A stretch of DNA of 64,000 bases. It comes from Moraxellaceae bacterium (lineage in GTDB: Bacteria; Pseudomonadota; Gammaproteobacteria; Pseudomonadales; Moraxellaceae). Location: positions 558,001 through 622,000 of the forward strand of contig JAUXVU010000023.1 in assembly GCA_030680295.1 (NCBI GenBank), read 5' to 3'. Positions 1-64,000 of the stretch are shown piece by piece. The position numbers were made by a program, and so were the translations under genes. Numbering within the stretch: position 1 is the stretch's first letter; each line of letters starts with the position of its first letter. A model generated the notes under the pieces. The model did no database searches. It was not told where the DNA came from and was given only the letters and a program-made list of their open reading frames with translations.

Positions 1-1002
1 TTATTTATCGAGATAAGCTGGCAGCTGAGCTGTTTGCGGAACAGGAGTCTGAGCATAGTCATAACCGAACTGAACTTCCAGTCTCAAGGTAATAGACGCC
101 TCGTTCTTCCAGTTAAGCTCTCGCTGCTGCGTTAGCCGTGGCTCAACCTCATAAAACAACCAGTCACGCATAAAGCGTTGCCGATAACGCATCCATACAA
201 AACGCGACTCTTCTTGCCATTTAGGTTTAGACACACCCTCCTGCCCCACACCCGCTGACCATGCGCCATGGCTTTTTAATGAGTGTGCATAAAGCACACC
301 ACGACCCCACAAAAGACCCCGATCAAACTCCTCTTGCTGGTAGTCAACGTTATGGTAAGCCATGCCCACACCCTGTTCTGAAAAAGCATGAGAATAATCA
401 ATCTGATTAATCGCACGTACTTTTTCTTTCACACCGTAACGCAGCGTTTGGCTGACTCGGATTTGATCATCGGCCGATAGCGCCCACGACTGCCGATAGC
501 GTATTCGTGCAAATACATCAGGCCCTGAGCGCACACCAAGGTCTGCATCTAGCCTGAAACGCTCTAAGGACTTAAGTAAATAACGCAGTGATAAAGCCGA
601 GTCATTTTCATTGCTTAATTGACGCACTGAGTCAGATTCAGGGCGCTCATCTTCAAATATCAGCGAAAGTCGGCGGTTAAGCTTAGGCAGCGCCAATTTG
701 GCACGCAGCCTGATGGCGGCAGTGACGTCGCCCTGATCTGTTACGCGAAAGTCGGTTATGGCGCGCAAATAGGCTTTAGCAACTTCATCATGTGCCGGAT
801 CACCAAACCAGTCATCCAACCAACGCACCGTGGACTGCGTTCGACTATCAACTAAGCAATGTGGGTAGTCTGCCCAACCCATAAAGTCGCCCGACTTGTC
901 GCGCTGCAGGCAAGACTCTGTAGCAGAGTTGGCATAAAGAGGTTGAGCTACTAGGGCAGCACAGCTAAAAATAGCTACGCAGAATAACTGCTGACGAATC
1001 AT
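1..1002 (-). CDS. Uncharacterised exported, probably outer-membrane protein
   Basis: I do not recognise a named family. The 333-residue product starts with a signal peptide (positive MIRQQ, hydrophobic core, probable cleavage after ALVAQPLYANS near residue 26). The mature part is rich in alternating polar and aromatic residues. Its C-terminal half (YRQSWAL, LRYGVKEK, YEVEPRLTQQ, RLEVQFGYDY) looks like amphipathic beta strands, so a small beta barrel or outer-membrane-associated protein is inferred. The gene is complete: the stop codon is the first three bases of the window and the ATG has a good ribosome-binding site (AAGGAGAG) upstream. It is transcribed on the same strand as the acyl-CoA dehydrogenases but lies beyond their terminator, so it probably has its own promoter in the 120-base gap. 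Two cysteines near the mature N terminus (C30, C49) could form a disulfide. Confidence 0.6.
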   Translation of the reverse strand: MIRQQLFCVAIFSCAALVAQPLYANSATESCLQRDKSGDFMGWADYPHCLVDSRTQSTVRWLDDWFGDPAHDEVAKAYLRAITDFRVTDQGDVTAAIRLRAKLALPKLNRRLSLIFEDERPESDSVRQLSNENDSALSLRYLLKSLERFRLDADLGVRSGPDVFARIRYRQSWALSADDQIRVSQTLRYGVKEKVRAINQIDYSHAFSEQGVGMAYHNVDYQQEEFDRGLLWGRGVLYAHSLKSHGAWSAGVGQEGVSKPKWQEESRFVWMRYRQRFMRDWLFYEVEPRLTQQRELNWKNEASITLRLEVQFGYDYAQTPVPQTAQLPAYLDK

Positions 1003-1080
1003 CAGTGCTCTCCTTGTAGAGCCTGTGTCCTATCAATCTCGCATAATTAATTGTAAATGACTAGTGTCAATAAGCGGGCA

Positions 1081-1110
1081 AAAAAAAGCCCCGACAAGCG
1101 GGGCTTTCTT
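1081..1110 (-). terminator. Rho-independent terminator after the acyl-CoA dehydrogenase genes
   Basis: A perfect 9-bp stem (AAAGCCCCG / CGGGGCTTT, 1085-1107) with a 5-base loop is followed on the minus strand by a run of T (1087-1081). It lies 16 bases past the stop of the acyl-CoA dehydrogenase ending at 1126. Confidence 0.85.
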
Positions 1111-1125
1111 AATAGGATCAATGCA

Positions 1126-2904
1126 TTAGAAGCTTGCTGGTTGCAGCTCCATTAGCACATCAGAACCTGCATTGATGGAATCAACACGACTATATAACTG
1201 CGGCAACATACGGCTAAAGAAGAAGCGAGCAACCACTAACTTGTCCTGATAAAAACCGTCGTTTTTATCAACACTAGCCTGCGCCATCATCAACCACATG
1301 TGAGCATAGGTCAGCAGACCAAAGGCATGTAAAAAGTCGACTGCAGCGGCATTTACTTCATCGGCATTGCGGGCAGCCGCATCAGTAATCCAAGCAGTGA
1401 CTTCAGCAATACGCTCGACGGCATCGGCAGTGGCTTTGGCAAACGTCGCCAGCTCTGGTGTTGATTGTGTTTGTGCAATAAGCGCACGAACTTCATCAAG
1501 GTACTCATAAACATAAGCACCACGATTACGCACCAGCTTACGACCAACCAAGTCCATGGCCTGAACACCGTTGGTGCCTTCGTAGATTTGCGCAATGCGG
1601 GTGTCACGTACTAACTGCTCCATACCCCATTCGCGGATAAAGCCATGACCACCAAACACTTGCTGCGCTTCCACACAGGCTTCAAACGCTTTATCCGTCA
1701 AGAACGCTTTTGCTACCGGTGTCATCAAGGCAACACGATCAGCAGCAGCGGCTTTTTCCGCCTCGTCTTCACTGTACTTTGCCAAATCCAAGTACTTAGA
1801 CACATACATAGCAAAACAGCGGCCTGCTTCATTGTGCGCACGCACATTAAGCAACATACGACGCACGTCAGGGTGAACCAAAATGCTGTCAGCGGCTTTT
1901 TCTGGTTGTTTAGCGCCAGTACCCGAACGACCTTGCATACGGTCTTTAGCGTATTGAGCAGCATTTTGATAAGCCACTTCAGATGCGCCAATACCTTGCA
2001 GACCCATTGATAAACGCTCGTAGTTCATCATCACAAACATGGCCGCCAAACCTTGGTTGATTTCACCCACCAACCAACCTTTAGCACCATCAAAGTTCAT
2101 CACACAGGTAGCGGATGCCTTGATGCCCATTTTGTGTTCGATATTACCGGCTGATACCGGGTTACGCTCACCAACAGAACCATCTTCATTAACCAAAAAC
2201 TTAGGCACTAAGAATAAGGAAATGCCTTTTGATCCGGCTGGCGCATCCGGCAGCTTCGCCAACACCAAATGCACAATATTGCTGGCTAGATCATGCTCAC
2301 CACCGGTGATAAAAATCTTGGTGCCAGTAATGCTGTAGCTGCCATCGGCCTCTGGCACTGCCTTAGTTTTGATAATGCCTAAGTCTGTGCCTGCATGTGG
2401 TTCAGTTAGGCACATGGTGCCTGACCATTCACCGGAATAAATCTTTGGCAGATAACGCTCATTAAGCTCATCACCGGCGTGATGTGCCATGGCCAACGCA
2501 GCACCAATACCCAACAATGGATACAGCGCAAACGATGGATTGGCGGCAAACAGAATCTCTTCAGTCATCACCGTGACCATCTTAGGCATGCCAGCGCCAC
2601 CCCAACGTGGGTCTGCACCTAAGCCAATCCAACCACCATCACCGTACTCACGAAAAGCTTCTTTAAAACCTTTTGGTGTCGTGACTTCACCGGCATTAAA
2701 TTGAGCACCTTCTTCATCACCCGAACGATTCAAGGGAAAAATCAGGTTTTCATTGATTTTGGCGGCCTCTTCCAAGATGGCATCAACCACATCACGGCTG
2801 ACATGCTCAGACAGCGCAGGCAAACGCGCCCACAGTTGTTCGGCTTGAAAAACATCATCAAGTACAAAACGCATATCACGCAACGGCGCTTTAAACACTG
2901 GCAT
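1126..2904 (-). CDS. Acyl-CoA dehydrogenase (~600-residue FadE-like class)
   Basis: Flavin-dependent enzyme that oxidises acyl-CoA to trans-2-enoyl-CoA, the first step of beta-oxidation. The order is N-terminal helical domain, middle beta domain (MCLTEPHAGTDLG, ITGTKIFITGGEHD, about residues 160-205), C-terminal helical domain (QQVFGGHGFIREWGMEQ), and an extra C-terminal helical extension seen in the 590-600-residue class (such as Pseudomonas PA0506/PA0508) but not in the 380-residue enzymes. The catalytic base is Glu442 in the IYEGT motif. It is the second gene of a pair: a close paralogue lies upstream on the same strand, 67 bases away, with a hairpin in the gap. The ATG has a good AGGGAG ribosome-binding site. 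Chain-length preference cannot be read from the sequence. Confidence 0.93.
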   Translation of the reverse strand: MPVFKAPLRDMRFVLDDVFQAEQLWARLPALSEHVSRDVVDAILEEAAKINENLIFPLNRSGDEEGAQFNAGEVTTPKGFKEAFREYGDGGWIGLGADPRWGGAGMPKMVTVMTEEILFAANPSFALYPLLGIGAALAMAHHAGDELNERYLPKIYSGEWSGTMCLTEPHAGTDLGIIKTKAVPEADGSYSITGTKIFITGGEHDLASNIVHLVLAKLPDAPAGSKGISLFLVPKFLVNEDGSVGERNPVSAGNIEHKMGIKASATCVMNFDGAKGWLVGEINQGLAAMFVMMNYERLSMGLQGIGASEVAYQNAAQYAKDRMQGRSGTGAKQPEKAADSILVHPDVRRMLLNVRAHNEAGRCFAMYVSKYLDLAKYSEDEAEKAAAADRVALMTPVAKAFLTDKAFEACVEAQQVFGGHGFIREWGMEQLVRDTRIAQIYEGTNGVQAMDLVGRKLVRNRGAYVYEYLDEVRALIAQTQSTPELATFAKATADAVERIAEVTAWITDAAARNADEVNAAAVDFLHAFGLLTYAHMWLMMAQASVDKNDGFYQDKLVVARFFFSRMLPQLYSRVDSINAGSDVLMELQPASF

Positions 2905-2927
2905 GGAATACTCCCTACAGGCAAAGA

Positions 2928-2948
2928 GAAGCCCGCAAAGCGGGCTTC
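2928..2948 (-). terminator. Hairpin between the two acyl-CoA dehydrogenase genes (attenuator or RNA-end signal)
   Basis: Perfect 9-bp stem GAAGCCCGC / GCGGGCTTC with a 3-base loop, ending 24 bases before the start codon of the downstream gene. It lacks a clear T run (CTCTTTG follows on the minus strand), so complete termination is unlikely. Partial termination or protection of the upstream mRNA end is more plausible. Confidence 0.5.
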
Positions 2949-2971
2949 TTGGTACATCATTAAAGCATTAC

Positions 2972-4777
2972 TTAGAAAGCAAATGCTTCACTGTCTAAGT
3001 CCATCAACACATCCACACCGCCTTCAATGATTTCGGCATGTGCTTTAGTGCGTGGCAGTAGTTTTTTGAAGTAGAACTGGGCTGTTTTGACTTTAGCTTG
3101 GTAGAACGCTGCATCGCCTTCACCTGCCGCAATCTTGTCTTGAGCCACTTTCGCCATCCACGCCCACAAGTAAGCAAATACGGCATAACCGGAGTACATC
3201 ATGTAGTCCACTGCGGCTGCACCTGCTTCGTTCGGATTTTGCATGGCTTTCATGCCAATCTTCATGGTCAGATCGCCCCACTCTTTGTTGATGGCGGCTA
3301 ATGGTGCAATGAATTGCGCCATATCAGCATTGTCTTTGTTGGCTTCACAAAACTTATGCACGATCTTGGTGTAGTTACGCAGCATGGCACCTTGAGTTTG
3401 CAGAACTTTACGACCCAACAAGTCCAAAGCTTGGATCTGTGTCGTGCCTTCGTACAGCAATGCAATTCGGGTATCACGAACGATTTGCTCCATGCCCCAC
3501 TCACGGATAAAGCCATGACCACCATAAACTTGAACGCCGTGGTTGGCCGCTTCGTAACCTGTTTCAGTCAGGAAGGCTTTACCAATTGGCGTTAAGAATG
3601 ACAATAAATCATCAGCGGCTTTCTTAGCTTCTTCATCTGCAACACCACCTTCGATGATGTCAGTTTGTGTCGACATCCAGTAGCACAGCAAACGACCAGC
3701 TTCAGCAAACGCTTTCTGAGTTAACAACAATTGACGAACAGCAGGATGCACAATAATTGGATCCGCTTCTTTTTCAGGCGCTGCAGGGCCAGTTAAAGCA
3801 CGCATAGCCAAACGATCACGAGCATATTCCAAAGCACCTTGGAATGAACCTTCAGCAGCACACAGACCTTGAACTGCAGTGCCGATACGCGCGGTATTCA
3901 TGAAGGTGAACATGCAGTTCAAGCCACGGTTTGGTGGGCCGATCAAATAACCTTTGGCACTGTCAAAGTTAATCACACAAGTAGCCGATGCTTTGATACC
4001 CATTTTGTGTTCAATCGAACCACAGGCAACCGTATTACGCTCACCTACACCACCATCAGCTGTTGGCATGTACTTAGGCACAATAAACAAAGAAATACCT
4101 TTAGTGCCTTTTGGCGCGTCTGGCAGGCGGGCCAGAACGATGTGAACAATGTTCTCCGTCAGATCATGCTCACCGGCAGAGATGAAGATTTTGGTGCCAG
4201 TAATGGCATATGAGCCATCAGCATTTGGCTCCGCCTTGGTGCGGATAATGCCTAAGTCAGAACCAGCGTGCGACTCAGTCAAACACATAGTGCCAGACCA
4301 AGTGCCTTCATTAAGCTTGGTCAAATAAGTTTCTTTTTGATCGGTTGTGCCATGGTTTTCGATAGTACGAATAGCACCATGGGACAGACCCGGGTACATA
4401 CCAAAAGACCAGTTTGCGGTACCCATCATTTCACTGAAAGCAATACCAACAGTGGGTGGCAAGCCTTGACCACCATGCTCTGGGTCAGCAGCCAAGGAAG
4501 CAAAACCTAATTCTACAAATTTAGCGTAGGCTTCTTTAAAACCTTTTGGTGTTGTCACAACACCATTATCAAACTGACAACCTTCTTCATCACCGGAGCG
4601 GTTGATTGGCGCTAATTCGCCTTCACAAAACTGCGCGCCAGCTTCGACAATACTGTCAATTAAGTCACGGTTGGTATCTTGGAATTTAGGCAACTGTTGA
4701 TACAGTGACTCCAAGCCCAACATGTCGTGCATGACAAAATGCATATCGCGTAGTGGAGCTTTGTATTGAAATGCCAT
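2972..4777 (-). CDS. Acyl-CoA dehydrogenase (~600-residue FadE-like class), first of the pair
   Basis: Same family and layout as the neighbouring gene: both begin with a KAPLRDM(R/H)FV motif and share MCLTE(P/S)HAG(T/S)DLGI, SAGEHD and GGHGFIREWGMEQIVRDTRIALLYEGT. The catalytic base is Glu443 in LLYEGT. At 601 residues it has the long C-terminal extension of this class. It is the promoter-proximal gene of the pair. The ATG is preceded by AGAGGTC and by a 204-base intergenic region with an inverted repeat (4827-4865). The two paralogues probably arose by tandem duplication and may differ in chain-length preference, as inferred from two-enzyme arrangements in Pseudomonas. Confidence 0.93.
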   Translation of the reverse strand: MAFQYKAPLRDMHFVMHDMLGLESLYQQLPKFQDTNRDLIDSIVEAGAQFCEGELAPINRSGDEEGCQFDNGVVTTPKGFKEAYAKFVELGFASLAADPEHGGQGLPPTVGIAFSEMMGTANWSFGMYPGLSHGAIRTIENHGTTDQKETYLTKLNEGTWSGTMCLTESHAGSDLGIIRTKAEPNADGSYAITGTKIFISAGEHDLTENIVHIVLARLPDAPKGTKGISLFIVPKYMPTADGGVGERNTVACGSIEHKMGIKASATCVINFDSAKGYLIGPPNRGLNCMFTFMNTARIGTAVQGLCAAEGSFQGALEYARDRLAMRALTGPAAPEKEADPIIVHPAVRQLLLTQKAFAEAGRLLCYWMSTQTDIIEGGVADEEAKKAADDLLSFLTPIGKAFLTETGYEAANHGVQVYGGHGFIREWGMEQIVRDTRIALLYEGTTQIQALDLLGRKVLQTQGAMLRNYTKIVHKFCEANKDNADMAQFIAPLAAINKEWGDLTMKIGMKAMQNPNEAGAAAVDYMMYSGYAVFAYLWAWMAKVAQDKIAAGEGDAAFYQAKVKTAQFYFKKLLPRTKAHAEIIEGGVDVLMDLDSEAFAF

Positions 4778-4826
4778 AATAAAGACCTCTAAAAGCGGGC
4801 GGCGGCCCTGTCATCTGGTTATTCCA

Positions 4827-4865
4827 TGCTAAACGCCAATCAAATAATGGCGAAAAAGTTTAGCA
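4827..4865 (-). promoter_or_regulatory. Nested inverted repeat in the promoter region of the acyl-CoA dehydrogenase pair
   Basis: Outer arms TGCTAAAC (4827-4834) and GTTTAGCA (4858-4865) are perfect complements. Inside them CGCCA (4834-4838) pairs with TGGCG (4848-4852). On the minus strand a good -35-like hexamer TTGACG (4890-4885) lies 17-18 bases upstream of the right arm, so the repeat overlaps or follows the probable -10 region. A repressor operator or a leader hairpin are both possible. The regulator is unknown. Confidence 0.4.
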
Positions 4866-4902
4866 AGTGTAATGAATAATGAAGCGTCAACACAGACACA
4901 AA

Positions 4903-4920
4903 CGTGACTGATCATTCACG
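4903..4920 (-). terminator. Weak hairpin downstream of bioD
   Basis: CGTGA (4903-4907) and TCACG (4916-4920) form a short stem 62 bases beyond the bioD stop. The flanking A/T runs make it terminator-like, but on the minus strand only TTTG follows, so its strength is doubtful. The rest of the 4778-4981 gap holds only the acyl-CoA dehydrogenase promoter region. Confidence 0.25.
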
Positions 4921-4981
4921 CTTTTTATTTTCAATGAAAGACTAGCACTTGCTGGGTGTCTACCAAAGGTACAAAGCCGCA

Positions 4982-5680
4982 TCAAGCGGGTGTTGCCTTT
5001 AACAAAGCTAGAACAGCTTGTTCCGCTTGTTGCTGCACATTAGCCGCGTCTTGATCAGACTCAAAGGGAAACACAGCAAGACAAGGTGCTGGCAACCAAT
5101 GTTTCAGTGTGCTCAAGTTTTCCTGCTCATAAGCCATTGTTTGTTGTGCGCCATTCGCCACCCATCCGGCCAGTATCAAACCATCTTTTAAAATAGCCTC
5201 AGCTGACAGCAAGGCCGCATTCAAACAGCCTAAACGTAAATTAATCACCAAGATCACTGGCAGGTTTAACTGCTTGGGTAATGCCGACATAAACTCACGC
5301 GAATTAAGCGGCACACGCCAACCGCCAGCACCTTCAACCAAAGCAAACTCAGGTCGGTGACTTAAGCTGCCGCGCAGCAAGCCCACTAAACGCTGCACAT
5401 TGAGTTGACGGGATTCGATGGCCGCCGCGATATGTGGTGCACAAGCTGCCTGTAGAGCAATCGGATTAACCTCGTCATAACTCAGCTTAATACTGCTAGC
5501 GACCATCAGGCTCAGAGCATCCGCATTACGCAAACCATCGGCGCTCGGCTCACAGCCGGCAGCAACCGGCTTTAGACCAAGACTGCGATAACCTAAACGT
5601 GTTGCCGCCGCCAGCATGGCTGACGCCACATAAGTTTTACCAACATCGGTATCTGTACCGGTTATAAAAAAAGTAGTCAT
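4982..5680 (-). CDS. bioD: Dethiobiotin synthetase
   Basis: Catalyses ATP- and CO2-dependent ring closure of 7,8-diaminononanoate to dethiobiotin, the penultimate step of biotin synthesis. The 232-residue product opens with MTTFFITGTDTDVGKT, the family's P-loop (GTDTDVGKT), and carries LVEGAGGWRVPL near residue 110, the second nucleotide/substrate motif. The frame stays open 123 bases further upstream, but that would overlap bioC deeply; the ATG at 5680 fits the family N terminus and lies 4 bases after the bioC stop. It is the last gene of bioB-F-H-C-D. bioA, needed for the preceding step, is not in this window. Confidence 0.95.
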   Translation of the reverse strand: MTTFFITGTDTDVGKTYVASAMLAAATRLGYRSLGLKPVAAGCEPSADGLRNADALSLMVASSIKLSYDEVNPIALQAACAPHIAAAIESRQLNVQRLVGLLRGSLSHRPEFALVEGAGGWRVPLNSREFMSALPKQLNLPVILVINLRLGCLNAALLSAEAILKDGLILAGWVANGAQQTMAYEQENLSTLKHWLPAPCLAVFPFESDQDAANVQQQAEQAVLALLKATPA

Positions 5681-5684
5681 GAAT

Positions 5685-6497
5685 CTAACCCGAGTGATGA
5701 AGACGTAGCAGGCACTGCCAAACGTCATAACGCAGCGCAATGCCTTGGGCCTGACGCTCTTGTTCAAGGCGCGCTTTAAGCGCTCGCAGATACGTTGCGC
5801 CACGTAAATTATTGCTAGCGTTGGCGCGCGCGGTCACGCCCATACTGCGCACTGCCATCAGCCATGCGTCTGCATCGGGAAAATAATCAACATACTGCAA
5901 TTGCTGCTGTAACTCGATGCTAAAACCAGCTGCCCCAGCTGCTGCCTGCCAACACGCTAATGCTTGCAGAGGCTCCCCTTGCTGCGCCTCTGCCAGACGT
6001 CCTGGCAAACTGCCCAACACAGGGATGGCTAAAATCGCCAAGCCATCAGACTGCAGTACACGCGCCAATTCGTCCATCGCCGCTTGCGGCTGCAAACTCC
6101 AGTGCAGGGCGAAGTTACTCATCACCACCTGCAGACTATTACCGCGAATAGGCAGCGCCAAAGCATCAGCACAAAGACGTGAAATATTGTCACGCTGCAG
6201 TCCAGCGCTGGCCAACATAGCCGAACTAATATCAATCGCTAAATGAGAAGTTATGGACGGATTTTGCTGCTCAACTAAGGCCTGTAATAAATAACCGGTG
6301 CCGCAGCCAATATCAGCCAAGCATGATTGCGGCGGCAACGACTGCTGCGCCAATAGTGTCAACAGGTCGTCTGCACTGCGATGCTGAGCCTGAGCCAAGT
6401 CATGGTACTGGCCCGCCGCGCGATCAAAGCGTTGCCGCAGCTGTCGCTGCCAGCGCAGGTTGATAAACACTGATTTAATGTGCGCTGACGAAGTCAT
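5685..6497 (-). CDS. bioC: Malonyl-ACP O-methyltransferase
   Basis: SAM-dependent methyltransferase that methylates malonyl-ACP, disguising it so the fatty acid pathway can build the pimeloyl chain. The class I signature is LADIGCGTGYLL (about residues 59-70), followed by LAIDISSAML and LCADALALPI, and MSNFALHWS, which is typical of BioC. I chose the ATG at 6497 (MTSSAHIKS), which overlaps the end of bioH by 23 bases and has AGG 8-9 bases upstream; an ATG at 6518 would overlap bioH further and has no better ribosome-binding site. It sits between bioH and bioD as in Pseudomonas-type operons. Confidence 0.94.
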   Translation of the reverse strand: MTSSAHIKSVFINLRWQRQLRQRFDRAAGQYHDLAQAQHRSADDLLTLLAQQSLPPQSCLADIGCGTGYLLQALVEQQNPSITSHLAIDISSAMLASAGLQRDNISRLCADALALPIRGNSLQVVMSNFALHWSLQPQAAMDELARVLQSDGLAILAIPVLGSLPGRLAEAQQGEPLQALACWQAAAGAAGFSIELQQQLQYVDYFPDADAWLMAVRSMGVTARANASNNLRGATYLRALKARLEQERQAQGIALRYDVWQCLLRLHHSG

Positions 6498-7275
6498 TAA
6501 ATGCCTGCAAAAACACATCGGGCTGCGCTAAAAATGGCGCATGCCCACTCCCCTCAATAACGGCCAGTTGCACCTTGGGCTGCAACTGCTTGATAGCATC
6601 ACCTGCGGACACCGGTACTAAATAATCGCGCTCACCTAGCATTAACTGACAAGGCACGCTCAGTTGCTGCCAGGCCAAACGCTGATCGATATCACTCAAT
6701 ATTTGCAGCCCTGCCCGCAAGGCTTCAGGCGCCGGCAGTCCCTGCATATATAAAATATCCTGCAAAAACCGAATGTCTTCACGCATGCGATCCGAACCAC
6801 GACATTGCAACGATAAAAAACGAATCAGGGTGCCATCGCGCTCTTCATCATAGTTATCACGAAACTGGGCAAACACCGTTTCTGGCATAGCCTGTGACCA
6901 GTCTGGCTTTTGCACAAAACACGCATTTACTGCAATTAACGACAGCGCTGTGACACGCTCGGGATAACGCTGGGCAACGGCGAGTGCCACATGTGCACCC
7001 AACGACCAGGCTAACCAAGTCGCCTTTTTCGGCGCCACACTCAGTACTTGCTCCACCAGAAAATCCAGATCATAAAGGCCCTTTGGCAGCGGGCTACGGC
7101 CCATGCCGGGCAAGTCAATCACGGTCACCTGAAAGTGTTGCAACAGGGCTGGCACCACCGGGTCCCAGACCACTGAATGCAGGCCCCAACCATGCAGCAG
7201 GACTAACTCTGGCGCTTGTGTACCGGCAGCGCCGGTACAGGCATAGGTGTCGTAATACAGGGTTAATCCAGACAT
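6475..7275 (-). CDS. bioH: Pimeloyl-ACP methyl ester esterase
   Basis: Alpha/beta hydrolase that removes the methyl group from pimeloyl-ACP methyl ester and so ends chain building in early biotin synthesis. The 266-residue product has the oxyanion region LLHGWGLHS near residue 27. The nucleophile is Ser91 in AWSLGAH, with Asp217 in GERDYLVP and His245 in GSGHAPF completing the triad, at the spacing of E. coli BioH (82/207/235). It begins 3 bases after the bioF stop and overlaps the start of bioC, consistent with translational coupling. Confidence 0.95.
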   Translation of the reverse strand: MSGLTLYYDTYACTGAAGTQAPELVLLHGWGLHSVVWDPVVPALLQHFQVTVIDLPGMGRSPLPKGLYDLDFLVEQVLSVAPKKATWLAWSLGAHVALAVAQRYPERVTALSLIAVNACFVQKPDWSQAMPETVFAQFRDNYDEERDGTLIRFLSLQCRGSDRMREDIRFLQDILYMQGLPAPEALRAGLQILSDIDQRLAWQQLSVPCQLMLGERDYLVPVSAGDAIKQLQPKVQLAVIEGSGHAPFLAQPDVFLQAFNDFVSAH

Positions 7276-7278
7276 TAT

Positions 7279-8478
7279 CTACTCATGATTAAAATGCTTT
7301 GCCATGCCTGCCATGGCCGCCAACAACTCACTTACCGCCTGAGGGTCATGCCCAGCCGACAAGGTGATACGTAATCTTGCCGTGCCTAATGGCACCGTTG
7401 GTGGACGAATAGCGCTCACCAAAAAACCACGCTGACGCAGTGCATGTGCCAAGTCCAAAGCACGTTGTGCTGAACCCACCAACACCGGCTGTATCGGCGT
7501 TGAACTGGGCAGTAATGACCAGCCCTGCTGCTGCAAGCCCTGTCGTAACATCTTGATTAGCTCGGTTAGACGCTGACGCCGCCAATCATCGCCCTGCACT
7601 AACTGTAATGACTTACGCATGGTCGCCGCCCATGCCGGCGGCAAAGCAGTGGTGTAAATGGCAGGTCTGGCAAGCTGCTGAATCATGTCAATCAGGTCTT
7701 TAGGCCCTGCCACAAAAGCACCATATCCACCAAATGCTTTACCCAATGTGCCTATGCGAAGTGCCACCGCATCCGAGTCTAAACCTGCGACAGACACACT
7801 GCCCCGACCCGCATCACCGATGACTCCAAATGCATGCGCCTCATCTAGCAGCAACAAAGCATCGTGTTGTGCCGCTAAGCGCTGCAACTGCGCAACCGGC
7901 GCTATATCGCCATCCATACTGAACACGCCGTCACTGGCAATCAACGTGCGGCGCGCAGTGTTGGCGACTAATCGACGCGCTAGATCAGCACAGTCATTGT
8001 GGATATAACGTTGTTGCCGGGCGCCACTGGCCAAACCACCATCTAACAAAGAAGCATGATTTAAACGGTCTTGAAATACCGCATCACCTTTGCCCAACAA
8101 GGCGGTAAGGACACCCATATTGGCCATATAACCGCTGCCAAATAACAGCACCGACTCAACACCCAACCAGTCAGCCAATTCTTCTTGCAGCGCTTGATGC
8201 TCTCGATGATGGCCACACACCAATGTCGCCGAGCCAGCGCCCACACCATGTTGCGCTAGCGCTTGCTGGGCATACGTTTTTAACTCGTCGTCATTGGCCA
8301 AACCCAGGTAATCATTGCTACAAAAATTATGCAGCCATTGGTCCTGCAATAAAACGCGCGTTGATTGCGCCGAATCCAAAGGCTGCTTTTCCCGCCACAG
8401 GCTTTGCGTTACACGCTGGGCCTTTTCATCCGCCAACCAACTAGCCCATGACAGCGGTACTGCACTCGCGGCAGGCAT
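7279..8478 (-). CDS. bioF: 8-amino-7-oxononanoate synthase
   Basis: PLP-dependent enzyme joining pimeloyl-ACP (or -CoA) to alanine to make 8-amino-7-oxononanoate. With the ATG at 8478 the product has 399 residues, close to the family's ~385. Motifs include NDYLGLAN, GHHREHQALE-like substrate residues, LLLLDEAHAFGV (the Asp holding the PLP ring nitrogen) and the Schiff-base Lys247 in GTLGKAFGGYG. The frame runs 84 bases further upstream into bioB, but the start at 8478 leaves a 7-base gap after the bioB stop and fits the family. No clear ribosome-binding site precedes it, so translation may depend on coupling to bioB. Confidence 0.94.
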   Translation of the reverse strand: MPAASAVPLSWASWLADEKAQRVTQSLWREKQPLDSAQSTRVLLQDQWLHNFCSNDYLGLANDDELKTYAQQALAQHGVGAGSATLVCGHHREHQALQEELADWLGVESVLLFGSGYMANMGVLTALLGKGDAVFQDRLNHASLLDGGLASGARQQRYIHNDCADLARRLVANTARRTLIASDGVFSMDGDIAPVAQLQRLAAQHDALLLLDEAHAFGVIGDAGRGSVSVAGLDSDAVALRIGTLGKAFGGYGAFVAGPKDLIDMIQQLARPAIYTTALPPAWAATMRKSLQLVQGDDWRRQRLTELIKMLRQGLQQQGWSLLPSSTPIQPVLVGSAQRALDLAHALRQRGFLVSAIRPPTVPLGTARLRITLSAGHDPQAVSELLAAMAGMAKHFNHE

Positions 8479-8485
8479 CAAGGTA

Positions 8486-9529
8486 TTAACCAGCCTGCAT
8501 GGCATCACGCCAAAGTGTTTGCTGTGGCATGACCGCCGCCACTGGCTGCACATCAGGCGCAAAGGTTTCTGACTCTTGCTTAGGGTGAATACCTAAACGC
8601 TTAAACAGCTGACGATCCGCTTCCGCTTCAGGGTTGCTAGTGGTCAGTAATTTTTCACCATAAAAAATCGAGTTCGCACCGGCTAAAAAACACAGCGATT
8701 GAATCGCTTCTGGCATTTGTTCACGGCCAGCGGACAATCGCACCATGCTTTTCGGCATCAAGATACGCGCCACCGCAATGGTTCGCACAAACTCAAAGGG
8801 GTCTAAGTCTTCGACATCACCTAACGGCGTACCAGCAATTTTCACCAACTGATTAATGGGCACTGAATCTGGATGCGCGGGCAATGTCGCCAACTGTGTC
8901 AGCAGACCGACACGGTCTTCGCGTCGCTCGCCTAAACCGACAATGCCGCCCGCACACACTTTCATGCCGGCATCACGCACATGCGCCAAGGTGTCTAAGC
9001 GATCTTGATAACTACGGGTAGTAATAATTTGGTTGTAGTGCTCAGGGCTGGTGTCCAGATTATGGTTGTAATAGTCCAGACCGGCCTGTGCCAACTCTTG
9101 TGCTTGGTTAGACTCTAGCATACCTAAGGTCATACAAGTCTCTAGACCCAATGACTTCACCTGACGCACCATCTCCAACACATAGGGCATGTCTTTCTCA
9201 CGTGGACTGCGCCAAGCCGCTCCCATGCAAAAGCGCGAAGCACCCTTTTCTTTGGCATTTTTCGCTTCCTGAACTACCTTTTCGATAGCCAGTAGCTTTT
9301 CTTTATCAAGACCAGTGTCGTAATGACCAGACTGCGAACAGTATTTGCAATCCTCCGGACAGGCGCCTGTTTTGATTGATAACAAGGTGCTGACCTGTAC
9401 GGCATTGGCATCAAAATACTGACGATGCACTTGCTGAGCACGAAACAGCAGGTCATTAAAGGGCAGTTCAAACAAGGCACGCACTTCTGGGCGTGTCCAG
9501 TTATGGCGAATTTCAGGGACGACCGTCAT
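8486..9529 (-). CDS. bioB: Biotin synthase
   Basis: Radical SAM enzyme inserting sulfur into dethiobiotin to form biotin, using a [4Fe-4S] and a [2Fe-2S] cluster. The radical SAM cysteines are C57, C61 and C64 in [13 protein letters not shown]. Downstream are [11 protein letters not shown] and GGIVGLGE. Length, 347 residues, is typical. It is the first gene of bioBFHCD. The ATG (9529) has a good GAGGA ribosome-binding site on the minus strand, and its start codon shares bases with the start codon of divergent comF (CATG at 9527-9530). The bioB promoter and operator must therefore lie inside the comF coding region; a candidate operator is at 9586-9620. Confidence 0.97.
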
Positions 9530-10277
9530 GATGATTCCTCAGGTGACGCAAAGACTGGGCTCGATTCTGGCGAGCTTTACCCACCATCGTCAACTTTTAA
9601 TTAGCCAAATAGTTGACCATTGCCGTGGCAACCAATGTTTATTGTGTGCTGACACTTCAGTAAATGAGTGTTTATGCCCACCATGTTCGGCCGACCTAGC
9701 TTGGTTAAGCGAGACTTGCCACCGTTGCGCACTGCCTCATGAAGGCGACGATATTTGTCATTATTGTGACGATGACTTTGGTCCGGACCATACTCTGGCA
9801 GTGTTTGCTTATCAGTTTCCGGTTAATGCACTGATGGCAGAGTTTAAGTATCGTGCCCTAATGGCAGTGACTGATTTATTTGCCGCACGTTTAAACGACC
9901 TAGCATTAAGCAGTTCACTTCCGGATTTCATCGTTGCTGTGCCCATGCATCATCAACGACTTCGTCAGCGCGGTTATAACCCTGCACTTCTTCTGGCTAA
10001 GCAAGTAGCAAAACGACTACATGTACCATTACTTACTAATGCTTTAGTTCGCCAGCACGATGGACAACAACAAAAATCACTTAGCGCCGAACAACGCTTA
10101 ATTAATTTGCAAAACGCTTTTGCTTGGCAAGGTCCCTCGTTGCAAGGGCGACATATCGCTATTATTGATGACGTCATGACGACTGGCGCCACTGCTCAAG
10201 TTATCAGCAAATTACTACGGCAAGCAGGTGCTGTTAGTGTGTCCGCTTGGGTCATAGCACGAACATTGCCGAGTTAG
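9528..10277 (+). CDS. comF: ComF family phosphoribosyltransferase-like protein
   Basis: ComF/GntX family; members take part in DNA uptake and use of external DNA. The 249-residue product has an N-terminal cysteine cluster (C37/C40, C50/C53, C64/C67, C77/C80, all CxxC pairs) likely to bind zinc, followed by a phosphoribosyltransferase fold ([22 protein letters not shown]) ending in the PRPP loop [14 protein letters not shown] near residue 220. The assigned ATG (followed by a second ATG) has AGGGA 8 bases upstream. No other ATG occurs in the first 100 residues. The gene starts within the bioB start codon on the other strand, so its own promoter must be inside bioB. Confidence 0.88.
9586..9620 (-). 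promoter_or_regulatory. Candidate biotin repressor (BirA) operator for bioBFHCD
   Basis: Ten-base arms (9586-9595 and 9611-9620) are inverted complements with one mismatch and a 15-base spacer; the central seven bases, GTCAACT and AGTTGAC, are perfect. Arm length and spacing resemble the BirA operator (TTGTAAACC, 15-16 bases, GGTTTACAA), and each half matches 6 of 9 positions. It sits 57 bases upstream of the bioB ATG, where the promoter is expected, but inside the coding region of comF. Confidence 0.5.
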
Positions 10278-10387
10278 ATACTAGAGTGGGCTTTTGTCAT
10301 TAAGCTGTCAGTTTTTCCAGACATAGTTGCTAGTCGACAGGTACTATGCGTTGTTAGAATGGCAACAAACAAAGAGAGTCAACCACT

Positions 10388-11338
10388 ATGCTGATGGCCT
10401 TTACCCTGAACAAGGGTTTGCTCGAGCCAGTGGCCATTAATGCCGCCGAAGACTTAATTTCAGAAATCCTCTGGGTCGATATGATCAACCCCAGCGATGA
10501 GGAGCGTGAGTGGGTTCGTGAAGCCTACGGTCAAGAGCTGCCCAGTATTGATGACTTATACGAAATTGAAGCCACTTCGCGCTTTTATGAAAACGACTTC
10601 GGCCTACACATCAGTTCTTACTTCTTAAATTACGCTGACCAATCATCTAACAACATTTCTGCTGCCTTTGTTTTTAATGGCGACCGCTTATTTACACTAC
10701 GCGAAGAAGAGTTAGCCGCTTTCCGCTTGTTCCGATTACGCGCACGTAAAGGCTTAGTCAACGTCAGCAACCCAAAGTCCATTCTCATTGGTCTATTTGA
10801 AACCAAGGTAGAAAATCTTGCCGACATGATTGAACGTGTTGCTGAGGACCTAGAAAAAACCAGCACACAGGTGTTAAGCAACTCTGAAGCTGACGACATG
10901 GAAACCTTGTTGACGGTTATTGCACAGCAAGAAGACATTATCGGGAAGGTGCGTATTTCTATGGTGGATTTGCAGCGCATGCTCTATCTGCTATTACGTT
11001 CAGGCATGCTTAATGCCGAGCTCAGTGAGCGTCTACGCGACATTATTCGTGACTCTGAGTCACTGATTGCTCACACCGCATTTTTGTTCGACAAAATCAA
11101 GTTCTTGCTCGATACCACACTGGGTTTTATTAACGTCAACCAAAGTAAAATCATTAAAATCTTCTCCGTTGCCGCCGTTATTTTTCTGCCACCAACCATG
11201 GTTGCCAGCATCTACGGTATGAACTTTGAGTTTATGCCCGAACTCACGTGGCAATATGGTTATGCCTTTGGTTTAGGCATGATGGTGTTGTCAGCACTTA
11301 CACCTTTTCTCTATTTTAAACACCGCAAGTGGCTATAA
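10388..11338 (+). CDS. corA: CorA family magnesium/divalent metal channel
   Basis: Inner-membrane pentameric channel for Mg2+ (also Co2+ or Ni2+). The 316-residue protein has a large acidic cytoplasmic N-terminal domain, a long helix, and two C-terminal membrane segments (about 255-275 and 290-310). Between them is the selectivity motif YGMNFEFMPEL (GMN at 277-279). The start ATG has a purine-rich AAAGAGAG about 10 bases upstream; a second ATG two codons later is possible. The 110-base gap to comF must contain the promoter; weak elements (TCGACA, TAGAAT at 10355-10360) are visible. The stop overlaps the next gene by 10 bases. Confidence 0.95.
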   Translation: MLMAFTLNKGLLEPVAINAAEDLISEILWVDMINPSDEEREWVREAYGQELPSIDDLYEIEATSRFYENDFGLHISSYFLNYADQSSNNISAAFVFNGDRLFTLREEELAAFRLFRLRARKGLVNVSNPKSILIGLFETKVENLADMIERVAEDLEKTSTQVLSNSEADDMETLLTVIAQQEDIIGKVRISMVDLQRMLYLLLRSGMLNAELSERLRDIIRDSESLIAHTAFLFDKIKFLLDTTLGFINVNQSKIIKIFSVAAVIFLPPTMVASIYGMNFEFMPELTWQYGYAFGLGMMVLSALTPFLYFKHRKWL

Positions 11339-12363
11339 CACGTTACGCCGACAACCCTGAACTGTTGGCGCTAGACCGCCTAATCGATAAGGCTGGCTCA
11401 CGTATTTGTTCTGAAGTCATCACTCAAATTGCTGTCGACGACCATAACCTACCTATTTGGGCCATCACCTTAGGCAATCGCAACCCTGACTGTCCAGCGG
11501 TGGGCTTTTTTGGTGGCGTGCATGGCGTTGAGCGCATTGGCAGCCAGGTACTCATTGCCTATTTAAGCAACTTAGTAGAGCGCCTGACGTGGGATAACAC
11601 CCTGCACGATTTGCTAAATCAGATTCGCTTGGTCTTTGTGCCCATCGTTAACCCAGGTGGATTTTTGCGCGGAACACGCGCCAACCCAAACGGTGTGGAC
11701 TTGATGCGTCATGCCCCCATTGATGCCACTACTGATGTCAGTTGGCCCTTGGGTGGGCAGCGTTTAAGCCGGCATCTACCATGGTATCGCGGCATAAAAT
11801 CTGCAGAGCCTGAAGCCGAAGCTGCTGCGCTGTTCAAGACGGTACGTGAACGCTTGCTAAACCATCGCTTCTCGATTGCCATTGATTGTCACTCTGGCTT
11901 CGGTTTCCGTGATCGCATCTGGTTTCCTTATGCCGGTCGACGAGATCCGCTACAGCATTTGGCAGAAGCCTATGCCTTAAGTGAGCAGTTTAGTCGCACT
12001 TATCCTCACCACAGTTTTTACGTTATGGAGCCACAGAGCCTGAACTACACCACACATGGTGATGTCTGGGATTATCTCTATGATGAAGCCATTCGCACAC
12101 ATCCCAATAATGTATTTTTGCCGCTGACCTTAGAGATGGGCTCGTGGACGTGGATGAAAAAAAACCCTCGCCAACTGCTAGATCCTTTGGGGTTATTTAA
12201 TCCGATGCTGCCGCACCGCCAAGCACGCGTACTGCGACGTCACGTCACCTTATTTGACTTCTTGCAGCAGTCTGCGGTGAGTTATAAACGCTGGATGCCG
12301 GAAGGTGAGCAACGTCAACAGCTACATCAAGAAGCATTACAACGCTGGTTTCAGCCGACCTAA
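11329..12363 (+). CDS. M14-type zinc carboxypeptidase family protein
   Basis: Predicted zinc peptidase or amidase. The metal ligands of the M14 fold are visible: His65 and Glu68 in GGVHGVERIG and His188 in IDCHSGFGF. A probable catalytic Glu269 lies in LTLEMGSW, and NPGGFLRGTRANPNGVDL carries the substrate-binding Asn/Arg region. There is no signal peptide, so it should be cytoplasmic. It starts with GTG 10 bases before the corA stop, so the two genes are probably translationally coupled. The substrate is unknown. It converges with, and overlaps by 4 bases, the metallo-beta-lactamase-fold gene on the other strand. Confidence 0.82.
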   Translation: MAITRYADNPELLALDRLIDKAGSRICSEVITQIAVDDHNLPIWAITLGNRNPDCPAVGFFGGVHGVERIGSQVLIAYLSNLVERLTWDNTLHDLLNQIRLVFVPIVNPGGFLRGTRANPNGVDLMRHAPIDATTDVSWPLGGQRLSRHLPWYRGIKSAEPEAEAAALFKTVRERLLNHRFSIAIDCHSGFGFRDRIWFPYAGRRDPLQHLAEAYALSEQFSRTYPHHSFYVMEPQSLNYTTHGDVWDYLYDEAIRTHPNNVFLPLTLEMGSWTWMKKNPRQLLDPLGLFNPMLPHRQARVLRRHVTLFDFLQQSAVSYKRWMPEGEQRQQLHQEALQRWFQPT

Positions 12364-13409
12364 ACATCCAGCACTTGGCCTTCTGCCAATACCTGAAAAT
12401 CCTGCACGCTAACGGCTAGCTGAACTAAAGCGGCAGACAATTCATGCACAGGGTCAGCCATAGCTTCATCAGTCAACTGAAAAGTATTGAAGTGAATTGC
12501 TAATGAGCGGGTGGCCTGTAAGTCTTTGTGGGCACGCACCGCGTCATGCGGACACATATGCACGGGGGACATAAACCAACGTGGTGCATAAGCGCCAATG
12601 GGCAACAAGGCCAAACGTGGCGAGCCCATACGCTGCTGAATTTGTGAAAAATGTGGGCCATAACCAGTATCACCAGCAAAGTAGGCTGAGCCAAAAGGCG
12701 TTTCAACCCACAAGCTGCCCCACAAGGTGCGATTTCGATCACGTGCACCACGACCAGAAAAATGCTGGGCGGGCAAAAAGTGTAGGGTTAATGGGCCCAA
12801 TGTGGTGTGCTGCCACCAATCCAACTCGATGATATTTTCCACACCGTTGGCACGCAATAAAGTGCCGACACCAAGCCCGGTGACAATCGGCATTTGATCA
12901 CGCTTGGCTAACCACACCAGTGTGCGTAAATCTAAGTGATCATAATGGTCATGACTGAGCAAAACCGCATGAATAGGTGGCAACTGATCCAATCGCAGAC
13001 CGGGCAAGCGCACACGACGAGGGCCTAGATGTGCCGATGGACTACAACGGTCAGACCATACGGGATCCGTTAACAAATTCCATGGGCCAATTTGCAATAA
13101 GACAGTGGCATGATTAATAAACGTCACTCGCCAATCGTTTAGGTCTTCACTTAAGCGCGCTGCAGGAACAACACCCTGCTCACTTGCATCCACCCATCGT
13201 GGCCATACTGATGGCTTGCGCGTTGCCAACCACTTCAATGCATCGGTTGCACCATGATTTACACGTGGGCCCGGATTAAAAAACCGATCACCACTGCAAT
13301 GATCACTGCGCCACTCGGATAAGTCAGGACGAATAAACAACTTCTCCTGCGCTGGCACTTTACGCAGTAGGTCTTCGGCTGGATTATGTGCTGGTCGTTG
13401 CCGTTGCAT
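12360..13409 (-). CDS. Metallo-beta-lactamase-fold hydrolase (NAPE-PLD/RomA-like)
   Basis: The 349-residue protein carries the binuclear metal motif HxHxDH (LLSHDHYDHLD; His153, His155, Asp157, His158), a preceding DPVWSDRCSP and LTDPVW typical of the N-acyl-phosphatidylethanolamine phospholipase D-like branch, and later PAQHFSGRG, FAGDTGYGPHF and AIHFNTF supplying other ligands. The family includes the RomA-type outer-membrane-associated hydrolases; the substrate here is unknown. Its ATG overlaps the stop of the RND pump gene (TAATG), so it is the last gene of the slt - sco - pcuC - RND run and may act on lipids or compounds linked to that pump, which is inference from position only. Confidence 0.85.
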   Translation of the reverse strand: MQRQRPAHNPAEDLLRKVPAQEKLFIRPDLSEWRSDHCSGDRFFNPGPRVNHGATDALKWLATRKPSVWPRWVDASEQGVVPAARLSEDLNDWRVTFINHATVLLQIGPWNLLTDPVWSDRCSPSAHLGPRRVRLPGLRLDQLPPIHAVLLSHDHYDHLDLRTLVWLAKRDQMPIVTGLGVGTLLRANGVENIIELDWWQHTTLGPLTLHFLPAQHFSGRGARDRNRTLWGSLWVETPFGSAYFAGDTGYGPHFSQIQQRMGSPRLALLPIGAYAPRWFMSPVHMCPHDAVRAHKDLQATRSLAIHFNTFQLTDEAMADPVHELSAALVQLAVSVQDFQVLAEGQVLDV

Positions 13410-16400
13410 TACTTCACCATACTCACTTGCTCGTTTTGCTCAGCCGAGGCACTAAATAACAAGTAGGCTGCAGGCACCACGAAAAGCGTAAAAATAGTGC
13501 CAATCGTCATGCCGCCTACAATCACCCAGCCGATGGACTGACGCACTTCCGCACCGGCACCCGAGGCCAAGGCCAGTGGCAAAGCGCCCAGCATCATGGT
13601 TGCTGCTGTCATTAAGATGGGTCGCAAACGCAATACCGAGGCATTAATAACAGCATCTAATACTGCTTCGCCTTTGTGCACACGCTGATTAGCAAACTCT
13701 ACAATCAAAATGCCATGCTTGGTAATCAAACCCACTAAGGCAATCAAACCTACTTGGCTGTATACGTTTAATGATCCACCCGTGGCATGCAGTGCCAACA
13801 ACGCTCCCAACATAGCTAAAGGTACACTCAGCATAATAACAAAGGGATGACGGAAGCTTTCAAACTGCGCGCTCAGCAGCAAGTAAATAAACAAAATGGC
13901 CAACACAAACGTGGTCAGCAAGGTTGCTCCCGCAGATAAAAATTCGCGGGTGGGACCGGACCAATCATAACTAAGTTGCGGGTTATTCAAGTCGCGCAAT
14001 TGATTTTGTAAAAACGTCACTGCGTCTGCTTGTGAATAACCAGAGGCCAAGTTTGAGGTTAGTGTGGCACTTCTTAGCTTATTAAAATGCCCCAAACTTG
14101 ATGGGCTAACCGTTTCGTCAATGCTCACTAAGCTGGCTAATGGGAGCATCTGTCCACTATTACTGCGGACATAAATCTGCGCCAAGTCACTCGATTCGCG
14201 ACGTTGTGTATCCTCGATCTGCATGATGACATCATATTGATTACCTTCGAGCTTAAAGGTTCCCAACACACGCCCACCTAAGTACGACTCCAACGCGCCA
14301 CTAATGGCATCAATACCCACACCGACCAATGCTGCTAAATCACGATCAACCGTCACAGACAACTCAGGCTTGTTTAGACGCAGATCACTAACGGGATTAA
14401 CCAAGCCCGGATTTGCCGCCGCTCGTGCCAACAGCTCATCCATCACCAGTCCCAGCTCGTCATAACTTGCCGTGGTCTGCACCACAAACTCAATCGGGCT
14501 GCTGCGATTACCCTGACCAAGTGATGCCGGCAACACCGGAATAGCCACAACCCCGGGGACCTCAGCAAGCTCTCGCGACAATTCCTGCGCCATATCCTGT
14601 GTTCGGCGCGAGCGATCATTCCAATGAATGAAACGATTGAAGCTCATAAAGCGTGTTTCATCCGGAATACCGGTGATCATGAACGTCGTTTCCCACTCGG
14701 GTAACGCTTTATAAATTTCTTCAACTTGACGGGTATAGGGATCGAAATAGGCAGGTGTCGAACCTTCAGGGCCAATACCCATATTAATAATCACGCCACG
14801 GTCTTCGGTGGGCGATAACTCACTGGGTAAGGTCTTTAATAAGACCAGTGCGGCTGCCATTAATACAACGGTGCCCAGCATCACACTCCAACGCCAGCCC
14901 AGCGCGTGGTGCAACCAAGAGCGATATCCTTCGCCTAAGCGATTCAGTCCATTTTCAATACGTTGCGACCAAGCCGGCAACTCTTTTACTGGGCGCAAAA
15001 TACGGCTGCATAACATCGGTGATAATGTCAACGCACAGAATCCGGATACCAACACCGCAGAGGCTAAGGTCAGTGCAAATTCAGCAAACAATTTACCCGT
15101 TCGACCTTCACTAAAGGCCATGGGTGCAAACACTGCCACTAGCGTTAACGTCATCGCAACCACTGCAAATCCGATCTCGCGAATACCTGTCATGGCCGCT
15201 TCTTTTGGTGGCATGCCCTCTTCGATATGACGATAAATATTCTCTAGAACAACAATAGCATCATCGACCACCAAGCCAATTGCCAAGACAAAGGCCAGCA
15301 GCGTTAATGTGTTTATTGAAAAGCCAAACGCCGCCATAAATACTAAGGCGCCAATGAGCGACACGGGAATCGCTAGCAATGGCACCAAGGTTGCGCGCAG
15401 GGTTCGTAAAAAAAAGAAAATCACTAAAACCACTAAGACCGTGGCTTCAAGCAAGGTCTTCACCACTTGCTTAATCGACTCATCAATAAAAACCGAAGCG
15501 TCATAGGCCAAGTTAAACGTCATACCCTCAGGCAACTGTGCCAACACATCTGGCAGGGCATCGCGCACACCTTGCGACACCTCTAAAGGGTTGGCAGTTG
15601 ATAGACGAATAATGCCAATACCTACACCTTCTTTGCCATTAAAGCGTGTGGTACGGCGCACGTCTTCAGCGCCCAACTCCACTCTTGCGACATCACCAAC
15701 GCGCAATAAACGACCGGAAAATTCGCCTAAAACAATATCAGCAAACTGCTCCGGTTCGTTTAAGTCGGTGGCTGCCAACACAGAAAATTCTCGTACATCA
15801 CCTTCAATTCGGCCTGCAGGCAGCTCCAAATTTTGTCGGCGCAGGGCGTTAGCAACATCTTCTGGCGTTAAACCATAACTGGCCATACGTGGAGCATCTA
15901 ACCAGACTCGCATCGCAGGACGACGCTCACCACCAATACGAATATCTGCCACACCCGGAATAGTTTGCAGACGATCTTTTAATTGTCGCTCTGCAACCAC
16001 ACTCAGCTCACGGCCATCATGGCGATCTGACGACAAGGCCAACCACATAATCGGCTGGGCATCCGCTTCGGCTTTACTGATTTGTGGCTCATCCACTTCT
16101 TGCGGTAATCGCTGTCTTACCCTCGAAACACGGTCGCGAACATCACTAGCCGCGGTGTCAACATCACGGTCTGAACGGAAGGTTAGTGAGATTTGACTGC
16201 TTTCGGCGCGACTCGTTGAGGTCATAAAATCAATACCCTCAATGCCAGACAAAGAGTCCTCCAGCACTTTAGTGACCGTTGACTCCATGATGGCGGCACT
16301 GGCTCCACGATAGGTAGTAGCCACCGTCACAACAGGCATATCAATATTGGGGTATTCACGAACTGTTAAACGATCGAAAGCGACAACGCCGGCCAAAACC

Positions 16401-16462
16401 ACCAGCAAATTCAGTACTATTGCCAACACTGGACGCTGGACACAAACCTCTGCGATGCGCAT
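13409..16462 (-). CDS. RND multidrug efflux pump, inner-membrane subunit (HAE-1 type)
   Basis: Proton-driven tripartite efflux permease of 1017 residues, the usual AcrB/MexB-class size. It begins cytoplasmic then TM1 (VLAIVLNLLVVLAGVVAF). TM4 holds the proton-relay Asp pair in AIGLVVDDAIVVLENIYRH. Two large periplasmic loops and a second set of six membrane segments follow, with GLITKHGILIVEFANQ near residue 925, the TM10 lysine motif. This is not the heavy-metal (CusA) branch on these motifs. The adaptor gene lies 3 bases upstream. No dedicated outer-membrane channel gene is adjacent, so it probably shares a TolC-like protein encoded elsewhere. Confidence 0.93.
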   Translation of the reverse strand: MRIAEVCVQRPVLAIVLNLLVVLAGVVAFDRLTVREYPNIDMPVVTVATTYRGASAAIMESTVTKVLEDSLSGIEGIDFMTSTSRAESSQISLTFRSDRDVDTAASDVRDRVSRVRQRLPQEVDEPQISKAEADAQPIMWLALSSDRHDGRELSVVAERQLKDRLQTIPGVADIRIGGERRPAMRVWLDAPRMASYGLTPEDVANALRRQNLELPAGRIEGDVREFSVLAATDLNEPEQFADIVLGEFSGRLLRVGDVARVELGAEDVRRTTRFNGKEGVGIGIIRLSTANPLEVSQGVRDALPDVLAQLPEGMTFNLAYDASVFIDESIKQVVKTLLEATVLVVLVIFFFLRTLRATLVPLLAIPVSLIGALVFMAAFGFSINTLTLLAFVLAIGLVVDDAIVVLENIYRHIEEGMPPKEAAMTGIREIGFAVVAMTLTLVAVFAPMAFSEGRTGKLFAEFALTLASAVLVSGFCALTLSPMLCSRILRPVKELPAWSQRIENGLNRLGEGYRSWLHHALGWRWSVMLGTVVLMAAALVLLKTLPSELSPTEDRGVIINMGIGPEGSTPAYFDPYTRQVEEIYKALPEWETTFMITGIPDETRFMSFNRFIHWNDRSRRTQDMAQELSRELAEVPGVVAIPVLPASLGQGNRSSPIEFVVQTTASYDELGLVMDELLARAAANPGLVNPVSDLRLNKPELSVTVDRDLAALVGVGIDAISGALESYLGGRVLGTFKLEGNQYDVIMQIEDTQRRESSDLAQIYVRSNSGQMLPLASLVSIDETVSPSSLGHFNKLRSATLTSNLASGYSQADAVTFLQNQLRDLNNPQLSYDWSGPTREFLSAGATLLTTFVLAILFIYLLLSAQFESFRHPFVIMLSVPLAMLGALLALHATGGSLNVYSQVGLIALVGLITKHGILIVEFANQRVHKGEAVLDAVINASVLRLRPILMTAATMMLGALPLALASGAGAEVRQSIGWVIVGGMTIGTIFTLFVVPAAYLLFSASAEQNEQVSMVK

Positions 16463-16465
16463 GAC

Positions 16466-17527
16466 TTAAGACTCCGCTGAGCTGGTATCCGCTAACGGCA
16501 CCACTCGCACCGGCTGCTGGTCACGATTAAGTTTATTATGGCCCGACATCACCACGACATCGCCGACATCTAAACCAGACAAAATTTGCACTTGGCCGTT
16601 TTGCCTTGCACCAGTTTCCACATTAACTGCGACTGCCTGTTCGCCATCAATTCGAAAAACCACAAATCGGCCAGCTCTTGCTACCACTGCTTGAGCTGGC
16701 AACCACAACGCAGAGCTAGCTTTTGCCACAGCAACATTAACCCGTGCAGTCATACCAGGCTGCAGACGACCATCTCGATTATTAAGCCGTACACGCACAT
16801 TTAATGCACGAGAGCCTTCCGCTAAACGTGGCTCTACCGCCTGAACAACACCACTAACTTGCATGTTTTCAAGCGCTGGAATAATCACTGCGACGGCCTG
16901 ACCGGCCTTGAGTAAACGTGCATCAGATTCGGCAATCGGCACATCAACTTTTAACGCAGCAAGAGAAACCAAGCTCACCAATGCCTGCCCCGGTTGCACC
17001 AGCTCGCCTAAACTAAACTGACGAAGACCAACGACACCATCAAAAGGAGCCACTAATCGGGACTGCACCTGCTGCGCCTGCATTCTGGCGAAATTTGCTT
17101 CGTGTGTAGCCACTTGCGACTGCAAGCGCTCCATCTCACTACGTGCCAATAAGTCTTGGGCGAACAAATCTTGAGCTCGTCGTGCATCAGAACGCGCTAA
17201 GTCACGACTGGCTTTTGCTTCCGCAACGCTAGCACTTAATGCTGCATCATCGAGCTGCACCAATAACTGCCCCGCCTTTACTTGCGCACCTTCAGCAAAA
17301 CCTATTCGCACCACACGTCCAGCAATTTCAGGCCTTAAAATCAGCTCCTCTTCTGCCCGCAACACGCCTAAAGCAGAGAGTGTTTGCGCAATATCAGCCG
17401 CTACCACTGGCCCCACTTCAACCAAGGGAGCAATACGCGCAGGGGCTTGCTGAGCACTACCACCAGAGCATGCAGCCACCATCAAAGAGGCAACTAGCAC
17501 ATGGATCCAGCGTAAATGATTCAGCAT
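16466..17527 (-). CDS. RND efflux periplasmic adaptor (membrane fusion protein)
   Basis: The 353-residue protein bridges the inner-membrane pump and an outer-membrane channel. It has a lipoprotein signal (VAAC at residues 17-20), so it should be anchored to the inner membrane. The lipoyl-like halves (ILRPEIAGRVVRIGFAEGAQVKAGQLL near 65-90 and FDGVVGLRQFSLGELV near 160) flank a helical hairpin (about 95-150), followed by beta-barrel and membrane-proximal domains. It is 3 bases before the pump gene and 8 bases after the PCuAC gene. Confidence 0.92.
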   Translation of the reverse strand: MLNHLRWIHVLVASLMVAACSGGSAQQAPARIAPLVEVGPVVAADIAQTLSALGVLRAEEELILRPEIAGRVVRIGFAEGAQVKAGQLLVQLDDAALSASVAEAKASRDLARSDARRAQDLFAQDLLARSEMERLQSQVATHEANFARMQAQQVQSRLVAPFDGVVGLRQFSLGELVQPGQALVSLVSLAALKVDVPIAESDARLLKAGQAVAVIIPALENMQVSGVVQAVEPRLAEGSRALNVRVRLNNRDGRLQPGMTARVNVAVAKASSALWLPAQAVVARAGRFVVFRIDGEQAVAVNVETGARQNGQVQILSGLDVGDVVVMSGHNKLNRDQQPVRVVPLADTSSAES

Positions 17528-17535
17528 AAATAACC

Positions 17536-18003
17536 TCAGTGATGGTGGTTGTGCTTGGGTTGACGCAAATCTGTTTTACGCACAACGGCATTAACGGTGA
17601 GCTGTTGGCCATTATCTAGACTGAAAATGACAGGAACCTTACCGCCGGGCGCTGGCGCATTGTTCATGTCCAGTAACATCACATGACTGCCGCCTGGCTG
17701 CAATTGAACACGGCCATTAGCTGGTAACTCGATGACTTTGCGCTGTGTCATACGCATGAGACCATTGTCGCGCTTCATATCATGCCACTCGACACGCTTT
17801 GCGATAGGCGATGTCATGCTAATGACGCGTACAACTTTATCACTAGCATTACTAATGACCATAAAAACTGCCGCAGCCGGACTTCCCGGCGGCACTTCAC
17901 GAATCCAAGCATCTTCAACACTGACTTGAGCAAAACCCGGCGGCGAGACTATTAATAGCAATCCGGCTAAAAAAAACGAACGAAAACTTATTCCCTGCAA
18001 CAT
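17536..18003 (-). CDS. Periplasmic copper chaperone PCu(A)C
   Basis: Small exported copper(I)-binding protein (155 residues) that helps deliver copper to the CuA site of cytochrome c oxidase. A signal peptide covers about residues 1-25. The classic H(M)x10Mx21HxM copper motif is visible: His74, Met76, Met85, then His107 and Met109 exactly 21 residues on. The C terminus ends in a histidine tail (KHNHHH), which may add metal binding. It follows the Sco gene directly, the usual partner. An AGAGG ribosome-binding site precedes the ATG. Confidence 0.93.
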   Translation of the reverse strand: MLQGISFRSFFLAGLLLIVSPPGFAQVSVEDAWIREVPPGSPAAAVFMVISNASDKVVRVISMTSPIAKRVEWHDMKRDNGLMRMTQRKVIELPANGRVQLQPGGSHVMLLDMNNAPAPGGKVPVIFSLDNGQQLTVNAVVRKTDLRQPKHNHHH

Positions 18004-18018
18004 ACTTTTTAACCTCTA

Positions 18019-18627
18019 TTAGCGTCGGCCTCTAGCCTCACGCAGTAACGATCGAATCACACTGACAATTTCATCAACACTAGCCTGCTGATCAAAGAGC
18101 TTGCGTGTTTTTCCTTGGTCATCAATTAGGTATAAATAGTCACTATGTGCAACGTCACCGTTATCACTAACGATGACACGTGCGCCGTACAAACGCTCTA
18201 CAGCAGCAAGCTGATTACGCGGTGCAACTAAGCCAATCATGCTGGTATCAAAATAGCGGACATATTCTCCCAAGCGTTCAGGTAAATCACGCTCAGGATC
18301 AACTGCGATCATCACTGTTTGTAAACGCTTGGCATCAGGGCCTAACTCATCTAAAACAGCTCTAAAGCGTGCCAAAGTTAGCGGACAAATATCAGGACAG
18401 CTGGTAAAGCCAAAGGTCATCAACACCAAACGGCCACGCTGATCAGCTAAACGAAAGGTTTCACCCTCACTGTCTGGCAGCTCAAAATCACCACCTAAAC
18501 GTAATTCAGGCAAACCACTGTGTTTTGGTGCAAACAAATGCCATGCGCCCACGGACGCTACGGTCACCCCTAAAATCAGTGCGAAAACTAAAAATACAAG
18601 GGTTAATGGCGACTTAGACATACTCAT
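18019..18627 (-). CDS. SCO1/SenC family copper chaperone/thioredoxin-like protein
   Basis: Membrane-anchored thioredoxin-fold protein that works in assembly of the CuA centre of cytochrome oxidase. The 202-residue product has one N-terminal membrane segment (about 8-28). The copper/redox site is CPDIC (Cys77, Cys81) with the conserved His161 in DVAHSDYLYLI. Its ATG overlaps the slt stop (ATGA), and the PCuAC gene follows 15 bases later, so copper delivery genes are cotranscribed with slt and the RND pump. Confidence 0.93.
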   Translation of the reverse strand: MSMSKSPLTLVFLVFALILGVTVASVGAWHLFAPKHSGLPELRLGGDFELPDSEGETFRLADQRGRLVLMTFGFTSCPDICPLTLARFRAVLDELGPDAKRLQTVMIAVDPERDLPERLGEYVRYFDTSMIGLVAPRNQLAAVERLYGARVIVSDNGDVAHSDYLYLIDDQGKTRKLFDQQASVDEIVSVIRSLLREARGRR

Positions 18628-20549
18628 GGACTGCTCTCTAACGAACTCTGTGCGGTTAAATAACCTGGCACAACGCCAATACGACGGCTTAGCACACGTT
18701 CGCCATCATTAAAAATTCGTGCATAGTGCACTGCGTTCGTCATCACTTTTTTGACGTAATCACGCGTTTCATAAAACGGAATGCTTTCAATAAAGCGCGC
18801 TGCCTCTAAATTTTGGTCCGGCCGCCACTCTTGCGCTCGCCGTGGCCCTGCGTTGTATCCAGCCGTAGCTAATACCGGATGGCCTAGCGAAGAAAGCACA
18901 TGTTGCAAATAGTAGGTGCCCAAACGCACGTTCTGCCCAACATCATTAGTCATACTGGCTTGATAGGGAATACCTAAACGTTTAGTAACCCATTGCGCAG
19001 TGGCCGGCATCACCTGCATCAAACCGCCGGCACCCGCACTGGACCTAGCACTGCTGACAAAACGACTCTCTTGCCGAATAAGTCCATATACCCACGCCTC
19101 ATCTAAGCCAAGCTCACGCGCATAACCACGGGTAACATCACGATAAGGTGTGAGATAACGAAAGCGTGGCTCATGCAACTGTTGTGTACGCTCGGCCGCA
19201 AAAATAGCGCGGTCATACCACTCACGCTGATTAGCCGCTTCAGCAGCGGCTAATAATAAGCGGTCATCATTAGCAAAACGTACTGCCCAGTTCCACTCAG
19301 CCGCTGATTCCCAACGCTGCCCTAAAGCATGCAAAGCAAACGCGCGCTGAAAGCCTGGATGCGCAGCTAAACGGTCTCGATCTGCTCGATTGATGACAAC
19401 ATTGGTTGATGGTGCCGCCATCACAGCACCTAAGCGCTCAAGCGACAGCAGGCCGTAAAAGTCCTCATCAACACTAAGTTGAGCAAATATTCGCTGCGCA
19501 TTAGCTTTTAGATTTGCTTCATCTTGGGCACGCGCCAGCCAATACTGCCAAGCACGTTGATTTTGAATGGCGACCGGTAACGTATCGTAGACACGGCGAT
19601 AATCCGCCCAAGCACCATGTCGTACCAGACCACGCAAACGCGTTTCACGATGCATTGTGGTCCACGCAGCAGTCTCACTGCGCTGAAAAAAGCTTTCAGC
19701 AATGGGGTCAAAACGGCGAACAGCGGCCATTGCCAAACCACGCCAAGCATACGCGGCTTGCTCGCGCAGCCTGCCGGCATTAGCTTCTAAATGTGCATGC
19801 GCGCCAACAGGATCAACACGCGCCCATCGACTATAAGCAAACGCCGCTAACTCACGTGCCCCACGCTGACTGACATCCGCACGCTCAATCACCTGCCGTG
19901 GCGTATCGGTTAACGCTTTAATATCGCGCTCAGCCAAACTCAGGCCCAAGCCATTGCCAACAAAACGTGCTACACCACTCACACCGTCTTCCAGAGCCAA
20001 ACGAAAGCGCTGCCAACGATGCTCTTGCGTCAATATTCCACGATCAAACAAAGCATTAATCACTGGTGTGCAGCTATTGGGCTGATCACGTGAGGTCAGC
20101 CAAAGTGTTTCCGCCAAAGGTGTAGCTTTGCTGACATCATCAAACGCTAGGTCTGCTTGTAACAACCAGCACTGCAGTTCAGTCGCTGGTGTACCCAATA
20201 ATTTGGGTGCTTCAGCGCGAACACGAGCCCAATCTTGGCGCTGGGCCAATTGTGTCAGCCAATGAATTCGTAATTGCTCCGCTAAATAACTGCCTTGTTC
20301 ACGCTGTAAAAAGTCCGCTACCGCAGCATTACCTTCAGCCAATCGTGCCAAACGCCAGACCTGCCAATAGTCTGCATAAACAGCCAATGGTGAACCGCGT
20401 AAGTCCCGCGCTGCCTGCGCTAGCGCGGTATCGTTGCCCTGCCTAAATGCCTCGCGTGCCGCCAGCCAATCACGGTCTGCCGCCGACAATAAGGGCGAAA
20501 CAAGCATCAGTACTGTCAGTAATGAAGACGTCCAAAACCCACCACGCAT
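18624..20549 (-). CDS. slt: Soluble lytic murein transglycosylase (Slt70-like)
   Basis: Periplasmic enzyme cleaving peptidoglycan glycan strands to 1,6-anhydromuramyl products. The 641 residues match Slt70: signal peptide (1-23), a long alpha-helical superhelical ring domain (about 25-450), then the lysozyme-like catalytic domain. The catalytic acid is Glu494 in IRQESRFVSSA, followed by GAGGLMQVMPATA and LATAGYNAGPRRA. A strong AAGGAG ribosome-binding site precedes the ATG. It heads the minus-strand run of six genes and is divergent from miaB. Confidence 0.95.
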   Translation of the reverse strand: MRGGFWTSSLLTVLMLVSPLLSAADRDWLAAREAFRQGNDTALAQAARDLRGSPLAVYADYWQVWRLARLAEGNAAVADFLQREQGSYLAEQLRIHWLTQLAQRQDWARVRAEAPKLLGTPATELQCWLLQADLAFDDVSKATPLAETLWLTSRDQPNSCTPVINALFDRGILTQEHRWQRFRLALEDGVSGVARFVGNGLGLSLAERDIKALTDTPRQVIERADVSQRGARELAAFAYSRWARVDPVGAHAHLEANAGRLREQAAYAWRGLAMAAVRRFDPIAESFFQRSETAAWTTMHRETRLRGLVRHGAWADYRRVYDTLPVAIQNQRAWQYWLARAQDEANLKANAQRIFAQLSVDEDFYGLLSLERLGAVMAAPSTNVVINRADRDRLAAHPGFQRAFALHALGQRWESAAEWNWAVRFANDDRLLLAAAEAANQREWYDRAIFAAERTQQLHEPRFRYLTPYRDVTRGYARELGLDEAWVYGLIRQESRFVSSARSSAGAGGLMQVMPATAQWVTKRLGIPYQASMTNDVGQNVRLGTYYLQHVLSSLGHPVLATAGYNAGPRRAQEWRPDQNLEAARFIESIPFYETRDYVKKVMTNAVHYARIFNDGERVLSRRIGVVPGYLTAQSSLESSP

Positions 20550-20589
20550 GAAAACTCCTTAAAACAGCCGTTGGCTTAAGCATACCGAT

Positions 20590-20611
20590 GCGGGCTTTAG
20601 CCCGCTATAAT
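20590..20611 (+). promoter_or_regulatory. Putative miaB promoter -10 with an adjoining perfect hairpin
   Basis: A consensus -10 box TATAAT lies at 20606-20611, 34 bases before the miaB ATG. Directly upstream, in the spacer, is a perfect inverted repeat GCGGGC TTTA GCCCGC (20590-20605). No consensus -35 is seen at 16-18 bases, so the repeat could be a protein-binding site that compensates for, or blocks, polymerase binding. Confidence 0.5.
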
Positions 20612-20644
20612 GGCTCTCTTTTTGATCAGCGGTAACTAAAACCC

Positions 20645-22051
20645 ATGACACGCAAGCTCTACATTGAAACACAAGGCTGTCAGATGAACGCCTATGATTC
20701 GTCACGCATGCACGATTTATTGGGCGGCAGCCAAGGCTATGTTCGCACGGACAATCCAGAAGAGGCCGATGTACTACTGCTAAACACCTGCTCTATCCGC
20801 GAAAAAGCGCAGGAAAAAGTATTTTCTGAACTAGGACGATGGCAGCGCCTTAAGCTGGCTAAGCCCGATGTATTAATTGGTGTAGGCGGCTGTGTTGCGT
20901 CACAAGAAGGTGAAAACATCCTCCAACGCGCGCCCTATGTAGACTTGGTTTTTGGTCCGCAAACGCTGCATCGCCTACCGGCAATGCTTAATCAGCGTAA
21001 AACCACCAACTTGTCCGTGGTCGACGTCAGCTTTCCCGACATTGAAAAGTTCGATTTTCTGCCCGAACCACGTGTGGATGGCCATAAAGCCTTTGTGTCC
21101 ATCATGGAAGGCTGCTCAAAGTATTGTTCTTTCTGTGTTGTGCCCTATACCCGCGGTGAAGAAGTCTCTCGCCCCTTTGATGATGTGATTGCCGAAGTTG
21201 CCCATGTTGCTCGCCAAGGTGTGCGTGAGATCACTCTGCTGGGACAAAATGTGAATGGCTACCGCGGCCATTTCCACGACGGCACGCCCTGCTCTTTTGC
21301 ACAATTACTCAATCATGTTGCCGCTGTGCCCGGCATTGGCCGCATTCGTTACACCACTTCACACCCACTCGAATTTGGTGATGACTTAATTGCCGCTCAC
21401 CGCGACATTCCCACACTGGCAGCACATGTACACTTACCGGTGCAAAGCGGCTCTGATCGTGTGTTAGCGGGCATGAAGCGTAATCATGTGATATCCACCT
21501 ATAGCGAAACCATTCGTAAGCTAAAAGCGGCTAAACCCGGCATCGAAATTGCGTCCGACTTCATCATTGGTTTTCCTGGCGAAACTGACGAAGACTTTGC
21601 CGACACCATGAAGCTGATTGCGGAAGTGGACTACGACCACTCCTATAGCTTTATTTACTCTAAACGCCCGGGCACACCTGCGGCTGAGCTGCCGGATGAC
21701 ACCTCGGACGCGGTCAAAAAAGAGCGCCTGCAAATCCTAAAAAGCCGTATTGCTGCCAACACAGGCCGCAAAACCGACGCCATGTTAGGCACCGTTCAGC
21801 GCGTTTTAATCGACCGTGAATCGCGTCGTTATCCTGGCTATTTAGTCGGTATTGCCGAGAACACACGCTGGATTCATTTTCCTGGCGACCCCAGCCTAAT
21901 TGGTCGTTTTGCTGATGTGCGCGTCAGCCACATTGAATCCATTAATGCGGCCAGTGCAGATGAAATTCTCTGGCTGGAAAGTGATGAAGAAACACAGGTG
22001 GGCATGGCACCACTGCCGGGACGAATTCCATTATGGCATGAGGCCACCTGA
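20645..22051 (+). CDS. miaB: tRNA-2-methylthio-N6-isopentenyladenosine synthase
   Basis: Radical SAM methylthiotransferase that adds the 2-methylthio group to isopentenyl-A37 of tRNAs reading UNN codons. The first cluster is bound by Cys12, Cys49 and Cys83 (TQGCQMN, NTCSIRE, GGCVAS), the radical SAM cluster by Cys157, Cys161 and Cys164 ([16 protein letters not shown]). A TRAM domain ends the 468 residues. Usually miaB is followed at once by phoH; here a coupled hydrolase and two opposite-strand genes intervene. Confidence 0.97.
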
Positions 22052-22836
22052 TGGCTTTCGCCAGCTTAGGTCTGGACCGTATTGCCTACAGCCTAGAAGG
22101 CAGCGGCCAGCCCTTGGTGTTATTACATGGCACGGGTGGTGATAGCTTCTCCAATTGGGGCACACTGATCCCAGCGCTAACGCAGCAATTCACTGTCATC
22201 AGCATTGATTATGCGGGCTCTGGCGCCACCGAATGCGAGACAGATGAACTCACCCTAGCGCATTTAAGTGCTCAGGTTATTGCGGTGTTAGATGATGCCG
22301 GTATTGCCCAGGCCAGCATTGCTGGCTTCTCCCTAGGCGCGGTGATTGCCGCACAGGTGGCAGCCACACAACCTGCACGAATTCAGCGCTTGGTGATGTT
22401 GGCTGGCTTTGCCGGCGGCCCCAATAGCCGCATGCAATTACAATTTACCCACTGGCTGGACTTAACCATCAATGATCCTGAGCGTATGGCGCGCCATATT
22501 TTGCTTACCGGTTTTAGCCCTGCGTTTTTAGAGCGCCTAAGCCCTGTTGATATCAGCAAACGACAAGCCGCGATCGTCAAATTCACACGCTGGCCCGGGA
22601 TGGCAAAACAAACCCAGTTAGATGCCGTACTAGATATTCGCCATCTGCTGGCAGACATCAAACAACCCACGCTAGTCATTGGCTGCCGACATGATCAGAT
22701 GGTGCCTGTGCATTTAACGCAGGCACTGTGTGATGGCATTAACCAAGCGCAGTATGTTGAGATAGATAGCGGTCACTTAGCGACGCTGGAAAATCCGCAG
22801 GAAGTGCTAACGCAGTTGAAGAAATTTTTAAGTTAA
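22051..22836 (+). CDS. Alpha/beta hydrolase
   Basis: The 261-residue protein has the canonical fold: oxyanion motif LLHGTGGD (about 24-31), nucleophile Ser94 in AGFSLGAVIA, an Asp in IGCRHDQMVPV and His in DSGHLATLENP. No signal peptide, so cytoplasmic. It resembles the broad group that includes 3-oxoadipate enol-lactonase and BioH-like esterases; the substrate cannot be named. The ATG overlaps the miaB stop (TGATG), showing cotranscription with miaB. Confidence 0.85.
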   Translation: MAFASLGLDRIAYSLEGSGQPLVLLHGTGGDSFSNWGTLIPALTQQFTVISIDYAGSGATECETDELTLAHLSAQVIAVLDDAGIAQASIAGFSLGAVIAAQVAATQPARIQRLVMLAGFAGGPNSRMQLQFTHWLDLTINDPERMARHILLTGFSPAFLERLSPVDISKRQAAIVKFTRWPGMAKQTQLDAVLDIRHLLADIKQPTLVIGCRHDQMVPVHLTQALCDGINQAQYVEIDSGHLATLENPQEVLTQLKKFLS

Positions 22837-23616
22837 ACGACGACACCAGTGGTCCAACAAAATACCGCAGGCCACGGCAGCATTGAGTGACTCTGCCTGA
22901 CCAAAACGCGGAATGGTTAAGCGCTGTGTTAATAACGCCTCCACGTCCATTGATAAGCCATGCGACTCACTACCAATCACCAAAACACCCGGTGCCATAG
23001 TAGTGCTGGCAGCATGAACATTGTCACCGCTTAATACCGCCCCCATCAGCGCTAACTGCGCTGACTTTGCCTCAGCAAAGGCTTCGGGCAATGATCCCAC
23101 AGCCACTGGTACGCGTAAAAACGACCCCATACTGGCCGACACCACCTTCGGGTTGTAACGGTCTACACAGTTTGGTGAACACAGCACCACATCAATGCCA
23201 TACCAGTCAGCCAAACGTAACAGGGTGCCTAAGTTGCCGGGATCCGCGATATGGTCAAGAGCCAAAACACGGCTCGTGGCTGCCCAATTGATGCGATGCA
23301 TAGGACGCATCATCGCTACCGCAATCGCCTGATCATTACTCACTAAAGTGCCTAAACTCGCTAATACGCTAGCATTAACCTCATAACAACGAATTCCACG
23401 CGCATTGGCCTGACCCTGCAATACCGGCATGGCTTCAGCCGTTGCATACACAGCGGCTACTGGCCAGTCTGACAACAGCAACTCATCAACACTTTTTAAG
23501 CCTTCGACTAAAAAGCGATGCTGCTCATTACGACCTTTTTTTTGCTGCAGTGCGCGCACATCGCGCAACTCGGCTTTGCTGGGTATAGATGCAGACGGAG
23601 AGAAATCATCAGGCAT
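22828..23616 (-). CDS. TrmH/SpoU family RNA 2'-O-methyltransferase
   Basis: SPOUT-class methyltransferase with the three knot motifs: DHIADPGNLGTLLRLADW (motif 1), GVLVIGSESHGLS (motif 2) and IPRFGQAESLNAAVACGILL (motif 3). An N-terminal substrate-binding region (FLVEGLKSVDELL) suggests an rRNA 2'-O-ribose methyltransferase such as the RlmB/TsnR group; the exact target is not clear. I use the ATG at 23616 (262 residues); the frame extends to a TTG 21 bases upstream. It converges on the miaB-coupled hydrolase with a 9-base overlap. Confidence 0.88.
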   Translation of the reverse strand: MPDDFSPSASIPSKAELRDVRALQQKKGRNEQHRFLVEGLKSVDELLLSDWPVAAVYATAEAMPVLQGQANARGIRCYEVNASVLASLGTLVSNDQAIAVAMMRPMHRINWAATSRVLALDHIADPGNLGTLLRLADWYGIDVVLCSPNCVDRYNPKVVSASMGSFLRVPVAVGSLPEAFAEAKSAQLALMGAVLSGDNVHAASTTMAPGVLVIGSESHGLSMDVEALLTQRLTIPRFGQAESLNAAVACGILLDHWCRRLT

Positions 23617-23668
23617 GACAGGGCTCACAAAAAACAATGCGCCATGCTAGTCGTCTAGCGCGTTTGCC

Positions 23669-24640
23669 TCAAGCAACACATTCATCTTGCAGACTATCTA
23701 ATGTGCTAACAAAACGGCCAATATGTTCAAACAACAACCGTCCCTCAGGCAGCACCGCACTAAATAATGGAAATACATGAACCATGCGATGCCATTCTTC
23801 GTAGTGCACTTTCACGCCCGACTGACGCGCTTTTTTAATCATACGACGACAGTCTTCACGCAACACTTCGGTACTGCCAATGGCCACAAATAATGGTGGC
23901 AAGCCAACAAAATCGCCATGAATAGGAGATACACGATAATCCATAGGGTCTTGGCCCACGGTCAAATAATTAGCCACCGCTTGTACGGCAGCAGCTGGAA
24001 TCATAGGATCACGCCACTCTTTATCGTGCATAGACTCTGAGGTGTGCGATAAGTCTGTCCAAGGCGACAGCAAAATTGCAGCTTGTGGCAAAGGCATATG
24101 GCGCTCTTTGAGCATTTGCAACAACACCAACGATAAGTGCCCGCCTGCTGAGTCGCCCGAAATTAAAATATCGTGGCCGTTATATCCCTTACCCAACAAA
24201 TAACGGTAGGCGGTCAGTGCGTCGGTGGTCCAGTGATTAAAGCTAAATTCGGGCGCCAAACGATAATCCAGCGATAACACTCGGCGGCCCGTGATTTGTG
24301 ACAACCGCGAGGTAATTTGACGGTGTTGTTGGGGGTTGCCAAAAAAATAACCGCCGCCGTGAAAGTACAAAATGACTTTGCGTGAGTCACGCGCATTCGC
24401 GGCCATCACCCACTCGCCCTTTAAATTAGGCGCTTTAAAAGGCGTAATGACAGTTGATTTAGGTAGGGAACTAAGCAGCGGCTTGGTCAAACTAAATACA
24501 CGTCGGATATTGTGCATAGCGGTTGGACTGCCAATAGAAGCAACCCAACTTACCGGTCGTATAAGTGCTGCGACTGCCCAATTTAATACATACGCCTGGT
24601 GGCTGACTCGACGGCGAGGTTGGATAGCATCATGCGTCAT
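23669..24640 (-). CDS. Alpha/beta hydrolase of the hormone-sensitive-lipase esterase family
   Basis: Predicted carboxylesterase. It has the oxyanion-hole motif YFHGGGYFFG (family HGGG), nucleophile in ISGDSAGGHLS, and a C-terminal His in HRMVHVFPLF. I take the ATG at 24640 (323 residues), with GTGAG upstream; a longer reading from a TTG at 24691 lacks a better start signal. The N-terminal stretch LNWAVAALIRPVSWVASI is hydrophobic and may associate with membrane. It is divergent from phoH. The substrate is unknown, but short-chain esters are usual for the family. Confidence 0.85.
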   Translation of the reverse strand: MTHDAIQPRRRVSHQAYVLNWAVAALIRPVSWVASIGSPTAMHNIRRVFSLTKPLLSSLPKSTVITPFKAPNLKGEWVMAANARDSRKVILYFHGGGYFFGNPQQHRQITSRLSQITGRRVLSLDYRLAPEFSFNHWTTDALTAYRYLLGKGYNGHDILISGDSAGGHLSLVLLQMLKERHMPLPQAAILLSPWTDLSHTSESMHDKEWRDPMIPAAAVQAVANYLTVGQDPMDYRVSPIHGDFVGLPPLFVAIGSTEVLREDCRRMIKKARQSGVKVHYEEWHRMVHVFPLFSAVLPEGRLLFEHIGRFVSTLDSLQDECVA

Positions 24641-24794
24641 ATAGGCAATACTCACGATTGTGACTAATCGGTTCTGCGCCAACAATAGCAACTCATGTCA
24701 CTTATGCAAACTCTTTTTATGTCCACCGTTAGGGCTGTGACATCGGACATTTTGCGGTATTCTGAAGACTCTAAACCACAGGGGCTATCACTAC

Positions 24795-25805
24795 TTGAAC
24801 AAGACCGAGCGTTTGAGCCAAAGCATTGACCTTGAACCACATGACCCACGCCGACTATCACAACTCTGCGGGCAATTTAACGAACATATCAAACTGATTG
24901 AACAGCGCCTTGCAGTGCAGATCAATCAACGAGGGTATGCGTTTTGGGTAGAAGGCGAGCAAGCCAGTGCCGCACAAGCAATAACAGTCATTCAACGTCT
25001 TTATAGTGAAACCGAAGACAGCCCCGAACTTGCGCCTGAAACCGTGCATTTAGTGCTACAGATTGTGTTGGGACAAGACACTAATCATAACCCCGCACAG
25101 CTGCGCGCCGATGGCCCTGTGCTGATGACCAAAAAAGGGGTGATTCGCCCTCGTGGTGAAAATCAACGACGTTATGTCGAAGAAATCTTAGCCAATGACA
25201 TTAGCTTTGGTGTTGGCCCTGCCGGTACCGGCAAAACCTATTTAGCAGTGGCCGCCGCGGTTGATCAGTTAGAGCGCAACTTGGTACGCCGTATTTTACT
25301 GGTGCGCCCTGCCGTGGAAGCTGGCGAAAAACTGGGCTTTTTACCTGGCGACCTGTCCGAAAAAATCAATCCATATCTGCGTCCTTTATACGATGCGTTA
25401 TATGAAATGCTTGGCTTTGAGCGCGTGGCCAAACTGATTGATCGACAAGTCATTGAGGTCGCCCCCTTGGCCTATATGCGCGGACGCACTCTCAATCATT
25501 CCTTCATTATTTTGGATGAAGCGCAAAACACCACGCCTGAGCAAATGAAAATGTTTTTAACCCGCTTAGGCTACGGCTCAAAAGCGGTGATTACCGGCGA
25601 CATGACGCAGATCGACTTACCACGCGGCATGCCATCTGGACTGACTCAGGCGTTAAAAATTCTGGATAGTGTGCCCGGCATTCACATCACCCGTTTTGCT
25701 TCTCGCGATGTGGTCCGCCACCCCTTGGTGATGAAAATTATTGATGCTTATGAGGCATGGGATGCCAAACAAGCGCCCAATCCTCGTCCCGAGCGCTCAT
25801 CATGA
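24795..25805 (+). CDS. ybeZ: PhoH-like ATPase (YbeZ)
   Basis: Cytoplasmic P-loop ATPase that partners YbeY in rRNA maturation and ribosome quality control. Walker A is GPAGTGKT at 141-148 and Walker B is FIILDEAQNTT near 235. An N-terminal KH-like region precedes. Start is TTG, with AGGGGC nine bases upstream; no ATG occurs early in the frame, and the length (336) matches the family. A weak promoter (GTGACA, TATTCT at 24758-24763) is visible. The stop overlaps ybeY by four bases (ATGA). Confidence 0.95.
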   Translation: MNKTERLSQSIDLEPHDPRRLSQLCGQFNEHIKLIEQRLAVQINQRGYAFWVEGEQASAAQAITVIQRLYSETEDSPELAPETVHLVLQIVLGQDTNHNPAQLRADGPVLMTKKGVIRPRGENQRRYVEEILANDISFGVGPAGTGKTYLAVAAAVDQLERNLVRRILLVRPAVEAGEKLGFLPGDLSEKINPYLRPLYDALYEMLGFERVAKLIDRQVIEVAPLAYMRGRTLNHSFIILDEAQNTTPEQMKMFLTRLGYGSKAVITGDMTQIDLPRGMPSGLTQALKILDSVPGIHITRFASRDVVRHPLVMKIIDAYEAWDAKQAPNPRPERSS

Positions 25806-26356
25806 CTATTGAGTTGTGGCTAGAGGCTGACTCCAGCTTAAACAGTGATAGCTACCCCAGCGAACAGCAGTGTCAGGACTGGATAAATGCGGTGTTTAAT
25901 TACCTAGCTGACAACGCCAGCTTATTACCAACTTCAGTTTATTTAGACGCATTAGACAGCAAGCGCTCTATGAGCGTTGCGGTGCGTGTGGTTGGCCAAG
26001 AAGAAGGTCGCACACTGAACTTGCAATATCGCGCACGTGATTACGCCACCAATGTCTTATCATTTCCAGCCGAGCTTCCTGAGTGGGCTAGTGATGAGTT
26101 AGATGAGCTGCCTCTAGGTGACTTAATAATCTGCGCACCCGTTGTCATACAAGAAGCACAACAGCAAGGTAAACTAGCTAACGATCACTGGTTACATTTA
26201 CTGGTGCATGGCTGCTTACATTTACTTGGCCTAGACCATATTGAAGACGAACAAGCAGATGCCATGGAAGCCTTAGAAGTTGCTATTTTGGCAGTCTGTG
26301 GTTGTAATAACCCCTATATTATTGTGCCCAGCGCCACTGCTGGTATTGAGGAATAA
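25802..26356 (+). CDS. ybeY: Endoribonuclease YbeY
   Basis: Zinc metalloendonuclease needed for 16S rRNA 3'-end maturation. The zinc motif H-x3-H-x5-H is seen in LVHGCLHLLGLDHIED. The family's fingerprint ATNVLSFP lies earlier. Using the ATG that overlaps the phoH stop (ATGA) the protein has 184 residues; the frame runs 45 bases further upstream but only within phoH. Confidence 0.96.
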   Translation: MTIELWLEADSSLNSDSYPSEQQCQDWINAVFNYLADNASLLPTSVYLDALDSKRSMSVAVRVVGQEEGRTLNLQYRARDYATNVLSFPAELPEWASDELDELPLGDLIICAPVVIQEAQQQGKLANDHWLHLLVHGCLHLLGLDHIEDEQADAMEALEVAILAVCGCNNPYIIVPSATAGIEE

Positions 26357-26362
26357 CGCATC

Positions 26363-27205
26363 ATGAATGACGGACGATCGAGTAGCGAACCAGGTCGATC
26401 TTGGTTATCGCGCATTACGGATGCCTTACACGGCGAACCGGATAGTCGCGACGAACTCATTGTTATTATTCGTGATGCCGCCGAACGCGGACTGATGGAC
26501 AACGAAGCTCGGCAAATCATCGAGTCCACACTGAAGGTGTCGGAACGCCAAGTACGCGAAATCATGATTCCGCGTGGGCAAATGGTGTCCATTCGCGCTG
26601 ACGAAGAATTGCGCGACTTTTTGCCCAACCTGATTGAGTCCGCTCACTCACGCTTTCCTGTCTTAGCCACGGACAATCCAGATGAAGTATTAGGCATTTT
26701 ATTTGCCAAAGACTTGTTACGTCTGATTTTGGAAAACAAAGACCGCATCGCCTTAAAAGACTTTTTGCGCCCCGCGTTTTTTGTGCCAGAAACCACTCAT
26801 ATCGACAAGCTCATTCGTGAGTTCCGCAGCAAAAAAAGCCATATGGCCATTGTTGTTAATGAGTATGGCGGCATTGCGGGTTTAGTGACGCTAGAAGATG
26901 CACTAGAACAAATCGTCGGTGAAATTGATGACGAACACGATTACGAAGAAGACGAAGAAGTATTAATCCGCGAAACCAATCCAAATGAATGGATAGTCAA
27001 AGCGCAAATCAGTATTGCCGAATTTAACGAGTACTTCTCCAGCAACTTTAGCAATGATGAGTTCGACACGATGGCGGGCATTTTGCTGAAAGCGTTTGAA
27101 CGTATGCCAGAAGAAAAAGAGCAAATTGAGCTTAACCGCTTCCGCTTTACCATTGTCCAAGCTAACGGCCGGGCACTAGAGCAAATCAAGGTCGAAAAGC
27201 GCTAA
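26363..27205 (+). CDS. corC: HlyC/CorC family CBS-domain protein (YbeX)
   Basis: Cytoplasmic protein with two CBS domains (about residues 65-185; [53 protein letters not shown]) and a C-terminal CorC_HlyC FAD-fold-like domain (about 200-280). Originally tied to CorA-mediated Mg2+/Co2+ efflux, the gene is better supported in ribosome metabolism, as its location between ybeY and lnt suggests. It follows ybeY by 6 bases and precedes lnt by 2. Confidence 0.95.
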
Positions 27206-27207
27206 AC

Positions 27208-28713
27208 ATGAATCGCTACTCCGCAAGTCCGCTAGCACCGTTGCTGGCACTCATTCTTGGCGCGCTCATGCCGCTAGGCTTAGCCCCACTGACATGGTGG
27301 CCGATTGCCTTAGTGGCGCTGGGTCTGTTCTTTGAACTACTGCAGCAAGACAATGCGAAACGCGCCGCCAAAATTGCCTACTGCTTTGGCTTAGGGTTAT
27401 GGCTGCATGGTGGTAGTTGGCTACTTGTGTCCATGCACGACTACGGTGACACCTCTTGGCCACTCGCTATTGTCTTACTCACACTAGTCGCCATGGTCAT
27501 GGCCAGTTTTTTTGCACTGATTGGCTGGCTAAACGTCAAGCTCAAGTTACAGCCCTATTCGTGGCTGGCGCTGCCTGCCCTGTTTGTGCTGGGTGAATGG
27601 TTACGTAGCTGGGTGTTAACAGGCTTCCCTTGGCTGATGCTAGGTTATGGCTTTATTGACACCCCGCTAGCTGGCTGGGCACCAATTGTGGGCATTTACG
27701 GTGTGAGTTTTGCCGCTGCCATTACCGCGACAGCGTTGATTCGCATTTGGCGCTTGGGCAAACAAGCGCCTGCCGCCATTTTTGCCCTAGCCTTAACGTG
27801 GATCGTGGGTGGTTTATTGCTACCCATTAGCTGGACCGAAATCGATAAGACCAAACCCATCACCGTCAGTCTGGTGCAGGGCAACATTCCACAGGAGTCT
27901 AAATGGGCACTGGAATGGCGAGATAAAACGCTAGAGATTTATAACAACCTAACCGCCAATGAATGGGGACAGGATGTGGTGTTGTGGCCAGAAGCCGCCA
28001 TTCCCATGTTTGCTCATGAGGCCACGGAAGAGCTGACTCAGCTCGAAATGGAAGCACTTCGCAGCAATACGGCGTTTGTCACCGGCATTCCGTTTGCGAC
28101 CTGGAATAAAACTCAAACCGAAGTGCTTTATTACAACAGCATTGCGGCATTAGGAAATGGCGTCGGCATTTACCATAAACAGCAGCTAGTACCAATTGGT
28201 GAATACATTCCCTTTGAAGACTGGTTGCGCGGCACCATTCCGTTTTTTGACTTGCCCATGTCCAGCTTTACCTGGGGGCCACGTAGTCAGGCACCTTTGA
28301 TGCTGGGCGATTACGCCATGGCACCCTTTATTTGTTACGAAATTGCCTACCCAAGCTTAGTACAGCGCCTATCAAGACCAGCCGATTACCTTGTCACTAT
28401 TAGTAATGATGGCTGGTTTGGACGCTCGATTGGTCCTGACCAACACTTCCAGATGGTGCGTATGCGTGCTCGTGAAACTGGTCGCTATATTTTGCGCGGC
28501 ACCAATAATGGCATTACCGCCATCTTGGATGACAAAGGTGATATCACAGCCATTGCACCGCGTTTTGAGGCGACTGTATTACGCGGTGAAATTTATCCCG
28601 CCACTGGCCATACACCATGGCAGCGCATGGGCGTATGGCCACTGCTATCGAGCTTAACTGCTTTACTCGCCTTGCTCACCGGCCTGCGCTGGCGTCAACA
28701 TCGTCGCCAATAA
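27208..28713 (+). CDS. lnt: Apolipoprotein N-acyltransferase
   Basis: Integral inner-membrane enzyme that adds the third acyl chain to lipoproteins. The N-terminal half (1-200) has about six to seven membrane segments; the periplasmic nitrilase-like domain follows with the catalytic triad Glu262 (WPEAAIP), Lys324 (YHKQQLVPIGEYIPFE) and Cys376 (PFICYEIAYP). A last membrane segment ends the 501 residues. It closes the phoH-ybeY-corC-lnt operon. The final 51 bases overlap the convergent COG0523 gene, an unusually long overlap. Confidence 0.95.
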   Translation: MNRYSASPLAPLLALILGALMPLGLAPLTWWPIALVALGLFFELLQQDNAKRAAKIAYCFGLGLWLHGGSWLLVSMHDYGDTSWPLAIVLLTLVAMVMASFFALIGWLNVKLKLQPYSWLALPALFVLGEWLRSWVLTGFPWLMLGYGFIDTPLAGWAPIVGIYGVSFAAAITATALIRIWRLGKQAPAAIFALALTWIVGGLLLPISWTEIDKTKPITVSLVQGNIPQESKWALEWRDKTLEIYNNLTANEWGQDVVLWPEAAIPMFAHEATEELTQLEMEALRSNTAFVTGIPFATWNKTQTEVLYYNSIAALGNGVGIYHKQQLVPIGEYIPFEDWLRGTIPFFDLPMSSFTWGPRSQAPLMLGDYAMAPFICYEIAYPSLVQRLSRPADYLVTISNDGWFGRSIGPDQHFQMVRMRARETGRYILRGTNNGITAILDDKGDITAIAPRFEATVLRGEIYPATGHTPWQRMGVWPLLSSLTALLALLTGLRWRQHRRQ

Positions 28714-29676
28714 TTGCTGTTCATTTTGCGCCCAGTCTCTGGCCTGTGGCGCAATCAACTCCAACCGACTGTCAGCGCGATACTCACTTTGCCTTACCGC
28801 AAAAGTACCGGCTTCGATATTAAAAAATAACCAGCCCTGATTAGTATGCAACACGCCTTTGATGCGACTAACAAGCTGTGTCTGCCATGCCAACAACAAG
28901 CTCATCAGCAAATCATGATCAAACTGCCAGTCAGCAGGAAATACCCAGCCACCCACTTCATGATCCAAGGCCTTTTGATGATAGTGATACGGCGGGTCAA
29001 TCGCCGGAGCCGCCTCAGTACTGGCTGTAGGCTGACGATGTAATAACGAACGCCGCTGCTGAGCTGGCTTTAACACAGGCACCTGCAGGCAGGCTAAATC
29101 AATATCAATTAATTCACCGTCAGCCTGACCGACACTAAAAAATGGTTTGGCTGGCACTTGTGACTCAGCAAAGCTGCGCGCTTGCGCTTGCTCCTCAGCA
29201 CTAAGAACATCCTGCTTAGTAAGAATCAAGGCGTCAGCAATAGCGACTTGCGCTAAAAAAGTCTCATGTGTGCGGATTTTTTCATCAGCTAATTGACGAC
29301 CATCCACTGCACATAAACTGGCACCCAAACTGAAGTAATGCTGCCAATGCGGTGCTGTTAGTGTTTCACGAATTTGCACCGGATGACCAAGACCTGATGG
29401 CTCAATTAACAACCGTGCAATGCCAGGCTCTGAACTAATTTGGCCTAGGGTAATTTGCATGGGTAAGTTCTGAGCACAACACATGCAACCTCCGGGCACG
29501 GCTTTTACCAACACATCACTGCCCGCCCAGGCGGCTTGATCAATCCCAATTCGACCAAACTCATTGACTAATACCGCCCAGCGCTCGCCTGCTGGACGTT
29601 TAGCGATAAGTGCCGTAATCAAGCTTGTTTTGCCCGCCCCTAAAAACCCGGTGATGAGGTGTACAGCAATTGTCAT
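28663..29676 (-). CDS. COG0523 (CobW-like) metal-chaperone GTPase
   Basis: G3E-family GTPase. Walker A is GFLGAGKTS (10-18) and the metal-binding CxCC is Cys64, Cys66, Cys67 in GGCMCCAQ. A GTP base motif LTKQD lies near 155, and a C-terminal CobW_C domain (HQKALDHEVGGWVFPADWQFD) follows. The family moves zinc or other metals to client proteins. At 337 residues it is the shorter YjiA/YeiR-like form. No Zur-like site was seen upstream, so it may serve a different metal or condition from the paralogue at 30719-31930. Confidence 0.88.
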   Translation of the reverse strand: MTIAVHLITGFLGAGKTSLITALIAKRPAGERWAVLVNEFGRIGIDQAAWAGSDVLVKAVPGGCMCCAQNLPMQITLGQISSEPGIARLLIEPSGLGHPVQIRETLTAPHWQHYFSLGASLCAVDGRQLADEKIRTHETFLAQVAIADALILTKQDVLSAEEQAQARSFAESQVPAKPFFSVGQADGELIDIDLACLQVPVLKPAQQRRSLLHRQPTASTEAAPAIDPPYHYHQKALDHEVGGWVFPADWQFDHDLLMSLLLAWQTQLVSRIKGVLHTNQGWLFFNIEAGTFAVRQSEYRADSRLELIAPQARDWAQNEQQLLATMLTPAQAGEQGE

Positions 29677-29783
29677 GCTCTCATTTCTCCCAAATAACCA
29701 CTAAAGCGTTGTACTGCCTTTCCAAACACCGTCAACGGTGGCTAGACTGTCAATAGAGTTTACGGGTTAGAGGCCATATCAGC

Positions 29784-30722
29784 ATGAACATCTTGATCAC
29801 CGGTGGAACTGGATTTATTGGCAGCCAGCTGATTGCCCAACTATTGGCAGACGACGTAGAAGCACCCAAACAAATCACGGTACTCACTCGCTACCCAGAC
29901 AAAGCCCGTAACAAACTGGGTCAGCTTGATGGCGCCTCAAACATCAACTTCATACAGCGTTTAGATGAACTTGCTCGCGACACAGTTTTTCATGCTGTTA
30001 TCAATCTAGCCGGCGAAGGCATTGCTGATAAACCGTGGACACCACAACGTAAACGTGAATTAGCCGCTAGTCGCATTGCCTTAACCGAAGACTTGGTGGA
30101 TTGGATACGCCGCGCCAAACACAAACCATCCGTTTTAATTTCTGGCTCAGCTATCGGCTGGTATGGCAATCAGCAAGACCAAATTCTTGATGAAAACGCA
30201 ACAGCTCACAACGAATACGTTCATCAGCTCTGTCATTTATGGGAACAGGCCGCGCTCAATGCTGAACAATATGGATTGCGTGTTTGTCTTATTCGCACAG
30301 GTGTTGTGGTCGGGCCCAATGGTGGTTTTTTACGTCGTCTGCTCCCGGTTTTTGGCTTAGGTCTTGGTGGACCGTTAGGTCATGGCCAGCAATACCTATC
30401 TTGGGTTGCACTCGCTGACGTGGTCGCCGTCATTCAACACCTAGTAGCCGACAACAGCTTGACCGGCGTGTTTAATGTCACCGGCCCACGCCCCGTTACC
30501 AATCAAGAATTCACCAGCACTTTAGCCGGCTTGTTACGACGCCCTGCATTTTTCCGTGTGCCCGCCACGGTACTTAAACTGGCCATGGGTGAAATGTCGA
30601 CCCTATTGTTGGATGGCCAGCGCGTAGTGCCTAGTCGCCTATTACAAGAGCGCTTCCATTTTCAACACCCCACACTGGAATCCGCACTACGCGCGGCACT
30701 TAAAGCCCGCCGCAAACATTAG
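29784..30722 (+). CDS. TIGR01777 family NAD(P)-dependent epimerase (YfcH-like)
   Basis: Short-chain dehydrogenase/reductase fold. The N-terminal nucleotide motif is [12 protein letters not shown] (5-16), followed by [21 protein letters not shown], the hallmark of the TIGR01777/SulA-YfcH group, and [10 protein letters not shown] with the active-site Tyr region. The 312-residue length is normal. Biochemical function is unknown for the family. It lies between two COG0523 GTPases on the opposite strand and overlaps the second by 4 bases at the 3' end. Confidence 0.9.
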
Positions 30723-31930
30723 CCCCAGCTTGGGAAGGGGTCATTAAACTCAGCCCAAGCATCCGGCCCCATTGCCATTTCGGTATCCGTTAACAAGCAG
30801 GCATCCAAATGGGACTTGGCCAGTTCTTTATCAACCGACTGTCCAATATAGACAATCTGTTGACGGCAATCGCCTACGTCTTGGTCCCAGTTCGATAAAA
30901 TATAATCGCGATCCTCTTCGCTCTCTGGCCAACGATCTGGCTCTACCGCGGCCCACCAAAAGCCAGCAGGACCGTGACGCATAATGCCGCCAGATTGGGA
31001 ATAGTTGCCGGCCATTTTTGGTCGTGAAGCCAGCCAAAAAAAGCCTTTGCTACGCAACAGGCGGCCACCACCGGGCCAAGGTTGCTGTAAAAACTGCCAA
31101 AAGCGCTCTGGATGAAATGGACGACGGGCATCATAGACAAATGAACTAATGCCGTACTCTTCCATTTCCGGCACATGCTCACCACGAATTTCAGCCAACC
31201 AGCCAGGTGCCGCACTAGCTCGATCAAAATCAAATAGGCCAGTATTTAATACTTGCTTTAGGTCGATATTGCCTTGGCTCATCGGTAGGATTTTTGCGTG
31301 TCTGTTCAGGCTGCGCAGCACTGCCATTAAGGCATTAACATCGTCTTCTTCAACTAAGTCGGTTTTGCTCACCAGCAATACATCAGCAAATTCAACTTGC
31401 TCAATTAACAGATCAGCCACGGTGCGTTCATCATCCTCACCCAGCGACTCACCTGTTTCTTGTAGTGAGCGCGCGGCCAAATATTCCTCAGGAAAATTCA
31501 CCGCATCAACCACAGTCACCAAGGTGTCTAAACGGGCGATATCCGACAGCGACACACCTTCTTCATCACGAAATGTAAAGGTTTCTGCCACCGGCAGTGG
31601 TTCAGAAATACCGGTAGATTCAATCACCAAATAATCAAATGCTTTCTCGCGCGCAAGTGAGGCGACTTCTTCCAGCAAATCCTCACGCAAGGTGCAGCAA
31701 ATACAACCATTCGACATTTCCACCAGTCGTTCTTCACCACGACGTAAATCAACCTGCTGATTCACTAAGTCGGCATCAATATTCACTTCACTTAGGTCAT
31801 TTACAATGACCGCCACACGCAGTCCTTCGCGGTTATTTAGAATATGACTTAACAGTGTGGTCTTTCCTGCCCCTAAAAAACCGGAGAGCACTGTTACCGG
31901 CAAGCGTGTGTCCTGCGTTATAACTGACAT
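30719..31930 (-). CDS. COG0523 zinc-metallochaperone GTPase (ZigA/YciC-like)
   Basis: G3E GTPase of 403 residues: Walker [10 protein letters not shown] (17-25), metal motif Cys76, Cys78, Cys79 in [11 protein letters not shown], a guanine motif [12 protein letters not shown], and an extended C-terminal domain ([26 protein letters not shown]) found in the large ZigA/YciC branch. Members of that branch are induced by zinc starvation and pass zinc to essential enzymes. Two things support a zinc role: the protein branch and a Zur-like box 21 bases upstream of the ATG. A GAGG ribosome-binding site precedes the start. Confidence 0.9.
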
Positions 31931-31950
31931 GATCCAACCTCAAGCGTAAG

Positions 31951-31973
31951 CATATGCAACATTATAACATGTC
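31951..31973 (-). promoter_or_regulatory. Candidate Zur (zinc uptake regulator) box
   Basis: On the minus strand the site contains ATGTTATAAT, identical to one half of the gammaproteobacterial Zur operator, whose consensus is a 23-base GAAATGTTATAnTATAACATTTC-type palindrome. The whole site agrees at about 16 of 22 defined positions; the second half is weaker. It lies 21 bases before the zigA-like start and 72 bases before the TolC-like gene on the other strand. Confidence 0.55.
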
Positions 31974-32044
31974 AATTGATTCCGTCAGTCAACCGCAACT
32001 GATTAAATCACGTCATCATCAGCAAATACTTTCATCCAACTGGG

Positions 32045-33397
32045 ATGTGCTTCGTGCTTAGATCATTTTTTTCAACCTGTTTGTGGACTGCAACACTACT
32101 GTTGTCATCACAAACTCATGCCAACAGCGCCATCGACTGTCCCGATTTAAAGACAGAAGGCCAAGTAACACTGGCACAAGTCATCGACCGAGTGTTATGC
32201 GCCAACACTGACACTCGCGCAGCATGGCAACGAGTACAAACTCAGCAGGCTCAGGTCGGCGTAGCACGCTCATCGTACTACCCAAGTGTCAGCATAAATG
32301 CAGGCGTGGCACGCAGTGGCGAACAAATTGGTCAAGGCGAAAATACCCGCCAGCACAACATCAGCAGCAACTGGCTGCTATGGGACTTTGGTGGGCGCCG
32401 GGCAGGGCTTGAGCAAGCCAAACTTACGCTTTCTGCACTACAACAAAACGCCGATTTACGTAGCCAAGAGCGTGCAATTTCTGCCGTACAAGCTTTTTTT
32501 CAACAACTAGCCAGTCAGGATAATTTAACCGCTGCCAAGGCGAGTGCCGAAGCTGCTGACGAGACTGCCAAAGCAGCTCAACGTCGGTTTAGTTTGGGCT
32601 CAGCCACGAAAGAAGATGTACTGCAGGCGCAAACGGCGGCGGCACAAGCTTTGTTATTGGTTATTCAACGTCAAGGTGAGTTATCTAGTGTGCAAGGTCA
32701 GCTTGCTACGCTGGCTGCCTACCCCGCTAGCATGGCATTAACCCTGCAGCCTTATGCGCAAGAGCAAGTTCAAAATGAACTGCCGAATATCGAGGCATTG
32801 ACACAGTTTGCCATCAACACACGCCCAGATCGCCTAGCTCAACAAGCACGTTTAGCAGCTAACGAATCTGAACTAGACCGACTAGCATCTCAGTCGCTGC
32901 CCAGCATCAGTGTCAGTGCCAGCCAAGGCAGCCGCTTGGATGATTTTGGTCAGCGTGATTCTGGACAAATTGCCTTAACGGCCAGCATGCCGTTGTTTAC
33001 TGGTTTTAGTTTGACTAACCAACGACGTGCCGTACGCTCACAAATTGATGAACAAGGCATTGAGTTAGACCGTATCGAGCAACAAATTCAGCTTGATGTC
33101 TGGTTAGCTTGGCAACGTCTGAATACCGCGATTGCTCGTATTCAAGCAACACAGGCATTACTACAAGCAGCCACTGAATCAAACCGCGCGGCTCGAGCAC
33201 GTTATGACGCGGGATTAGGTAATTTACTGAATGTGCTTAATGCCCAAAGTAATCTTGCTGACGCCATGCAACAACAAGCGCAGTCCACTTACGACTTGGC
33301 CGCAGCGCGATTGCAACTAGCCCAGGTCAGTGGACTTTTAGTACGCGATGAATACCCATTGTTACCCAGCTTTGCTATCGAGGAAATACAGCCATGA
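32045..33397 (+). CDS. TolC family outer-membrane efflux channel
   Basis: The 450-residue protein has a signal peptide (1-26, ending near THANS) and two repeats of the outer-membrane-efflux-protein fold: alpha-helical barrel segments rich in Gln and Ala (LTAAKASAEAADET, RARYDAGLGNLLNVLNAQ) and beta strands (ISVSASQGSRLDDFG). The RARYDAGLG and RRFSLGSATKEDVLQAQ motifs are the equatorial repeats. It heads an operon with MacA-like and split MacB-like genes, each overlapping by 1-4 bases, so it is the dedicated exit duct for that ABC exporter. Confidence 0.93.
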   Translation: MCFVLRSFFSTCLWTATLLLSSQTHANSAIDCPDLKTEGQVTLAQVIDRVLCANTDTRAAWQRVQTQQAQVGVARSSYYPSVSINAGVARSGEQIGQGENTRQHNISSNWLLWDFGGRRAGLEQAKLTLSALQQNADLRSQERAISAVQAFFQQLASQDNLTAAKASAEAADETAKAAQRRFSLGSATKEDVLQAQTAAAQALLLVIQRQGELSSVQGQLATLAAYPASMALTLQPYAQEQVQNELPNIEALTQFAINTRPDRLAQQARLAANESELDRLASQSLPSISVSASQGSRLDDFGQRDSGQIALTASMPLFTGFSLTNQRRAVRSQIDEQGIELDRIEQQIQLDVWLAWQRLNTAIARIQATQALLQAATESNRAARARYDAGLGNLLNVLNAQSNLADAMQQQAQSTYDLAAARLQLAQVSGLLVRDEYPLLPSFAIEEIQP

Positions 33398-34515
33398 GCG
33401 CTCCTATTCGTTTTGCGCTAACACTAATACTGCTCACTGGCCTGAGTGCATGCGGCAGTAATAATGCCAACAACCAATACCGCACAGAAACCCTATCACG
33501 CGGTGACATTGCTGAAACAGTTTCAGCCAATGGTCAGCTCAGCCCCGTCACACTGGTGTCTGTCGGCACACAGGTTTCTGGCATCGTGCAAAGTTATAGT
33601 GCCGACTTCAATGATCCTGTCACTGCCGGCCAAGTGCTAATGCGTCTTGATGACTCGCTCATTCGCGCGCAACTCACTCAATCTCGTGCCAATTTAAATA
33701 GCGCACAAGCAAGCCTTCGACTGGCTCAAAATAATTGGAACCGTATACAGCCCTTGGTGAAAGAAGGTTTTGCCTCTGGCCAAGAACAAGATCAGTCACA
33801 GCAAGCACTAGCCGAGGCTCGTGCTCGCCTAAACCAAGCTCAGGCACAAGTTGAGCGTGACGAAGTCAATTTGAGTTATACGGTGATTCGCTCGCCAGTT
33901 GCCGGTGTAGTCGTGTCCCGTGCCGTTGATGTTGGACAAACCGTAGCCGCCAGTTTTCAAACACCTGAGCTCTATCAAATTGCCCAAGACCTTCGCCAAA
34001 TGGTTATTAATGCCTACTTTACGGAGTCTGATATTGGCCGTATCAAAGTAGGACAAAAAGCCAGTTTTAGAGTGGATGCTTATGCTGACCGCAGCTTTAA
34101 AGGCGAAGTCAAACAAGTTCGACTCAACCCACGTAACGAGCAAAATGTGGTGACTTATGATGTCGTCATCAGCGTGGATAATCCGGATGAAATTTTACTG
34201 CCGGGCATGACTGCCAGTGTCAGCATCATTACTCAAGAACGAGAAAATGCCCTGCGTGTACCAACTGCAGCATTACGCTTTCGCCCACCAGCAGGTGCCA
34301 ACGTTAGTGCACCACCTGACTTGCGCGGCAATGTTCTATGGTTGCTCGATAGCGGCCAACTTAAGGCTATACCTGTGCGTTTAGGCATCACTGACCGACG
34401 TTATAGTGAAGTCATTAGCGACGAGCTAGATGAAACAACCTCAGTCGTTATTGAGCATGTACAAGATGCTAAAACTCAAGCGGGCAGCGGCATGCGGTTT
34501 AGGATGTCACCATAA
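33394..34515 (+). CDS. macA: MacA-like periplasmic adaptor of an ABC exporter
   Basis: Membrane fusion protein of 373 residues with a lipoprotein signal (LSAC at 18-21). The first lipoyl half (GQLSPVTLVSVGTQVSGIV) is followed by a helical hairpin (about 90-150), the second lipoyl half (SPVAGVVVSRAVDVGQTV) and beta-barrel domain (GMTASVSI). The GTQVSG motif is typical of MacA rather than AcrA. The ATG overlaps the TolC stop (ATGA), and the stop overlaps the ATPase start (TAATG). Confidence 0.9.
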   Translation: MSAPIRFALTLILLTGLSACGSNNANNQYRTETLSRGDIAETVSANGQLSPVTLVSVGTQVSGIVQSYSADFNDPVTAGQVLMRLDDSLIRAQLTQSRANLNSAQASLRLAQNNWNRIQPLVKEGFASGQEQDQSQQALAEARARLNQAQAQVERDEVNLSYTVIRSPVAGVVVSRAVDVGQTVAASFQTPELYQIAQDLRQMVINAYFTESDIGRIKVGQKASFRVDAYADRSFKGEVKQVRLNPRNEQNVVTYDVVISVDNPDEILLPGMTASVSIITQERENALRVPTAALRFRPPAGANVSAPPDLRGNVLWLLDSGQLKAIPVRLGITDRRYSEVISDELDETTSVVIEHVQDAKTQAGSGMRFRMSP

Positions 34516-35264
34516 TGAATGAAAATAAACCTAGCGTCATTGAGCTGCACGACTTGTGCAAGGACTATCCAGGCGCGGATGGCCCTACGCCTGTTTTAAA
34601 GAATATCAACATAGATATTCAGTCCGGCGAATTTGTTGCCATCATGGGGCCATCAGGCTCTGGCAAGTCAACACTGATGAATGTGTTGGGCTGTCTTGAT
34701 ACCGCAACCTCTGGCCAGTACTTATTAAGTGATCAGAACATCAACTTAATGAATGTAGCGAGCCTTGCTCAGTTGCGTAATCGCTTCATTGGTTTTGTTT
34801 TTCAGGGCTTTAATTTATTACCACGCAGCAGCTTATTAGATAACGTTGCCATGCCACTGATTTATGCCGGCGTACCACTGGTGGAGCGGCGAGCGCGTGC
34901 GCAGCTCATGCTCAATAAAGTTGGCTTAGGGTCGCGCGCCAGCGCATTGCCTAGTCAAATTTCAGGGGGCCAGCAGCAGCGTGTGGCGATTGCTAGAGCG
35001 CTCGTTAATGAACCGGCATTAATCCTTGCCGATGAGCCCACAGGCAATCTAGATAGCAGCACTAGTGGCGACATCATGAACTTATTTACCGAGCTCAACC
35101 GCAAAGATGGCATCACCTTAGTACTAGTCACGCATGAGGCCGATATTGCTGCCTACGCACAACGGCTAATCCGCTTAGTTGATGGCCACAAAGTTCATGA
35201 TGGCGATGTAGAAACCGGCCTTGCACAAGCCATGCATATACCGACAACTGGGGATGCAGCCTAA
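34515..35264 (+). CDS. MacB/LolD-like ABC exporter ATPase
   Basis: Cytoplasmic ABC ATPase (249 residues): Walker [10 protein letters not shown] (45-53), Q-loop [10 protein letters not shown], signature [14 protein letters not shown], Walker [14 protein letters not shown] and the H-loop VTHEAD. In E. coli the same module is fused to the permease in MacB; here it is a separate gene. The TAATG overlaps on both sides show tight coupling with adaptor and permease. Confidence 0.93.
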
Positions 35265-36458
35265 TGTGGTGGGTCATGTTACGCGAAGCCCTGCTCGCGC
35301 TTAAGGCGAATGGGCTACGCAGCTTTTTAACCATGCTCGGTATGATTATTGGCGTCGGCTCAGTGGTCGCTATGTTGGCTATTGGCCAAGGCGTGCAGGA
35401 AAAAGTGAACGAGTCCATCCGCAGCATGGGCGCCAACTTATTTATTGTCACACCAGGGTCAACTAGCGCGAATGGCGTTCGCAGTGGTTTTGGTAGCGCT
35501 GTAAGCCTAACCGTTGACGATGCCACATCGCTGGTTAGCGCACGCCATGTGCGTGCAGCTGCACCAGTTGTGCAAAGTAGTGCGCAAGTGGTGTTTGGCA
35601 CCAACAACTGGAACACCAGCATCATCGGCAGCAATGACGACTACTTTTCAGTGCGCGACTGGCCCATCAGCCAAGGTTACTCGTTTGCTGAGCCAGAAAT
35701 TCGTTCTGCTGCGCAAGTTGCCGTCATCGGCAAACGTGTAGCAACTGAGTTATTCGGCAGTACAGACCCCATTGGTCAAACCATTCGCATCCGTAACCTA
35801 CCGTTTGAGGTTATCGGCCTACTCAGCACGAAAGGCCAAAGCCTTGATGGTCGCGACCAAGACGACAGCATTGTCATGCCGGTGACCACGGTGCAACGCA
35901 AACTCACCGGCAACCGTTTTCGCGACTCCGTACGCATGATCATGGTGCAAGCCGAATCCGAAGATGTCATGCCCTTAGCCGAAGAAGGCATGCGGAGTTT
36001 GTTACGCCAGCGTCACCGACTCAGTGGCGATGCCGAGGATGACTTCACCATTCAAAATCTTACGGCGCTGGCTAATACTGCAGCAGAAACCACAGCTATT
36101 TTATCGTTGTTGCTGGGGGCAATTGCCTCAATTTCCCTGCTAGTCGGCGGCATTGGCATTATGAATATCATGCTGGTATCAGTCACCGAACGAACGCGTG
36201 AAATTGGCATTCGCATGGCCATTGGCGCACCGCCAAACGCGATACGTTCACAGTTTTTACTCGAAGCACTAATGATTTCTTTGTTAGGTTGCTTAATTGG
36301 TTTATTACTGGGGATTAGCGGCGCTTGGTTGGTAGCCACGATATTTAATTTACTGGTTATTGTCACGGTGTGGTCAATGCTACTGGCATTTGGCGTGGCC
36401 GCAGCCATTGGTATTTTCTTTGGCTTTTATCCGGCCAACCGTGCCGCCAAACTCAAAC

Positions 36459-36484
<26 letters not shown>
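35264..36484 (+). CDS. MacB-like ABC exporter permease
   Basis: Mechanotransmission-type permease of 406 residues. One N-terminal membrane segment (FLTMLGMIIGVGSVVAMLAIG, 20-40) precedes a large periplasmic MacB_PCD domain (about 50-270), then three C-terminal segments with GGIGIMNIMLVSVTERTREIGIR, the coupling-helix motif. No ATPase domain is present, as the ATPase is encoded just upstream. Substrate is unknown; macrolides, peptides and siderophores are exported by relatives. Its end overlaps the convergent ElyC-like gene by 26 bases. Confidence 0.93.
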
Positions 36485-39907
<3,423 letters not shown>

Positions 39908-39931
39908 GCCAGTCTTAGGAGAGTTAGCTCA

Positions 39932-40441
39932 ATGCGCCCTTATCTTGTTGCTCTGATGCTCTTAGGCCTTACCGCCTGTGGCTTTCAATTACGCGGAGTA
40001 ACACCGCAGCTGATGGAGCTGACACCGATTGCGCTGCAATCCGAGGCCAGCGAACTGGATCGTTTGTTAGAAGATGGTATTCGTCGTGTCGGTGGAGAAA
40101 TCAGTGGCGACGCTGACATTGTGCTGCATATCGGCAGTGAGCGCATTAGCCGCCAAACCTCTACACTAGACAGCCGCGCCAAAGCCGCAGAGTACACACT
40201 GATTTACGAAGTCGACTTTCAATTACGTCATGCCAACGGCATGCCTGCTAGCAACTTACGCAAAGTACAGCTGCGTCGCACGTATCAGTTCGACAACACG
40301 CGTATTGTCGGTAAGTTTGAAGAAGAAAACTTATTGTTGTCGCAGCTTCGTCAACAGGCCAGCGGGCAAATCGTCACCCAGTTAGCTCGTGCCAAACGCG
40401 CTGATTTAGCGCCTGATGCAAGCCCGGCACTGGCACCATAA
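39932..40441 (+). CDS. lptE: LPS-assembly lipoprotein LptE
   Basis: Outer-membrane lipoprotein that plugs LptD and completes the LPS export machine. The 169-residue product has a lipobox LTAC (13-16) followed by GFQLRG, the family's opening motif, and a VDFQLRH beta region with ASNLRKVQL. It lies between leuS and holA as in most gammaproteobacteria. TAGGAG precedes the ATG. Confidence 0.94.
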   Translation: MRPYLVALMLLGLTACGFQLRGVTPQLMELTPIALQSEASELDRLLEDGIRRVGGEISGDADIVLHIGSERISRQTSTLDSRAKAAEYTLIYEVDFQLRHANGMPASNLRKVQLRRTYQFDNTRIVGKFEEENLLLSQLRQQASGQIVTQLARAKRADLAPDASPALAP

Positions 40442-40447
40442 GCGACC

Positions 40448-41491
40448 ATGAAACTTCGCCCTGAGCAACTGCCTAGCCACCTCAGCAATACCCCGCTGCG
40501 GTTGCATGTGCTCAGTGGTGACGAGCCCTTACTGATCCAAGAAAGTCTTGATGCGATTCGTCAGCAGGCGCGCAGCAGTGGTTATGACGAGCGCACGCAA
40601 CACAGCGTGGAGCGAGGCTTTGACTGGGACAGCTTAATCGCCGACAGCCAAGCACTTTCCTTATTTGCCGAACGCAAATTATTAGAGCTGCGCTTTAGCA
40701 ACAAGCCTGATGCTGCAGCTAGCGCGGCACTCATTGAGCTTGCCGCTCGCCCACCAGAAGATACTTGGCTAGTGGTGTGCCTGCCCAAGCTTGATGGCAG
40801 CGCGCAGAAGAGCAAATGGTTTAATGCTCTTGATGCAGCAGGTGCTGTCGTCACCGTTTACCCCATTGATGCCGCCGCCCTGCCCCAATGGTTAACGCAA
40901 CGTGGCCAACGCCTTGGCCTACAGTTTGAGGATGATGCCCTACAGCTATTAAGCGACCGCACCGAAGGAAACTTATTAGCTGCAGCTCAGGCCTTAGAAA
41001 AACTGCAACTGCTGCATAACAGCCAACCCATTAGTGTGGCGTTAGTTGCCAGCCTAATCAGCGATAGTGCACGTTACTCCGTCTTTGATTTAGCCGACGC
41101 CGTTTTGTTAGGGGATGCGCCCCGTGCCGCCCGGCTTATTTTTGGCCTAGAAACTGAGAGCACGGCCGAGTCCGTTGTGCTGTGGGCACTGCAAAAAGAC
41201 TTACGCAGCCTAATTCAGATTTCTGAAAACAACGCCCTTAACGGCCAGCGCCAGGTGTCATCAGCACAGCTTGGCCAAGCGGGATTTTGGGCTAAACGCC
41301 AAGGCCCTGCTCAGCAAGCACTCAAGCGCTTAAACCTGAAGCGGCTTCATCAATTACATACACTATTGCTGGCCATTGATAAGGCCATCAAAGGTCAGTC
41401 CAATGAACGGGCGTGGGACTTGTTACTTCAACTCGCGATGGCCATGGCAGGCAAACCACTTTTTCCTTTAGCGCAAGCGGAGGCACTATGA
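40448..41491 (+). CDS. holA: DNA polymerase III delta subunit
   Basis: Clamp-loader subunit that opens the beta clamp (347 residues). Family features: LHVLSGDEPLLIQESLDAIRQ near residue 18, the LLELRF strand and GNLLAAAQALEKLQLL, in a RarA/AAA-like fold without a functional P-loop. It follows lptE by 6 bases. Its TGA overlaps the ATG of the thioesterase gene (ATGA), which is not a usual partner; normally nadD follows. Confidence 0.94.
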   Translation: MKLRPEQLPSHLSNTPLRLHVLSGDEPLLIQESLDAIRQQARSSGYDERTQHSVERGFDWDSLIADSQALSLFAERKLLELRFSNKPDAAASAALIELAARPPEDTWLVVCLPKLDGSAQKSKWFNALDAAGAVVTVYPIDAAALPQWLTQRGQRLGLQFEDDALQLLSDRTEGNLLAAAQALEKLQLLHNSQPISVALVASLISDSARYSVFDLADAVLLGDAPRAARLIFGLETESTAESVVLWALQKDLRSLIQISENNALNGQRQVSSAQLGQAGFWAKRQGPAQQALKRLNLKRLHQLHTLLLAIDKAIKGQSNERAWDLLLQLAMAMAGKPLFPLAQAEAL

Positions 41492-42276
41492 GCTTTGATG
41501 AGATGATGCAAAGCATCAGCCCAAGCAGTCATCAAATGACAATTTTGCCGAACTGGGGACAGGGTCGCGCCACTTATGGCGGGCTTATTGGCGCTATTTT
41601 GCTGCAGCATTGCCAACAAACACTGAGCCTACAACGCCCGCTACGCTCGTTATCCATCAACTTTATCGGCCCGGCAACTGCCGGCAATATTGATCTCGAC
41701 AGTCAGTTATTGCGTAGTGGCAAGTCTGCCAGCCAAGCACATTGCATTGCTCGTCAAAATAACCAAGTCGTTGCCGCCATGCTGTGTGCATTTGCCGACG
41801 ATAGGCCTTCAGAAATTCATGTGCTGGCCCCACAGGCACCAGCTTTTGCCGCACCAGATACACTGCCTGCACTACCGTATATTCCGGGCATCACACCAGA
41901 GTTCACACAACAATTTGAGTTTCGCTGGGCTGACGGAGATTTACCCTTTACCGGCAGTGCCAGTGCTGACATTGGTGGCTGGGTGCGTTTTCGTGATCCA
42001 CCAAACACACTAACAGCTGCTGCCATTGCGGCTTTAGTCGACGCTTGGCCACCGGCAACTGCCTCACAGTTTCGCCAACCCGCTGCCATTAGCACGATGT
42101 CGTGGACGTTAGAGCTGGTTGCACCATTGGCTAACTTAAACGCTGGGGACTGGTGGCAATATCAGGCGAATACTGAATTTGCTAAAAACGGTTATGCACA
42201 TATTGCAGCTACGTTATGGAGCAGTAGTGGTCAGCTCATTGCCATAAGCCGGCAGACGGTAGCGCTGTTTTATTAG
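41488..42276 (+). CDS. Acyl-CoA thioesterase family protein
   Basis: The 262-residue protein resembles the double hot-dog, TesB-like/4HBT_3 group: N-terminal GRATYGGLIGAILLQH corresponds to the first hot-dog helix, followed by SINFIGPATAG, and the C-terminal half by FRDPPNTLTAAAIAALVDAWPPAT and STMSWTLELV (family pattern STMSxxVxL). It should hydrolyse acyl-CoA esters. The start overlapping the holA stop is taken; the longer frame to 41413 is inside holA. It sits in the holA-proA stretch where nadD is usual, so it is probably an insertion into the ancestral block. Confidence 0.85.
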   Translation: MSFDEMMQSISPSSHQMTILPNWGQGRATYGGLIGAILLQHCQQTLSLQRPLRSLSINFIGPATAGNIDLDSQLLRSGKSASQAHCIARQNNQVVAAMLCAFADDRPSEIHVLAPQAPAFAAPDTLPALPYIPGITPEFTQQFEFRWADGDLPFTGSASADIGGWVRFRDPPNTLTAAAIAALVDAWPPATASQFRQPAAISTMSWTLELVAPLANLNAGDWWQYQANTEFAKNGYAHIAATLWSSSGQLIAISRQTVALFY

Positions 42277-42282
42277 GCCTGC

Positions 42283-43356
42283 TTAGTACATATCGTCAGC
42301 AAGCAGTCGCGCTAAGGTTTTGTCACCTTGGATCAGCCATAGCTGATTACCGCGCATTTCATATTGAGTGGTGTTGCGCAACACGCTCAGTAAGGACTGC
42401 TCAACATCAGCGGCCTTGCCGTGGCATGCCATACGCGTGCTGACGAACTGACTAAAGCGCAAATTTTCTGACGCCTGCACATAACGTGCTTGAATGGTGT
42501 TACATCCGCTATAGGCTTGCAGACGACCCTGCCCCATCAAACGCAAGTGTGCCGGCTTATCTACACGTGCTGGATCAAGTTTTTTACCGTTTAATTCAGC
42601 CACCACCCAACGCGTCAGTAATAAAGGCTGTGACGGACTCATAGGCATCGATGGGCATGTACGACTCGGCCAAAAGCGGTCCAATAAATGTATGTTTAAG
42701 GCGTCGAGTTGATCTGCTTTTTGCGGTGCATACTCGGCTGTTACCGTCACCAAAACTGGCGTAGCCACTGGCAAGTTTAGTATGCGTTGTTGTACCGCAT
42801 ATTGCCGCGCCAACTCCTCACCAAACCCTTCTTTAGCAACAGCGAACTCTTTCGCTGTCAGACACTCTTGAAGGCGGGGACCATGAACTGTCATACGATA
42901 CAAACCACTGACACGTATTGGACCAAGCAACTCATCAACTTTCTTTTGTCGAATCAATTCGTACTGACGGATGGAGCGGATGTGTCGGCCATTATCAGCA
43001 CGAAGTTGCAAGCGATCAGTACCGACCAAAAAAAACTGCCGCGACCGCTCACGACCACTTTGTAAACGCAGACGTTGACCTTTGATTTGCCAGGTCCCTG
43101 ACTCATAAAAGCTTTCATTACTGGGCTGACTAAAACGTTCGGCCAAACGATACGTTTTATCTGGAAACAACGTCAATGTTAGCCAACGCTCACTACAGCT
43201 AGGGCAAGAAACCTCACCACGAAAGGTACTGGCATGTTCAACGACTGCCGAAGGCGTTGACAGCATCGGAATTCGCATAGAGCTACAGGCGACAAGAAGC
43301 GCACTTAACGACAACGAAAGCAGTATTCGAATTGCATAGCGCACTGAATTGAGCAT
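42283..43356 (-). CDS. NlpE-like plus META domain lipoprotein
   Basis: Predicted outer-membrane lipoprotein (357 residues, lipobox LVAC at 21-24). The N-terminal part resembles the NlpE/copper-resistance domain: FRGEVSCPSCSE with Cys51 and Cys54 in the family's CxxC place, then LTLFPDKTYRL and GTWQIKGQRLRL. A middle region (YRMTVHGPRLQECLT) is of unknown type. The C-terminal part is a META/HslJ domain (TRWVVAELNGKKL, LMGQGRLQAYSGCNTIQARY). NlpE senses copper and envelope stress and META proteins often relate to stress or drug resistance, so an envelope-stress role is inferred. Confidence 0.8.
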   Translation of the reverse strand: MLNSVRYAIRILLSLSLSALLVACSSMRIPMLSTPSAVVEHASTFRGEVSCPSCSERWLTLTLFPDKTYRLAERFSQPSNESFYESGTWQIKGQRLRLQSGRERSRQFFLVGTDRLQLRADNGRHIRSIRQYELIRQKKVDELLGPIRVSGLYRMTVHGPRLQECLTAKEFAVAKEGFGEELARQYAVQQRILNLPVATPVLVTVTAEYAPQKADQLDALNIHLLDRFWPSRTCPSMPMSPSQPLLLTRWVVAELNGKKLDPARVDKPAHLRLMGQGRLQAYSGCNTIQARYVQASENLRFSQFVSTRMACHGKAADVEQSLLSVLRNTTQYEMRGNQLWLIQGDKTLARLLADDMY

Positions 43357-43458
43357 TCCCGCCTATCTCACATCTGGTTACTACATAAGAGCAAGAGATG
43401 GTTTATCCTGTCTGTTAGAGTAATGTAAAGTGATAAACATATTTTTGGAGCAATGTTG

Positions 43459-44715
43459 ATGGACATTACTGCCTATATGCAGTCTTTAGGTGCTAATGCA
43501 CGAGCCGCATCCCGCGTGATTGCCAGCGCAACTACGGATGCTAAGAATGCAGCGCTACAAGCGATTCATGAAGCGTTATTAGCTGACCGAGATCTTATTT
43601 TAGCGGCCAATGCCAAAGACATGGCAAACGGTCAAGCCAACAATTTAGATGCTGCCCTGCTGGATCGCTTAGCACTGGATGATGGTCGCTTTAGCGGCAT
43701 GTTAGAAGGCCTGCGCCAAGTGATTGCACTAGCTGACCCCATTGGTGAAATGACTGACTTTACTTATCGCCCATCTGGCATTCAGCTCGGCAAAATGCGT
43801 GTCCCACTGGGTGTCATTGGCATTATTTATGAGTCGCGCCCCAATGTCACACTAGAGGCCGCCTCACTGTGCCTAAAGTCCGGCAATGCCACTATTTTAC
43901 GTGGCGGCAGTGAAGCCACACACAGCAACAACGCCATTGCCGCCAGCATCAGCAAAGGCTTAGTTAAGGCCGGCATGCCTGCAACCATTATTCAGGTTGT
44001 CGAAGTGACCGATCGATCCGCTGTGGGTCAGTTGATCACCATGCCAGAATTCGTTGATGTCATTGTGCCCCGCGGTGGCAAAGGCCTAATCGAGCGCATC
44101 AGTAAAGATGCTCGTGTACCTGTCATAAAACACTTAGATGGCAACTGCCACGTCTTTATTGATCGTGAAGCTGACCACGACAAGGCAATTAAGATTGCGA
44201 TTAATGCCAAAACACATCGTTATGGTGTGTGTAATGCCATGGAAACCTTGCTTATTGATGAGCCTGTTGCGGCAGCATTATTGCCAACACTTGCTGACCA
44301 ATACCGCGCTAAAGGCGTCGAATTACGTGGTTGTGAGCGTAGCCGAGCGCTGGTGAGTGACTTACTCGAAGCCACGGAAGACGACTGGTATACCGAATAC
44401 TTAGCACCCGTACTGGCCATCAAAGTGGTTGACGGAATTGAGCCTGCCATTGAGCACATTAATCAATATGGCTCACATCACACCGATGCCATCGTCACGG
44501 AAAACTACACACGTGCACGTCGCTTTTTAGCTGCGGTGGACTCCAGCTCGGTCATGGTGAATGCCTCAACGCGTTTTGCTGATGGCTTTGAGTATGGCCT
44601 GGGCGCAGAAATTGGTATTTCTACTGACAAAATTCATGTGCGCGGCCCCGTGGGCTTAGAAGGCCTAACCTCACAGAAGTGGATAGTTTTTGGCGACGGC
44701 CAAATTCGAGGTTAA
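43459..44715 (+). CDS. proA: Gamma-glutamyl phosphate reductase
   Basis: Reduces glutamyl-5-phosphate to glutamate semialdehyde in proline synthesis. The 418-residue protein has [27 protein letters not shown] and the catalytic cysteine in [11 protein letters not shown] (near residue 230). I take the ATG at 43459 because GGAG lies 8 bases upstream; the ATG at 43453 would leave only two bases. proB is not in this window. nadD follows, as in many gammaproteobacteria. Confidence 0.96.
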
Positions 44716-44719
44716 GCCT

Positions 44720-45379
44720 ATGCTGATGCTGTTTGGCGGCTCGTTTGATCCGGTGCATAAGGGCCATCGCGAAGTCGCCACAGCAGCACAGCAACAGTTA
44801 GGTGCTCACCAAGTAGTGTGGTTGCCCAATTACCGCTCACCACTGAAAAGCACCAGCCATACCAAACCCGAACATCGCCAACATATGCTTGAGCTTATGC
44901 TGGCGCACAGCCAGCAAAGCTCATGGCAACTAGATCTTAACGAGTTGCACAGTGCCGAGCCTTGCTACACCATCGACAGCCTACGTCGATGGCGCCAGCA
45001 ACTTGGGCCATCACATTCCTTGGTTTTTTTGCTGGGTCAGGACAGTTTGCAGCAGCTCAACAAGTGGCGAGACTGGCAGCAACTTACCGATCTCGCGCAT
45101 CTGGCCGTGGTCAGCCGAACCAGCTTGGCAACAGCTGGCACAGATGAGCTTAAAAATTGGCTGAAAAATCGCCTTATTACATCGCCACAGCTGTTACAAT
45201 CGCGCCCCTTTGGCAGCATCATCGAGCTAAACACCCCGTTTTGGGACATCAGCAGCACTGACTTACGTCAGGCACTGGCAGACCAACGGCCGCTGGATGA
45301 CTGGCTAGACCCCCCAGTTAGGGACTATATTTTAAAACTCGGCTTATACCGCCACTTGGAGAGCAACGCGTCCTCATGA
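44720..45379 (+). CDS. nadD: Nicotinate-nucleotide adenylyltransferase
   Basis: Joins NaMN and ATP to make NaAD in NAD synthesis. Motifs: GGSFDPVHKGH (7-17, nucleotidyl transferase HxGH) and ISSTDLRQAL near the C terminus. From the ATG at 44720 the protein has 219 residues; the frame reaches 30 bases further upstream but only inside proA. The stop overlaps rsfS (ATGA). Confidence 0.95.
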   Translation: MLMLFGGSFDPVHKGHREVATAAQQQLGAHQVVWLPNYRSPLKSTSHTKPEHRQHMLELMLAHSQQSSWQLDLNELHSAEPCYTIDSLRRWRQQLGPSHSLVFLLGQDSLQQLNKWRDWQQLTDLAHLAVVSRTSLATAGTDELKNWLKNRLITSPQLLQSRPFGSIIELNTPFWDISSTDLRQALADQRPLDDWLDPPVRDYILKLGLYRHLESNASS

Positions 45380-45717
45380 ATGCATTTGATGCTGATACAC
45401 AGAAACTCTATGACGCCGCCATGAATGCGCTGGCCGATCTCAAAGCACAACAAGTCACCCCACTTGATGTACGTGCCCTCACTAGCTTGGCCGACGTCAT
45501 GATTATTGCCAGCGGCACATCTACCCGTCATGTTCGCGCATTGGCTGATGAAGTTCAGGTCAAAGCCAAGGCTGCAGGCTTTATGCCCGTAGGTGTTGAA
45601 GGCGAACAAGATGGCGAGTGGGTACTCATCGACTTGGCCGGCGTGATTGTTCATGTCATGCTGCCATCGGCTCGCACGTTTTATGACCTAGAGCGCTTGT
45701 GGACAGCACAAGCCTAA
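45376..45717 (+). CDS. rsfS: Ribosomal silencing factor RsfS
   Basis: Binds ribosomal protein L14 and blocks subunit joining when nutrients are short. The 113-residue protein shows DVRALTSLADVMIIASGTSTRHVRALAD and WVLIDLAGVIVHVM, both typical. Its ATG overlaps the nadD stop and rlmH follows in 3 bases, the usual order. Confidence 0.95.
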   Translation: MNAFDADTQKLYDAAMNALADLKAQQVTPLDVRALTSLADVMIIASGTSTRHVRALADEVQVKAKAAGFMPVGVEGEQDGEWVLIDLAGVIVHVMLPSARTFYDLERLWTAQA

Positions 45718-45720
45718 GCC

Positions 45721-46188
45721 ATGAAAGTACGCTTGCTTGCGGTTGGCACACGCATGCCGGAATGGGTTAACGAAGGTTATCAAAACTACCAAAAGCGTCT
45801 TACCGACGACATTCGTCTTGAGTTAGTTGAAATAGCAGCCGGTAAGCGCGCAAAAAACACTGATGTTGCGCGCATCACCGAACAGGAAGGTTCTGCGCAA
45901 TTAGCTGCATTAGGTGCAAATGATCATGTCATTGCACTTGAGGTCGGCGGCAAAGCCATTAGCACAGAATCACTCGCCGAGTCGCTACGACTGTGGTTAC
46001 CACAAGGCCGCTCAGTAAGCCTGTTAATTGGTGGCCCCGAAGGTCTATCGCCTGCGGCGAAACAACGTGCTGACGAACAGTGGTCATTGTCGCGCTTAAC
46101 CCTGCCACACCCCTTGGTGCGCATTTTAATTGCAGAACAGGTCTATCGGGCTTGGACTTTACTCAAAGGTCACCCGTATCATCGCTAA
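45721..46188 (+). CDS. rlmH: 23S rRNA (pseudouridine1915-N3)-methyltransferase
   Basis: SPOUT methyltransferase modifying pseudouridine 1915 in helix 69 of 23S rRNA. The 155-residue length is exact for the family. Motifs: VIALEVGGKAIST, LLIGGPEGLSPAAK (SAM knot) and LTLPHPLVRILIAEQVYRAW, with YHR as the C terminus. It leads into mrdA. Confidence 0.97.
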   Translation: MKVRLLAVGTRMPEWVNEGYQNYQKRLTDDIRLELVEIAAGKRAKNTDVARITEQEGSAQLAALGANDHVIALEVGGKAISTESLAESLRLWLPQGRSVSLLIGGPEGLSPAAKQRADEQWSLSRLTLPHPLVRILIAEQVYRAWTLLKGHPYHR

Positions 46189-46191
46189 GCC

Positions 46192-48138
46192 ATGACAGAC
46201 AAAAAGCCAGACAAAAAAACAACTGCTGCCCCACTCTCGGTAAAGCCGACTATTACCGAACGTGTGACACTACAAAACACCCAAGCCGAAACGGAAACTT
46301 TTCGTCAGCGCGCTCGCACGGCTGCATTTATTGTTCTGGCAGCTTTTACCATCATGTTCATGCGTTATGGCTACTTGCAAGTCATGCAGCATGACGAGTT
46401 TGCAACACGCTCTGAGCGCAACCGAATTCAGTTGGAAGCAATATCCCCGCCACGGGGTTTTATTTACGACCGTAACGGCGAGGTGCTAGCCGATAATCGC
46501 CCCGTATTTGCATTGGTCGTTAATCGCCAACAGGTCAGTGACCTAGATGCACTGATTGAGCGTCTACGTCCCATTATTGGTCTATCTGATGATGAGATTG
46601 CACGTTTTCATACACGTCGTCGAGTCACTCGCCGCTATCAGTCAGTTCCAATACGTACACGCCTCAGTGAAGAGGACTTAGCAAGCTTTTCAGAAGTACG
46701 AGCCGATTTTCCCGGGGTGACCGCCGAAATTGAAATATCTCGCTACTACCCACATGGCGAACTATTCGCACATGTGCTGGGCTATGTAGGACGCATCTCC
46801 GAAGTTGAGCTCAAAGACCTAGACCCTGCAGCCTATGCTGGTACAAACCTGATTGGTAAGTTAGGCATCGAAAAATTTTATGAAGATGTATTGCACGGAC
46901 GTGCAGGCTATCAACACGTTGAAACCAACGCTTTTGGCAAGCAAATACGTGTACTCAAACGTACACGTCCTGAGCGAGGCACCGACTTAACACTGCACTT
47001 AGATTTAACATTACAGCGTATTGCTCATGAACAACTTGCTGGACGCCGCGGGGCAATTGTGGCCATTGATCCACGCGATGGCGGAGTATTAGCTTTTGTC
47101 AGTAATCCGGGGTATGACCCCAATCTTTTTGTGAGCGGCATCCCAAGCTCAATATATAACGGCCTAAGTTCACATGAAGACCGCCCACTCTATAATCGTG
47201 CGCTACAAGGCGTGTATCCGCCGGGCTCCACGATCAAACCATTTTCTGGCTTGGGCATAATTCATTATGGCTTAGCCGATTGGAGTTACCGCATTAATGA
47301 TCCTGGCTTTTTCTCACTGCCTGGCTCATCACATCGTTTTCGTGACTGGAAAAAAACAGGCCATGGTGTTGTGGACTTAACACATGCCATTGAGGTCTCC
47401 TGCGACACCTACTTCTATCAGTTATCCGATCGAATGGGCGTGGATCGCTTTCATGACTGGATGGCTCAATTTGGCTTTGGCAAAACCACGGGAATCGACC
47501 TAGTTCATGAGCGCACAGGCACTTTACCCTCTGTTGCTTGGAAGCGAGAACGTCTTAATGCGCCATGGTATCGGGGTGAAATGATGTCAGTTGGTATTGG
47601 TCAAGGCTACTTCACAGCCACACCATTACAAGTCGCTTTAGCCACTGCGATTATGGCCAATAAGGGTAAACAAGTGCAGCCTAGGCTGCTTAAATCAGCT
47701 TCGGACAATATGGCTGACTTAATACCAAAAACGACAAACAAACACATGGACTTTAATGGCACTGAAGAAGACTGGGATAAAATGCATGAAGCCATGCGTC
47801 GTGTTGTACATGGCCCATCAGGCACTGCAGGCCGCATGCGCCAAGGCCTACAGAACTATGAAATTGCAGGCAAAACTGGCACGGCTCAGGTAATTAAAAT
47901 TCGCCAAGGTGAACGCTACAATGAGTCAAAAATTGATCAACGACACTGGGACCACGCATGGTTTAATGGCTTCGCTCCTGTCGATAACCCACAAATTGCC
48001 GTGGCAATTTTAGTAGAGAATGGTCGAAGTGGTAGTGGTACCGCCGCTCCTATTGCAAGAATCATGTTTGACTATGTGATTAATGGCATTGAACCGACAC
48101 CACCAGCACCACCCAGCCCACCACCAGCAGGTGAGTAA
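46192..48138 (+). CDS. mrdA: Penicillin-binding protein 2 (elongasome transpeptidase)
   Basis: Monofunctional class B transpeptidase of the rod-shape elongasome. One N-terminal membrane segment (about 43-62) is followed by the pedestal domain (SPPRGFIYDRNGEVLA) and the transpeptidase domain: Ser346 in YPPGSTIKP, SxD in VSCDTYFYQ, and GKTGTAQV. It has 648 residues and ends in a proline-rich tail (EPTPPAPPSPPP). The stop overlaps the mrdB ATG (TAATG). Presence of mrdA/mrdB suggests a rod-shaped cell. Confidence 0.97.
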   Translation: MTDKKPDKKTTAAPLSVKPTITERVTLQNTQAETETFRQRARTAAFIVLAAFTIMFMRYGYLQVMQHDEFATRSERNRIQLEAISPPRGFIYDRNGEVLADNRPVFALVVNRQQVSDLDALIERLRPIIGLSDDEIARFHTRRRVTRRYQSVPIRTRLSEEDLASFSEVRADFPGVTAEIEISRYYPHGELFAHVLGYVGRISEVELKDLDPAAYAGTNLIGKLGIEKFYEDVLHGRAGYQHVETNAFGKQIRVLKRTRPERGTDLTLHLDLTLQRIAHEQLAGRRGAIVAIDPRDGGVLAFVSNPGYDPNLFVSGIPSSIYNGLSSHEDRPLYNRALQGVYPPGSTIKPFSGLGIIHYGLADWSYRINDPGFFSLPGSSHRFRDWKKTGHGVVDLTHAIEVSCDTYFYQLSDRMGVDRFHDWMAQFGFGKTTGIDLVHERTGTLPSVAWKRERLNAPWYRGEMMSVGIGQGYFTATPLQVALATAIMANKGKQVQPRLLKSASDNMADLIPKTTNKHMDFNGTEEDWDKMHEAMRRVVHGPSGTAGRMRQGLQNYEIAGKTGTAQVIKIRQGERYNESKIDQRHWDHAWFNGFAPVDNPQIAVAILVENGRSGSGTAAPIARIMFDYVINGIEPTPPAPPSPPPAGE

Positions 48139-49289
48139 TGAACCAACCTAGCCAACGCTATCATCGTCACGCCCCCAATACTGGAGCAGAATTTACTCGC
48201 TCGCGTGATTTGTGGTTGATTCTGCGTACCGACTCGGTGCTAGCCGTACTGTTGTTAATTTTAACCTGTGTTGGTTTGATTTCGCTTTATAGCGCCAGCG
48301 GCGGCGATACTGCCATGACCGCCAAACAAGGTAGCAGCTTCCTAATTGGATACGCCGTACTGTTAGTTATGGCTCGCATACCACCCGCAACGTATCACTA
48401 CATTTCGCCTTGGTTTTTTGCAGGTGGCGTTGTCTTGCTGATCGCAGTTGAACTATTTGGTCAGGTCCGAATGGGGGCGCAACGTTGGATCAGTGTGCCG
48501 GGCGTTGCCAGCATTCAACCATCTGAATTTATGAAAATTGGCATGCCCATGATGATTGCTTGGTATTTATCGAGCCGCGCAATGGGAAAAATATCACTAA
48601 AGGACTTAACCGTATCGCTTGCACTGCTCATGGTGCCCGTTGCGCTTATTGTGAAGCAGCCAGATCTTGGCACCTCTATTTTGGTCTTTGTCAGCGGCTT
48701 TTTTGTGATTTTTTTAGCTGGCCTTTCATGGCGAATCATCACCGTTGCGACTGTTTTCACCGCAGCCATTGCACCGATAGCATGGCAGTTTTTACATGAC
48801 TATCAGCGTCAACGAGTTCTAACACTATTTAATCCAGACGCTGACCCTTTAGGTGCCGGCTGGAATATTATCCAATCGAAAACAGCGATTGGATCAGGTG
48901 GACTTTTTGGCAAAGGCTGGATGAATGGCACGCAGTCACACCTGCACTTTTTGCCAGAAGGGCATACCGACTTTATTATTGCAGCGTTTTCTGAAGAGTT
49001 TGGGTTTGTCGGAGTGCTCGCCTTATTTTTACTCTACTTTGCTATTTTGGTGCGCTGCCTGTTTATTACGCTCGCTGCACAATCAAGTTATGCACGCTTG
49101 CTAGCCGGCGCCATCACACTCTCATTTTTTATCTATATTTTTGTCAACGTCTGCATGGTTAGCGGCATTCTACCTGTGGTGGGTGTGCCCTTACCGTTTA
49201 TGAGTTACGGAGGCACTGCCATTATTACGCTGATGGCCGGATTTGGCATTTTGATGTCAGTGCATTCCAACCGAAAATTAATGGGCTAA
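48138..49289 (+). CDS. mrdB: RodA peptidoglycan glycosyltransferase (SEDS family)
   Basis: Integral membrane polymerase that makes glycan strands with PBP2. The 383-residue protein has about ten membrane segments. Family signatures are RWISVPGVASIQPSEFMKIG, VKQPDLGTSI, the HLHFLPEGHTDFIIAAFSEE motif with the catalytic Asp in the large periplasmic loop, and GVPLPFMSYGGT. It is coupled to mrdA by a 1-base overlap. Confidence 0.97.
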   Translation: MNQPSQRYHRHAPNTGAEFTRSRDLWLILRTDSVLAVLLLILTCVGLISLYSASGGDTAMTAKQGSSFLIGYAVLLVMARIPPATYHYISPWFFAGGVVLLIAVELFGQVRMGAQRWISVPGVASIQPSEFMKIGMPMMIAWYLSSRAMGKISLKDLTVSLALLMVPVALIVKQPDLGTSILVFVSGFFVIFLAGLSWRIITVATVFTAAIAPIAWQFLHDYQRQRVLTLFNPDADPLGAGWNIIQSKTAIGSGGLFGKGWMNGTQSHLHFLPEGHTDFIIAAFSEEFGFVGVLALFLLYFAILVRCLFITLAAQSSYARLLAGAITLSFFIYIFVNVCMVSGILPVVGVPLPFMSYGGTAIITLMAGFGILMSVHSNRKLMG

Positions 49290-49310
49290 GCGCCCGCAAG
49301 GACTATCACC

Positions 49311-50306
49311 ATGCTTAAACACGCCTTATTAGCTTTTTGTCTTGTTGGCAGCACTAGCGCCATGGCCTCAGATTACCTAGATCGACCTGAGTTTCTGGCG
49401 ATGGTCAATGAACTAGAGCAAGCAGGAGTTTATACACCGGGCGAGCTTCAAGCCTTGTTTAAACATGTTAAACGTCAAGATCGTGTACTTGAACTGATGT
49501 CACGTGCGCCAGAACGTCGCAAGGAATGGTTTGAGTACCGCCCTATTTTTATTACTTCCGCACGTGTTAACCAAGGTGTTCAATTTTGGCGTGAAAATGC
49601 AAATGCCTTAGCGTTAGCAGAAAGTAAAACTGGCGTTCCAGCTGAAATGATCGTTTCAATTTTAGGCGTGGAAACCAGTTATGGTCGAAATAAGGGCAGC
49701 TTTCGTGTCATTGATGCGTTAGCCACACTAGGTTTTGACCACCCACCTCGTGCGCCATTTTTCAGCAAAGAGCTGCGCGAGTTTTTAATTCTTAGCCGTG
49801 AAAATGGCATGAACCCAAGTGAAATTCGCGGCTCTTATGCTGGCGCTATGGGGTACCCACAGTTTATGCCCTCAAGCTGGCGCAACCTAGCCGTAGACTT
49901 TGACGGAGATGGGCGTATTGATCTGATTAACAACCCCGTTGATGCCATTGGCTCCATTGCCAACTATTTCAAAGGTAATGGCTGGAAGCCAGGTGAAGGC
50001 GTAGTGTTGGCCGCCACAGCCACAGGCAATATCAGTGATGACAGTGTTTCTACCACACTGAACACTACTACTACGCTAGCTGCTATTGCGCAGTCTGGTA
50101 TTCAAAGTAATCACAGTCTATCGCCCAAAACACCTGCAACTGCTTTCCGCCTGCAAGGCACCAACGGTAGTGAATACTGGATAGGACTACACAACTTCTA
50201 TGTCATCACTCGCTACAACCGCAGTATTATGTATGCCATGGCGGTGAATGACTTAGCCAATCTCATCAAACAAGAAAAGCAAGCCGGGGATGCCAGAGCC
50301 AACTAG
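49311..50306 (+). CDS. mltB: Lytic murein transglycosylase B
   Basis: Cleaves glycan strands. The 331 residues have a signal peptide (1-19), then an SLT_2 domain with the catalytic Glu121 in SILGVETSYGRNKG, GSYAGAMGYPQFMPSSWR and DFDGDGRIDL. E. coli MltB is a lipoprotein, but here the signal peptide (AFCLVGSTSAMAS) has no good lipobox (LAFC has Phe at -1), so the mature enzyme is likely soluble in the periplasm. AAGGA lies upstream of the ATG. It continues the mrdA-mrdB-mltB-rlpA-dacA elongation/division cluster. Confidence 0.94.
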   Translation: MLKHALLAFCLVGSTSAMASDYLDRPEFLAMVNELEQAGVYTPGELQALFKHVKRQDRVLELMSRAPERRKEWFEYRPIFITSARVNQGVQFWRENANALALAESKTGVPAEMIVSILGVETSYGRNKGSFRVIDALATLGFDHPPRAPFFSKELREFLILSRENGMNPSEIRGSYAGAMGYPQFMPSSWRNLAVDFDGDGRIDLINNPVDAIGSIANYFKGNGWKPGEGVVLAATATGNISDDSVSTTLNTTTTLAAIAQSGIQSNHSLSPKTPATAFRLQGTNGSEYWIGLHNFYVITRYNRSIMYAMAVNDLANLIKQEKQAGDARAN

Positions 50307-50320
50307 GGCTCGCGCTACCA

Positions 50321-50340
50321 CCCTCGGCAACTGCCGAGGG
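50321..50340 (+). promoter_or_regulatory. Hairpin covering the rlpA ribosome-binding site
   Basis: CCCTCGGC (50321-50328) pairs perfectly with GCCGAGGG (50333-50340) across a 4-base loop. The 3' arm contains GAGGG, the ribosome-binding site of rlpA, 8 bases before its TTG start. No T run follows, so it is not a normal terminator. If formed in the mRNA, it would lower translation of rlpA relative to mltB. Confidence 0.55.
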
Positions 50341-50348
50341 TTGCCAGT

Positions 50349-51158
50349 TTGAAACTTCATTCAGTTATCGTAGCCACTTTAATTACGGTGTCATCTAGCA
50401 CCACCGCCTCTGAAATACCTGAAACTGGCTTATTGCCGGACCCATTTCCAGATGAATATCCCGCCCTACCTTTACTAAAGCTAGAGCCTAGCGAGGGCGA
50501 GTACGGGGCCAGAAAACAATATGAAGTCAGGGGTGAACCCTATGAAATTCGCACTTTAGAGCTAGAAAAACCCGTGGTCGGTGTTGCTTCTTGGTATGGC
50601 CCCGGCTTTCATGGACGCCTAACGGCTAGTGGCGAAGTGTTTAATCAATACCAGCTCACGGCTGCACACCGCACACTGCCATTGCCAAGCTTTCTACGCG
50701 TCACCAATCTAGCTAATCAACGCAGTGTCATTGTGCGTGTTAATGACCGCGGCCCCTATCATGGCAATCGCATTATTGATCTATCTTATGCCGCGGCCAA
50801 AGTACTGGACATTGAAGGACTAGGCACGGTGTCCTTAGAAACCGTCGAAGGTTTAGGTGCAGTAGGGACAAGGCGCGCTGGCAAACCATTAAGTAGCGAA
50901 ACACGCTTGGCGTATAGCGTTCATTTAGGGCAATTTAGCGACCCCGATACAGCACATGTATTAGAGAGCAGACTACTAGCGTTACTACCAGCAGAGGTTT
51001 TGATTCGCGTCGAACCCATGCCTAAACCGTTGAACCTATATCAAGTACAAGTTGGCCCTCTGATTAATCGAGAAGAAGCAGAACAACTCATCACCGGCAT
51101 TCGAGACTATCGCAACGGCCTGCCGGTGACTATTCCAAGTTCACTTGCACCGCGTTAG
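50349..51158 (+). CDS. rlpA: RlpA septal-ring lytic transglycosylase-like protein
   Basis: Acts on peptide-free glycan at the septum. The 269-residue protein has a signal peptide, a double-psi beta-barrel domain ([35 protein letters not shown]; about 75-165) and a C-terminal SPOR domain ([13 protein letters not shown] to the end) that binds denuded glycans. The start is TTG with GAGGG 8 bases upstream, inside the 50321-50340 hairpin. The signal peptide lacks the usual lipobox cysteine, whereas most RlpA are outer-membrane lipoproteins. It ends 4 bases into the convergent crotonase gene. Confidence 0.92.
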
Positions 51159-51955
51159 CGATTCATGCGGCGTGGTAAAAATGTACCTAGCTTTTTTTCC
51201 GTTGCCGCTTTCACTGCAATTCGTTGGTTTTTACCTAACAACAAGCGCAGCTGATAAAAGCGCTCTAACATAAAAGCTTTGCAGACACTGGCTGGCCATG
51301 CGCGTTGAAACAAAAACTTGGTTGCTGCTACCGAATCGGGCGATCGCATAATTAATGTTTGCGCCAACTCACGTGCCGCCGTTAGCGGATCATCATGCAG
51401 CTCTGTCACCAAGCCATATTCTTTTCCTTTTGTAGCGCTAAACGTTTCGGCCGTCATTGAGAGCCGCTTAGCAACATCAATCGGCATAAGTTCACGCAAG
51501 GTCACGGTGCCTGACATGTCAGGAATCAGGCCCCACTTAGCCTCCATAATGGACAGCTCACAATCCGGTGTGGCCAGACGAAAATCGGCAGCCAAAGCAA
51601 TTTGCAAGCCGGCACCATAACAACGGCCATGCATGACCACAATGACCGGCACAGCCAAACGCCGCCACACCCATGCAACTTCTTGAAAGTTATTAGTTGA
51701 ACGCCATAACGGGCGCAAAAAATTAAGTAACATTGACTTAGGCTGTTTCATAAAGCTTGGAATATCTAAGCCGCTGCAAAAGCTTGCGCCTTCACCATGA
51801 ATGATAATCGCACGCAAATCGGCATCACCACGCAGCTGTTTCCCTGCTGCTATTAAGCTTAATAAAGTTTGCTCTGAGACAGCGTTATGCTTCTCTGGAC
51901 GCTGTAATACCACCTCAGCTACGGCGCCATGACGCTCAATACGGACTGGATTCAT
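51155..51955 (-). CDS. Enoyl-CoA hydratase/isomerase (crotonase) family protein
   Basis: Crotonase-fold enzyme of 266 residues acting on an acyl-CoA. The CoA-binding/oxyanion motifs are [14 protein letters not shown] and [19 protein letters not shown], and the active-site strand is [16 protein letters not shown]. One catalytic Glu is visible in IMEAK; the second Glu of classic hydratases appears replaced in the DVAKRLSMT region, so the reaction may be isomerisation or hydrolysis rather than hydration. I take the ATG at 51955, preceded by GGAG and seven bases, over an ATG four codons earlier that lacks such a site. Confidence 0.85.
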
Positions 51956-52084
51956 TTTTTTCTCCATGATTAGTGCCTTGAAAGCAAATGGCGTTCGAAG
52001 TGAGTGACATTCTTAGGTAAACTACAACAAATGAATAAGCGTTTGCATATTCTCACACCGCTACACCATCAGACAGGTCCCATG

Positions 52085-53230
52085 ATGAATCGTTTTCTTG
52101 CAGCTGCGTCATTGTTATTTATTTCATTTAATGCACACGCCTTTATGGCTCCCTCCGCGCCTACGTTAAACAACAGTGCGTTTGTGCTGATGGATTTTGA
52201 CTCCGGCAAAATTTTGGCCGAATCCAACCCGGATCTGCAAGTAGAGCCGGCATCACTTACTAAAATGATGACCAGCTATATTGTTGAACGCGCGCTTGAG
52301 TCTGGCCGTTTGAAAGAAGACGAACAAGTACATGTCAGTGAACATGCTTGGTGTCGTGGCACTAGCGCCGAATCGTGCATGTATTTACCACTTCATGGCA
52401 GTGCTAGCGTATTAGAAATGCTACGCGGCATTGTTATTCAATCTGGCAATGATGCGTCTAAGGCAATCGCTGAACACATGGCGGGCACTGAGCAGGCGTT
52501 TGCTGAAATTATGAATGCCGAAGCCAAGCGCTTAGGCATGAATAACACCAACTTTGTTAACTCAACCGGCATGCCAGCACCAGGCCATGTATCCACTGCA
52601 CGTGATATGGCAATTTTGGCACGCGCTATTATCCAAGACAGCCCGCACTACTACCCTATTTATGCCGAGCGCAGCTTTACTTACAACAACATTCGTCAAG
52701 GCAACCGCAACGCCTTGCTGTACACAGACCCCAGTGTGGATGGCCTAAAGACCGGTCACACTAATGCGGCAGGTTATTGCTTAGTTACCTCGGCTAAACG
52801 CGGCAATATGCGTTTAATCTCGGCCATTATGGGCACAAACAGCATGCAAGCACGTGCTGACCAAACCCGAGCTCTTTTAAACTGGGGCTTTAGCAATTTT
52901 GAAACGGTTACGCCGCTCACCTCTGGTCAAGTACTTGCTCAAGCACCACTGTGGTATGGCCGCGAAAGCACAGTCAATGCAGGTCTAGCAGAAGACTTTT
53001 CGGTAACCATGCCACGTGGCAAAAAAGATGAAGTAGAAGCCATTACGCGTGTTAACAGCGACTTAAAAGCCCCCATTGCCAAGGGTGATGTTGTCGGTGA
53101 AGTGCAAATCAAGCTAAATAATGAAATCATTGCCACGCAAGCACTGGTTGCCACGAATGATATTGAACAAGCTAATTTTATCGTGCGTTTATGGCATGGT
53201 ATCAAACGATTCTTTAGCAACCTGTTCTAA
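52085..53230 (+). CDS. dacA: D-alanyl-D-alanine carboxypeptidase (PBP5/6)
   Basis: Trims pentapeptides to tetrapeptides in peptidoglycan. Signal peptide (about 1-20, ending FNAHA); SxxK motif in PASLTKMM, SGN in VIQSGNDASKA and KTGHT. A C-terminal beta domain (DFSVTMPRGKKDEVE) and a terminal amphipathic helix (VRLWHGIKRFFSNLF) for membrane anchoring follow. I use the second of two adjacent ATGs (AGG 7 bases upstream); 52082 is equally possible. The open frame to 52004 does not fit a signal peptide. Confidence 0.95.
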   Translation: MNRFLAAASLLFISFNAHAFMAPSAPTLNNSAFVLMDFDSGKILAESNPDLQVEPASLTKMMTSYIVERALESGRLKEDEQVHVSEHAWCRGTSAESCMYLPLHGSASVLEMLRGIVIQSGNDASKAIAEHMAGTEQAFAEIMNAEAKRLGMNNTNFVNSTGMPAPGHVSTARDMAILARAIIQDSPHYYPIYAERSFTYNNIRQGNRNALLYTDPSVDGLKTGHTNAAGYCLVTSAKRGNMRLISAIMGTNSMQARADQTRALLNWGFSNFETVTPLTSGQVLAQAPLWYGRESTVNAGLAEDFSVTMPRGKKDEVEAITRVNSDLKAPIAKGDVVGEVQIKLNNEIIATQALVATNDIEQANFIVRLWHGIKRFFSNLF

Positions 53231-53251
53231 GACTTTTTGAAAGGTGACGTT

Positions 53252-53533
53252 ATGACACGTCCAACAGATATTGGTAATGAAGAACTGTGGGAATTCCCGA
53301 TGGACTTTCCACTTAATGCGTTGGGGGAAGCACGCTTCCCGCTCGCACAAATCGTGTCTGACATTATTCGTCGACATGTGCCGGACTTCGACCCTGCCAC
53401 CATAGAAATCAACCCCTCATCGAAGGGCAAATATGTTGCCATTCGTGCACGCTTCCGAGTCGACAGCAAAGAGCAAATAAATGGCTTGTATGCTGACATG
53501 GCAGCAGAACCAGCCATCAAAATGGCACTCTAA
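53252..53533 (+). CDS. ybeD: YbeD family (DUF493) small protein
   Basis: The 93-residue cytoplasmic protein has the ACT-like fold of YbeD ([38 protein letters not shown]). It is the invariable link between dacA and lipB. The ATG at 53252 follows AAAGGTGA; a TTG five codons upstream is less likely. Biochemical role is unsettled, but the gene neighbourhood suggests lipoate or peptidoglycan control. Confidence 0.94.
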
Positions 53534-54183
53534 TGTCATTACCGGTGAACGTTAAATCGCTAGCTCAAGTGGACTACGAGCCCACTTGGCAAGCGATGCG
53601 TGACTTTACTGATAATCGCTCCGCTGACACCACAGATGAACTCTGGCTATTACAACACCCACCTGTCTACACCCAAGGTCAGGCAGGTAAGCCAGAACAT
53701 TTATTGCTGACCAAAGATATTCCCGTCATTCAGTCCGACCGAGGTGGCCAGGTCACCTATCACGGTCCAGGCCAGCTCGTGGGTTATCCGCTATTTGATT
53801 TAAGTCGTCTGAATCTTGGTCCACGTGCTTTTGTTGAGGCCGTTGAAGATGCGCTGGTGATTGCCCTGCAACAACTTGGCATAAACAGCGCGGTGGCTAA
53901 TCGAGATGCCCATGGCGTGTACATCGATGGGCGCAAAATCGCATCAATTGGCTTGCGCTTGCGCAAAGGATGTAGCTATCACGGCTTTTCCTTAAATGTA
54001 GACATGGATCTATCCCCCTTTTCAGGCATTAATCCTTGTGGTTATGCGGGTTTGAGCATGTGCCAAGTTGTCGACTTTGTCGCAGCGAATGACCAGCTCA
54101 TGGCTCGTGCAGAACAGGCTTGCCTGTATGGCCTTCAACAAACACTGCCCAACCTAGACTTTGGTCTAAAGCCAACGCACTAG
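53533..54183 (+). CDS. lipB: Octanoyl-[acyl-carrier-protein]-protein N-octanoyltransferase
   Basis: Transfers octanoate from ACP to lipoyl domains, the first step of lipoate synthesis. The 216-residue enzyme shows [15 protein letters not shown], the catalytic Lys in [20 protein letters not shown] and the nucleophilic Cys in [13 protein letters not shown]. Its ATG overlaps the ybeD stop (TAATG). lipA, often next, is missing here: the next gene is a histidine kinase. Confidence 0.97.
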
Positions 54184-54238
54184 ACGCCACACACAGTATT
54201 GCACCATAGTCGATATTATTTGACGTCTGGGGTGCGGC

Positions 54239-57200
54239 ATGTCGCCGTGGTTATTACCGCTAATTTCCTTAGCTTACATTGCCCTGCTGTTTGCCGTGGC
54301 CTGGTGGGGTGACAAACGTAAACCACAACTCAGCCCCACGGCTCAGGGTATTTTATACAGTCTCACACTGGCAGTTTATTGCTCATCGTGGACGCTGTAT
54401 GGTGCCGTTGGTGCCGGCATCACCGGCGGACTAGCCTATCTGCCCATCTACCTAGGTCCGCTGCTGTTTATTTGGTTTGCGCGACCTTTGTTGGCGCGGC
54501 TAGTACTTAGCAGTAAAGCTCAGTCCATCACCAGCATTTCAGACTTTATTGCTGCACGATACGGTAAGGCCCAACACTTGGCGGCACTGGTTGCCATCAT
54601 CGCGTTAATTTCAGCCCTGCCCTATATTGCTCTTCAGCTAAAAGCAGTCTCCATGAGTGTTGATGTACTCAGCAAAGCCGGTCTAGGGAATGCCTTCCCA
54701 ACACAGGACACTGCTTTTTGGACGGGCTTATTTTTAGCGGCCCTAGCGATTTTATTTGGTACCCGACATATTGATGCTACCGAGCACCATCAAGGCCTAA
54801 TGCTGGCAGTTGCTTTAGAGTCCATTGTTAAGCTGATTGCTTTAGTAGCAGTGGCCTTGTTCGCTTGGTTTAGTTTGCAGAGCATGCCAACTGAATGGGC
54901 CAGTGACAGCCGCTTAGATAATTTGTTGCGCCCCGATCAACTGCCGAATGGCTTTTTAGCACAAACATTATTGGCATTTTTAGCCATCATCTGCCTGCCT
55001 CGACAGTTCCATGTTGCTGTTGTGGAGTGTGACGATGTGCGTGCTACCAGCAAAGCGCCTATATGGTTTGGTTCGTATTTAATTATTGTTGCCTGTGCCG
55101 TTATTCCAATTGCTTCACTGGCCCTATTACAACCACAAATAAACTTTCATCCAGATACTGCACTGCTGGTTCTGCCCTTAGCCGCCGGCCATGAAAGCTT
55201 AGCCATGTTAGCCTTTATCGGTGGACTTTCAGCAGCTGCCGGCATGGTAATTGTGGCATCGGTCGCACTATCAATCATGGTCTGTAATGATTTAGTTGTG
55301 CCTTTGCTGATGCGTTACCGCGGCTTTGGTACTAAACCTGTGCCGAAGCGCTTATTGATGATTCGTCGTCTGGCCATCATTGCCATCATTGCGCTGAGTT
55401 ATGGTTATTACCAACTCATTATGGAGTTCTCACAACTCGCCTCAGTTGGCTTGTTAGCCTTCTCCGCTGTCGCACAATTTGCACCGGCACTGATTGGCGG
55501 ACTACTTTGGCGAGGTGGCAGTAGACAGGGGGTTATCGCAGGCCTAATGGCTGGTTTTATAGTTTGGTTGTACACACTCATGCTGCCTGCCATGTTGCCG
55601 GCCATGGGTTATCACAGTGATTGGTTAATCCAAGGCCTATTTGGCCAAGCTTGGTTAAAACCACAAGCGCTGTTTTATTTAACTGGCTGGGATGCATTAA
55701 CACACGGCGTATTTTGGTCACTACTTATTAATGTTGGTTTATTTATTGTGATCTCTCTACGCTTTCGCCCTAGCATGCAAGAGCAACTTCAAGCTGGCCA
55801 GTTTTTAGATCCCTACAACATCAGCAGTGAAGAGCCAGCAAATCTCGCCTCACAACGACTCAACCTACAAGAACTACAAGATCTGGCGGCACGCATTTTA
55901 GGAAAGACCGCTGCCACAGAAGCCTTTGAACAGTTTGCCCGTGGCCGCATGCAGCAGCTGGATTTACGCGCACCTGCCAGCCGCACGTGGGTGCAGTTTG
56001 TTGAGCGCCTACTGGCATCCGCGATGGGCACCGCCTCTGCTCGTGCCCTACTTACCTCTGCTTTACGCGGCACTGGCCTCGAAATTGGTCAGGTCGTTGA
56101 CTTACTAGACCAAACCTCACAACAACAACGCTTTAATCGTGATGTGTTAAGCACCATGATGGAACATATTGTGCAAGGCATTAGTGTGGTTGATGCCGAC
56201 ATGCGTTTGGTTGCTTGGAACAGTCGTTATTTAGAACTTTTCGACTATCCACCTGGCATGGTTTATGAGGGCTGCCCGATTGCCGACCTCATTCGTTACA
56301 ACGCTGAGCAAGGTGAGTGTGGACCGGGTGAAATTGAAGACCATGTACGCCGTCGTGTGCAGCATTTACGTGATGGCAAACCACACCATATGGAGCGCAT
56401 ACGCCCTGACGGCCAAGTTCTGGAAATGCGCGGCCGCCCCATTGCAGGTGGAGGATTCGTCACGACGTTTGCTGACATTACCCACTTCAAAGAAGTGGAG
56501 CGCACCTTGGCTGACCGAGTTGCCCAGCGCACCAAGGAATTTGAACTAGCACGCGAGCAGGCAGAACAAGCCAACTTATCAAAAACACGCTTTTTGGCAG
56601 CTGCCAGTCACGACCTATTGCAGCCGATGAATGCTGCCAGACTGTTTTCGTCTGCACTCAATCAACACCCACAGCTCGATAACGAAGCCAGCATACTGGC
56701 CAAACAACTCGACAGCTCCTTGCGTGGTGCCGAAGAACTGTTATCAGCGCTGTTGGATATTTCAAGATTAGATGCGGGCGCGCTTAACCCTAATTTTTGC
56801 CCAATTGATTTAAGCAACTTGATTCAAGAGTTATGTGCACAAGTTGAGCCAGTAGCGAAACAACGGCAACTTCACCTTCGTATACGCTTACCCAAAATAG
56901 CCGCGTGGGTGATCAGTGACAAACAATGGCTGCGCCGAATTGTGCAAAATCTTTTGAGCAATGCCCTGCGTTATACCCGAACCGGCAGTGTTTTGGTTGC
57001 CATTCGTTGGCGCCAAAATCGTTGGCAGGTAGAGGTCAGGGACACCGGCCCCGGCATTCCTGAAGGCAAACTAAAACATATCTTTGAGGAGTTTCAACGC
57101 GGTGGTGAGTCTTCTCCTTGGGGAGAAAAAGGCATGGGCTTAGGCCTTGCTATTGTTGAGCGCATGGCACGAATTTTGGGTCATGGCATTGCTGTGCGCT

Positions 57201-57658
57201 CAGCATCAGGCCGTGGCGCCTGTTTTAGCTTAAGCCTTGAGCGCACTGAAGAGGCGGTAGGGCTGAGCGTAGAAAGCGCCAATGAATCATCTCTTCAGAC
57301 CAGCGAACTCAATGGTCTGCGCGTATTGTGCATTGATAACGAGCCAGCCATTTTAGCTGGCATGCAAGCTCTGCTAAGTCGATGGGGCTGCATTGTCACG
57401 TTAGCCAGTACAGGACTGGAAGCTGAGCAGGCTTTGTCTACTAGCAATGCCCAAGTCATTTTGTCTGACTATCACTTGGCAGATGATGAAGATGGCTTGG
57501 TGCTGCTCATTCGACTTGCGAAAGGAAGAGTTGGTGCATTAGTCACCGCTGATCACAGTGATGAAGTGGCACTCACCGTTAAGCAAGCGGGCTTAGGACT
57601 ATTGCGCAAACCATTAAAGCCTGCAGCACTGCGCGCATTTCTTAGCGCAAACTTATAG
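54239..57658 (+). CDS. crbS: CrbS-like SLC5 transporter / hybrid histidine kinase
   Basis: Likely the sensor of an acetate-switch two-component system (CrbS in Vibrio, MxtR in Pseudomonas). The 1139-residue protein has an N-terminal Na+/solute symporter (SLC5) domain of about 13 membrane segments (1-505), a short STAC-like linker (535-620), a PAS domain (635-750; VQGISVVDADMRLVAWN), HisKA with phospho-acceptor His791 (AAASHDLLQPMNAARL), HATPase (N box IVQNLLSNALRYT, DTGPGIP, GMGLGLAIVE; 890-1000), and a C-terminal receiver with Asp1077 (ILSDYHL) and Lys1124 (LRKPL). The cognate regulator and acs lie 2 kb downstream on the other strand, with two unrelated genes between. Confidence 0.92.
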   Translation: MSPWLLPLISLAYIALLFAVAWWGDKRKPQLSPTAQGILYSLTLAVYCSSWTLYGAVGAGITGGLAYLPIYLGPLLFIWFARPLLARLVLSSKAQSITSISDFIAARYGKAQHLAALVAIIALISALPYIALQLKAVSMSVDVLSKAGLGNAFPTQDTAFWTGLFLAALAILFGTRHIDATEHHQGLMLAVALESIVKLIALVAVALFAWFSLQSMPTEWASDSRLDNLLRPDQLPNGFLAQTLLAFLAIICLPRQFHVAVVECDDVRATSKAPIWFGSYLIIVACAVIPIASLALLQPQINFHPDTALLVLPLAAGHESLAMLAFIGGLSAAAGMVIVASVALSIMVCNDLVVPLLMRYRGFGTKPVPKRLLMIRRLAIIAIIALSYGYYQLIMEFSQLASVGLLAFSAVAQFAPALIGGLLWRGGSRQGVIAGLMAGFIVWLYTLMLPAMLPAMGYHSDWLIQGLFGQAWLKPQALFYLTGWDALTHGVFWSLLINVGLFIVISLRFRPSMQEQLQAGQFLDPYNISSEEPANLASQRLNLQELQDLAARILGKTAATEAFEQFARGRMQQLDLRAPASRTWVQFVERLLASAMGTASARALLTSALRGTGLEIGQVVDLLDQTSQQQRFNRDVLSTMMEHIVQGISVVDADMRLVAWNSRYLELFDYPPGMVYEGCPIADLIRYNAEQGECGPGEIEDHVRRRVQHLRDGKPHHMERIRPDGQVLEMRGRPIAGGGFVTTFADITHFKEVERTLADRVAQRTKEFELAREQAEQANLSKTRFLAAASHDLLQPMNAARLFSSALNQHPQLDNEASILAKQLDSSLRGAEELLSALLDISRLDAGALNPNFCPIDLSNLIQELCAQVEPVAKQRQLHLRIRLPKIAAWVISDKQWLRRIVQNLLSNALRYTRTGSVLVAIRWRQNRWQVEVRDTGPGIPEGKLKHIFEEFQRGGESSPWGEKGMGLGLAIVERMARILGHGIAVRSASGRGACFSLSLERTEEAVGLSVESANESSLQTSELNGLRVLCIDNEPAILAGMQALLSRWGCIVTLASTGLEAEQALSTSNAQVILSDYHLADDEDGLVLLIRLAKGRVGALVTADHSDEVALTVKQAGLGLLRKPLKPAALRAFLSANL

Positions 57659-57699
57659 TCGTCCTGCCATAATAGGCCGTCACCCGATGAGTAGTACGC

Positions 57700-58923
57700 A
57701 TGCGCGAATCAGTTGCCGTTATTGGCAGTGGCATGGCCGGCCTGACCGCCGCCAAGCTTAGTCAACAAGCAGGACATCATGTCACCGTTTATGAGGCTCA
57801 ATCCGGACACGGCATGGATGCACATAGCCTGTATTTAGACGGCGGCTTAGTTGATGTTCCTTTACGTGTGATGAGTCCGCAGGCGTGGCGCAGCGTCATT
57901 GATTTAGCACAGCAGGTGGGTGTTGGTACCTTTCCTGTTGATACCTTTACCTCATGCAGCTGGTTAGACCAAAGCACCTGGTTTCGTAGCACTCGCCTAC
58001 CATTAACCGACTGGCCATTTATTGGCTCATGGCGCTACTTAAACCGTAACACACTGACCATTACCCAGGGTTTTTGGCAGCTACGCAAGCTGACTCAACA
58101 AATTCAGTCGCAAAATAATCAACTCACTCTGGGCGAGCTATTAGCAGAACACCCTTTCGACCCGCTGTTTTGGCGCGGCCTAGTGTTGCCAATGCTCACC
58201 ACCATCTGCACCTGCCGCGAATCACACCTATTAGCTTGGCCGGCGAAAGACTTATTAGCGCTGTTGGATGTCATTATTCATGGTGATACGCTGCGCCGCT
58301 TAACCGGTGGCACACCGGCTTTGGTACAGGCACTTACGAAGGATTTAGACCTCGTTTCTGACAGTCCAGTAGTACAGGTAAAGCAACAAGACGATGGCGT
58401 TTTAGTGCGTAACGCACGTGGTGATAGTGGCATCTATGACCGCGTGATTGTAGCCACTGCCACACAGCAACTGGCATTTTTAGATGGTGAGCAGTTCCAT
58501 CATGAGCTGGAGCTTTTGCAAAATATTCGCTTCGATCAAGGTGAGTTATGGGTGCATCGTGATACGCGCTTTTTGCCTAAGCGCCGCCAAGACTGGACCG
58601 CGCTTAACTTTATGATGAAGCCTGATTTAGATGAAGCGATGTTCACCGTTTGGGTGAATGCCGTAGAGCCCAGTCTGCAAGGCACAGAGCCGATCTTACA
58701 AACCTGGAACCCACTATTTGAGCCCAAGCCTGAGTCGGTTATTTTGCGTCAGCCGTTGGCTAGAGCCGTGGTTCACCAAGGCACACGAGCAGCTCAAGAC
58801 CAGCTCCATGTTATGCACCAACAAGCTGATCGTCGTGTGTTTTTCTGTGGCTCTTGGGCTTATCCGGGCGTGCCCTTGCTGGAGTCCGCCGTTCGCTCTG
58901 CCATGGCTGTTGTGACGCGTTAG
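57700..58923 (+). CDS. FAD-dependent oxidoreductase (flavin amine-oxidase/COG2907-like)
   Basis: The 407-residue protein begins with the dinucleotide motif VAVIGSGMAGLTAAKLSQQ (5-23) and EAQSGHGMDAHSLYLDGG. It ends with FFCGSWAYPGVPLLESAVRSA, which closes the FAD site in this family. The middle (WVHRDTRFLPKRRQDWTALN) resembles COG2907 members that occur with fatty-acid-modifying methyltransferases. No signal peptide. The substrate is unknown; modification of an acyl chain or an amine are both possible. The stop codon overlaps the GTG start of the methyltransferase gene (TAGTG), so they are cotranscribed and likely act together. Confidence 0.8.
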   Translation: MRESVAVIGSGMAGLTAAKLSQQAGHHVTVYEAQSGHGMDAHSLYLDGGLVDVPLRVMSPQAWRSVIDLAQQVGVGTFPVDTFTSCSWLDQSTWFRSTRLPLTDWPFIGSWRYLNRNTLTITQGFWQLRKLTQQIQSQNNQLTLGELLAEHPFDPLFWRGLVLPMLTTICTCRESHLLAWPAKDLLALLDVIIHGDTLRRLTGGTPALVQALTKDLDLVSDSPVVQVKQQDDGVLVRNARGDSGIYDRVIVATATQQLAFLDGEQFHHELELLQNIRFDQGELWVHRDTRFLPKRRQDWTALNFMMKPDLDEAMFTVWVNAVEPSLQGTEPILQTWNPLFEPKPESVILRQPLARAVVHQGTRAAQDQLHVMHQQADRRVFFCGSWAYPGVPLLESAVRSAMAVVTR

Positions 58924-59669
58924 TGAGTGCACAAATCAATGCTTTACTGGGTGGGCAACAGCGGCCCCACTTCTGGAATAATCTGGGCTTATGGTCAGCG
59001 AGCGACGACTATGACAATGCCTGTAGCGCACTTGCGCATGTACACGCTCAGGCTATCGCTTTAAATCCACAAGACCATTTAATTGACTTAGCCTGCGGCA
59101 GTGGCGCCAGCCTCAAACTCTGGCAACAGCACTATGGGCTTGAGCACGCCATTGGCTTAGAAAAGACCATCGCTACGCAATCAGCCACTGCCATAATACG
59201 TGGTCGATTTGATCAATTGCCGCTGCCAAGGGCTTTGCAAGATCGCTCGTTTGATGCCGCCATTTGCATTGATGCCGCCTATCACGCGCAATCAATTTCC
59301 GCTTTTTTAAATACCGCGAAAACCGTATTGGTAAGCCAAGGACGATTGGTGTTTAGTACAGTAGTTGGTCCTGATAACTCCCCCGCTAAGCGGCTTGATT
59401 TGCGTTTGGCCGGCATTCCACATGCCAGCCAAGTGATTTATCAAGCATTAAACCAAGCACTAGCTGCGGACTGGGAAAACATAGAAATTAATGTATTAAG
59501 TTCAGTTTTTTCAGGCTTTGCCGAGCATGTTGCACGGCGTGAGGCGCAGTTAACTTGGCGGGATAAATTAAGCCCATCATGGCTGAAAATTTTGGCCACT
59601 GCCGCATTATGCAAACGGCTACAAGCAGCCAACTTTGACTATGTGTTAATCAGTGCACAACGGCGCTAA
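58923..59669 (+). CDS. Class I SAM-dependent methyltransferase
   Basis: The 248-residue enzyme has the SAM motif LIDLACGSGASLKLW (about 49-63), then DAAICIDAAYHAQSI in the motif IV region, and a C-terminal part (VARREAQLTWRDKLSPSWLK) with no clear match. Its GTG start at 58923 overlaps the oxidoreductase stop. The frame is open to 58854 (ATG), but that lies inside the oxidoreductase. Target unknown; the coupled FAD enzyme suggests a small molecule or lipid. It converges on the response regulator with a 4-base overlap. Confidence 0.8.
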   Translation: MSAQINALLGGQQRPHFWNNLGLWSASDDYDNACSALAHVHAQAIALNPQDHLIDLACGSGASLKLWQQHYGLEHAIGLEKTIATQSATAIIRGRFDQLPLPRALQDRSFDAAICIDAAYHAQSISAFLNTAKTVLVSQGRLVFSTVVGPDNSPAKRLDLRLAGIPHASQVIYQALNQALAADWENIEINVLSSVFSGFAEHVARREAQLTWRDKLSPSWLKILATAALCKRLQAANFDYVLISAQRR

Positions 59670-60334
59670 TCTTCTTCCACTACATCCACAATACGCATAG
59701 CCGGATCAAGCTGTAAGCGCGCTGCCGCCACCACCGCCTGTGTGCGATTCGATGCACCAAGCTTTTTCAGAATTGCTGTCATATGGGCCTTGATGGTGGC
59801 TTCAGAAACATTGAGCTCATACGCAATTTGCTTATTTAATAAGCCATCAGCCAACATCATCAAAACCCGAAACTGCTGAGGTGTTAACTCACGTATACGA
59901 CGAGCAATATCAGCTTCTTCATTGGCTAAAGGATGCACTGTGCCAACCGCGCTAGCTGGCAACCAAACATCACCTTCTAACACCCGGCTAACTGCCTTAG
60001 ACATCTCATCTAAGGACAATGATTTAGGGATATAACCACTGGCACCATGTGCAATCGCACGACGCATTACACCCGGCTCTTCATTGCCGGACACCACAAT
60101 GACCGGCAAGGTAGGATATCGTGCACGCACATGCACCAAGCCGGTAAAGCCTGATGCCCCCGGCATATGCAAGTCCAACAAGAGCAGGTCTGGTTCGTCA
60201 GTTTGCTCTAGTAAGTTTTGCAAACTGGCCGTGCTATCCGCCTCTAGCATTTCAGCCGCAGGAAACAGGCTAGACACTGCACGTTTGAGCGCATCTCGAA
60301 ACAGGGGATGGTCATCCGCAATGACAAACTTCAT
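59666..60334 (-). CDS. crbR: CrbR-like response regulator (NarL/FixJ family)
   Basis: The 222-residue regulator has a receiver domain (Asp54 in LLLLDLHMPG, with ADDH at 6-9 and Lys104 in YIPKSLS) and a C-terminal LuxR-type helix-turn-helix (RELTPQQFRVLMMLADGLLNKQIA, VSEATIKAHMTAILKKLG; 150-215). With the CrbS-like kinase 2 kb away and acs immediately beside it on the same strand, it is likely the transcription activator of acs (CrbR in Vibrio, ErdR in Pseudomonas). It lies downstream of acs, 30 bases after the acs stop. Confidence 0.88.
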   Translation of the reverse strand: MKFVIADDHPLFRDALKRAVSSLFPAAEMLEADSTASLQNLLEQTDEPDLLLLDLHMPGASGFTGLVHVRARYPTLPVIVVSGNEEPGVMRRAIAHGASGYIPKSLSLDEMSKAVSRVLEGDVWLPASAVGTVHPLANEEADIARRIRELTPQQFRVLMMLADGLLNKQIAYELNVSEATIKAHMTAILKKLGASNRTQAVVAAARLQLDPAMRIVDVVEED

Positions 60335-60364
60335 GTCTCGTACTCCCCGTGCTCATGCATGCAT

Positions 60365-62308
60365 TTAGGCCGACTTGCGCCCGTTGATTAAACTCTCTAC
60401 CACTGACGGATCCGCCAGCGTCGAGATATCACCTAAACCGTCAAACTCATTAGCGGCAATTTTGCGCAAAATACGACGCATGATTTTGCCTGAGCGCGTT
60501 TTCGGTAAACCCGGCGCCCACTGAATCATATCGGGCGCGGCAATCGGACCAATTTCTTTACGGACATGCGCCACCAACTCTTTACGCAAAGCCTCAGACG
60601 GTTCAATCCCTGCCTGCAGCGTGACATAACTGAAGATTCCCTGACCTTTAATGTCATGTGGAAAACCCACTACAGCGGCTTCCGCAACGGCAGGATGAGA
60701 CACCAGCGCACTCTCAACTTCAGCGGTGCCCATGCGATGGCCTGAAACATTTAAGACGTCATCAATACGGCCGGTAATCCAGTAGTAGTGGTCTTCATCA
60801 CGGCGCGCGCCATCACCCGTGGTATAGAAACCATGGAAGGTTTTGAAATAGGTGTCAATAAAACGCTGATGATCACCATAGACCGTGCGCATTTGGCCCG
60901 GCCACGAATCGGCAATCACTAAGTTGCCTTCACAAGCACCTTCCATGACATTGCCTTCGTTATCTAAAATCACAGGGCAAATACCAAAATAGGGACGTGT
61001 TGCCGAGCCCGGCTTTAGCGCTGTGGCACCCGCTAACGGCGAAATTAACGCACCACCCGTTTCTGTTTGCCACCACGTATCAACAATTGGGCACTGGCCA
61101 TTACCCACCACACGGTGATACCAGTTCCAAGCCTCCGGGTTGATCGGCTCACCCACTGAGCCCAGCAAGCGCAGACTGTCACGGCGACTGACCAATACCG
61201 GCGCATCACCCTCACGCATCATGGCGCGAATGGCGGTTGGTGCCGTAAATAAGATCGTGACCTTGTGCTTATCAACCACCTGACCAATACGAGACCAGTC
61301 CGGATACTGCGGCACACCTTCAAACATAACCGTAGTGGAGCCGTTTGATAGCGGGCCATAGAGCGTATAGGTATGACCGGTTACCCACCCCACATCGGCC
61401 GTACACCAGAACACATCATCAGGACGAATATCGAAGACATTGGCGTAAGTGCTGGTGGCATACACCAAATAACCACCGGTGGTATGCAGCACACCCTTTG
61501 GTTTGCCAGTAGAACCCGAGGTATACAAAATAAAAAGTGGTGCCTCGGCATTCATCGCTGTAGCTGGGCACTCAGCGGCGACACCAGCCATCGCTTCGTG
61601 ATACCAAACATCCCGACCATTTACCCATTCAACTTTACCGCCAGTGCGTTTAACCACCACGACGGTTTTAACAATTGCACCAGCTGCTGTAGCAACAGCA
61701 GCATCAACATTTGCCTTTAGCGGGATACCTTTACCACCGCGTAAACCTTCATCAGCAGTAATCACGATGGTGGATTGGCAGTCATCAATACGACCTGCCA
61801 ACGCATCTGGCGAGAAACCACCAAACACCACCGAGTGCACAGCACCAATTCGAGTACAGGCCAACATAGCCACGGCCGCTTCAGGAATCATCGGCATATA
61901 AATGGTGACACGATCACCGGCTTTAACACCTTGTGCTTTTAAAACATTGGCAAAGCGACAAACATCCGCATGCAATTCACGATAACTAATCCGACGGCTA
62001 TCAGCAGGATTATCACCTTCCCAGATAATCGCGGTTTTATCACCGCGCTCGGCCAAATGACGATCTAAGCAGTTAGCGGAAACATTAAGCTCGCCGTCTT
62101 CGTACCAGCGGATATGTAGGTCTTCTGGTTGATAGGAAACATCTTTGACCTTAGTAAATGGCTTCATCCATTCGACGATTTGACCTTCATCAGCCCAGAA
62201 CGCTTCCGGATTCTGAATCGACTCTTCATAACGACGTAGATAATCCGCTTCGGTATGACGAGCACCGGTATACGTGGAAGGAACAGGATGAATCGTTGAG
62301 TCAGACAT
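60365..62308 (-). CDS. acs: Acetyl-CoA synthetase
   Basis: Makes acetyl-CoA from acetate, ATP and CoA. The 647-residue enzyme has the ANL motifs [19 protein letters not shown] (about 265-283), [29 protein letters not shown] and [11 protein letters not shown], where Lys608 is the residue acetylated in this family to shut the enzyme off. TGAGGTAG precedes the ATG. It shares a 165-base divergent promoter region with the porin gene. Confidence 0.98.
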
Positions 62309-62374
62309 GCTACTACCTCAGATTTTTTCTATTTTAATGTGTTCGAGTATGGCCAATCATAACCACAAAGCTAG

Positions 62375-62418
62375 TTAGTCTTTAGTCGTAAGACATTCGG
62401 CTACCGACCAAAGACTAA
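62375..62418. promoter_or_regulatory. Inverted repeat between acs and the porin gene, candidate CrbR operator
   Basis: Arms of 14 bases (62375-62388 and 62405-62418) are inverted complements with one mismatch; the outer nine bases, TTAGTCTTT and AAAGACTAA, are perfect. The spacer is 16 bases. On the minus strand a -10-like TATGAT (62361-62356) places the acs -35 within the left arm; on the plus strand a -10-like TATACC (62442-62447) places the porin -35 just beyond the right arm. Neither -35 is near consensus, as expected of activator-dependent promoters. The link to CrbR rests on position. Confidence 0.5.
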
Positions 62419-62473
62419 TATCAGTGATGATGCGGGCGCGCTATACCACTCCTACCTCACCTAAGGAGTAGGA

Positions 62474-63760
62474 ATGATGCGTCTACCTAGAATGTTGCCA
62501 AAAAAGACTGCCATTGCATTAGCACTTTTACCACTCGCATTTAATGCAAATGCTGATATGAGCAGTGAAATTGACGCGTTAAAAGCGCGACTTAATCAAC
62601 TAGAAAGCCAACTAGCGGAGCAGCGTACTGCTGACACTAAGCGCCCAGCAAATGCTACTACTAAGCCCAGCTTAAGTATTGGTGATACCCAATTTCAAGT
62701 GGGTGGTTATATCAAAGTCGACGCCATGATGAGTCGCTACTCTGCAGGAGAAGTAGCGGGCACCTCGCCAGCGCGCGACTTCCATGTGCCCTCAGCTACA
62801 CCCGTAGGCAATGGCGCGTCCAGCCAAGTATTTGATGCCCATGCCCAGCAAACACGCGTTTTTCTGAAAACCACAACCGCTACCGAGTCTGGCAAAAACA
62901 TTAATGGTTATATTGAAATTGACTTTTTAAGCCCAGCGCGTGGTAACGAACGCGTTACCAATAACTATGATCCGGGTCTACGCCATGCTTACTTAAGTTA
63001 TGGCAATTGGTTGGTTGGACAAACGTGGACCACATTTCAAGACCTAGGCGCTCTGCCAGAAACAGTGGACTTCGTTGGTGCATCTGACGGCACAACGTTT
63101 GGTCGACAACCACAAGTTCGTTATAGCAAAGGTAACTTCCAAGTCGCACTGGAAAATCCAGAGTCATTTATCAAGCCAGAAACTGGTGCAAGCGTCGACA
63201 CTGACGATAACTCGCTGCCCGACCTAGTGGCACGTTATACCCACAAAGCTGATTTTGGTCATGTCAGTGTTGCTGCCTTGGGTCGTCAAATAAAAACCAA
63301 AAACAGCGGTGCCACAAGCGATACCGTGATGGGTGGTGGTGTCAGTTTTTCGGGCAAGGTAAAAGTCGGTACACGTGACGACATTCGTTTCATGCTTACC
63401 CATGGCAGTGGTATTGGCCGTTATGTTGGTTTGGGTACAATTACTGATGCCAATATGGTCAATGGCAAACTCAAGGCCAATGATGTCAGTGCCGGTTATC
63501 TTACTTACCGACATTTCTGGACCGATAAACTACGCTCAAGCCTACAAGTATCGGGCCTTATGGCAGATAACAAAGGCGTAATGCTTGCAGATGCAATAAC
63601 GACAACCAAGAAAAACGTTTCAGGCCTCACCAACTTAATTTATAGCGTAACGCCGAAGCTAGAAATTGGCGCTGAATACCTACACAGCAAACGCAGCGTT
63701 GAAAGTAGTGATGATGGAACGCTTGATCGACTACAGGTCATGGCCAAATACAGTTTTTAA
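62474..63760 (+). CDS. DcaP-like trimeric outer-membrane porin
   Basis: The 428-residue protein has a signal peptide (1-27, ANADMSS), a short N-terminal coiled coil (EIDALKARLNQLESQLAEQ), then beta-barrel strands (FQVGGYIKVDAMMSRYS, YIEIDFL, WLVGQTWTTFQDLGALPETVDFVG, ARYTHKADFGHVSV) ending in the outer-membrane signal MAKYSF (terminal Phe). The coiled coil and the QTWTTF loop region recall DcaP of Acinetobacter, which admits dicarboxylates. AAGGAG precedes two tandem ATGs. Divergent to acs, it may be controlled with it. A strong terminator follows. Confidence 0.88.
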   Translation: MMRLPRMLPKKTAIALALLPLAFNANADMSSEIDALKARLNQLESQLAEQRTADTKRPANATTKPSLSIGDTQFQVGGYIKVDAMMSRYSAGEVAGTSPARDFHVPSATPVGNGASSQVFDAHAQQTRVFLKTTTATESGKNINGYIEIDFLSPARGNERVTNNYDPGLRHAYLSYGNWLVGQTWTTFQDLGALPETVDFVGASDGTTFGRQPQVRYSKGNFQVALENPESFIKPETGASVDTDDNSLPDLVARYTHKADFGHVSVAALGRQIKTKNSGATSDTVMGGGVSFSGKVKVGTRDDIRFMLTHGSGIGRYVGLGTITDANMVNGKLKANDVSAGYLTYRHFWTDKLRSSLQVSGLMADNKGVMLADAITTTKKNVSGLTNLIYSVTPKLEIGAEYLHSKRSVESSDDGTLDRLQVMAKYSF

Positions 63761-63768
63761 AAAAGCAC

Positions 63769-63810
63769 AAAGCCTCGTTAGTTCAATAGCTTACTAACGA
63801 GGCTTTTTGT
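63769..63810 (+). terminator. Rho-independent terminator of the porin gene
   Basis: A perfect 14-bp stem (63769-63782 with 63793-63806, AAAGCCTCGTTAGT / ACTAACGAGGCTTT) with a 10-base loop is followed by TTGT; the stem's own TTT adds to a five-T run. It starts 8 bases after the porin stop. Confidence 0.9.
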
Positions 63811-63909
63811 CATCACATAATCGACACAAAAAATCACTAAAGTATGCTGGCAAACCTGCTAAGTCAGGTCTAAGTTAATACTTATAGTGAACACTCATGG
63901 AGGTCGGTT

Positions 63910-64000
63910 ATGTTGACTATAGCAACCGCTGCCCACGTCACCTCAATTCCGCAACTCACCATTAATGGTCAGCTTAGACCGCTATTGAAACCGCTCACCT
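63910..64000 (+). CDS. Start of an unidentified gene, cut by the window edge
   Basis: ATG at 63910 has a strong GGAGG ribosome-binding site 7 bases upstream and the frame is open to the end (30 codons, beginning MLTIATAAHVTS and continuing SIPQLTINGQLRPLL). A TATAGT box at 63883-63888 could be its -10. Too short to assign a family. Confidence 0.55.
   Translation, partial: MLTIATAAHVTSIPQLTINGQLRPLLKPLT

Follow-up and report, generated by a model that had tools for sequence, protein, structure and literature searches.

Predicted back-to-back CrbR operators between acs and a DcaP-family porin gene in a Moraxellaceae bacterium

Genes of the acs–porin locus

The 64-kb stretch of DNA analyzed here (the window) comes from a genome that its nearest relatives place in the Perlucidibaca/Paraperlucidibaca group of the Moraxellaceae. 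Two divergent genes are separated by a gap of 165 nt. On the minus strand lies acs (60365–62308), whose product matches acetate–CoA ligase (TIGR02188, 998.8 bits; cutoff 725), and on the plus strand lies a gene for a DcaP-family outer-membrane porin (62474–63760; PF19577, 2.4e-26, 93.1 bits; cutoff 27). The gene crbR/erdR (59666–60334, minus strand) follows 30 nt downstream from acs on the same strand and encodes a LuxR-type response regulator with a receiver domain and a LuxR-type HTH. Its best NCBIfam match is ErdR (NF041830, 2.8e-71), with a score of 239.6 that falls below the curated cutoff of 390 bits. No terminator-like site was found in the 30-nt gap between acs and crbR, and thus the two genes probably form one operon. 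The same adjacency (59666–62308 in the window) is present in Perlucidibaca-group and Motiliproteus-type relatives. These arrangements suggest that crbR is probably expressed from its own target promoter.

The likely partner sensor is encoded by crbS (54239–57658, plus strand), a putative symporter-domain hybrid histidine kinase gene with PAS, HisKA, HATPase and receiver domains. The N-terminus of CrbS is hydrophobic and appears symporter-like when the sequence is read directly; an SLC5 symporter domain is not called by Pfam. An actP gene was considered as a co-target and rejected, since its match in the genome is a weak SSS one (TIGR02711, 126 bits; cutoff 1099) and a box of the kind described below was found near actP in just one of four relatives scanned. 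Among the genomes compared, a good ActP acetate symporter is absent in G000, G002 and G004 and present in G001, G003, G005 and G006.

The name DcaP derives from dicarboxylate genes. The porin of the window matches the Acinetobacter baumannii DcaP structure (PDB 6eus) with 1.2e-16 by sequence and 2.3e-19 by fold, which is its best match in the PDB. Its structural model, of moderate confidence (pLDDT 67.5), contains a barrel and an N-terminal periplasmic helix as in 6eus. The protein is a true DcaP relative.

Each arm of the intergenic inverted repeat resembles an ACTU box

The acs–porin gap contains an inverted repeat at 62375–62418. Its left arm (62375–62388) and right arm (62405–62418) are 14 nt each, are complementary at 13 of 14 positions (93%), and are separated by a 16-nt spacer. 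The original prediction, which described two 14-base arms with a single mismatch located between divergent acs and DcaP-like porin genes, is confirmed on both points. A search of both strands of the 2.6-Mb genome finds the pattern TTAGTCTTT N20–30 AAAGACTAA a single time and its reversed control not at all. A search of the whole window for repeats with 14-nt arms, no more than one mismatch and a loop of up to 30 yields two examples, 62375–62418 and 63770–63805. Eight simulated first-order Markov windows gave 0, 0, 0, 1, 0, 0, 0 and 0 such repeats, and so they are rarer by chance than observed. The other repeat, at 63770–63805, is nearly perfect, has 14-nt arms, lies 10 bases past the porin stop codon, and is probably the porin terminator.

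In Pseudomonas fluorescens, activation of acs by CrbR requires a 17-bp imperfect repeat, termed the ACTU motif, at −52 to −36, which leaves a 23-nt gap to the −10 element at −12 (Sepulveda and Lupas, PMC5715377). Published sites from this species include TACTACCATCGTCGAAT (acs), TACGACTAAAGTCTAAA and TACTACCAAAGTCTAAT (PMC5715377). Each arm of the repeat in the window corresponds to a complete 17-bp ACTU box directed at the adjacent gene: TACGACTAAAGACTAAC for acs (62390 to 62374, minus strand), at a position that is kept in relatives, and ACCGACCAAAGACTAAT for the porin (62403–62419, plus strand). Both are imperfect inverted repeats close to TANGACYAANGTCNAAT.

Matrix scores of the two boxes were ranked among all 127,968 window positions. 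The acs box ranks 1 with a matrix of nine published P. fluorescens sites and 4 with a matrix of five, and it scores 14.2 bits with a further matrix. The porin box ranks 36 and 30 with the nine-site and five-site matrices. It is joint first with a matrix that combines published sites with acs-side sites from other genomes and draws on neither porin sites nor the window. The porin box is also the second-best match to a sequence model (R1) that excludes the window, in a heuristic search that scored 150 of 2316 candidates in the same genome; in relatives of the genus, the best matches in the heuristic search with R1 are acs/porin boxes. A simple regular expression overlooked boxes that the matrices detect. 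Both boxes in the window carry A in place of the T of GTC, a position where relatives often have G, and they are weaker than those of relatives (14–15 versus 17–23 bits).

Other ACTU-like matches were found in the window. One at 30059–30075 (15.8 bits) falls within a gene's coding sequence and was discarded as chance, as were matches at 26044 and 48012. The top genome-wide match to the box model, among the 150 of 2316 candidates scored, is located between genes for isocitrate dehydrogenase and pseudouridine synthase (L100:1501–1517; G000:C36:623309–623325). In P. fluorescens, icd is an ACTU prediction of low significance (PMC5715377).

A further probable ACTU box (54153–54170; 13.1–13.4 bits) lies ∼70–85 nt upstream of crbS, in the end of lipB. 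A box at about −90 of crbS is conserved in Acinetobacter, Alkanindiges and Perlucidibaca, including most loci of the first two genera. This recurrence in the Moraxellaceae suggests that the CrbS sensor may itself be under CrbR-box control and therefore autoregulated. At most Acinetobacter loci, the matrix detects no strong box ahead of acs.

Box-to-promoter distances are fixed and box-to-box distances vary

The predicted −10 elements are CATACT for acs (62346–62351, minus strand, read 62351–62346) and TATACC for the porin (62442–62447, plus strand), and each is located 22 nt past its box. Both boxes recur in seven Perlucidibaca-group relatives, where the box-to-(−10) gap is a constant 21–23 nt. 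The acs element CATACTCG (ATACTCG in L007 and L008) is kept at this distance in all seven, and the porin element TATAC is found at 22–23 nt in six. In L006 (Amnimonas), the porin box is weak and no recognizable −10 element is present at the expected distance. Across the order, the gap has a peak at 22–23 nt on the acs and porin sides alike. Both boxes of the window thus lie directly upstream of predicted promoters, as ACTU boxes do, with a 22-nt gap to a conserved −10 element.

A consensus scan calls a sigma-70-type promoter at neither site, which agrees with the earlier proposal that neither promoter has a consensus −35 element. That proposal also had the right arm abutting the porin −35 region and the left arm overlapping the acs −35 region. 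If the −10 elements kept in relatives are taken as the reference, the two arms are placed symmetrically. The right arm lies as proposed, whereas the left arm only abuts this region.

The distance between the two boxes behaves differently from the box-to-(−10) gap. In the window and the seven relatives, box-to-box gaps are 12, 13, 34, 35, 44, 46, 63 and 75 nt, and the order-wide range is 1–184 nt with the exception of L175, whose nominal partner box is a weak site inside galE. At one locus (L215, 3065–4337), galE is positioned between the acs and porin boxes; although ∼1.2 kb apart, the boxes remain next to acs and the porin gene, respectively. Given the fixed box-to-(−10) gap, the variable box-to-box gap and the galE case, these comparisons argue that 62375–62418 is two independent, back-to-back predicted CrbR operators, one for each promoter. 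A long repeat is apparent because divergent copies of one directional motif face opposite promoters. In the intergenic regions of L002, L003 and L006, a conserved GGTCTTAGAGAC element precedes the porin box, and it looks like an overlapping partial box that faces the opposite way.

Boxes mark one clade of DcaP porins

A search for PF19577 in 293 genomes of the order yields matches in 82 genomes and in 41 of 118 genera. Upstream regions of 90 of these genes contain a box of at least 15 bits in 46 cases, whereas none is found with a reversed matrix or inside the gene. The divergent neighbor of box-bearing porins is mostly acs and otherwise usually crbR. When 74 porins were placed in a tree, a single 45-member clade (support 98/94) took in 43 of the 45 box-bearing rows, and the remaining two members of this clade score 12.9 and 14.7 bits. 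The clade spans 11 families, within which genomes of the same genus are not independent.

A stricter test used a matrix built solely from seven published P. fluorescens sites, with a threshold of at least 10 bits. At least one box is present for 44 of 45 clade porins and two distinct boxes for 31, compared with 5 and 0 of 45 for the reversed-motif control. The other DcaP genes (n = 45) have one box in five cases and two in one. Linkage to the regulator gene follows the same division: crbR lies within 9 kb of the porin in 43 of 43 clade members checked versus 0 of 29 other DcaP porins. In G167, a clade genome outside the 43, crbR is directly divergent from the porin. Five genomes carry two DcaP paralogues, and boxes are present only at the crbR-linked copy.

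At most loci, the intergenic region of the porin also borders acs or crbR, and so some of the "porin" boxes serve the neighbor. Since these shared regions leave the porin-upstream counts partly ambiguous, paired boxes, −10 spacing, the galE locus, single-box acs genes and paralogues were compared. The paired and oriented boxes (31 of 45 at the strict threshold) argue against boxes that belong to the neighbor alone. The pairing of acs and porin boxes in 11 families indicates that opening of an outer-membrane channel would be a long-conserved part of the acetate switch.

Alternative explanations

The arms are nearly perfectly symmetric in the window, which is the arrangement expected if a single activator complex bound the 44-bp repeat as one long palindrome with two half-sites. 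The original prediction likewise treated the repeat as one element bound as a unit. This part is not supported: The distance between boxes spans 12–75 nt among close relatives and reaches 1.2 kb around galE in L215, and either arm by itself matches an entire operator of the kind tested by experiment. The varying spacing refutes the single palindrome as a general rule, and we consider it highly improbable. The repeat could instead form the stem of an RNA or DNA hairpin with a 16-nt loop, acting as a terminator or attenuator with only an incidental match to the motif. However, there is no T-run, no terminator is called at the repeat and the inter-arm distance is not conserved. Moreover, the repeat is upstream of both predicted start points and would be in neither transcript, which makes the hairpin vanishingly improbable.

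Because the intergenic region is common to both genes, both boxes might serve acs as tandem or co-operative CrbR sites, with the porin a mere neighbor. Motiliproteus sp. (L009) fits this arrangement, as its acs has two boxes and no DcaP porin was found. However, acs genes without an adjoining porin usually have a single box (G006 and the five Oceanospirillales-type loci L010, L011, L017, L064 and L079), and the second box lies at a fixed 22–23 nt from a −10 element directed toward the porin. Furthermore, the porin box remains with the porin in L215, and it is still present at loci where crbR rather than acs is the divergent gene. We judge that this explanation has a small chance of being correct. 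The chance is very small that the boxes are used by a different LuxR-type or other regulator. CrbR binding here is predicted, and each genome encodes many other response regulators, but the motif is that of CrbR and crbR is near every clade porin checked.

A model for joint control by CrbR

The explanation that best fits these data is that the repeat is a divergent pair of CrbR operators that drives acs (with crbR) and the porin, and that the DcaP subclade of this porin has a conserved place in the CrbS/R regulon. From the sequence comparisons, we consider this very probable. That CrbR controls acs and the porin together, as originally proposed, is supported by the motif and by the comparison with relatives. 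Absence of the repeat upstream of acs in close relatives had been named as evidence against it; in its essential part the proposal stands, as both boxes are found in all porin-bearing Perlucidibaca-group relatives and across the order.

The genomes directly show the boxes, their spacing, their conservation and a porin gene linked to acs and crbR. If CrbR binds these boxes in this organism, then CrbS would phosphorylate and activate CrbR, and dimers of phosphorylated CrbR would occupy the two boxes, each directly ahead of a promoter without a good −35 element. Bound CrbR would recruit RNA polymerase to the −10 element centered ∼25 nt downstream. The left box would switch on acs, whose product makes acetyl-CoA, and also crbR by read-through; the rising level of crbR may constitute positive feedback. 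The right box would switch on the DcaP-family porin, and its substrate could then cross the outer membrane. Both genes would be induced by acetate, and this regulation suggests that the porin may carry acetate or another short carboxylate.

A broader hypothesis is that the DcaP clade is a dedicated outer-membrane channel for acetate (short carboxylates) and that, in much of the order, it belongs to the ancestral core of the CrbS/R regulon, such that the acetate switch controls outer-membrane permeation in addition to activation. We regard this as moderately probable.

Comparison with known systems

Known ACTU or CrbS–CrbR (MxtR–ErdR) targets are acs, actP, scpC (pflu0110) and pflu5625 (PMC5715377, PMC8402216, PMC5436829). 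The outputs known to date function in the cytoplasm or the inner membrane. If a porin is indeed a conserved output, outer-membrane permeability would be tuned together with acetate use. This would also provide a function for an uncharacterized DcaP clade of 11 families and make its substrate directly testable. Since the solved DcaP is an A. baumannii channel, metabolic control of DcaP-type channels may also bear on which other compounds enter the cell.

A literature search on the CrbR/ErdR regulon found no porin among the sources within its reach, which leaves aside many subscription journals, and a porin as an output of the acetate switch is apparently unreported so far. A related case is the PP_2662 porin of the ped cluster of Pseudomonas putida, which, according to the portions of the report consulted, is induced by ethanol and methanol along with the ped genes (PMC12997753). 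It is a porin co-expressed with a pathway for a C2 substrate, as is predicted for the porin described here. In those portions, ErdR is not named as a direct regulator of PP_2662, unlike the CrbR control predicted here (PMC12997753).

The window porin resembles A. baumannii DcaP in sequence, in fold, and in its N-terminal helix and barrel, but it belongs to a distinct clade linked to acs and crbR. The locus resembles the CrbS–CrbR (MxtR–ErdR) acetate switch in its motif, the placement of the motif before the promoter, the regulator family and the acs target. In contrast, the porin target and the divergent acs–porin operator pair are found only here when compared with the switch as published. 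The kind of operator is therefore already known, whereas what appears to be new is that a porin clade is a conserved target and that the two operators are laid out divergently.
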